From Candidatus Eisenbacteria bacterium (lineage in GTDB: Bacteria; Eisenbacteria; RBG-16-71-46; JASEGR01), in contig JASEGR010000031.1 in the NCBI GenBank assembly GCA_030017955.1, positions 1-33,312 of the forward strand: a stretch of DNA of 33,312 bases. Direction: 5' to 3'. A program made the position numbers and the translations under genes. Below are positions 1-33,312 of this stretch, piece after piece. Each line of letters opens with the position of its first letter. Position 1 is the first letter of the stretch. The notes beneath the pieces are model-generated. The model saw nothing but the letters and a program-made list of their open reading frames with translations. It was not told the origin of the DNA and did not search any database.

Positions 1-99
1 ACGACCCCCTCATACCCCCTGGCAGTGTGCCTTATGAAACACCCTGCATTTCGTAGAGTTATTTCTGGGACGGCACACTAGGCGTGTGGGGCGTTGAGG

Positions 100-130
100 C
101 TCGCCCCCTGGGACATTGACAGGGGGCGAG
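100..130 (-). terminator. perfect stem-loop just after the nitroreductase stop
   Basis: An 11-bp perfect inverted repeat (CTCGCCCCCTG at 100-110, CAGGGGGCGAG at 120-130) with a 9-nt loop starts six bases after the stop of the minus-strand nitroreductase gene. There is no T-run on the minus-strand side, so it is either a non-canonical terminator or an mRNA 3'-end stabiliser. Confidence 0.55.
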
Positions 131-135
131 TGTTA

Positions 136-651
136 TTATGCAATAGTCTCGATGATATGGGATTCGGGAAGATGTTTAGGGAGTTCCGGTTCTTCGGCTG
201 GATAACCTACTGGTATTAAAGAGATTGGCCTCAATGTTTCAGGTAACTTAAGAAGCGAGTGAATTGTCTCCTCATTGAAGGCTCCGACCCAGCAGGTGGC
301 AAGTCCCAGGTCGCAGGCAACCAAAAGAAGGTTCTCGATGCTTGCCGAGACATCCTGTATTGCGTATAGCTCCCAACCTCTGTCGCCATAGCGTCTGGTT
401 ATCTTCTTGTCGGTGCAGCAAACAATAACGAGCGGTGCTTCTCTCAGAAACTGCTGACCACCGGCGGCCTTTTCAAACTTGCTTCGCAGGTCCTCATCAA
501 AGACAAAATAGAATTTCCTGCTCTGGAGATTGCCGGCGCTCGGCGCCCAGATGAGCGCCTCCTTCAGGGCCTTGATTTTCTCGTCTCCAATCCTCTTTCC
601 AACGAACGCTCTCACACTTCTTCTTAACTTCACGACGTCAAGTACGTTCAT
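136..651 (-). CDS. nitroreductase family protein
   Basis: A 171-residue protein of the FMN-dependent nitroreductase family, which uses NAD(P)H to reduce nitro compounds, quinones or related acceptors in the cytoplasm. The N-terminus has the family hallmark RRSVRAF (about residues 10-16), where basic residues contact the FMN phosphate, followed by WAPSAGNLQ (about 35-43). A later segment, LGLATCWVGAF, matches the second FMN-contact region. The length fits the short single-domain subclass, which acts as a homodimer. The start is well supported by GGAGGTGA six bases before the ATG. The substrate cannot be predicted. It is divergent from the DUF1848 gene, with about 127 bases between the starts. 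Confidence 0.9.
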   Translation of the reverse strand: MNVLDVVKLRRSVRAFVGKRIGDEKIKALKEALIWAPSAGNLQSRKFYFVFDEDLRSKFEKAAGGQQFLREAPLVIVCCTDKKITRRYGDRGWELYAIQDVSASIENLLLVACDLGLATCWVGAFNEETIHSLLKLPETLRPISLIPVGYPAEEPELPKHLPESHIIETIA

Positions 652-778
652 TTCTTCACCTCCCCAAAGGCAGCGATGAGTGTTACTATTCCACTATGTC
701 TTGTTTGGCTCAGTTTCGAGTTGTTGTCGAAGGGATCTTTTCTTGATGCTACTAACAGGGAACGAAGGCTGTCAACAC

Positions 779-1576
779 ATGACGAAGGTAGTATCCGCGA
801 GTAGAAGAGTTGACATGGTGGGCTCCTACCCGGACGAGCTCAAGGAGCTCCTGACCCGGAGGGCGCGCCCTGAAGAAACTCACACGGTTGTGATCTGGAC
901 AAAGGATCCGTCGAACATCTTTCGTGACGCAGAGCTTTACAGAATCCTCAGGTCGTACGAACAGGTGTATTTCCACCATACAATAACGGGGCTGGGAGGA
1001 AGCTTTCTTGAGCCCCAAGTCCCGCATACGGCAACGAGTCTCTCTCTCGTCCGGAAACTCGCCGAGTTCGCAGGAAAGCCGGAGAGAGTTGCATTGAGAT
1101 TTGATCCGATTGTGCGCTTCAGAGCCGCCAGTGGAGAAGTCTTGACCAATCTCGAATTCTTTGAGAGCATCGCCCGGACTGCCTCTGATATTGGAATCAG
1201 GCAGGTTTTCACAAGCTGGGTTTCTTCGTACGGCAAGGTCACGAAAAGACTCGAAAAACTCGGGCTGGAGTGCGTTCAGCTCAGTGCGCTTCAATTCCAG
1301 GCGGAATCAGCTCAACTCGAAGAAAAGGCAAAAGAGATCGGGGTTGAGCTTCTATACTGTTGCGTTCCGGGAAAACAAAGTGGAAAGTGCATCGATGGCG
1401 AACGGCTGAAGAGACTTCATCCAAGAAGAGAGGAATGCTCGACATTGAAAGCAAAAGGCCAGAGAGAGCTCTGCGAGTGCACGGACAGCCTTGACATCGG
1501 CTGGTACAAGCTGTGCCGGCATGGCTGTCTCTACTGTTATGGAAGTCCCGACATAAGAAAAGCGAGGTCAAAATGA
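779..1576 (+). CDS. DUF1848 family protein with C-terminal CxxxCxxC
   Basis: A 265-residue protein recognised as DUF1848 by its opening VVSASRRVDMVGSYP, the VIWTKDPSNIF segment and the Cys-rich C-terminus. The tail contains CECTDSLDIGWYKLC and then CRHGCLYCYGSPD. The CxxxCxxC spacing is that of a radical-SAM [4Fe-4S] site, but it lies at the very C-terminus instead of near the N-terminus. The biochemical role of the family is not known to me. The reading frame is open upstream to 680, but I chose ATG 779 because family homology begins there; the ribosome site is weak. The stop overlaps the start of the next gene as ATGA (1573-1576), which suggests translational coupling. Confidence 0.85.
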   Translation: MTKVVSASRRVDMVGSYPDELKELLTRRARPEETHTVVIWTKDPSNIFRDAELYRILRSYEQVYFHHTITGLGGSFLEPQVPHTATSLSLVRKLAEFAGKPERVALRFDPIVRFRAASGEVLTNLEFFESIARTASDIGIRQVFTSWVSSYGKVTKRLEKLGLECVQLSALQFQAESAQLEEKAKEIGVELLYCCVPGKQSGKCIDGERLKRLHPRREECSTLKAKGQRELCECTDSLDIGWYKLCRHGCLYCYGSPDIRKARSK

Positions 1577-3741
1577 GGAGCTTCAGAACCCTTCTAGTTA
1601 TCTTTTCGGGCCTCGGACTGATTCTTCTCCCGTCACTTTCTTCGGGCCAAGGGCATTCGCCATCAAGGAAGCTCTTTTCCGTTTCCTGGAAAGATCCCGC
1701 AGATTTGAGAGAAATGAAACGATTGGGCGTGCGTGCCAGATACTTTGGGAAAGGTTATGCGTTAGTCTCTTTGACGGAAACAGAGGAGAGGACACTTGAG
1801 CTGAGGGGAATCAGGTCTCATCTTATTTCATCTCAAGGTGAAGACGAACTCTTTCTTGTTCGGGTAACCTCTCAATCCGAACTCGACGAGCTTGAGCGGA
1901 TTGAAAAACCTGTCTTCTTTGACGGAGAGGAGATGGCGGTTGTCAGATCAAGAGATGGGTTACGTCTTGACCTTGCGAGGAGAGGTTTCTACGCGGTGGC
2001 GCTGCCTCAAGAAATCCCATTTGCCATTGAAGGGAGGAAGGCCCCCAGGTCCGTGTTCTCAAGGGGCTCGCTTCCAATACTCAGTGAAGAAAAGAGAGAA
2101 TCCGTGACACATGTGCTCGACAATGTGAGCACTGACAGCATAAGAAATGTGATTCATGCTCTGACCTACGATGATGTGAACCAGCGCTACAGAACGAGGT
2201 GGACTTTCAGAAGGGAATGTTTCAATGAGGCGGGTAATTTCCTTCTAGCAAGGCTCAGGAGCTATCTGGGCCCCGCGGACTCAGTGGGGTTTGAGATGTT
2301 TGAAGAATGGGCACCTGACTCGTGCTACCCAAGCACCGGCACGGTTCGTGACTCAATCTACAACATTATTGGCTTGAAGAGAGGCAGCCAGAGCAATGCC
2401 GGAAAATTCATTGTGTGTGCTCACTATGATTCAAGAGGTCCGGCCGATCCGGCGAAATGGTGCTGGTTCGCCGAACCTGCCCCGGGTGCCGACGATAATG
2501 CCAGCGGAACATCATGCGTACTTGAGGCAGCGAGAGTTCTTTCTCCACTTCCCTTTGATTTCGACATAGAGTTCGTTCTCTTTTCTGGCGAAGAGCTGGG
2601 GCTCTGGGGGAGCAAGTACTACGTGGGGGAAGCTCTCAGCCGGGGTGAGAATATTCTCGGAGTCTTCAACATGGATATGGTTGCGTACAACCCCAGGACA
2701 GATTCCATGAATGTTATAACCGACTTCAATTCCCAGTGGCTCGCTGACCTTGCTTACGTTACAGATTCGGTGTTCTCGGGGTCAATCGGACTTGAACTGG
2801 ACAAGGTTCTCCTGCCAACCTTAAACAGCGATCACTACTCCTTCTGGTCGAAAGGCTTTGATGCTGTCCATTTCATCGAGAATTATGTTGTCACCCCGCA
2901 CAATCCTTACTACCACACCCTTGATGACACCGAGGACAAGCTTAACTTCTCTATGGCTTCCAAGATGACAAAACTCATTGTCGCCACGATCGCCCAGTTT
3001 TCCGGAACTCCGCCGTCTGCAACACCGGATCTCTCTGTTTCGGCCGGAGAGCTCGTGCTAATGCAGGGCAGGGGATCACAACCCACTTCAAAAGTGGTTG
3101 TTGGGAGTGAAGTCACACTCCTTCTAACGGCGCACAATCTTGGAGACAAGATCGCTGCATCTGACTCAATCAAATTCTCTTTTTACGGTGGAGACCCGCA
3201 AAGAGGAGGAACTCTAATTGCGGACACCACGGTATCGTTCAGCTACCTTTCGAGAGGAGGAGCAGTTTCTGGAAGAGTGAGCTGGATGCCGGCCGAAAGC
3301 GATGCGGGAGCAAGAACAATCTTTGGATCTGTTGAACTCATGGGCATGAGCGAAACCACAGTCACGAACAACATGACTTCAAGTGACGTTATCGTTCAAG
3401 GAGAGACCCTCCGGTTCCTGCAATGCTATGTTTATCCAAATCCGTCCAGTGTCGCGGCGAGTAACACCCTATTCGCGTATGAGTTATCGAAGCCAGGAAC
3501 CGTGGAGATTGAAGTATTTGACCTTTCAGGGAGGGACGTTGGAAATTTCGAGAAGGTTTACACGGGACTCTACCAGGAAAATGGTGCGAGAGCCGGTATG
3601 AACACGGTGCGTCTTTCTGAATTCCAATCCCTGCCGGCGAATCTTGCAAGCGGCCTCTACATCTACAAGATCTCCGTATTCGAGCCTTCCTCAACCTCCC
3701 CTTCCTCTGTGAGAAAAGGAAAATTCGCAATAATGAAGTAA
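1573..3741 (+). CDS. secreted M28 family zinc peptidase with C-terminal sorting-type domain
   Basis: A 722-residue exported metallopeptidase. ATG 1573 gives a clean signal peptide (MRSFRTLLVIFSGLGLILL, then a small-residue cleavage region). The catalytic M28 domain covers about residues 205-500, and all expected di-zinc ligands are visible: H284 in AHYDS, D307 in GADDNASG, the E340-E341 pair in SGEELG, D368 in NMDM and H421 in SDHYS. A CARDB/Ig-like region follows (about 505-620). The C-terminus starts at YPNPSS and runs through VEIEVFDLSGR and ASGLYIYKI to KGKFAIMK, which is the pattern of T9SS type A/FlgD-like C-terminal domains. It probably degrades peptides or proteins at the cell surface. 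The start overlaps the DUF1848 stop. Confidence 0.92.
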   Translation: MRSFRTLLVIFSGLGLILLPSLSSGQGHSPSRKLFSVSWKDPADLREMKRLGVRARYFGKGYALVSLTETEERTLELRGIRSHLISSQGEDELFLVRVTSQSELDELERIEKPVFFDGEEMAVVRSRDGLRLDLARRGFYAVALPQEIPFAIEGRKAPRSVFSRGSLPILSEEKRESVTHVLDNVSTDSIRNVIHALTYDDVNQRYRTRWTFRRECFNEAGNFLLARLRSYLGPADSVGFEMFEEWAPDSCYPSTGTVRDSIYNIIGLKRGSQSNAGKFIVCAHYDSRGPADPAKWCWFAEPAPGADDNASGTSCVLEAARVLSPLPFDFDIEFVLFSGEELGLWGSKYYVGEALSRGENILGVFNMDMVAYNPRTDSMNVITDFNSQWLADLAYVTDSVFSGSIGLELDKVLLPTLNSDHYSFWSKGFDAVHFIENYVVTPHNPYYHTLDDTEDKLNFSMASKMTKLIVATIAQFSGTPPSATPDLSVSAGELVLMQGRGSQPTSKVVVGSEVTLLLTAHNLGDKIAASDSIKFSFYGGDPQRGGTLIADTTVSFSYLSRGGAVSGRVSWMPAESDAGARTIFGSVELMGMSETTVTNNMTSSDVIVQGETLRFLQCYVYPNPSSVAASNTLFAYELSKPGTVEIEVFDLSGRDVGNFEKVYTGLYQENGARAGMNTVRLSEFQSLPANLASGLYIYKISVFEPSSTSPSSVRKGKFAIMK

Positions 3742-3753
3742 GAGAGAAATCAA

Positions 3754-4248
3754 ATGGCTCAAACGAGAAAGACTGCAATCGGAGTGATAGGTACATCTTC
3801 TCCATCCCGGGAAGAGTGGGAAGCGGCATACGAAGTCGGGAAACAGGTTGCCCTGAAAGGCGGAATCGTGATCACGGGAGGACTGGGAGGTGTGATGGAA
3901 GCAGCGTCGAAAGGGGCAAAGGAATCCGGGGGAACCACAGTCGGAATTCTCCCGGGCGGGCATGCTTCCGATGCAAATCCCTATGTTGACGTAGTAATCA
4001 TAACCGAGCTTGCCGAAGCGAGGAATCTCATAATTGTAAAATCGAGCGATGCTCTCGTAGCAGTTGGCGGCGGCTACGGAACATTGTCCGAGATAGCCTT
4101 TGGATTGAAGCTTGGCATCCCTGTTGTTGGAATACAAACGTGGGAACTTTCGAAGGCAGGGGATAGAGACGAGTCAATAGCTCGCGTTGAGACTCCCACT
4201 CAGGCAGTTGACCTTGCTTTCAAGCTAACCCGCGGGATCAAAAGTTGA
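3754..4248 (+). CDS. TIGR00725/LOG-like Rossmann protein
   Basis: A 164-residue protein of the SLOG/'lysine decarboxylase-like' superfamily, TIGR00725 type. Visible signatures are IGVIGTSSP near the N-terminus, GGLGGVMEAASKGA (about 44-57) and VGGGYGTLSE (about 103-112). The last corresponds to the PGGxGTxxE nucleotide-binding motif of LOG phosphoribohydrolases, with the usual TIGR00725 variation. Related proteins bind nucleotides or release bases from nucleoside monophosphates; the substrate here is unknown. It begins 12 bases after the M28 peptidase stop and probably shares its transcript. Its 3' end overlaps the convergent envelope gene by 11 bases. Confidence 0.88.
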   Translation: MAQTRKTAIGVIGTSSPSREEWEAAYEVGKQVALKGGIVITGGLGGVMEAASKGAKESGGTTVGILPGGHASDANPYVDVVIITELAEARNLIIVKSSDALVAVGGGYGTLSEIAFGLKLGIPVVGIQTWELSKAGDRDESIARVETPTQAVDLAFKLTRGIKS

Positions 4249-7150
4249 CCCCGAAGACCGGCTCGATACGGTAATTTCCATCTTCTATGCGGTACACATA
4301 CCGCACACCCACGGCAAAAGGCACAGGAAGAGAAAGAGGGCAGACATCAAATGCGAGGCCCGTGCCCACCGAGCGGTAAGTTCTCTTAGTGATGCCATCC
4401 TCACCTAGCCCATAATCGTAGAAAACATTCCCCGTCACTCGCCTCAGATACAGTACGGGACCAAAAGCCCAATCCGGATAGAGCAATGGAAGAGCATAAT
4501 CGAGAGATGCCTTGTACAGCTTTTCATGAAACACGGCATCATATCCCCGCGGAAACAGGAATCGGCTGGCAAAATGATAGTTCTGCGGCCTCTGCTGCTC
4601 GTAGCCGGCCTGAACGTGAAGTGCGTGATGCGGCAAACCACCCGGCAGAAACACGTCTGCTTGCGTCGATAGCAGCGAGCCTTTGTAATCTCCCTTCCAC
4701 GGCGTGTGGCTGTAGGTCAAGTATGTGCTGAGGCCGGGGCGATGGATGTCACGCAGAGAGGCATCTCGGAATCTAGAGAAACTGATATGATACTCAACCG
4801 GAATAAAACTTCCGTTTCCGTTTTCGTACGCACCGACCTGGCTCTTGTCAGAGATTCTCGTATATTCGACACCAGTTCCAAGGATGAGGGAGGTGGCGTG
4901 AATGCCTCTTGATAAGTTCAGCGGCACCCCGAGACCAAGTCTTGCTGAGGTCTCTCGCCAGGTTTCAGTTTGGCTCCTGTTGTTCGCATCAGTGTAGGTC
5001 GAAGCCCGGCCGCCGCGGCTCAATTCAAAATCCAGAACAGGGAAGAGGCCTGCATAGGAACCGCCTACCGAAAATCTGGAAGTTTTCTCGTTCACATTGA
5101 ACCACATGCCTCCATTCAACCCTGTCGTATTCAACTTGTCGTTTGAAAAGAGCTCCAGCCCAAGCTCGGATGACGTCGGGAGGAAATTCCAGCTGTGGAT
5201 GTTGAGCACGTGGGTGATTGGGTGATAGTCCTTCACGCAATAGTCAACTTTCGGAATATCTTTGTCATCAAAGATTGAACCGCCTTGCTCCTGGGCGATG
5301 AGAGGTTCGTAGTAGTTTATGCTGCGCTTTTCCACTTCTTCCAGCGCCTTCCAGGTTGAAGGGTCGAGAGTCATCTCGGCTACGTCGAATCCATCGACTG
5401 TGTAGGTGCTGAAGAGAAGCTTCTTGCCATCCGGGGAGACTTCGGGGAAGAACGCACCGAACTTGCTTGATGTCACCTGATAGCGTCGGCCGGATTCAGT
5501 ATCAACGGCATAGATGTTATCGATTCCTGAGTATGCGGAGCCGTACAGGATGTACTTTCCATAAAATGCGGGGAAGGTGATATCTTCCCAGCCGTACGGT
5601 ATTGCATCCCGTATTTCTCCCGTCTGGACGTCCACGATACTCAGCGCTCTGCCCAGAGTCTTTTGGCGAGTGAAAACGATGAGCTTCCCGTCAGCAGACC
5701 AGGACGGGCTCATTATGTAGTCATTATTCAGATTTGGCAGACGCTTCAATTCCTTTCCGGTCTCGACATCCAAAATCACAATTGCGCACTGGCGTCTTGG
5801 AGTGAACTCTACTGCAGCGATTCGCTTGCCATCCGGGGACAGAGCAGGGTTTAGCAGTCTGGTTTTCCTGGTCAGTCTCCTGGTTCTTCCGCTTTCTAGG
5901 TCATATGTCATGATGACGGAATAATTCCGTGCACCCCATCGCGGGTCCGGAACCATTTCATCCCAGACCAGCTTTCCATTCTCTGCAGACACTCTCGTCC
6001 CGTAGAATTCACGCGGCGCAAATTGCCCGATTTTCTCCTCTCTTCCATTACTGTAGAGCCGCACAAGCTGAACCGGATGGTCGAGGCCGGTCTTCTGAAC
6101 TATGATTGTGCTATCGGGCCCGTAGTGGGGGAAGACATAGCTTGTCCAGACTGTCTTCTCAGATGAATTCACCGTACTGAATTCTGTGAGACTCAAACCT
6201 TCAAGCTGTCCTTTCCACAGAAATTCCAGCTCGTCCATTGTCTCATCAAAGGTCCCTGCCGCATTCCTGCCCGTCTCCTTCTTGAGCGCCATCGAGAAAA
6301 TGAAGGGATAAAAAGAGAACCTGGATGACCGGTCTATCACCCTGCTCCAGGCCTCCGGGCCGTGGCTCCGCTTGACATGCGTGGCAAGCTGATAGCCCAA
6401 CTCGTAGTAATTCGGACAGTAGTCTTTGTAGGAGCCGAGATACGACTTGTAGTATGAATACCGCCTGCCGGAGAGAAGGAGTGTCCGAATCCCCATGTCG
6501 AATGATGGTTGGCGCCCGCGCCCGCTGTTCGTGAGGGCTGTCTCGCTTCCAACTGCATCTCCTTCCCACCACCAGACCGGAACAGAGAGGAAAGAAAAGG
6601 CAAGCCTGCCCTGGTCGCCAAACAGAAAACCCGCGATCCTCGTGAAGCCCTGATCCATCTTGTCAAACTGAACGACATGCCGACCCTCGTGTGATACCAG
6701 CAGATCGTACCATTCGTTTACACCTCCAAATTGCGACTGCGGCGGCGTGCTGAACCACTCGGACATGCGGGGTGCCAGCGTGACGTATCCGTTTGCCTCG
6801 ACGATCTGGTTTGTGAGAAACACGGAAATTCGTTCTGGTTCCATGTGCAATGTTTTTGAAAGGGGGCCATAGGCATGTTCCAGAGTGTTTGCGACCCGCT
6901 GGCCTTCGGAGGTGATCTCTTCCGGAAAAACTACTTCAAAATGCGGAGTGTCGATCTTCTTCCATTTGATGCCCGGCGGATTTTGGCTGTTGCCGGCAAA
7001 TTGAGCAGAAAGAGTCAGCGGGTGAAATAGGATAACGATGGCAAGAATGAATAGAGGCAGCCGGCCGCTTCCCGGTCGAGGAACAGCGCCCCCGCGTGAA
7101 CTCGAAGCCGCAGGTCCGGTATGGGTCGACGATTCCGCCAAAGACTGCAT
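4238..7150 (-). CDS. envelope protein: gluzincin-like domain, TolB propeller and C-terminal beta-barrel
   Basis: A 970-residue protein. A polar 30-residue lead is followed by a hydrophobic signal segment (about 31-48) ending in SAQ. Residues 60-320 look like a peptidase MA-type gluzincin: HEGRH at 154-158 fits HExxH, and WWWEGDAV (E196) supplies a plausible third zinc ligand. Residues about 330-640 hold PD40/TolB-type propeller blades with the repeated core SPDGK or SADGK near 438, 485 and 572. From about 650 to the end the sequence alternates in beta-barrel style and finishes in VFGVNF, with the terminal Phe expected of BAM-assembled outer-membrane proteins. I see no clear ribosome site at ATG 7150, so the start is uncertain. 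The natural substrate is unknown. Confidence 0.85.
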   Translation of the reverse strand: MQSLAESSTHTGPAASSSRGGAVPRPGSGRLPLFILAIVILFHPLTLSAQFAGNSQNPPGIKWKKIDTPHFEVVFPEEITSEGQRVANTLEHAYGPLSKTLHMEPERISVFLTNQIVEANGYVTLAPRMSEWFSTPPQSQFGGVNEWYDLLVSHEGRHVVQFDKMDQGFTRIAGFLFGDQGRLAFSFLSVPVWWWEGDAVGSETALTNSGRGRQPSFDMGIRTLLLSGRRYSYYKSYLGSYKDYCPNYYELGYQLATHVKRSHGPEAWSRVIDRSSRFSFYPFIFSMALKKETGRNAAGTFDETMDELEFLWKGQLEGLSLTEFSTVNSSEKTVWTSYVFPHYGPDSTIIVQKTGLDHPVQLVRLYSNGREEKIGQFAPREFYGTRVSAENGKLVWDEMVPDPRWGARNYSVIMTYDLESGRTRRLTRKTRLLNPALSPDGKRIAAVEFTPRRQCAIVILDVETGKELKRLPNLNNDYIMSPSWSADGKLIVFTRQKTLGRALSIVDVQTGEIRDAIPYGWEDITFPAFYGKYILYGSAYSGIDNIYAVDTESGRRYQVTSSKFGAFFPEVSPDGKKLLFSTYTVDGFDVAEMTLDPSTWKALEEVEKRSINYYEPLIAQEQGGSIFDDKDIPKVDYCVKDYHPITHVLNIHSWNFLPTSSELGLELFSNDKLNTTGLNGGMWFNVNEKTSRFSVGGSYAGLFPVLDFELSRGGRASTYTDANNRSQTETWRETSARLGLGVPLNLSRGIHATSLILGTGVEYTRISDKSQVGAYENGNGSFIPVEYHISFSRFRDASLRDIHRPGLSTYLTYSHTPWKGDYKGSLLSTQADVFLPGGLPHHALHVQAGYEQQRPQNYHFASRFLFPRGYDAVFHEKLYKASLDYALPLLYPDWAFGPVLYLRRVTGNVFYDYGLGEDGITKRTYRSVGTGLAFDVCPLSLPVPFAVGVRYVYRIEDGNYRIEPVFGVNF

Positions 7151-7252
7151 ATGCCGATGATACTATCACAGATCGCTAGCGTATGGCTTAATTGCGAGAC
7201 AACCCGCATCAGTGACCGGCGCCGGCTTGCCCTCACAGGGACAACTCGCGTT

Positions 7253-7426
7253 GCGGTGGCGATGAGCCGTGAGCTGGCTTTCGCGGGAGGGATGGGGAAC
7301 CCGTCTTGGCGAGCAAGGTGGGGATACCCAGCCCTTTAGAGGCTGGGAGGGGTAAGGACTCCCCGCCTGGCGAGCCCTAGATGGGTCATCCCGGAGCGGA
7401 GACGGCAAACGCTCATCGCCCACCGC
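7253..7426 (+). ncRNA. structured element A, putative novel ncRNA (paired with element B)
   Basis: This 174-base intergenic element is closed by a 15-bp inverted repeat (7253-7267 with 7411-7426, one bulged C). Inside are a hairpin 7267-7272/7281-7286, a helix GGGATG 7289-7294 with CATCCC 7387-7392, a 9-bp stem 7316-7324/7360-7368, an extra hairpin CCCAGCC 7327-7333/GGCTGGG 7341-7347, and CCCTAGATGGG at 7375-7385. The core matches element B at 26439-26581, while the paired strands differ compensatorily. T-G pairs occur in the hairpin and the 9-bp stem when read on the plus strand; they would be A-C mismatches on the minus strand. No family is recognised with certainty; a stand-alone HEARO/omega-type RNA is one possibility. 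Bases 7151-7252 and 7427-7460 show nothing else. Confidence 0.65.
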
Positions 7427-7460
7427 GGCCAGACAAATGGCGTACGGTTCTCGGATTGCC

Positions 7461-9044
7461 TTACAAATTCAGGATGTCCTCAATCTGGGCCTTGTCAACA
7501 TCCATCACATGCTTGATGCCGCTGATGCTGGCGGCGTCATGAGTCAGCGCGGCTATGTCATCACGCTCGATGGAATCCAGAGAAAATTTCCGGCTGCCTG
7601 CCATCAACTGCCGGAGTCCCTGGCCAAGCCGTTCATAGTAGGTATAGAGGCCAATGGCGCCTGCCGGCAGCTTTTCAAACTCATCATCGCCAAGTTCCTT
7701 CCGCAGTGATGGCGACGTAACAAAAATGTCGTCCTTGGAATCACCGAAACGCTGGACGTACACCGGGAGTTGGTTCTCCTCAATCGCTCTTCCGATTGTC
7801 TTACCAACCATAACGGCTGCAATAGGACCGCGGGCCATGCCCACCAGCTTCACAAACGGGGCGCCGAGCGCGAGTCCCTTGAAGATTTGATCTTCGAAGG
7901 TGAATCCGCCTGCGACAGCCAGTGCAGGTACATATTTCTTCTTGTCAGCAAGATATTTCGCGTACTGGTACATAAGCGAATGCAGCTCCACAGGCGGCAC
8001 TCCCCACTCATTCATCATTCTCCAGGGGCTCATGCCTGTGCCTCCTCCTGCTCCATCAACGGTGAGAAGGTCTAGCTTGTATTTGGAAGCAAAGACCACA
8101 GCGCGGGCTAGGTCTGCCTGCCTGTATGCGCCGGTCTTGAGGAAGATGTATTCAGCCCCGGCCTTCCGCAACTCCTCGACTCTCTTGGCGAATGACTCTT
8201 CAGTGACCATTCCGACGCGGGAGTGACGCTCGAACTCCTTGAATGAGCCGCGCTCGAAGGCCTTTATGACATGCGGATCGGTTGGATCTGGAAGCACGAT
8301 GTAACCTCTGCTGTGCAGCATCTGAGCTTTTTTTAAGTCCCGGACCTTGACTTCTCCGCCGATGTCTTTCGCTCCCTGTCCCCACTTGAGCTCAACGCAG
8401 CTCACGCCGAGCTTCTCGATTGCATACTCCTGCACGCCGAGACGGGTATCTTCAATGTTCGCCTGGACTATGATTGCTCCATATCCGTCGCGCTGGTGAT
8501 CCTTGAATAGTTTCACGCGGCGCTTCAAATCCACCGTGTCAAGGATTTTGCCGTTCTTGAAAGTGGCGCTGGGATCCATACCAACGACGTTTTCGCCGAT
8601 TGTTAGACCAGTTCCTGCAAGTGCAGATCCGATGGCGAGGCCTTCCCAATTGTTCTTGGCAATGTCGGTTGAGCCAATACCGGGAATGATCCACGGATAA
8701 CGGAACTTGAGCCCCTTGTTCTTTCCAAAGGAAACATCCAGCCTTACGGCGGGAAAGATTGCCTTGTCGCTATCGGCTTCAATACCGTAGGCGCCGACAG
8801 CAGTACCCATGATGCTGAAGTGAGAATAGTCAACCGGATAGGTTTTCTCGGCGGCGGTCGTTATAACGCCGAATGGCTGCGGGTAAATGACCTCATGCCC
8901 GCGGTAGGCAGACTTTCCGATTTCGCACATTCCAATGCACCCATCCACACAGGTCACACACATTCCGGAGAGCGGGACGATTGAGTCTTCTGTTCTGTTT
9001 TTTGTCAGTGTTGCAGCCGAAGCGTTTGTTCTGGAAAGTGCCAT
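7461..9044 (-). CDS. glutamate synthase-type FMN domain protein (no amidotransferase)
   Basis: A 527-residue protein matching the central/FMN-binding domain of glutamate synthase large subunits. Visible signatures are KWGQGAKDIGGEV (about 220-232), GAGGGTGMSP (331-340) and a late FVKLVGMARG segment, typical of the FMN barrel. An N-terminal cluster, C29/C32/C36/C40 (CVTCVDGCIGMC), could hold a [4Fe-4S] centre. The glutaminase domain and the GXGXG helix domain of classical GltB are absent, so it may not make glutamate alone. The start at 9044 is supported by AAGGAGGAG directly upstream; the frame remains open to 9092. It is the last gene of the redox operon, 19 bases after the ferredoxin-type subunit, and presumably takes electrons from those subunits. 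Confidence 0.87.
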   Translation of the reverse strand: MALSRTNASAATLTKNRTEDSIVPLSGMCVTCVDGCIGMCEIGKSAYRGHEVIYPQPFGVITTAAEKTYPVDYSHFSIMGTAVGAYGIEADSDKAIFPAVRLDVSFGKNKGLKFRYPWIIPGIGSTDIAKNNWEGLAIGSALAGTGLTIGENVVGMDPSATFKNGKILDTVDLKRRVKLFKDHQRDGYGAIIVQANIEDTRLGVQEYAIEKLGVSCVELKWGQGAKDIGGEVKVRDLKKAQMLHSRGYIVLPDPTDPHVIKAFERGSFKEFERHSRVGMVTEESFAKRVEELRKAGAEYIFLKTGAYRQADLARAVVFASKYKLDLLTVDGAGGGTGMSPWRMMNEWGVPPVELHSLMYQYAKYLADKKKYVPALAVAGGFTFEDQIFKGLALGAPFVKLVGMARGPIAAVMVGKTIGRAIEENQLPVYVQRFGDSKDDIFVTSPSLRKELGDDEFEKLPAGAIGLYTYYERLGQGLRQLMAGSRKFSLDSIERDDIAALTHDAASISGIKHVMDVDKAQIEDILNL

Positions 9045-9063
9045 TAGTATCTCCTCCTTGCCT

Positions 9064-9750
9064 TCACTGCTTCTTGTCCTGCTTGACCTCACATGCTACG
9101 CACGGGTCCATGTAGCACATCATGTCATCGAACTGCTCCTTTTTGAGGCACGGTGGGCTCAGGTTTGCACACCCCCCGCAAATCGCCTTCTCCTGGTCCA
9201 TGTATGTGCATCTGAGCTGGCATGCCGGGCAGACATACATGCACGCTCCACAGAGCCGGCAGACCTCAGAGCGTATGTCAAACGGTGTCCCGATGCTGCG
9301 ACTCTCACCGCGTCCGCTGAAGCCGATCGCCTTTGCCATCATCTGTTCTGAACAGATACGCGTGCATAGCCCGCAGAGAATGCAGTCCTCGTGCTCCTGT
9401 CTGAAACGCTGCTGGCGAACATCGTGTGCTGAGGCACGGTCCTGAATCGTCTTCGACTGAGGACAGGATGCCAGCAACAGCTCGAGGACCATCTTGCGCG
9501 CCTTGATCACTCTCGTGGAGGCAGTCCGCACCGCGAGTCCTTCCTGTACCGGGTAGGTGCAGGACGAAACCAGCTTCGCTTTCTCACCTTCGCCGATCTC
9601 CACGACGCAAAGCCGGCATGCACCATAGGGCGAAAGTCCGTCCATATGGCAAAGCGTCGGAATCGGAAATCCGTAGAACCTTGCCGCTTCGAGGATTGTT
9701 GTACCTTTTTCCACCTGAACGTTTAGTCCGTTAAGTCTTATGGCAATCAT
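9064..9750 (-). CDS. NuoG/HydA-type ferredoxin subunit (2Fe-2S plus 4Fe-4S centres)
   Basis: A 228-residue electron-transfer subunit. The N-terminal plant-type ferredoxin fold has C34, C45, C48 and C64 for a [2Fe-2S] cluster. Two bacterial-type [4Fe-4S] motifs follow: CILCGLCTRIC (C123-C133) and CRLCGACMYVCPAC (C164-C177). A further Cys-rich tail (C181, C191, C194, C201, C212, C217, C220) may bind an additional cluster or metal. The order resembles the N-terminal part of NuoG or of HydA-type hydrogenases, but there is no molybdopterin or H-cluster domain. Its start overlaps the stop of the NuoF-GltD gene as ATGA (9747-9750), indicating coupled translation and stoichiometric assembly. Confidence 0.9.
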   Translation of the reverse strand: MIAIRLNGLNVQVEKGTTILEAARFYGFPIPTLCHMDGLSPYGACRLCVVEIGEGEKAKLVSSCTYPVQEGLAVRTASTRVIKARKMVLELLLASCPQSKTIQDRASAHDVRQQRFRQEHEDCILCGLCTRICSEQMMAKAIGFSGRGESRSIGTPFDIRSEVCRLCGACMYVCPACQLRCTYMDQEKAICGGCANLSPPCLKKEQFDDMMCYMDPCVACEVKQDKKQ

Positions 9751-12700
9751 GTTGGCTTTTTCTCCAGTGACCCGGCTGCTGTCTTCTCGTCCCCGGGTTT
9801 CGTGAACTCCAGATCACACCGGAGACACCGTCTTGACTCCCGCGTGGCTTCCCGGGCAGAAAGTGCCTTCTCGACTTCCACGGATTTTCGTTTTCTGGAA
9901 TCCACAGGAACACAAGGTATCTCCACTCTCTTTAGCTGCTGCGCTTCCTTCAAATTGGTTTTTGCTGGTTCAATATAGTGCCGAGGTATTCTCCATCTAG
10001 CCGGCTGATGCAATTTCTCGTTTCGTAGATAAAGATCGATCATAGTTGCCGCCCTCTTCCCCGCGGCAATAGCATCGACAATTGTATTCGGACCGGTCAC
10101 AAGATCGCCTCCGGCGAAGACTCCAGGCCGGTTCGTGCAAAGGGTCTCGGGATCAACAAGCACTGTCCGTCTGTTTTCAGCGACACTAATACGGTAATCA
10201 CCTGCGCCGACGATGCAATCGGTGTCCGGGATCTCGCCGGTTGCGACAATTAGCGTATCGAGGGACGCCGAAAACTCAGAGTCAGGAATGCTGACTGGGC
10301 GTCTCCTGCCGCTTGAATCGAACTCTCCCAATGCGTTTCTCACGAATTCGATTCCGGAAAGATGACCACCCTTGGAAATGACTCTGATCGGGGAGACCAA
10401 TGTCTCAAGCTTTACTCCTTCCTCCAGAGCTGCCGCGACTTCCTCGCCAAATGCCGGCATCTCTTCCTGGCTGCGGCGGTAGAAGATTGTGACGGTCTTG
10501 ACTCCCGGTTGGCGGAGAGCCACTCTTGCCGCATCTACTGCAGAGTTGCCGCCGCCAATCACTCCGACATGCCCATTTGCGAGCCTCTCTTTATGCAGAT
10601 TAAATGCCTTCAGAAAACTAATTGATGGGTACACGCCGGACAGTTTTTCCCTGGGAAGACCAAGACCCAGGCTCTTGTGAGCGCCAATCGCCAGGAATAC
10701 TGCATGGAATCCCTCCTTAAACAACTTATCCATCGTTATGTCCTTGCCGAGGGAGACGCCACATTTCATGGTGACGTTTTTATTGAGCAAGGATTTGATC
10801 TCTTTGCGCACTGTCTCTCTCGGTAAGCGATAGGCAGGTATAGTGCTGATCAGCATGCCTCCCGGTTCATCTTCTTTCTCAAACACTGTCACCTTGTGAC
10901 CCTTTAACGAGAGATAGTGGGCGCAAGTGAGGCCGGCTGGGCCTGATCCAATAACGGCAATTCTGCGTCCGTCTCTCTCGTTGCTCACTGCGTGCAACGG
11001 TTTGTAGACAGAAGGGTCAACGCGGTCAGTCACAAAACGCTTGAGAGCACGGATGGCAACGGCCTCGCCGCCCTGCGTTCCGACTCTGCAACGTTCCTCG
11101 CAGGGGTGGCTGCAAGCACGAGCGCATACCGACGGAAATGGATTGTTTTCGCGTATTACACGGTATGCTTCTTCATATTCTCCACGTTCAATATGAGCTA
11201 TGTAGCGCCATCCCTCGGTTTCAACGGGACATGCGGTGGCGCACGGCGCGCCGACAAGTCCCTTACATACAAAAGCATCGCATCGTTTGTCACGGACGTG
11301 GCGTTCGTATTCATCCCGGAAATAACGCAGAGTGCTGAGAACGGGGTTGGAGGCGGTCTGCCCAAGGCCGCACATTGTGGTGTCCTTGACAACCTCCGCG
11401 AGCTCCTCGAGAAGGCCGAGCTCTTCCAGACTGCCTTTCCCTTCGGAGACATCCTCCAGGATCTCGTACATCCGTTGCGTTCCCTTCCGGCATGTGAAGC
11501 ACTTGCCGCATGACTCATCCTTCAGAAAACTCATGAAATACTTCGCAACATCGACCATGCAGGTGTTTTCATCCATGACGATCAGACCGCCGGAGCCCAT
11601 GATGGATCCGGCCTTCGCCAAACTGTCATAGTCGACAGTTAGATTGAAGAGTCTCGCCGGAATGCAGCCGCCCGATGGCCCGCCGGTCTGCACGGCTTTG
11701 ATCCTGGCTTTGCCGATAGGGCCGCCCCCAATGTCATTCACGATCTTCTCTATTGTTATCCCCATCGGCACCTCTACAAGCCCCGTGTATTTGACCTTGC
11801 CGACAAGGCTGAATATCTTTGTACCCGAGTTGTTCTTTGTCCCCTGCTTTGAGAACTCTGCTGCGCCGTCACGGATTATCACCGGGATATTGGCCCAGGT
11901 TTCGACGTTATTGATTGCTGTGGGCTTGCCGTCTATGCCTTTCTCGACCGGGAATGGCGGACGCTGAGTCGGCTCTCCGACTTTTCCCGCGATGGATTTC
12001 ATGAGGGCTGTTTCCTCGCCGCACACGAATGCACCCGCGCCTCTGACCAGATTGATGTCAAAATCAAAGCCGGTCCCCAGAATATCCTTGCCGAGCAGCC
12101 CCAGCTCGCGCGCCTGTCTGAGTGCGATGATCAGATGCTTGATGGCGAGCGGGTATTCGTTGCGGACGTAAATAACTCCCTCTGTGGCCCCGGTCCCATA
12201 TGCTCCGATTATCATCCCTTCAATGATGCTGTGCGGATTGCCCTCCAGCACGCTGCGGTCCATGTACGCGCCGGGGTCACCTTCATCCGCATTGCACACG
12301 ATGAATTTTCCGCGGCCATTCGGCTGTGCAGCCAGGAGCTCCCATTTGAATCCGGTAGGGAAGCCGGCACCGCCGCGGCCCCGCAGGCCAGATGCTTTGA
12401 CTTCGTTTATCACCCATCGGGGGTCCGCCTTTTCCAGCGCTTTGACCATGGCCGAGTAGCCGCCGTTCTCGATGTAGTTGTAGATGCGGATTGGATCGAT
12501 CTTTTCATTCCGGGCAAGTATGGTGCGTGACTGTTTTGCATAGAACGGGACGTCATCCTGGTTTGCAAAAGGCTTCTCCCGGGCCGGATCCTTGAGAAGC
12601 AAAGACGAAACCACCTTTCCATTGGCCACGGCCCTGACTATCTGCACCATGTCTTTCTGCTTGATTTTGGGATAGAACGTTCTCTGCGGCTCGACGAGAA

Positions 12701-12932
12701 CCGATGGCTCCATCTCACAGAACCCGTGGCAGCCAGTAATGCGAAGGTGGATTTTGTCTGCCAGTCCTTCTTTCAGAAGCTCTCGTTTCGTGACCCGGAT
12801 GAGGTCGTTTGCCCCACTCGCCTGGCCGCACGTGCCTGCTGAAATCGTGATAACCGGAATGGCTGGATCCCGGCTATCCTCCAAACGGTCCCTCAAGATC
12901 TTGAATTGATGAGGAGAATTCAGTTCTTGCAT
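9747..12932 (-). CDS. NuoF-GltD fusion flavoprotein
   Basis: A 1061-residue fusion of two NAD(P)H-handling modules. Residues 25-115 form a thioredoxin-like [2Fe-2S] domain with C35, C68 and C72; only three of the usual four cysteines are obvious. Residues 130-540 are NuoF/HydB-like, with the FMN/NADH motif GLRGRGGAGFPTG (182-194) and [4Fe-4S] ligands C475, C478, C481 and C521. Residues 550-970 are GltD/NfnB-like: Cys pairs C564/C568 and C603/C607/C611/C615 for N-terminal clusters, an FAD motif GSGPAGLTCAHYL (662-674), a second dinucleotide motif GGGNSAVDAARVAL (793-806) and YRRSQEEMPA (818-827), usual in NADPH-linked members. A CLRC motif closes the protein (1036-1039). It is probably the electron hub between NAD(H), NADP(H) and the ferredoxin subunit. 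Confidence 0.92.
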   Translation of the reverse strand: MQELNSPHQFKILRDRLEDSRDPAIPVITISAGTCGQASGANDLIRVTKRELLKEGLADKIHLRITGCHGFCEMEPSVLVEPQRTFYPKIKQKDMVQIVRAVANGKVVSSLLLKDPAREKPFANQDDVPFYAKQSRTILARNEKIDPIRIYNYIENGGYSAMVKALEKADPRWVINEVKASGLRGRGGAGFPTGFKWELLAAQPNGRGKFIVCNADEGDPGAYMDRSVLEGNPHSIIEGMIIGAYGTGATEGVIYVRNEYPLAIKHLIIALRQARELGLLGKDILGTGFDFDINLVRGAGAFVCGEETALMKSIAGKVGEPTQRPPFPVEKGIDGKPTAINNVETWANIPVIIRDGAAEFSKQGTKNNSGTKIFSLVGKVKYTGLVEVPMGITIEKIVNDIGGGPIGKARIKAVQTGGPSGGCIPARLFNLTVDYDSLAKAGSIMGSGGLIVMDENTCMVDVAKYFMSFLKDESCGKCFTCRKGTQRMYEILEDVSEGKGSLEELGLLEELAEVVKDTTMCGLGQTASNPVLSTLRYFRDEYERHVRDKRCDAFVCKGLVGAPCATACPVETEGWRYIAHIERGEYEEAYRVIRENNPFPSVCARACSHPCEERCRVGTQGGEAVAIRALKRFVTDRVDPSVYKPLHAVSNERDGRRIAVIGSGPAGLTCAHYLSLKGHKVTVFEKEDEPGGMLISTIPAYRLPRETVRKEIKSLLNKNVTMKCGVSLGKDITMDKLFKEGFHAVFLAIGAHKSLGLGLPREKLSGVYPSISFLKAFNLHKERLANGHVGVIGGGNSAVDAARVALRQPGVKTVTIFYRRSQEEMPAFGEEVAAALEEGVKLETLVSPIRVISKGGHLSGIEFVRNALGEFDSSGRRRPVSIPDSEFSASLDTLIVATGEIPDTDCIVGAGDYRISVAENRRTVLVDPETLCTNRPGVFAGGDLVTGPNTIVDAIAAGKRAATMIDLYLRNEKLHQPARWRIPRHYIEPAKTNLKEAQQLKRVEIPCVPVDSRKRKSVEVEKALSAREATRESRRCLRCDLEFTKPGDEKTAAGSLEKKPT

Positions 12933-12974
12933 AGATATGTCCGTTTCATCTAATTTCGATGCCTCCCTCTAACC

Positions 12975-13823
12975 TCAAATGTTGTCCCCGCTGAGATCCA
13001 GCATGTGCGCTCTGCATCCGCGTCGTGAACAAATCTGCACTACGCCGCCGCCGCGTACTATCATAGAGACCATCGGGGCGTCGCAGGCCGCGCAGTTCGA
13101 TGCACCCAGAAGTTCGCTATGGCAGTGCGGACAGAAGAAATTCACAACGGTGTCCGGCGGGATTTCTTGCTCAGACTCAACCGCAAAGCTGCCATAGAGG
13201 CTGGACAAACTTAACCAGCCGTGGTGGTCTCCAAAAGACATTGTGATGCGGATAGCCGGATAGCCGTCCAGAACGTGGTGTCCTGCCATCAGACTATGGT
13301 TGCAGCGCGGACAACTGACCTCAACAGGGAACACACGATCATCTCCCTTAATCTCAACTCTGTCGAGGCCCGCACGGGTTTTCTCTATGATCTGCTTCAC
13401 GTCCGCCGTATTCACGTTTGAGAAATAGTGGCCATCCGCGACGACTATAGGTCCGAGGGCGCAAGCACCCAGGCATCGGACCGTTTCCAGCGTGAACTCT
13501 CTGTCTGAAGTAGTGTCGCCGGCCGCGATCTTGAGCTGCCTTTCGAATTCCCCGGCAATGCCAGGCCCGCCCCGGACATGACACGCGGTCCCGAGACAGA
13601 CTGAGACCAGATGCTTACCTCTCGGTTTCAGTCTGAAGGACTTGTAGAAAGTGGCTACCCCGTAGATGTCCACGAGGGAGCGGTTGGTCGTATCTGCCAC
13701 CACCCTCAAGGCTTCCTCAGGAAGACATCCATACTTTCCCTGAATGTCTTCCAGGATGGAGATCAGACCTCCGCGTGTCGCACCATGTTTTTCAATGATT
13801 GCTTGAATCTCGGCCGAGCTCAT
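12975..13823 (-). CDS. NuoE-like subunit with C-terminal zinc-ribbon extension
   Basis: A 282-residue protein. Residues 1-155 are the NuoE/HydC thioredoxin-like domain with the [2Fe-2S] ligands C76, C81, C117 and C121 and the conserved IYGVATFYKSF segment. Normal NuoE proteins are about 160 residues. The extra 125 residues contain four Cys pairs (C171/C174, C231/C234, C244/C247, C265/C270) that look like zinc ribbons or rubredoxin-type knuckles; their role is unknown. ATG 13823 has GGGGGAGA five to eight bases upstream. It lies 42 bases before the NuoF-GltD start and is expected to form a complex with it. Confidence 0.9.
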   Translation of the reverse strand: MSSAEIQAIIEKHGATRGGLISILEDIQGKYGCLPEEALRVVADTTNRSLVDIYGVATFYKSFRLKPRGKHLVSVCLGTACHVRGGPGIAGEFERQLKIAAGDTTSDREFTLETVRCLGACALGPIVVADGHYFSNVNTADVKQIIEKTRAGLDRVEIKGDDRVFPVEVSCPRCNHSLMAGHHVLDGYPAIRITMSFGDHHGWLSLSSLYGSFAVESEQEIPPDTVVNFFCPHCHSELLGASNCAACDAPMVSMIVRGGGVVQICSRRGCRAHMLDLSGDNI

Positions 13824-13877
13824 GTTTCTCCCCCTGTTCAGGAGGCGTCTCTTTGCGGTATCGCCTCACCGGTGCTG

Positions 13878-14072
13878 CTATTTGTACTCCTCACAATGCC
13901 ACACACCGCCATGAGTCTTCAAGAAAGTACACGTCTCGCGCTCTTCACAATTCATGCACAACCCCATGTACTTGGCGGTCTCTTTCTTCTTCCCTCTTGG
14001 CTTCGGACACGGAACAGCCGCCCTCCGCGTTCCACCAGTCTTTGTTCTTGTAGACCGTTTGGGGTTTTGCAT
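13878..14072 (-). CDS. small Cys-rich protein, first gene of the redox operon
   Basis: A 64-residue basic protein whose C-terminal half carries CMNCEERETCTF and VWHCEEY, a compact four-cysteine motif likely to bind zinc or an Fe-S centre. I recall similar short proteins next to redox genes but know no function. I chose ATG 14072 because GGGGAGGG lies eight bases upstream and because the predicted promoter (-10 at 14162-14167) would fall inside a longer version starting at 14171. It is followed after 54 bases by the NuoE-like gene. Confidence 0.7.
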   Translation of the reverse strand: MQNPKRSTRTKTGGTRRAAVPCPKPRGKKKETAKYMGLCMNCEERETCTFLKTHGGVWHCEEYK

Positions 14073-14399
14073 GGCAGTACCCTCCCCGGACTTCTTTTTC
14101 CTTGACCGTGTCTTTTGTCCTGGAGGGACAATCATGTGACCTCGCCCCACCCATTCGGCGGATTCTACCACTCCAAGTCGGATTCTGTCTACTTTTCGCT
14201 ATCAGCCGGAGAGTTCTTCCGGAAGACGCGTTCGGCCCGTTGGGGCGCACGTCTGCACCATTTACTCATCCTGGAATTCCGGCAACGGCAATTGCCGCTT
14301 CGTTACGTGGGTTGGCGCTGGATCCAACGAAAATCGTTGGCCTGAACTGTCTACCACCGCCCAATCTCCTCACAATGTTCCCGCCGTGTGATGCTCCCC
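14073..14399. other. intergenic region upstream of the redox operon
   Basis: No gene is supported in this stretch. It holds a candidate minus-strand promoter (14162-14191), a 7-bp perfect hairpin CCAACGA/TCGTTGG (14324-14340) downstream of the hemerythrin-PAS gene, and a short CGGCAATTGCCG palindrome around 14285-14297. Open frames crossing it have no recognisable protein features. Confidence 0.5.
14162..14191 (-). promoter_or_regulatory. candidate sigma-70-type promoter of the redox operon
   Basis: On the minus strand, TAGACA (complement of 14186-14191) and TAGAAT (complement of 14162-14167) are separated by 18 bases. The inferred transcript would start about 80 bases before the small Cys-rich gene. 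Confidence 0.4.
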
Positions 14400-15398
14400 T
14401 TATAGCAGTCTTTTCTCTCCTTCTATTTTCTTTATATCCGTAATATCCTGGGTCACCTCCAGGGTACCAAGATACTCGCCGTTTCTGCGCACGGGGAAGT
14501 AGCGGATGTAGACGAGCCGCCCCTTCAAGTTGATCCAAAACTCGGCCGAATTCCTCTTGTTGCTCTTGAAATCATTTACGATCTGCACGACCCTGTCCAA
14601 GCTTTCCTTTGGATGGCACTGCAGGACTTCGCGGCCGATGACTGCTTTCGTCCTCGCGAAAATTCTCTCCTTCGACTGACTGAAGTACCGGACCTTGTCA
14701 TCCTTGTCCACAAACGTGATGTCAACAGGCAGTGTGTTGAGGAGTGTCTCAAGTTCTTCCCTGGAAAAGCTCCCTGTCTCGAATGCCATCTGTCCTTCGG
14801 GCACAGGTTCTGCCTTGTCTGCCCGCCTCTCCTGGCCAGCTTGTCTTCCGTGTTGTGGCGTGAAGCAGCAGTATCCGAGTTCATCGAACTGCCTGCCGAC
14901 TTCCGCCCACTCGTCCTCTGTGATGACCTTTATCGCCATCGGGAAGAGCATGTTGTTTTCCTTGTAGAAGTGGCTCTGGAGAAGGTCATCCAGGGATGCG
15001 GCTCCGCCTTCAAGCTCTGAGACAAACTTCTGAAAGCCCAAGTCTTTCTGCTTCTCCATGATTCCGTAGATTCTCTTCTTTCTCTCCCTGATTTCGTTGT
15101 GCTCAGACCACATGATCGCGGGCGGCTGAGTAATCCCATGCCTTTCGAGATATGGAAACAGGACATTCTCCTCCCGGAGGTAATGGCTCTCCGAATCTTT
15201 CAAATGCTCCACAATGTGCTTCAGTTGTTCCATCTCCCTGTGGCTTGAGCCGAAATCCTTGGCGCTCCTCATGACTTGCACAGTAGTTCTCAGTTCGGCG
15301 GCAAACCCGAGGAGGAGTTTGTGCTCTTCCATAAGTGTGTTGATCGGATGTCCAGGTGGTGCCAGGGTTATTTCTCCTTTTCCAGCTACGTCGCTCAT
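14400..15398 (-). CDS. hemerythrin HHE / PAS protein (DUF438-like)
   Basis: A 332-residue cytoplasmic protein. The N-terminal two-thirds are a hemerythrin-like HHE domain with probable di-iron ligands H26, H72 and E76 (HYLRE), H100 (EHNE) and H143 with E147 (HFYKE). After a polar linker (about 182-208) there is a PAS domain (about 212-328) with the DUF438-type phrase PVDITFVDKDDKVRYF. Family members are thought to sense or handle oxygen, NO or iron redox state. ATG 15398 has AAGGGG six bases upstream; the longer frame to 15626 lacks homology. No kinase or DNA-binding output domain is present, so any signalling would need a partner. It sits immediately upstream of the redox operon on the same strand. 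Confidence 0.88.
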   Translation of the reverse strand: MSDVAGKGEITLAPPGHPINTLMEEHKLLLGFAAELRTTVQVMRSAKDFGSSHREMEQLKHIVEHLKDSESHYLREENVLFPYLERHGITQPPAIMWSEHNEIRERKKRIYGIMEKQKDLGFQKFVSELEGGAASLDDLLQSHFYKENNMLFPMAIKVITEDEWAEVGRQFDELGYCCFTPQHGRQAGQERRADKAEPVPEGQMAFETGSFSREELETLLNTLPVDITFVDKDDKVRYFSQSKERIFARTKAVIGREVLQCHPKESLDRVVQIVNDFKSNKRNSAEFWINLKGRLVYIRYFPVRRNGEYLGTLEVTQDITDIKKIEGEKRLL

Positions 15399-15420
15399 GA
15401 TATTCCCCTTTCTTGTCTTA

Positions 15421-15544
15421 GATTTTTGCCTTTGACCAGGGTCCAAAGAGAGATCTTCGTGGATTTGCCTTTGGACGGCACAATCTGGTGCGGACCGCTT
15501 GACGAGCTCAAATCTATCCGCACTTGGCGGTTTTGTCAAAGGTC
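15421..15544. promoter_or_regulatory. repeated CTTTGRC half-sites between divergent genes
   Basis: The sequence GATTT(TT)GCCTTTGRC occurs twice in direct orientation (15421-15436 and 15462-15476). Inverted copies of the half-site occur as GTCCAAAG (15441-15448) and GTCAAAG (15535-15541). This is a plausible binding region for a regulator of the hemerythrin-PAS gene; the regulator is unknown. Confidence 0.3.
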
Positions 15545-15652
15545 TTCGCAAGAGCGGCAGTGTCAGGAATTCCATTTGGAGGCCAAAGGCCTCGGACTTT
15601 TGCCCGCGCAGCCGGATTTCCAACAAGTTCTAGTATCAGCCATTTGACGCGG

Positions 15653-15682
15653 TTGACTCCAGTGGGCTGGGCGTTCTAGAAT
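15653..15682 (+). promoter_or_regulatory. promoter directly abutting the Minf_1886-type gene
   Basis: TTGACT (15653-15658) and TAGAAT (15677-15682) are separated by 18 bases. The ATG of the next gene is at 15690, so transcription would begin at or within a base or two of the start codon. No Shine-Dalgarno sequence is present, consistent with a leaderless mRNA. Confidence 0.5.
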
Positions 15683-15689
15683 TAGTCCC

Positions 15690-16061
15690 ATGGCAGACGC
15701 ACCGGTAAACGACCTATCCAAGGTTGAACGGATTACGGACAAAGACAGCAGGTTCATGCTTGAGGCATACGTCTTTGTCATGATGGCTCTCGAACACACA
15801 GTGTCCAGGCTGGCAGTGAGGAGACACATCACCGCCAAAGAGCTCCTCTCCGGAGCGAAAGAGCTTGCAGTTGAGAAGTATGGGCCGACGGCCAAAATGG
15901 TTTTGAACCACTGGGGAATCAGAACAACCGCGGACATAGGGCAGATAGTCTTCAACCTTGTCGATGCAGAAGTCCTCGCCAAGACTGAGACGGACAAGAA
16001 AGAAGATTTCCAGAATGTATTTGACTTTGACGACGTTTTTGTGAGGCAGTACGAGTGGTAG
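15690..16061 (+). CDS. Minf_1886 family protein
   Basis: A 123-residue acidic protein recognised by the segment FMLEAYVFVMMALEHTVSRL and the later LNHWGIRTTADIGQIVFNLV, which fit the Minf_1886 family. The family has no known function; it is a compact helical protein ending in a short acidic and aromatic tail (DFDDVFVRQYEW). No signal peptide or transmembrane segment is visible. The gene appears to be leaderless and heads a probable stress operon with Hsp20 21 bases downstream and Lon beyond that. Confidence 0.8.
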   Translation: MADAPVNDLSKVERITDKDSRFMLEAYVFVMMALEHTVSRLAVRRHITAKELLSGAKELAVEKYGPTAKMVLNHWGIRTTADIGQIVFNLVDAEVLAKTETDKKEDFQNVFDFDDVFVRQYEW

Positions 16062-16081
16062 ATATGCGGAGGTGAAGCAGG

Positions 16082-16516
16082 GTGAAAGACAATAAGGTCA
16101 ACATTGCAAGGAGTCTCTTTTCGGCAAGAGAATGGATGGAGTATCTCATACTTGATTTCACGAAAGCTACCATTGCAGGCGGCATGGTCTGGCGGCCCAA
16201 CACCGATGTTTACGAGACCGAATCGGAGTTTGTGGTCAGGATGGACATCGCTGGAATGACCAGAGAGGAATTTGTAATTGTTCTGGATGAGCACTATCTC
16301 ACCATCAGGGGAGTCAGAAAGGACAACATTCCACCCGGGAAAAAACACTTCCATAAGATGGAAGTGTCAGTCGGTCCTTTTGAACGAAATATCCCGATTC
16401 CCATTGATTGCGATCCCACCACAGTCTGCGCCGCATACCGGGATGGAATCCTCGAGGTAAGAATAAAGAAATCCGGCGGGAAGGAAAAGGAGGCGTTTCA
16501 AATAAGGGTGGAATGA
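16082..16516 (+). CDS. Hsp20/alpha-crystallin small heat-shock protein
   Basis: A 144-residue ATP-independent holdase chaperone. The alpha-crystallin domain spans about residues 36-135: it opens with WRPNTDVYETESEFVVRMDI, continues through HYLTIRGVRKD and ends with the conserved DGILEVRIKK. The start is GTG at 16082, chosen because GGAGGTGA ends six bases upstream; the next in-frame ATG (16136) has no such site. It lies between the Minf_1886-type gene and lon, so it is probably co-induced with protein-quality-control functions. I see no CIRCE-type operator upstream. Confidence 0.93.
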   Translation: MKDNKVNIARSLFSAREWMEYLILDFTKATIAGGMVWRPNTDVYETESEFVVRMDIAGMTREEFVIVLDEHYLTIRGVRKDNIPPGKKHFHKMEVSVGPFERNIPIPIDCDPTTVCAAYRDGILEVRIKKSGGKEKEAFQIRVE

Positions 16517-16631
16517 CCGGCATCCGGATGTCCGGCTCGACGGATGGCTTTTGCCGGGCCCGGACCGGCCGACCCTAAGGACGCCCCGGCGGCATTCTGT
16601 GAAACGTAAAGAAGGAGGAAGATAGAGAGTT

Positions 16632-19109
16632 ATGCCAAAGGGAGGCCAAAAAACAGCGGCTGAACCCCGGGAAGTCATCGAGATTCCGGCGGAGCTTCCT
16701 GCTCTTCCTGTCACGGATACCGTTGTATTCCCGTACATGATGCTCCCGCTTGTCATAAGTGACAAGAAGCTCGTCAGAATGGCGGATGAGAGTCTTGCCA
16801 CAAACAAGATCATAGCCATATTTGCGAGAAAATACCCGGAGGGAGAGGAACCTGCCGCCGAAGACCTTTATTCAGTAGGAACTGCCTCGACGATCCTGAA
16901 GATGCTGAGATTTCCGGATAACTCGATGAGGCTCCTTGTCCAGGGTATTGGCAGGGTGAAGCTTGAAAGCGTCGTGCAGACCGAACCCTATCTCAAGGTG
17001 CGGCTTTCGGCCATTACCGAGGACAATAGAAAAACCGAAGAGACAAGCGCTCTCATGAAGAACGTCACAAACCTGTTCCAGAAACTTGTGGAATCGGTCT
17101 CTTATCTTCCTGAAGAGCTCAAAGTCCTTTCGATGAATATTGAAGAGCCGGGAAGACTCGCAGATATCGTTGCATCGAATCTCAATGTCGAGGTCGCCAG
17201 AAAGCAGGAAATTCTGGAGACAGTTGACGCGAAAGAGAGACTCCAGAAAGTTGCTGTTATCCTGGCAAGAGAGCTCGAGCTCCTCGAAATCGGCCAGAAG
17301 ATTCAATCCGACGTCAAGACTGAAATGGACAGAGGGCAAAGGGAGTACTACCTGAGGCAGCAGCTCAAGGCAATTCAGAAAGAGCTCGGCGAGGTTGATG
17401 AGAGGACGCAGGAGGCAGACGAGCTGAGAGAAAAGATCAAGAAAGCTCAGATGCCTCACGAAGCAGAGGAAGCTGCGCTCAAAGAGGTCGAGAGACTGTC
17501 CAAGATGGCCGTTGCCGCAGCCGAGTACACCGTATCAAGAACCTACCTCGACTGGCTCGTCAGCCTGCCGTGGAGTGTGTCCAGCGGCGAGGAGATAAAT
17601 GTTGGTGAGGCGGCTAAGATTCTCGAAGAGGATCACCACGATCTTGAAAAGGTGAAAGAAAGAATCCTCGAATACCTGGCGGTAAGGAAGCTGAAAAAGA
17701 ACCCCAAAGGCCCGATTCTCTGCCTTGTCGGTCCGCCCGGAGTCGGTAAGACCTCGCTTGGAATGTCGATCGCGAGAGCCCTGGGAAGGAAGTTCGTGAG
17801 GATGTCTCTTGGAGGAATGAGAGATGAAGCAGAGATAAGAGGACACAGGCGAACCTACATCGGCGCTCTGCCGGGAAGAATTATTCAGGGAATGCGGAAG
17901 GCGGAATCGAACAATCCGGTTTTCATGCTGGATGAGGTTGACAAAATCGGAGCGGACTTCAGGGGCGACCCGGCCGCTGCACTGCTTGAGGTCCTTGACC
18001 CGGAGCAGAACTTCTCATTTTCCGATCACTACCTGAGTGTCGCCTTCGATCTTTCCAAAGTTGTTTTCATAACCACAGCTAATCTGCTTGACCCGATTCC
18101 CACCGTCTTGAGGGACAGGATGGAAGTGCTTGAGCTTCCCGGTTACACAAGGGAAGAGAAGCTCATCATCGCAAAGAAGTACCTCGTCCCACGGCAGTAC
18201 GAGGAGAACGGCATCAGCCAGGAGTCTCTTGTTTTCAAGGACGATGCGGTAAGGGAAATTATCTCAAACTACACCATGGAAGCAGGCGTGAGAAATCTTG
18301 AGCGGGAGATTGCAACGGTCTGCCGGAAAGTGGCAAGGCAGATTGCGGAGGGAAAGGATACAAGCGTCAGCCTCACGGCAAAGAATCTGTCTGATTTCCT
18401 GGGTCCGGAGAAGTTTTTCTCCGAGATTGCCCAGAGGAACGATGAAGTTGGTGTGGCGACCGGCCTTGCCTGGACGGCGATGGGCGGCGAAATCATGTTT
18501 GTCGAAGCTCAGAAGATGAAAGGTGGAAAATCACTTTCGCTTACCGGCAACCTTGGCGAGGTCATGAAGGAATCCGCACAGGCGGCGCTGAGCTATGTCA
18601 GGTCGCTTTCGAAAGAACTTGGAGTGAAGGAAAATTTCTTTGATGCAACCGACATTCATATTCATGTGCCTGCCGGCTCAATCCCGAAGGACGGGCCTTC
18701 GGCAGGCGTTGCCATGGTCACATGCCTTGCCTCGCTTGTCACCGGGATCCCGGTGAAACACGATGTTGCGATGACTGGAGAAATCACGTTGAGAGGAAGG
18801 GTGCTTCCGATCGGTGGTGTGAGGCAAAAAGTTCTTGCCGCACATAGAGCCGGAATCAAGACAGTTGTTCTGCCAAGAAAAAACGAAAAGGACCTGGTTG
18901 AAGTTCCGGAAGAAGTAAGAAAAGAGATCAAGTTTGTCTTCGTCGAAAGAATTGATGAAATGCTTAGCGCTACTCTTTCGTCTCCAGTGCTCAAGCCAAC
19001 TGAGGCGGCAGTTTCGCGCGATAGGGCTCCGTCCCGTGGAGTTGCCCAGGCTCTAAGAACATCGCCAGATGTTAAGAAACAGCACTCCCGGGCCCGCAAG
19101 AACACATAG
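16632..19109 (+). CDS. lon: ATP-dependent protease Lon
   Basis: An 825-residue full-length LonA protease that degrades misfolded and regulatory proteins. It has an N-terminal LON substrate domain (about 25-220), a coiled-coil helical region (about 225-300), and an AAA+ module with Walker A GPPGVGKT (367-374) and Walker B region FMLDEVDKIG. The protease domain carries the catalytic Ser690 in KDGPSAGVAM and Lys733 in RQKVLAA, the expected 43 residues apart. The last 40 residues are basic and poorly conserved. GGAGG lies about a dozen bases before the ATG. The 115-base gap after Hsp20 has no obvious terminator, so the two genes may be cotranscribed. Confidence 0.97.
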   Translation: MPKGGQKTAAEPREVIEIPAELPALPVTDTVVFPYMMLPLVISDKKLVRMADESLATNKIIAIFARKYPEGEEPAAEDLYSVGTASTILKMLRFPDNSMRLLVQGIGRVKLESVVQTEPYLKVRLSAITEDNRKTEETSALMKNVTNLFQKLVESVSYLPEELKVLSMNIEEPGRLADIVASNLNVEVARKQEILETVDAKERLQKVAVILARELELLEIGQKIQSDVKTEMDRGQREYYLRQQLKAIQKELGEVDERTQEADELREKIKKAQMPHEAEEAALKEVERLSKMAVAAAEYTVSRTYLDWLVSLPWSVSSGEEINVGEAAKILEEDHHDLEKVKERILEYLAVRKLKKNPKGPILCLVGPPGVGKTSLGMSIARALGRKFVRMSLGGMRDEAEIRGHRRTYIGALPGRIIQGMRKAESNNPVFMLDEVDKIGADFRGDPAAALLEVLDPEQNFSFSDHYLSVAFDLSKVVFITTANLLDPIPTVLRDRMEVLELPGYTREEKLIIAKKYLVPRQYEENGISQESLVFKDDAVREIISNYTMEAGVRNLEREIATVCRKVARQIAEGKDTSVSLTAKNLSDFLGPEKFFSEIAQRNDEVGVATGLAWTAMGGEIMFVEAQKMKGGKSLSLTGNLGEVMKESAQAALSYVRSLSKELGVKENFFDATDIHIHVPAGSIPKDGPSAGVAMVTCLASLVTGIPVKHDVAMTGEITLRGRVLPIGGVRQKVLAAHRAGIKTVVLPRKNEKDLVEVPEEVRKEIKFVFVERIDEMLSATLSSPVLKPTEAAVSRDRAPSRGVAQALRTSPDVKKQHSRARKNT

Positions 19110-19225
19110 CGGAGGCCTGGGAGAACGGGACGGCTCTCAAGTGGAGCAGTGCCAAGGAATTTCCGGGACACGACACTGATATGCCCCTGTCAGGTGCAGT
19201 TCTCCAGATAAGTCCGGAGCGATAG

Positions 19226-21070
19226 ATGACGACCTACGGACGGCTGCTTAGCTACATGAAGCCTTACAAGAAGAGGATCGCCGGTGCCATCCTCTGCATG
19301 ACCATATATGCAATCTTCAGCGGTTTTTCGATAGGGATGGTCTCACCTTTCATCAAGGTGCTCTTCTCGGAAAAACCCCTGAGCGTTGAGGTCACAAAAG
19401 AGAAGTCGGTCTTTGAGGCGGGGGGCCTTGGGGCATTTCAGGCGAAGATTGAAGTGCTGAAGCTCAAGGGGGAAAAATATCTCCTTGCATCAAGGCCGAT
19501 AGTGTCGCTCGAAAGAATCTGCTTTGTAATCCTCGTGGTCATGCTTCTCAAGAACCTATTCGGCTACGGCCAGTCCTTCTTCATGGTCTGGGTCGAACAG
19601 GGGGTAATGCGTGACATACGAAACGATCTCTTCAGACACCTTCACGAGCTCTCTCTGTCCTTCTTTCATTCAAGAAAGACCGGCCATTTGATTTCGAGGA
19701 TAACAAACGATGTTGGGCTTGTCCGGGACACAATCTCTTCGGGTTTCTTTAACCTCATAAGGGATAGTCTGCTTCTTTTGGTCTGCCTCTTCTGGATATT
19801 CTGGGTGAGCTGGAAGCTCGCCGTAGTTTCTCTTCTGGTCCTGCCGCCCAGCATGTTTGTCATCGTGTCGCTGGGAAGAAGATTGAGAAGAAGAAGCACA
19901 ATAACTCAGGAGAGAATGGCCGACATAACCTCAGTGCTTCACGAGACTATCGGAGGCATCAGGATCGTGAAGGCGTTCGGCATGGAGGATCTGGAGACCA
20001 GGAAATTCGAGGGCAGGAACCGGGCATACTTCCGGTCATTCGTAAGGTTAAGAAGGGTGGGAGCTCTTGCCAGCCCGCTGGTTGAATACCTGGGAGTCAT
20101 CTGCGCCACTGCCGTGCTCTGGTTCGGCGGTCATCAGATTTTCGTGGCAAAGAGTTTGGAGCCGAACCTCTTCTTCGTCTTTGTTTTTGCAATGCTCTCG
20201 CTGATGGTCCCGCTAAAAACCTTGAGCAACGTCAATGTGACAATTCAAGAGGGACTTGCTGCCGCGACAAGAATCTTCAGTCTTCTTGATACGAAGCCCA
20301 TGGTGAACGAGAAGGAGAATGCAATCGAGATCAAGGAATTCAGGAGATCGATCTCCTTCGAAGACGTCACATTCAATTATGAGTCCGGCGATAGAGTCCT
20401 GAAGAAAATAAGTTTCGAAGTGAAGCCCGGCGAGGCAGTCGCGATCGTGGGACCGAGCGGCGCCGGGAAGTCAACTCTCGTTGACCTCATCCCGCGCTTC
20501 TACGACCCTGTTGAGGGTTCTGTGACGATAGACGGGAAGGATCTGCGAGAGCTCAAGCTGAGCTCGCTGAGAGCGCTCATAGGGATTGTCACTCAGGAGA
20601 CCATACTCTTCAACGACACCGTCAGGAGCAACATCGCGTACGGAAAGGAGGGAGCAACACGGGAGGAGGTGGAGAACGCTGCGAAAGTTGCACATGCTCA
20701 CGATTTCATTGTCTCATTTCCGGAAGCGTACGACGCCGTGATCGGCGAAAGGGGTGTTAAGCTTTCTGGAGGAGAGAGGCAGCGGATCGCTCTGGCAAGG
20801 GCAATACTCAGGAATCCGCAAATCCTCATACTCGATGAGGCGACCTCGGCTCTTGACAGCGAATCGGAACGATACGTGCAGGAAGCAATACATCATCTCA
20901 TGGAGAAACGCACTTCGTTTGTGATAGCACACAGACTCTCTACGATTCAGAATGCAACCAGGATTATCGTTCTCGATGACGGCAGAATCGTCGAGGAAGG
21001 GACTCACGATGAACTTCTCGAAATGGGAGGCACTTATAAGAAGCTTTACGAAATGCAGTTCGCGACCTAG
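19226..21070 (+). CDS. MsbA-like lipid A/lipid exporter (ABC transporter)
   Basis: A 614-residue half-transporter with fused membrane and ATPase domains. The N-terminal 340 residues have about six membrane helices, with the cytoplasmic loop segment HLHELSLSFFHSRKTGHLIS typical of type I exporters. The ATPase domain has Walker A GPSGAGKST (409-417), signature LSGGERQR (513-520), Walker B LILDEATSALD with D537/E538, and an H-loop in IAHRLSTI. MsbA flips lipid A-core across the inner membrane. The assignment rests on size, domain order and the GT9 gene three bases downstream; a general lipid or multidrug exporter remains possible. The ATG follows GGAG with suitable spacing. Confidence 0.88.
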   Translation: MTTYGRLLSYMKPYKKRIAGAILCMTIYAIFSGFSIGMVSPFIKVLFSEKPLSVEVTKEKSVFEAGGLGAFQAKIEVLKLKGEKYLLASRPIVSLERICFVILVVMLLKNLFGYGQSFFMVWVEQGVMRDIRNDLFRHLHELSLSFFHSRKTGHLISRITNDVGLVRDTISSGFFNLIRDSLLLLVCLFWIFWVSWKLAVVSLLVLPPSMFVIVSLGRRLRRRSTITQERMADITSVLHETIGGIRIVKAFGMEDLETRKFEGRNRAYFRSFVRLRRVGALASPLVEYLGVICATAVLWFGGHQIFVAKSLEPNLFFVFVFAMLSLMVPLKTLSNVNVTIQEGLAAATRIFSLLDTKPMVNEKENAIEIKEFRRSISFEDVTFNYESGDRVLKKISFEVKPGEAVAIVGPSGAGKSTLVDLIPRFYDPVEGSVTIDGKDLRELKLSSLRALIGIVTQETILFNDTVRSNIAYGKEGATREEVENAAKVAHAHDFIVSFPEAYDAVIGERGVKLSGGERQRIALARAILRNPQILILDEATSALDSESERYVQEAIHHLMEKRTSFVIAHRLSTIQNATRIIVLDDGRIVEEGTHDELLEMGGTYKKLYEMQFAT

Positions 21071-21073
21071 AAA

Positions 21074-22099
21074 ATGCAGAAATCGGCCCTTGTAGTCCGT
21101 TTGAGCTCGCTTGGCGACGTGGTGCTCGCGTCTAGCATTCCTGGAGCGCTTAAGAACGGGATACCCGGGATCAACATTACCTTCGTCACCAAGGCTCAAT
21201 ACGTCCCGGTGCTGAAATACAACCCATTCATTGATTGCCTGATCGGACTTGAGAATAGTGATCTCAGCCCGTCCGGTATGCTTCGGCTCATTTCACGGTT
21301 GAGGAGGTCTGAATTCGACTATGTAATTGACCTTCACGGAAACCTCAGAGCGCTGATAATCTCCGGGTTCGCAAAGAGCGGGATGAACGTCAGAGTGAGG
21401 AAGGACGGCATAAGAAGAAGGGCATTTGTCCACGGACTGTTTAGAGACAGTTACAGGAGAGAACATGCCGCCCGGACTTACCTGAAAACGGTAGCCGGAA
21501 TTCTGGGACAGGTTCCGGATCTTGCTCCCGAGGTCTATGTCGGTCAGGACGAGATGCGCAGCGCTGTGTCCTTCGTCGGAAGAATTGACGGACTGAAGTC
21601 TCCGGTTATCGGTGTTTGCCCCGGGGCGAGATGGCCGGCCAAGATGTGGGGGCAGGAAAAGTTCGGCCAACTTGTCCGTCTCATCACCCGTGAACTGGGC
21701 GGGACGGCTATCGTGTTCCTTGATGAGGCCGGAGTCGTGACCCCCCAGGGGATGGCCATCGAAGAGAATGACAGATCCGTTTTCGCCTTCAGAGGTGAGC
21801 TCGGTGTCGTGGCTGCGTTGCTATCGCTTGGCAACGCGGTCGTGACGAACGATTCGGGATTGATGCACCTGAGCTGCGCACTTGGAAAGCATGTTGTCGC
21901 AATCTTCGGTCCGACGACGCCGGAGCTTGGTTTTTCGCCGCTCGGAGACGGACACCGGATAGTTTCAAAGGGACTTGCGTGCCAGCCCTGCTCGGTGCAT
22001 GGTGAGAAGAAATGCAGACTGGGCACTCTGGAATGTATGGAATCAGTATCTGTGGATGGCGTGTTTCATGCCTTGAAGTCGGTCTTGGGCTTATCCTGA
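21074..22099 (+). CDS. glycosyltransferase family 9 (heptosyltransferase-like)
   Basis: A 341-residue GT-B enzyme of the ADP-heptose:LPS heptosyltransferase family. The N-terminal motif is VRLSSLGDVVLASS, the C-terminal nucleotide-sugar site is NDSGLMHLSCALGKHVVAIFG, and a Cys-rich stretch (ACQPCSVHGEKKC) precedes the end, as is common in GT9. It probably adds heptose or a similar sugar to LPS inner core. It starts three bases after the MsbA-like gene, so the two are almost certainly one operon. The acceptor cannot be told from sequence. Confidence 0.9.
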   Translation: MQKSALVVRLSSLGDVVLASSIPGALKNGIPGINITFVTKAQYVPVLKYNPFIDCLIGLENSDLSPSGMLRLISRLRRSEFDYVIDLHGNLRALIISGFAKSGMNVRVRKDGIRRRAFVHGLFRDSYRREHAARTYLKTVAGILGQVPDLAPEVYVGQDEMRSAVSFVGRIDGLKSPVIGVCPGARWPAKMWGQEKFGQLVRLITRELGGTAIVFLDEAGVVTPQGMAIEENDRSVFAFRGELGVVAALLSLGNAVVTNDSGLMHLSCALGKHVVAIFGPTTPELGFSPLGDGHRIVSKGLACQPCSVHGEKKCRLGTLECMESVSVDGVFHALKSVLGLS

Positions 22100-22130
22100 A
22101 GACTGAACAACTGGAAACTGGAGATAATCT

Positions 22131-22913
22131 ATGGGAAACATTCCTCTTCAAAGCGGAATTGTCTACGGACCGGTGAATTCAAGACGACTCGGGAAGTCAC
22201 TCGGTCTTAATATACTTCCCGATTCATACAAGTTCTGCACGTTTGACTGCGTGTACTGCCAGTACGGCTGGACTCACGTCCATTCGCTGGATGCGGGAGA
22301 AAAGGCAGGCGAACTTCCAAGCCCGGGAGAGATAGACCTGGCACTCACACGCGCGATGGAAGAGCTCGTTGGTAAGAAAACTAGAGTTGATTACATAACA
22401 TTTTCTGGAAACGGCGAGTCAACGCTTCACCCGAAGTTCCCAGAAGCAGTGGAAATTGCACGCCATCTCAGAGACAGGTACGTCCCCGAAGCGAAGCTTG
22501 CAATACTCTCCAACTCCTCCACAGCGAATCGCAAGGACGTGAGGAAAGCGCTTGGGAGACTCGATGTGCGAATAATGAAATTAGATGCGGGCAGCGCGGA
22601 GATTATCAGGAAATTGAATCGGCCTTCCGAAGGAATCGAGTTCGAGGCGATTGTAGAGGGGTTGAAGACGCTCAAATCGGTGACAATTCAATCGCTCTTT
22701 GTCGACGGGCAGTTCGGCAACTCAGGACAGAGAGAGGTCGAAAAGTGGCTCGCAGCTCTTGAGGAGATAGCACCAATAGAGGTTCAGATATACACGCTTG
22801 ACCGGGCTCCCGCCTCTGACAAAGTCATCGCAATTGACAGAAAGAGGCTCGAAGCGATCGCGAAGAAAGCTCAGGAGAGAGGCTTCAAAGTAACTCCCTA
22901 CTGGAGAGAGTAA
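22131..22913 (+). CDS. radical SAM protein (COG0731-like)
   Basis: A 260-residue radical SAM enzyme. The [4Fe-4S]/SAM motif is C36-x3-C40-x2-C43 (CTFDCVYC), preceded by the typical IVYGPVNSRRLGKSLG opening. FSGNGESTLHP (about 85-95) contains the GGE-like SAM-contact motif. The family is related to wyosine-type tRNA-modifying enzymes, but the bacterial members of this compact type have no assigned substrate that I know. It lies in the envelope operon between GT9 and GmhB without an obvious functional link. The ATG has GGAGAT six bases upstream. Confidence 0.88.
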   Translation: MGNIPLQSGIVYGPVNSRRLGKSLGLNILPDSYKFCTFDCVYCQYGWTHVHSLDAGEKAGELPSPGEIDLALTRAMEELVGKKTRVDYITFSGNGESTLHPKFPEAVEIARHLRDRYVPEAKLAILSNSSTANRKDVRKALGRLDVRIMKLDAGSAEIIRKLNRPSEGIEFEAIVEGLKTLKSVTIQSLFVDGQFGNSGQREVEKWLAALEEIAPIEVQIYTLDRAPASDKVIAIDRKRLEAIAKKAQERGFKVTPYWRE

Positions 22914-22916
22914 GAC

Positions 22917-23498
22917 TTGGAAAGAAAGAGGGGCGTTTTTCTTGACAGGGATGGAACGATCATTGAAGACATCCCGTATCTTGGCGACCCAAAAGATGTG
23001 AAGCTTATCCCCGGGAGTGCCGATGCAATTAGGATGCTGAACGAAAGAGGCATCGCGGTTGTTGTCATCACCAATCAGTCCGGCATTGCAAGAAAGCTTT
23101 TTTCGAGGAATGACCTTGAGGAAGTCCATAGGAGGATGGTGCAGCTCATAAAGGAAGCCGGCGGCGAGCTGGACGGAGTTTTCTACTGTCCTCACCATCC
23201 TGAGTTTGACGTCGAATGCGAGTGTAGAAAACCGAAGCCGGGGCTTGTCCTGATGGCCGCTGACAGGCTCAAGCTGGACTTGCCGCGATCATACACAATC
23301 GGGGACAACCCGACTGATGTCCTGTGCGGGATGAACGCCGGCACGAAGACCGTGCTCATAAGAAAAGTGCACGACGAGCCAGATCCGGCGCGGGTGGGCG
23401 AGATTTCCGCAGCGGATCTGAGGCCGGATTTTGTCGCGGACAATCTCCTGGAAGCGGTCAAGTGGCTGGTCAAGAGAGATGAGAACGATCGCAGCTAG
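22917..23498 (+). CDS. gmhB: HAD-IIIA phosphatase, D-glycero-D-manno-heptose-1,7-bisphosphate 7-phosphatase
   Basis: A 193-residue HAD phosphatase of the GmhB/HisB-N type, which removes the 7-phosphate during ADP-heptose synthesis. Catalytic DRDGT is at 10-14 (D10 nucleophile, D12 acid/base), ITNQSG at 51-56, the structural zinc set C91, H93, C101 and C103, and GDNPTD at 129-134 for Mg2+. The start codon is TTG at 22917, four bases after the stop of the radical SAM gene, with GGAGAG about nine bases upstream; no in-frame ATG precedes the DRDGT motif. The neighbouring heptosyltransferase-family genes support the heptose role. Confidence 0.88.
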   Translation: MERKRGVFLDRDGTIIEDIPYLGDPKDVKLIPGSADAIRMLNERGIAVVVITNQSGIARKLFSRNDLEEVHRRMVQLIKEAGGELDGVFYCPHHPEFDVECECRKPKPGLVLMAADRLKLDLPRSYTIGDNPTDVLCGMNAGTKTVLIRKVHDEPDPARVGEISAADLRPDFVADNLLEAVKWLVKRDENDRS

Positions 23499-23513
23499 GT
23501 TGACCGAATTCTT

Positions 23514-23534
23514 CCTCTCCCCCTTGGGGAGAGG
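23514..23534. repeat. short intergenic palindrome between gmhB and DUF502 genes
   Basis: CCTCTCCCC and GGGGAGAGG form a perfect 9-bp stem with a 3-base loop, followed by a GGTGAGGGG-like partial repeat. There is no T-run, so a rho-independent terminator is doubtful. It resembles the widespread TCTCCCC/GGGGAGA type of dispersed intergenic palindrome. Confidence 0.5.
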
Positions 23535-23567
23535 ATTGAGGTGAGGGGAAATAGGTGGGATAACTAG

Positions 23568-24221
23568 ATGTTCAGAAAACTGCAGAAAACGCTGAGAAGC
23601 AAGTTCATAGCCGGGATTCTCATTGTCATCCCTCTCGGCATAACCTACCTCATGTTGCGCCTTCTCTTCAACACCGTTGACAACATTCTTGCGCCCCTGC
23701 TGACCAGATTGATTGGTTTCAAAATCCCCGGTCTTGGACTTATCGCTACTCTTATCATCATCTTCGCCCTTGGTTTTCTTGCCGCGAATGTCCTCGGGAA
23801 GAGGTTCATTTTGTACCTTGACGGTCTCATGCGAAGGGTCCCGCTTGTGCGAAGCATTTACGTCTCGTCCAAGCAGTTTCTTGAAGCCGTCTCTGTTCCC
23901 GCGTCCCAGAGTTTCAAAAGAGTTGTGATTATCGAATATCCGAGGAAAGGCATTTTTGCGGTTGGGTTCGTGACAAAGGAACGAGTTGAAGCCCCCGCTG
24001 GGTCCGGCAGGCTCACGGCAGTCTTCATCCCTAGTCCCCCTAACCCCGCGACTGGGATGGTGGTTCTGGTCGAGAAGAGTGAGATTATCGACACGGATCT
24101 CAACATCGAAGAGGCGATAAAAATTATTCTCTCGGGAGGCGTGCTTTTCCCCGAAGGCCTCGTGCCGAGACAACAAATCCGAGGGCACCAGTCAGCCCCC
24201 AAAACAGAAGCGAAAGCGTAG
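23568..24221 (+). CDS. DUF502 family membrane protein
   Basis: A 217-residue integral membrane protein recognised as DUF502. It has two predicted membrane helices (about 13-35 and 55-76), then the conserved GLMRRVPLVRSIYVSSKQF segment (about 86-104) and a soluble domain containing VFIPSPPNPATGMVVLV. The molecular function of the family is unknown. Its last 98 bases overlap the 3' end of the convergent O-antigen ligase-like gene; the overlapping tail is basic and of low complexity. Confidence 0.88.
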   Translation: MFRKLQKTLRSKFIAGILIVIPLGITYLMLRLLFNTVDNILAPLLTRLIGFKIPGLGLIATLIIIFALGFLAANVLGKRFILYLDGLMRRVPLVRSIYVSSKQFLEAVSVPASQSFKRVVIIEYPRKGIFAVGFVTKERVEAPAGSGRLTAVFIPSPPNPATGMVVLVEKSEIIDTDLNIEEAIKIILSGGVLFPEGLVPRQQIRGHQSAPKTEAKA

Positions 24222-25326
24222 GATCGAGAAGGACAGTACCGAAGACGGAAGATACTACAAGGCAGAAAAGCGAGGCAGACAGGGAAAGTGCGAGTCCACG
24301 ATCCCTGTTTTCTTTTTTGAGCCCCAGAGAAAACCCCTGCGTCAGAAGAGATGCCAGGAACATGAAATAGCAGAGCAAAGTCAGAATCCCGCTTTCAACA
24401 CCGACCTGAAGAAAATCGTTGTGCCAGTTACGGACCCTCTTGTCTTGAAGACCGGCAAGATTCGGATAAATCTTCCTGAAAGTGCCAAGGCCGTGGCCCT
24501 CGAGCGGTTTTTCCGATATGAGCCTCATTCCCTCACTCCAAATTGTTACTCTCTGTGTTGAGTGAGTAAGCGGGTCCTTCAGAGTAAGTGCACGCTCTCT
24601 GAGGGGCGGGACCAGAAGGACCAGTGCGATAAGAATTGGGATTGCGACAAGCAGCTTCTTCCTTGCCAGAAAGGCGGCAAGGAGGACGGACAAGATGAGA
24701 GCAGTCCATGCGCCTCTGGTAAAAGTGAAAAAGAGTCCAAAGATAGTTGCTGCAAGCCCTGAGACCCAGGCCGCTTTCGGGAGAAATGTCTTGGTCTCGC
24801 GCGGATGTACGAGTTGAAATGCGATAGTTGAGGCAAGGAACACGCCGAGAGTCGTGTATCCTCCGGTGAATGAATGTGCCCTCTCTGTCCTTCCTGTGAA
24901 ATAGATGAAGAGCCCGTACAGTGAAGCGAGAACGGCAGAAATGAAGAGGAGCCTTGTGCTCTTCTCAATATCCCTGGCATCCCTGATGAAGTGAATGAGC
25001 GCGAAGAAAAGCAGCGCTGTGATCAGTTTCGGAATTGCCGCAACGGAAAGACCCGGCGCGACAGACACCGGAACTGAAAGCGAACGAAGAACAATGAATG
25101 CGGTAAGGAAGTATCCAAAAAGCGGAATTTCCCTTCTCGCTCTGCAGCCGCCGAGAAAATCAACAATGCAGAGCAGGATGAGTATGTAAAACAAAATTTG
25201 AGAGAAAAGAAGAGACAAGATGAGACTGAAAAAAAGTAACTGAATGATTAGATTGGAAGCGTCATGGAGTCTGCTTCCCCGGGAAGTCTGAGCCGGTGTG
25301 CTCCTTGCTGTTTCTTCCATTGTCAT
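24124..25326 (-). CDS. O-antigen ligase-like (Wzy_C family) membrane protein
   Basis: A polytopic protein of about 400 residues with roughly ten or more hydrophobic helices. The larger periplasmic loop carries RNWHNDFLQVGVESGILTLL, the HN-x-FL signature of the O-antigen ligase/polymerase family, and an upstream HSFTGGYTTLGVFLAS segment. It probably joins O-antigen or another glycan to lipid A-core, or polymerises it. ATG 25326 lies one base after the stop of the GT9 gene and has GGAAGA upstream; an in-frame ATG at 25347 would overlap that gene by 20 bases. Its 3' end overlaps the DUF502 gene. Confidence 0.85.
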   Translation of the reverse strand: MTMEETARSTPAQTSRGSRLHDASNLIIQLLFFSLILSLLFSQILFYILILLCIVDFLGGCRARREIPLFGYFLTAFIVLRSLSVPVSVAPGLSVAAIPKLITALLFFALIHFIRDARDIEKSTRLLFISAVLASLYGLFIYFTGRTERAHSFTGGYTTLGVFLASTIAFQLVHPRETKTFLPKAAWVSGLAATIFGLFFTFTRGAWTALILSVLLAAFLARKKLLVAIPILIALVLLVPPLRERALTLKDPLTHSTQRVTIWSEGMRLISEKPLEGHGLGTFRKIYPNLAGLQDKRVRNWHNDFLQVGVESGILTLLCYFMFLASLLTQGFSLGLKKENRDRGLALSLSASLFCLVVSSVFGTVLLDPTLSLLFWGLTGALGFVVSARGLRGKARLPRE

Positions 25327-25327
25327 C

Positions 25328-26368
25328 CTAGATTCTTCCGCGGTCATGCTCGATAAGGACTGATACCTCGGCGAAAACCTCGTCGACTGATATTGCCTTC
25401 ATGCATTCGAGGTCTTTGCTGCATGTCTGTTTCACGCAAGGAGAGCAGTCGAGTTCCTTACTGATGAGTTTGCCGCGGCCGTGCCACGGTCCCGTTACGG
25501 AAGGATCTCCCGCTCCGAAAAGAACCAGATAAGGAATGCCAAGTGCGCACGCCAGATGCACGACGCCTGAGTCGTTCGCAATCAAGAGGTTCATTCTTCT
25601 GAGGACAGCTGAAAGGGAGAGGAGGCTGGTCTTCCCAACGAGGGAAATGGGAGGAGTCTTCATGATCCCGCTCATCCCGAAGGCAATGTGCGCGTCGCTG
25701 ACGCTTCCAAGAAGAACGATCTTTGCACCAAAGCTCTGTGCGAGGCGGTCTGCGAGAAGTGCGAATCGTTCGACCGGCCATCTTCTTGATGAAGCAAACG
25801 AGGATGGCGCGATGGCAACCAAGGGTGCATCGCTCCTCGGTGAATATCCTGAGAGCTCCAGGAGAGGATCGGATTCCTCCTGAGGAAGATCGAGCCGCAA
25901 GGGCAAACCATCATCAGGAGTACAGCCCACAAGCGCGGCAATGTCGGCATAGAGGAGCACACGGTGAGTTTTCTTCCGGTCTTTCCTGAAGCGAAGGGCC
26001 TTGGTCAGAAGCGGCCGGCGGCACTCGGCAGAATAGCCGATCCTATCACGGGTTCCGGATAGAAAGGCCGTCAATGCTGACGAGAAGGAGTTGGGAAAAA
26101 TGAGAAACTTATCGAAGCCGATCTTCCTAATTTCTTTCGCAAGGGAGATCGCCCCTCGAAGCGAACCCGAAACCTCTTCCCGCCTGAAAGTGATTACCTC
26201 CTCGAACCTCCCGTCATGAGCGAAGAGCTCGCCAAGAGCTGACGGAGCCAGAATGGAGATTGTCGAATCGGGATTTGCGTTCACCACTCCGGTTATTGCC
26301 GGGGTGGTGAGTATCGTGTCGCCCAGCCAATTAGGAGTTCTTATGAGAATTGATGGACCTGCGTTCAT
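25328..26368 (-). CDS. glycosyltransferase family 9, WaaF-like heptosyltransferase
   Basis: A 346-residue GT-B enzyme. The N-terminal RTPNWLGDTILTTPAI is the WaaF-type opening, and NDSGVVHLACALGIPYLVLFG is the nucleotide-sugar site. The Cys-rich DCSPCVKQTCSKDLECM near the C-terminus is also typical. It probably transfers a second heptose to the LPS core. It differs clearly from the other GT9 protein in the window, suggesting two successive transfer steps. The ATG is preceded at some distance by GGGGGAA. Element B lies 70 bases upstream of the start. Confidence 0.9.
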   Translation of the reverse strand: MNAGPSILIRTPNWLGDTILTTPAITGVVNANPDSTISILAPSALGELFAHDGRFEEVITFRREEVSGSLRGAISLAKEIRKIGFDKFLIFPNSFSSALTAFLSGTRDRIGYSAECRRPLLTKALRFRKDRKKTHRVLLYADIAALVGCTPDDGLPLRLDLPQEESDPLLELSGYSPRSDAPLVAIAPSSFASSRRWPVERFALLADRLAQSFGAKIVLLGSVSDAHIAFGMSGIMKTPPISLVGKTSLLSLSAVLRRMNLLIANDSGVVHLACALGIPYLVLFGAGDPSVTGPWHGRGKLISKELDCSPCVKQTCSKDLECMKAISVDEVFAEVSVLIEHDRGRI

Positions 26369-26438
26369 CAGGTGCTAGTTTCCCCCTTCCGGAACATATT
26401 TGAGCTGGTGCTGCACCGTACCAACACTCTGCTGCAAC

Positions 26439-26581
26439 GTGGGATCCTGGTGCCTGAGCGTAACTCACCGGGAGCAGTGGGCCACCCACCTTGGGTGAGC
26501 AGGCAGGGGAAAGGTATTCCCCGCCTGCGAACCCTAGTTGGGTCACTGCGGAGGTGGTGAAGCGAAGGTACCAGGTCCCAC
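26439..26581 (+). ncRNA. structured element B, putative novel ncRNA (paired with element A)
   Basis: This 143-base intergenic element is closed by a terminal stem of 15 pairs (26439-26454 with 26567-26581, one bulged T and one G-T pair). Internal helices are TGAG/CTCA (26455-26458 with 26464-26467), GCAGTG/CACTGC (26474-26479 with 26544-26549) and a 12-bp stem with one bulged A (26499-26511 with 26517-26528, loop AGGTA). Conserved single-stranded blocks shared with element A include GGGAG, CTTGG, CCCTAG-TTGGGTCA and CGGAGG-GG-GA. The G-T pair supports plus-strand RNA. A weak promoter-like TTGAGC-17-AACACT (26400-26428) would start transcription almost at the stem. Confidence 0.65.
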
Positions 26582-26597
26582 ACTCAACAGCGAATTG

Positions 26598-27476
26598 CTA
26601 CTCCTTGAACAACCTGTAGTTCTTGTATTCACCGACTCTGATGCCTGAAACTCTTTCCACAGCGTGAAGAAGGATCTCTCTTGCCGAATGTTCTCTGAAT
26701 GAGAAATAAGGTCTTGGGGAATAATTCCCGGCTTTGACACTCTCGATCCGCTTCTTCATGACAGCCGGGTGCGTTCCTTCGAAGCGATAGGTTTCATCCT
26801 CCTGTACGAATGATTCTCCCTGTTTTGTCCCATGCTCTTTTTCAATCCACTCATCATCATGCCACAGTTTATCGAATTCTCTCGTCTTTTCCCTCATCAG
26901 GCTTTCGTCTCGCGCCCAGCCGTAATGAAACATCCTTGCTCCTGCGAGTGCAGCCGTTAGTTTTCTTCCGTTCTTTCTGAATCCCTGGGCGTCCTTCCAG
27001 GAGTTGATTCCCCTTCCGGTCTTCACAACCCTGACCTCTCTTCTGTACCATCTTCTGCCTCTTGCGACGGTGCCGTAGCTTCCGTAGAAATGAACGTAGT
27101 CGAAGAGTAGCCCGTCAACAGAGGGTTCGTCCAGGAATCTCTCCATCGAGCTTGCCACAGCGGGAGCGTCGTCCTCATGAAGGACTTCATCCGCCTGAAC
27201 GTAGAAAGCCCAGTCCCCGCTCACTTCTTGAAGGGCTTTGTTTGTCAGAATGGAAAGGAGCTTCCCGCCTTGCCTCAGGTTTTCGTCCCATTCGGATTCC
27301 ATCAGTTTCACTTTCGGCGAACCGATCTTCCGCAGCAGGGCCAGAGTATCGTCCTCAGAGTTTGCAACATTGACCACGAATTCGTCACAGAGTGGAAGGA
27401 CGGATTCAATCGATTCGACGACAGGATAGCCGAGCTTCATCGCGTTTCGCACAAACGTGAAACCCGAGACTTTCAT
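26598..27476 (-). CDS. glycosyltransferase family 2-like protein
   Basis: A 292-residue GT-A type protein. It begins GFTFVRNAMKLGYPVVESIESVLPLCDEFVV, the usual GT2 opening for this subclass (split here by an intervening region of ordinary length before the metal site), and YVQADEV (about 92-98) stands where a DxD metal-binding motif is expected. Two later regions with several Trp, Tyr and His residues (for example GARMFHYGWARDE) probably bind the acceptor. A sugar-transfer role in LPS core or O-antigen synthesis is inferred from the neighbouring GT9 and ligase genes; donor and acceptor are unknown. GAGG lies seven bases before the ATG. Confidence 0.83.
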   Translation of the reverse strand: MKVSGFTFVRNAMKLGYPVVESIESVLPLCDEFVVNVANSEDDTLALLRKIGSPKVKLMESEWDENLRQGGKLLSILTNKALQEVSGDWAFYVQADEVLHEDDAPAVASSMERFLDEPSVDGLLFDYVHFYGSYGTVARGRRWYRREVRVVKTGRGINSWKDAQGFRKNGRKLTAALAGARMFHYGWARDESLMREKTREFDKLWHDDEWIEKEHGTKQGESFVQEDETYRFEGTHPAVMKKRIESVKAGNYSPRPYFSFREHSAREILLHAVERVSGIRVGEYKNYRLFKE

Positions 27477-27505
27477 CAGCGGTCCTCTGATGAGAATGCC
27501 ATCAT

Positions 27506-28582
27506 CTAAATCAGCAATTCCCCATTGGTGATGGCCGTTTTCTTTTCTCCGCTTCGAAGGACAAAGTCCAGTCTTTGGCAGACTATCGGATTTCCTTTTG
27601 CATAAACAATGTCCTGATGAATGACTTTTCCCGGCGCCGAGAAGTCACGTACTCCGGTTTTCCCACCAAGATGATCGCTTCTGCCGTAGGCCCAGTGAAA
27701 ACCTGCCTTCTCATCTTCAAGAACATTGCCTGAGACAACCGCTTTGTCATTGCATCCGATGGCAACTTCGGCAATATTGCACATGGCAGGTTCGCCAAGA
27801 AATTCACGCCGCATCCTCGCGGCATTTTCTCCATCGCCCTCGACATCCACAATCTTGTTATGTTTAATGACGAAGACAGCCGTTTCCCGGCCAAAAGCAG
27901 CCGGCACTCTGCCCTCTGTCTTACTGTTGGGATTCTCGTTCGGCACGACGCACACTTCACCCGATGGCAGGTTCACCACACGGGAAACATCCTTGTCAGT
28001 CGTTCTGTGCAGGAACCCGTTATCCTCCATTGGTGTTTTGCGATCCGAAACATCGAAATAGCACTTGTGGCCTGTCGAAAAAATCACCTCGACGCCGATT
28101 GACTGCTCATACAACTTTGCCAACAGAACACATTTTCCGGCAACCTTGCCGTAGTCGGCGGATAGCCCGGTCAGTTCCATCGCTTTGTTGACTCCCGGCA
28201 TGCTGGCCGCACGCAGATCAGGATTCTTCCGTGTGTAACCGTGTAGGGGCGCTGTTGCTGAAAACTCGGGCATGCAAATGACGATTGTTGAATGGAGCAT
28301 AACATCGCTTATCTTGGTGCGTTTTCCCTCAATGATGCCATACTCCGGCAAATCGCCGTTATTGCACCCGGTTGCTTCGTAGGTCAGCAAAGGATTCACC
28401 CGGGCATTGTATTTTCTTGAAAACTCTTTAATTTCGCGATGCCATTCTTCCGCCATCTCACGGCGCTTGCGCCATTCGGCACTGTCGGGTATTTTGCCAA
28501 CGGGCAAGTCATACATGACAGTGACAACTTCATCCTTGGGAGCAAAAACATCAACAAATAGTTTCTCAAGATTGAAGGCCAT
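27506..28582 (-). CDS. M29-like metallopeptidase family protein
   Basis: A 358-residue protein related to the thermophilic aminopeptidase (M29/AmpS) fold, which also includes NicX-type dioxygenases. The metal-ligand regions can be followed: E209 in PSGEVCVVPNE, E272 in NIAEVAIG, E289 and E291 in LEDEKAGFHWAYG with H296, and H322/D324 in VIHQDIVY. It probably binds one or two divalent metals; whether it cleaves peptides or another substrate cannot be decided. The RBS AAAGGAGAG is well placed before the ATG. It ends 29 bases before the GT2 gene but has no evident functional link to it. Confidence 0.75.
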   Translation of the reverse strand: MAFNLEKLFVDVFAPKDEVVTVMYDLPVGKIPDSAEWRKRREMAEEWHREIKEFSRKYNARVNPLLTYEATGCNNGDLPEYGIIEGKRTKISDVMLHSTIVICMPEFSATAPLHGYTRKNPDLRAASMPGVNKAMELTGLSADYGKVAGKCVLLAKLYEQSIGVEVIFSTGHKCYFDVSDRKTPMEDNGFLHRTTDKDVSRVVNLPSGEVCVVPNENPNSKTEGRVPAAFGRETAVFVIKHNKIVDVEGDGENAARMRREFLGEPAMCNIAEVAIGCNDKAVVSGNVLEDEKAGFHWAYGRSDHLGGKTGVRDFSAPGKVIHQDIVYAKGNPIVCQRLDFVLRSGEKKTAITNGELLI

Positions 28583-28636
28583 ATTCTCTCCTTTTCAGTG
28601 GGACCTGCGTGAGCGACATACTACAGACTCTCCGGA

Positions 28637-29278
28637 TCATGCTCTTTCTCTCTTAAGTCCCATCATCAGAAACACCGTGAACCGTCTCATTTCACCATCG
28701 GAGATCGGTCTGGTCTCTTCCACCGCAGTGGTGTCGAGGACATCATCAAAACCTGCATCCACGAAGGCTCGACGCAGCACTCCTCGTTCGAAACCAAAGT
28801 GGAACACGCCGCTATTGTCGCGATGAAATTGACCGTCTTCGAGATCCAGATCGGCGAGGCAAAGCAGGCCTGACGGCACAAGCACACCGTGGAACTGATG
28901 GAGAAGCGATTTGATGTTCCGAATATGATGCAGGGTCATACTGCTGACAATCAGGTCGTACTTGCCGGTGAGCGTCTCGTCCTTGTCCAAATCCAGGTGC
29001 AGCGTTTTGATATTGGCAAATCCTTGCTTGGCGGCCTTGGCAGCGAAGACGTCAAGCATCCCCTGCGAACTGTCAACGCCCGTTATTGATCGCACCTGCC
29101 GTGCCCACGGAAGGGTAAGAAGGCCCGTCCCGCAGCCGAAGTCCAGGACATCCATGGTTGTGCTGAGCGGCACATGACGAGACATGGCAGCGGCTATGTC
29201 GCTTGCCAGCTTGACATGGCCCGGAATCTCATCCCACTCACTGGCCTCTTTGTCGAAATCGCGTTTCTCGTTTTTCAT
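28637..29278 (-). CDS. class I SAM-dependent methyltransferase
   Basis: A 213-residue methyltransferase. Motif I is VLDFGCGTGLL (about 44-54), the acidic end of strand 2 is GVDSSQGML, and the post-motif region is YDLIVSSMTLHHI, typical of the Methyltransf_11/25 type acting on small molecules. The opening FDKEASEWDEIPGHVKLA is also typical. ATG 29278 was preferred over 29314 because homology begins there; neither has a strong ribosome site. The substrate is unknown. Confidence 0.85.
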   Translation of the reverse strand: MKNEKRDFDKEASEWDEIPGHVKLASDIAAAMSRHVPLSTTMDVLDFGCGTGLLTLPWARQVRSITGVDSSQGMLDVFAAKAAKQGFANIKTLHLDLDKDETLTGKYDLIVSSMTLHHIRNIKSLLHQFHGVLVPSGLLCLADLDLEDGQFHRDNSGVFHFGFERGVLRRAFVDAGFDDVLDTTAVEETRPISDGEMRRFTVFLMMGLKRERA

Positions 29279-29361
29279 ATCGCTCGATGTTACTGTAATC
29301 GTCCGATTGCGCAACGACGGTATTCAAGCGTCGCCGGAAGCAACCTATGCAGCTACCAGTC

Positions 29362-30471
29362 TTACGTAATGGTGCTTGTCACCTGAACACCCATCCGTTT
29401 CAAATCTTCGAAAAAACGCACCGGTTCGGCCAACTGTCCCATCATCCACAGACCGGGGCGCCGAGCTTGGCCATCCAAGTACTGCAGGAGGCAAGCCACA
29501 ACAGGAATTGCAGTCAACTCGTAACCGTCGAGGTGCGAGACGGTGGCTTCGACTCTGACTGGTTTTCCGTTCTTCTCACCCAGTGCTTCAATCTTGAGCA
29601 AAATAAGGTGTGGCGGTTTCGAGAAATTCTGCATGCCCCACCAGACAAGTTTCCCCATTGGACGCACAGCATGGTCCCCGCCAATTTTCAGACCTGCCAT
29701 CGCCAGTGGCGAGATGACCCAATCCGTAAACCAGTGAGATCCGGAAATGTAGAAGCCGATTTCCCTGAGTGCCGGATACATCTCTGGCAGGGGACGCAGC
29801 TCTTCGAAAAACATTGAATAACATCTGCGCACCCCGATTGCCCCGCCGAAATTCACCCTGCTGCTACTAAACGAACCCGTCTTAGTCCAGCGGCCGTTCT
29901 TGAAGACTTGAGCTTGATAGTTCCGAAAAACTTCCATCAGTTCATCCACAGCTTCTGAGTATGGCAGTGCATGACCCATGTTGAGGTAACAGGCAGTGAG
30001 AGCGCTATCCATCCGGTCAAGTTGAAGGGCAGCATAGCGCACCATTGCGGCAGGGAGACCCGGATGAAATCCGGCTTCAGTGATGAAACATCGATTGGCG
30101 CGTTCGATATCGGGAGCAAGTGATTTCAGCAAAGCCAGTTTCTGCGCGCCAAGTTGGACATCCAGATAGTCCACGCCACTCTCCAACGCAGCCCGAACGA
30201 CTACCTCGGCGTATTGCGTCGTCGGTGCAGCAACCAGCAGGAGGTCCATGCCGCGAAGGGCTTCACGCACGTTCGCCGCATTTGCCGCGTCCACCCGTAC
30301 GGGTGAAACCCGCTCGCCCTTGAATTGAGCGTTGAGTTGGTCCGCGTACGCCTGGGCCTTCTCAAGACTGCGTCCTGCCAGGACGATTCGCGCTCCGGAT
30401 TGCTCCAGGAGATGGCGCGCCAATAATTTTCCTGTAAACCCGCAGCCGCCCAATATCAGGATTGTTGCCAA
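29362..30471 (-). CDS. saccharopine dehydrogenase-like NAD(P)-binding protein
   Basis: A 369-residue protein of the saccharopine dehydrogenase NADP-binding family. The Rossmann motif is ILGGCGFTGKLLARHL at the N-terminus, followed by VLAGRSLEKA, which binds the adenine ribose, and the substrate-side segment EAGFHPGLPAAMVRYAA. Members include carboxynorspermidine, saccharopine and lysine-pathway enzymes as well as trans-acting enoyl reductase-like proteins; the substrate here is open. The start codon appears to be TTG at 30471, with GGGAGG eight bases upstream. Confidence 0.82.
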   Translation of the reverse strand: MATILILGGCGFTGKLLARHLLEQSGARIVLAGRSLEKAQAYADQLNAQFKGERVSPVRVDAANAANVREALRGMDLLLVAAPTTQYAEVVVRAALESGVDYLDVQLGAQKLALLKSLAPDIERANRCFITEAGFHPGLPAAMVRYAALQLDRMDSALTACYLNMGHALPYSEAVDELMEVFRNYQAQVFKNGRWTKTGSFSSSRVNFGGAIGVRRCYSMFFEELRPLPEMYPALREIGFYISGSHWFTDWVISPLAMAGLKIGGDHAVRPMGKLVWWGMQNFSKPPHLILLKIEALGEKNGKPVRVEATVSHLDGYELTAIPVVACLLQYLDGQARRPGLWMMGQLAEPVRFFEDLKRMGVQVTSTIT

Positions 30472-30608
30472 ATGCGTTGCCTCCCAATCGCACTTGCACT
30501 CTACATGAAAGCCATCCGCTGAGAAAAGACCAAAAAACCGGTTGCATCGAATCCGAAGGCGGCAATTGTCTTTGAACTGAAATCGGAAAGCTGGCGGTCA
30601 GGAGAGCG

Positions 30609-31547
30609 TCAGGGATTGAGAAGCTCCGGTTTTAGGAAAACGCCCAGGTTGCGGGGGAGGACGTCAAGGGAATCCAATAGTTCGAGCCGTTCCAGTTTTT
30701 TCGCGGTCGCAGCAGGCAGGCGATCAGGTGAAGCACCTGCCAGAAGGAGGGAGGTTTCCTCGTGAGAGAATTCCTCATTACCTCCGAACCAATCCAGAAA
30801 TGGTTTGTCCTCAGGACAGAACTGCTGACAGAGCATGCAGCCCATCACGCAATTGTGCGAAGCGGGGTCTATCCAGGCTGGAAACGGATACTCTTGCGAT
30901 CTTTCGTTGTGAAATACTATGCACCGCTCGGTGCGCAGAAGAAAACGCTCGGAAGTGATCGCGCCGGTGGGGCACTTAATTAAGCACGCCTCGCATGTTT
31001 CGCATCTGTCCATCATGCGCGGCTCGCGCCATGTGTCTGCGGGACAGGGCAGGTCGGAGCAAAAAGGTACGGGCTGGAAAAAGCTCCCCATCCCTGGGAC
31101 GTAGCAGATATTGTTCCGCCCGTATTCGGCAAGGCCGCTTCCTACAGCAAGGGCTTTCTGCGGCAGTCTGGCCGGAACTACGCGGTGTCCTTCTGGACGA
31201 AGCAACTCTGTGAGAATATCTCCGGTCTCCCGGGCAATCTCCCGGTGCGCTAGGTAGGTTGGAGGAAGGGTGAGCGCCAGCGTTTTATCATTCCAGGTGA
31301 AGCTGATTCTGGTTTGAGGCCGCGGCACAGCTACTACAATTAGGGAACTGGCCGCAGGAAAATCATCCGGCGGTTTGAATGTGAAAAACGTCAATCGTTC
31401 ACGGTAGAATTCTTCATCGAAAGCGCCCTGCGCGTGACGGCCTTCGATCTCATCCTGCAAATCCCGAAGGCGCCGGATGGACACGACCCGCCCTTTCAAA
31501 CCCCGTTCTTCCAACTGAGAATACAATCTCTCTATTGTTCTTTCCAT
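30609..31547 (-). CDS. QueG-like 4Fe-4S protein
   Basis: A 312-residue protein resembling epoxyqueuosine reductase. KALAVGSGLAEYGRNN (131-146) corresponds to the cobalamin-binding KxxAxxSGLGWxGKN region of QueG. Two [4Fe-4S] sites follow: C182, C185, C188 and C192 (CETCEACLIKC), and C233, C237, C240 and C244 (CVMGCMLCQQFC). QueG uses cobalamin to finish queuosine in tRNA. This copy departs from the usual motif (AEYGRN replaces GWYGKN) and has an extended C-terminal part, so it may be a paralogue with another reductive role. No queuosine genes are visible nearby. Confidence 0.78.
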   Translation of the reverse strand: MERTIERLYSQLEERGLKGRVVSIRRLRDLQDEIEGRHAQGAFDEEFYRERLTFFTFKPPDDFPAASSLIVVAVPRPQTRISFTWNDKTLALTLPPTYLAHREIARETGDILTELLRPEGHRVVPARLPQKALAVGSGLAEYGRNNICYVPGMGSFFQPVPFCSDLPCPADTWREPRMMDRCETCEACLIKCPTGAITSERFLLRTERCIVFHNERSQEYPFPAWIDPASHNCVMGCMLCQQFCPEDKPFLDWFGGNEEFSHEETSLLLAGASPDRLPAATAKKLERLELLDSLDVLPRNLGVFLKPELLNP

Positions 31548-31688
31548 TCTTGAACCTGCTTTCGTTCTCTGTGCGGCATTCTTACCGCCTGATGCCTGAC
31601 AATCATGCGCGTCGCCGCCGTGCTCCGCATGACGTTGTCGGACGACACCGCGGCTCGGGCGCGGCTATTTGCCGCCGCCTGCTTCCGC

Positions 31689-32255
31689 TTATTTCGGAAT
31701 GGATTTTTCCAGATCGGTCAAGTCAGCCCGAAGCAATTCTGCATCCTCTTTCTCCTTCACTTCCGCAAGCTGCTCTTTGGCCGCGGCAAGGCAGTCTCTG
31801 GCTGCTCCAGAATCTTTGTGGAGGGCTTCGGCGCGAGCCAAAGCTTCGTAGGCGTAACCCAGGTAAAATGGTGGAAGCTTATTGTCCTTTCCGATCTTCA
31901 GGCACTTCTCGCCAAACAGTCTGGCCATTTCGTATTGCCCCGCCAGAGCGTGCACCCTGGAGACTTGCCAGTACCCGACCGAAAGGTTGAGCGGCTTACA
32001 GTCTCCCCGTTGTTTCCAGTGCCATAAGGATGCATAGGCAAGAAGCAGCATGTTCTCGACATCATCGGGAGACCTGTCGGGCTTGTCGATGATGGTCCAG
32101 CAGTCGTTGAAGTATTGAGTCGAGAGCTTATGGTGGATGTTCTGCATATCGATCCCCTCCATTTCAGCCCCCAAAGCCCAGGCCGCATGCCCCGCGTATA
32201 GCGCGAGAGCAGCCAACAGCCCGAGCGCTATCGAAATCCCATGCCATTTCGTCAT
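31689..32255 (-). CDS. small exported protein with TPR-like helices
   Basis: A 188-residue protein with an N-terminal signal sequence (KWHGISIALGLLAALALYAGHAAWALGAE, hydrophobic core about residues 6-24) followed by an all-helical domain. Segments such as VSRVHALAGQYEMARLFGEKC and LGYAYEALARAEALHKDS have TPR-like Ala/Gly/Tyr spacing, and the C-terminus is charged and possibly coiled-coil. It probably acts in the periplasm as a protein-interaction module. ATG 32255 has AGGAGG five bases upstream; a GTG two codons earlier is less likely. The partner is unknown. Confidence 0.75.
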   Translation of the reverse strand: MTKWHGISIALGLLAALALYAGHAAWALGAEMEGIDMQNIHHKLSTQYFNDCWTIIDKPDRSPDDVENMLLLAYASLWHWKQRGDCKPLNLSVGYWQVSRVHALAGQYEMARLFGEKCLKIGKDNKLPPFYLGYAYEALARAEALHKDSGAARDCLAAAKEQLAEVKEKEDAELLRADLTDLEKSIPK

Positions 32256-32362
32256 GAGCACCTCCTTGCTTCACATACTCTCAAAACGTAAGCACCTTGT
32301 CCGTTTCCATTGTCCACTGAGTTAGTTAGCTCAACGAGCGTTATTGATGAGGGACAGGATTT

Positions 32363-32521
32363 TCATACTCTGCTCTCCCTCCTGGATTTTGTCGCGGCAA
32401 GGACTACAAACGCACCTTCACCATGGCCATCGCTGACTTCAGCTTGGTAGACTTGCTCGTTTTCATCAAACCAGCGGTCATACTCGTCAGCGTGCTTGTC
32501 AAATACGGTTATTCTGTCCAT
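32363..32521 (-). pseudogene. internally deleted SAM methyltransferase remnant
   Basis: A 52-codon frame starts with FDKHADEYDRWFDENEQVYQ, the N-terminus of a class I methyltransferase, and continues directly into GHGEGAFVVLAATK, which resembles the C-terminal strand of the same type of enzyme. The SAM-binding core (roughly 150 residues) is missing between them, so the product cannot be active. AGGAGG near the 3' end and an ATGA overlap lead into another very short frame (32331-32366, about 11 residues), probably the truncated start of a former next gene. The rest of 32262-32556 shows nothing. Confidence 0.65.
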
Positions 32522-32556
32522 CGCAGCTCTTCTGGTGAAGCGACTTGTGCAGCCGA

Positions 32557-33237
32557 TTAGAGATTTCCGGATTTCAATCTGTTTAACTGCGACATGAAGT
32601 TATCGTAATCAATTAGCTTCGCTTCGAATAATGCTTCTTTTTGCCCTGTCAAGACTTCTTTCACCATACCGACCATCGTATCCTGATACAGTTTCAAATC
32701 CGACGGACTGACAGTCGCCGGATTTTGGTCATAGGCCAACTCCACTTTCCACAAACGGTCCATCTGTTCATTTCCGATGAGGAGATGTTTGCGATAGACA
32801 ATATGGACGGCCTTCTTTTGCGGGTGATAACCAATGTAGTAATGATACTCTCTTCTGGGTGCTTCTATGGCCTCATCAATAGAATATTGATTCTTGTCAG
32901 GATCGCGCCTGCGGGTGCAACCAAGAACAAACGCAATGACATCGCTTACGGTATGATCCCGACTGCTAATCAGCGCAAAATCGCCTTTTTCCAATAATCC
33001 CCCATCGCCTTTCAACATGCTTACGGCAATCTGAGAAATTCGATATCCGCCTGCACCACACAAACATACATGCCCCAAATAGCTGCTGACATCACTGAAT
33101 CGAACTTCCGCCGTTTCCCGGCCAGGTGCATAGCTGCCGGCCAAGACGCCATGATCATAATGAAATGTGATGGCAGGAATGCTGTAAATGAAGTCATATT
33201 TCTGATTCCAACGTGATTCGTTGATAGCGCATTGCAA
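32557..33237 (-). CDS. FmdE-like protein
   Basis: A protein of about 226 residues. YLGHVCLCGAGGYRISQIAV (about 53-72) and SDVIAFVLGCT (98-108) match the GHxCPG...GYR and DAIQ..GCT signatures of FmdE (formylmethanofuran dehydrogenase subunit E) domains, which bind metal in diverse redox and cofactor-related proteins. The first Cys region reads CLC in place of the usual CPG. The proposed start at 33237 is TTG and is weak; the same frame stays open upstream to a stop near 33268 and encodes a CxxxCxxC before the TTG. No methanofuran pathway is visible, so the function is unassigned. Confidence 0.6.
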   Translation of the reverse strand: MQCAINESRWNQKYDFIYSIPAITFHYDHGVLAGSYAPGRETAEVRFSDVSSYLGHVCLCGAGGYRISQIAVSMLKGDGGLLEKGDFALISSRDHTVSDVIAFVLGCTRRRDPDKNQYSIDEAIEAPRREYHYYIGYHPQKKAVHIVYRKHLLIGNEQMDRLWKVELAYDQNPATVSPSDLKLYQDTMVGMVKEVLTGQKEALFEAKLIDYDNFMSQLNRLKSGNL

Positions 33238-33312
33238 ACATGATGGTGCGCAGACGCCTAGCCTGCTTTATGCATAAACTTACATGAACATGGTATCGAG
33301 TGCCACAAGTTA

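What the first reader, a model, noticed from the sequence alone, without database searches (positions are those of the whole stretch)
7253..7426. Element A: covarying structured element, likely a novel plus-strand RNA
Elements A and B (26439-26581) align over conserved blocks (GGGAG, CTTGG, GAGCA, CCCGCCTG, CCCTAG-TGGGTCA, CGGAG). Their paired regions differ but keep pairing: the terminal stem is GCGGTGGCGATGAGC-type in A and GTGGGATCCTGGTGCC-type in B, and the next helix is GGGATG/CATCCC in A and GCAGTG/CACTGC in B. T-G pairs in both elements are compatible only with plus-strand RNA. Both lie between minus-strand genes with no plus-strand gene downstream, so a cis-leader for the neighbours is unlikely. 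Candidates are a stand-alone trans-acting RNA, or an ORF-less guide RNA of the HEARO/omega type.
Basis: partly seen in the sequence, partly recalled or inferred. Interest (0 to 1): 0.8.

Follow-up and report, generated by a model that had tools for sequence, protein, structure and literature searches.

The report
Mobile element with conserved hairpin core
Elements A and B are two copies of a small dispersed DNA repeat whose centre folds, with strong covariation, into the same long bulged hairpin in bacteria of different phyla, where unrelated mobile-element ends carry that same centre.

Summary
A (7253-7426) and B (26439-26581) are homologous, strongly covarying hairpins; a covariance model built from A copies finds B at E=1e-13. 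A has about 25 further copies in its own 3.1-Mb genome, intergenic, beside unrelated genes, in either orientation. Related cores occur in 16 genomes outside the window's phylum, in 7 further families, often in several copies. Across lineages 37 of 57 pairs change on both sides (169 cells; shuffles 49). No Rfam family fits.

It is not a lone trans-RNA gene and not HEARO. In three other lineages the core lies inside MITE-like elements of about 190-267 nt with inverted termini and target-site duplications of 9, 8 or 5 bp. The termini differ between lineages, so one core seems to be shared by elements that different transposases move. Two sister species differ by presence, absence or inversion of the core at the same sites. 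In the window's own genome I found no target-site duplication, so mobility of A and B is inferred. What the core does is open: most likely it acts as plus-strand read-through RNA, or as a single-stranded DNA hairpin, for the element's own benefit.

The parts
7253..7426 (+). Element A, whole hairpin
7253..7267 (+). A: 5' arm of the terminal stem (variable between copies, kept paired)
7270..7409 (+). A: conserved structured core, found across phyla
7410..7426 (+). A: 3' arm of the terminal stem
26439..26581 (+). Element B, whole hairpin; diverged relative of A, with a core closer to those of other phyla (71-81%, apart from the AT-rich f305 variants) than to A (62%)
26439..26454 (+). B: 5' arm of the terminal stem
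26455..26566 (+). B: conserved core, with a shortened tip
26567..26581 (+). B: 3' arm of the terminal stem

Best explanation
A and B are copies of a dispersed mobile element that encodes no protein. Its centre is a conserved structured core (about 110 nt in B, 140 in A): a long hairpin broken by G-A-rich internal loops. The core lies between two inverted arms that differ between lineages and partly between copies. Shown in other lineages: the core sits in MITE-like elements with inverted termini and target-site duplications of 9, 8 or 5 bp, so probably moved by different transposases. Inferred for A and B: they spread the same way, as non-autonomous elements moved in trans. Inferred function: the folded plus strand of the core works for the element itself (its spread, or making insertions harmless), most likely as RNA made by read-through from nearby promoters, and not for any one neighbouring gene.
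For: Multi-copy and intergenic beside unrelated genes. Same core in 17 genomes of 8 families, absent from the other 46 genomes held of the window's phylum: a patchy spread. Covariation within one genome and across lineages. Sister species G462 and G497: one site empty, one lacking the core, one with the core inverted, two shared. Target-site duplications: 10 of 14 copies with a repeat of at least 8 bp in a fixed register, against 9 of 182 swapped pairs; f305 6 of 9 with exact 5 bp; G456 one exact 8-bp repeat by script plus one by eye. B is closer to cores of other phyla than to A, as expected of separate arrivals. Plus strand favoured.
Against: A copies show no target-site duplication and no fixed outer boundary. 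No autonomous partner with the same ends in the 80% of G497 that was read. No transcript evidence. Single-stranded DNA could explain the same covariation and strand bias. The 8-bp class rests on two of five copies.
Confidence: 0.62

Rival explanations
1. The core is the mobile unit itself and lodges in the centres of existing palindromes (MITEs, other repeats, hairpins). The arms are then host palindromes, which would explain why they always pair, are unrelated between lineages and show no duplication at the core.
For: Arms pair copy by copy even in unique flanks. One copy (C63, L007) sits inside the hairpin of another repeat, R2. The G462 copy in L162 sits inside a CACCGCAAAGGCGCAAAG inverted repeat. 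Termini differ between lineages.
Against: Within one lineage core and arms spread together as a fixed unit with duplications outside the arms. No case of the same palindrome with and without the core at an identical position was proven. No insertion mechanism is known to me.
Confidence: 0.17
2. A host-serving element of the ERIC or BOX kind: the hairpin was kept because it changes the stability or processing of mRNAs into which it is transcribed.
For: Most copies of the own genome have a neighbouring stop codon close by. ERIC and BOX repeats act on, or are made in, co-transcripts (PMC2229807, PMC3049150).
Against: Both orientations; no terminator-like site at A; unrelated neighbours; in G497 9 of 23 copies lie between divergent genes and none between convergent genes.
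Confidence: 0.1
3. A trans-acting or guide RNA: the core is a stand-alone RNA gene that works with a protein encoded elsewhere.
For: Conserved G-A-rich internal loops and cross-phylum covariation look like a protein-binding RNA.
Against: No Rfam match; no promoter-like site; no nuclease in the neighbours scanned; the ends are a closed stem that varies freely, leaving no unpaired guide in the predicted fold.
Confidence: 0.07
4. The fold is a by-product of inverted repeats in DNA (palindrome correction or cruciform formation) with no selection on a folded single strand.
For: Outer arms look like near-perfect palindromes. Palindrome correction by template switching is a known process (own knowledge).
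Against: Internal loops and U-G pairs are kept across phyla while helices change on both sides; correction would remove them. The plus strand scores far better than the minus strand.
Confidence: 0.04

Closest known systems
Bacterial MITEs with folded transcripts: ERIC/RU-1, Correia/NEMIS, RUP (Delihas 2007, PMC2229807; MITE review PMC10969869)
   Same: Short, no protein, many intergenic copies, inverted termini, target-site duplications (in related lineages), long stem-loop, unrelated neighbours
   Different: Those are tied to one lineage and known by their ends. Here the core is conserved by covariation across phyla while the ends and duplication lengths differ; no such shared core was found in the papers read (one search is a word search only)
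Pneumococcal BOX repeats (Croucher 2011, PMC3049150)
   Same: Dispersed, tightly folded, modular repeats found in transcripts
   Different: BOX has a boxA-B-C make-up within streptococci; here one core occurs with different ends in many families
Clostridiales-1 RNA (RF01699; Weinberg 2010, PMC2864571)
   Same: B aligns over the whole model at 24 bits; G-A-rich internal loop motif
   Different: Half the curated cut-off of 48 bits; A and the other-phylum cores tested do not match; the family was not found in this genome by search
HEARO / IscB omega RNA
   Same: Structured RNA tied to mobile elements, many copies without an ORF (own knowledge)
   Different: No Rfam match, no nuclease in the neighbours scanned, closed terminal stem
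IS66-family insertion sequences (G456 elements only)
   Same: GTAA...TTAC ends and 8-bp duplication (family rule from own knowledge)
   Different: No transposase inside; two of five copies show the 8-bp repeat

Membership tests
MITE (non-autonomous element with inverted termini) | Short, no transposase gene, many dispersed copies | tested here: met
   About 170 nt in the window's genome, 189-267 nt in the others, no ORF
MITE (non-autonomous element with inverted termini) | Target-site duplication, relatives in other genomes | tested here: met
   9 bp: 10 of 14 against 9 of 182 swapped; 5 bp: 6 of 9; 8 bp: 1 of 5 by script plus 1 by eye
MITE (non-autonomous element with inverted termini) | Target-site duplication, A copies in the window's genome | tested here: not met
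   No consistent boundary or excess of direct repeats
MITE (non-autonomous element with inverted termini) | Empty sites in close relatives | tested here: met
   G462 v G497: one clean empty site, one further absence. Not testable for A and B: no close relative held
MITE (non-autonomous element with inverted termini) | Autonomous partner with the same ends | tested here: not met
   None in the 2.08 Mb of G497 read; the rest of the genome was not searched
HEARO / IscB omega RNA | Match to the HEARO covariance model | tested here: not met
   No HEARO hit at E up to 10 in A and B or up to 0.01 in five other loci
HEARO / IscB omega RNA | HNH/RuvC nuclease nearby for some members | tested here: not met
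   None among 30 neighbouring proteins in this genome and 6 elsewhere
Clostridiales-1 RNA (RF01699) | Score over the curated cut-off | tested here: not met
   B 24 bits against 48; nothing in the genome
ERIC/BOX-like regulatory repeat | Effect on co-transcribed mRNA | not testable with these tools
   No RNA data
Intrinsic terminator | Stem followed by a T run | tested here: not met
   None at A
IS110 bridge RNA | Located beside an IS110 recombinase gene | tested here: not met
   One IS110-like fragment seen by eye beside one G400 copy, no Pfam hit; none in the other neighbours scanned

The most novel reading that the evidence does not exclude
The core is a mobile RNA module in its own right. 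Unrelated transposon backbones, moved by different transposases in several phyla, have captured it (or it has invaded them) because its folded RNA actively helps movement or survival, for example by recruiting a widespread host protein or by steering insertion.
Probability: 0.2. Interest if true: 0.92.

Novelty: new variant of a known kind. Interest (0 to 1): 0.72.

Why it matters
Bacterial MITEs are usually seen as worn-down insertion sequences defined by their ends. Here the ends differ and the middle is conserved, pair by pair, across phyla. That suggests that small mobile repeats can carry a selected RNA (or DNA hairpin) part of their own, and it supplies covariance models and filled/empty site pairs with which to test the idea. 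It would also add a structured class that Rfam lacks.

Tried and rejected
Rfam at curated and E-value thresholds: nothing credible for A, one sub-threshold hit for B. DNA patterns in 84,980 genomes: none; a second pattern gave four betaproteobacterial hits that the model does not support, so chance. IMG/VR patterns: none in three scans, four hits in one phage gene in another, not supported by the model. Phage and plasmid collections: none. Cis-regulation of a shared pathway: rejected, neighbours unrelated. Protein coding: not tested formally; copy lengths vary by single bases (170-173 nt), which argues against a shared frame. Replication-strand bias in G497: not significant, p=0.18. Fixed target-site duplication for A copies: scanned, none. 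Palindrome correction as the cause of arm pairing: considered; does not explain kept internal loops and U-G pairs. IS110 link: one fragment beside one copy, treated as chance. DNA-energy fold of one trimmed copy: weak (z -2.6 plus, -0.8 minus), not informative enough to separate RNA from DNA.

Full report
1. Observation. A has 27 places in its own genome by blastn, itself included, 23 of them full copies, most 87-94% identical. A model of the 23 copies finds the copies again and B at 72 bits, E=1.2e-13. Pair counts on 25 sequences: 96.1% of cells paired and 23 pairs with two-sided changes, against 4.8 in shuffles.

2. Arms. The interior is conserved while the outer stem changes from copy to copy and stays paired, for example GAAGGGAATGAGC/GCTCATTCCCTTC, ACAGTGATGA/TCATCACTGT and TCTCGGGGCAGTGAGCC/GGCTCATTGCTCCGAGA. 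Swapping arms between copies matched the real pairing in 0 of 20,000 permutations, and in 1 of 20,000 for the part beyond GGCGA.

3. Surroundings. Copies are intergenic and lie in both orientations. By my reading, with the element taken as plus: 12 copies between two minus-strand genes, 9 between two plus-strand genes, 3 convergent, 2 divergent. Neighbours are unrelated housekeeping genes such as rho, ligA, priA, purB and ftsW. There is no promoter- or terminator-like site at A. Some copies abut or sit inside another repeat, R2, with about 35 places.

4. Elsewhere. None of the other 46 genomes held for the phylum has it. Outside the phylum it occurs in G217 (82 bits) and G400 (110 bits), and a model with those included finds it in 16 of 295 genomes, in 8 genera and 7 families, up to 9 matches each with only 9 candidates scored. 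These include AT-rich versions in family f305 whose helices are largely rewritten; they score only 36-46 bits, but are multi-copy and keep the core motifs. Cross-lineage counts on 17 sequences: 87.1% paired, 37 pairs and 169 cells with two-sided change, against 24.8 and 49 in shuffles and at most 18 and 57 in slid controls. That alignment was fitted to the model and leans towards it; the controls use the same alignment. B is 71-81% identical to cores of other phyla (56-61% to the f305 variants) and 62% to A, so A and B look like separate arrivals.

5. Mobility. G462 and G497 are sister species, about 96% identical at shared loci. Of nine G462 copies, five sites could be compared well: two shared, one empty in G497 (a block of about 235 nt, flanked by AAGG), one without the core in G497, and one with the core inverted. 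Elements of this genus have GGA[C/G]TTTCC ends, two bases inside a duplication of about 9 bp: 10 of 14 copies have a repeat of at least 8 bp against 9 of 182 swapped pairs. G456 elements run from GTAAT.CCTCAG to CTGAGGCATTAC; one has an exact 8-bp repeat, TATTGAGG, and a second, CTCCACCC in L278, is read by eye because my script set that end one base short. f305 elements start with GAGACCTTTGCA or a variant, end with CAAAGCTCTC, and 6 of 9 have exact 5-bp repeats. One core with three kinds of ends and three duplication lengths is the central and most surprising result.

6. Limits. A copies show no duplication, so mobility of A and B is inferred from homology and dispersal. Genomes other than the window's are unnamed, and 'outside the phylum' rests on the tool's kinship labels. 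Searches over more than 40 genomes score few candidates each, so copy numbers are lower bounds. No autonomous partner was found in the part of G497 that was read.

7. RNA or DNA. The plus strand is preferred by model scores and by G-U over A-C changes (26 v 15 sites; 19 v 11). The cell counts (104 v 18) are inflated by columns where U-G is the norm. Single-stranded DNA is not excluded. A role as read-through RNA is inference.

8. Comparison. In kind it is closest to ERIC, NEMIS, RUP and BOX repeats (PMC2229807, PMC3049150; review PMC10969869): short, folded, intergenic, moved passively. A word search of that review found no mention of phyla, covariation or a conserved core. It is not HEARO and not Clostridiales-1 by test.

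9. Verdict. The element is real, mobile in its better-sampled relatives, absent from Rfam, and carries an unexpected shared core. What the core does is the open question.

Noticed in passing
G000, for example L074:1501-1623 (- strand), L096:499-684: A second dispersed repeat, R2, of about 172 nt and 35 places, also a long hairpin. Its tip hairpin varies with compensation (GTCC/GGAC, GGCC/GGCC, GACC/GGTC, GGGC/GCCC). One copy has a 67-nt insertion exactly at the tip.
   Followed up: partly
L166:4999-5169 (G462) and L192 near 19081 (G497): The core lies in opposite orientation at the same site in two sister species, as if flipped between its arms.
   Followed up: partly
L163:5564-5718 (G462): A separate MITE with GTTTCCATCCG ends and a TAGTTA duplication; the site is empty in G497 (L176).
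   Followed up: no
L014, L024, L026 (G000): Three A copies have an extra hairpin at the tip, CCCAGGCT/AGCCTGGG or CCCGTTGC/GCAATGGG, itself compensated between copies.
   Followed up: no
L125:1437-1690 and L127 (G400): G400 copies carry an insertion of about 68 nt in the 5' internal loop; an IS110-like transposase fragment lies beside L125.
   Followed up: partly
G000 C63:1687-3504 (L007, L008): A radical SAM/SPASM gene lies between two A copies in inverted orientation, like a composite unit.
   Followed up: no
flanks of L015 and L024; L002 and L008 (G000): Other short palindromic repeats next to A copies: AATAGGTGACTGTCACTATTTT and a TGATGTGTCC repeat, resembling REP sequences.
   Followed up: no
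G497 copies in L178-L277: Of 23 copies with two called neighbours, 9 lie between divergent genes and none between convergent genes, unlike in G000.
   Followed up: no
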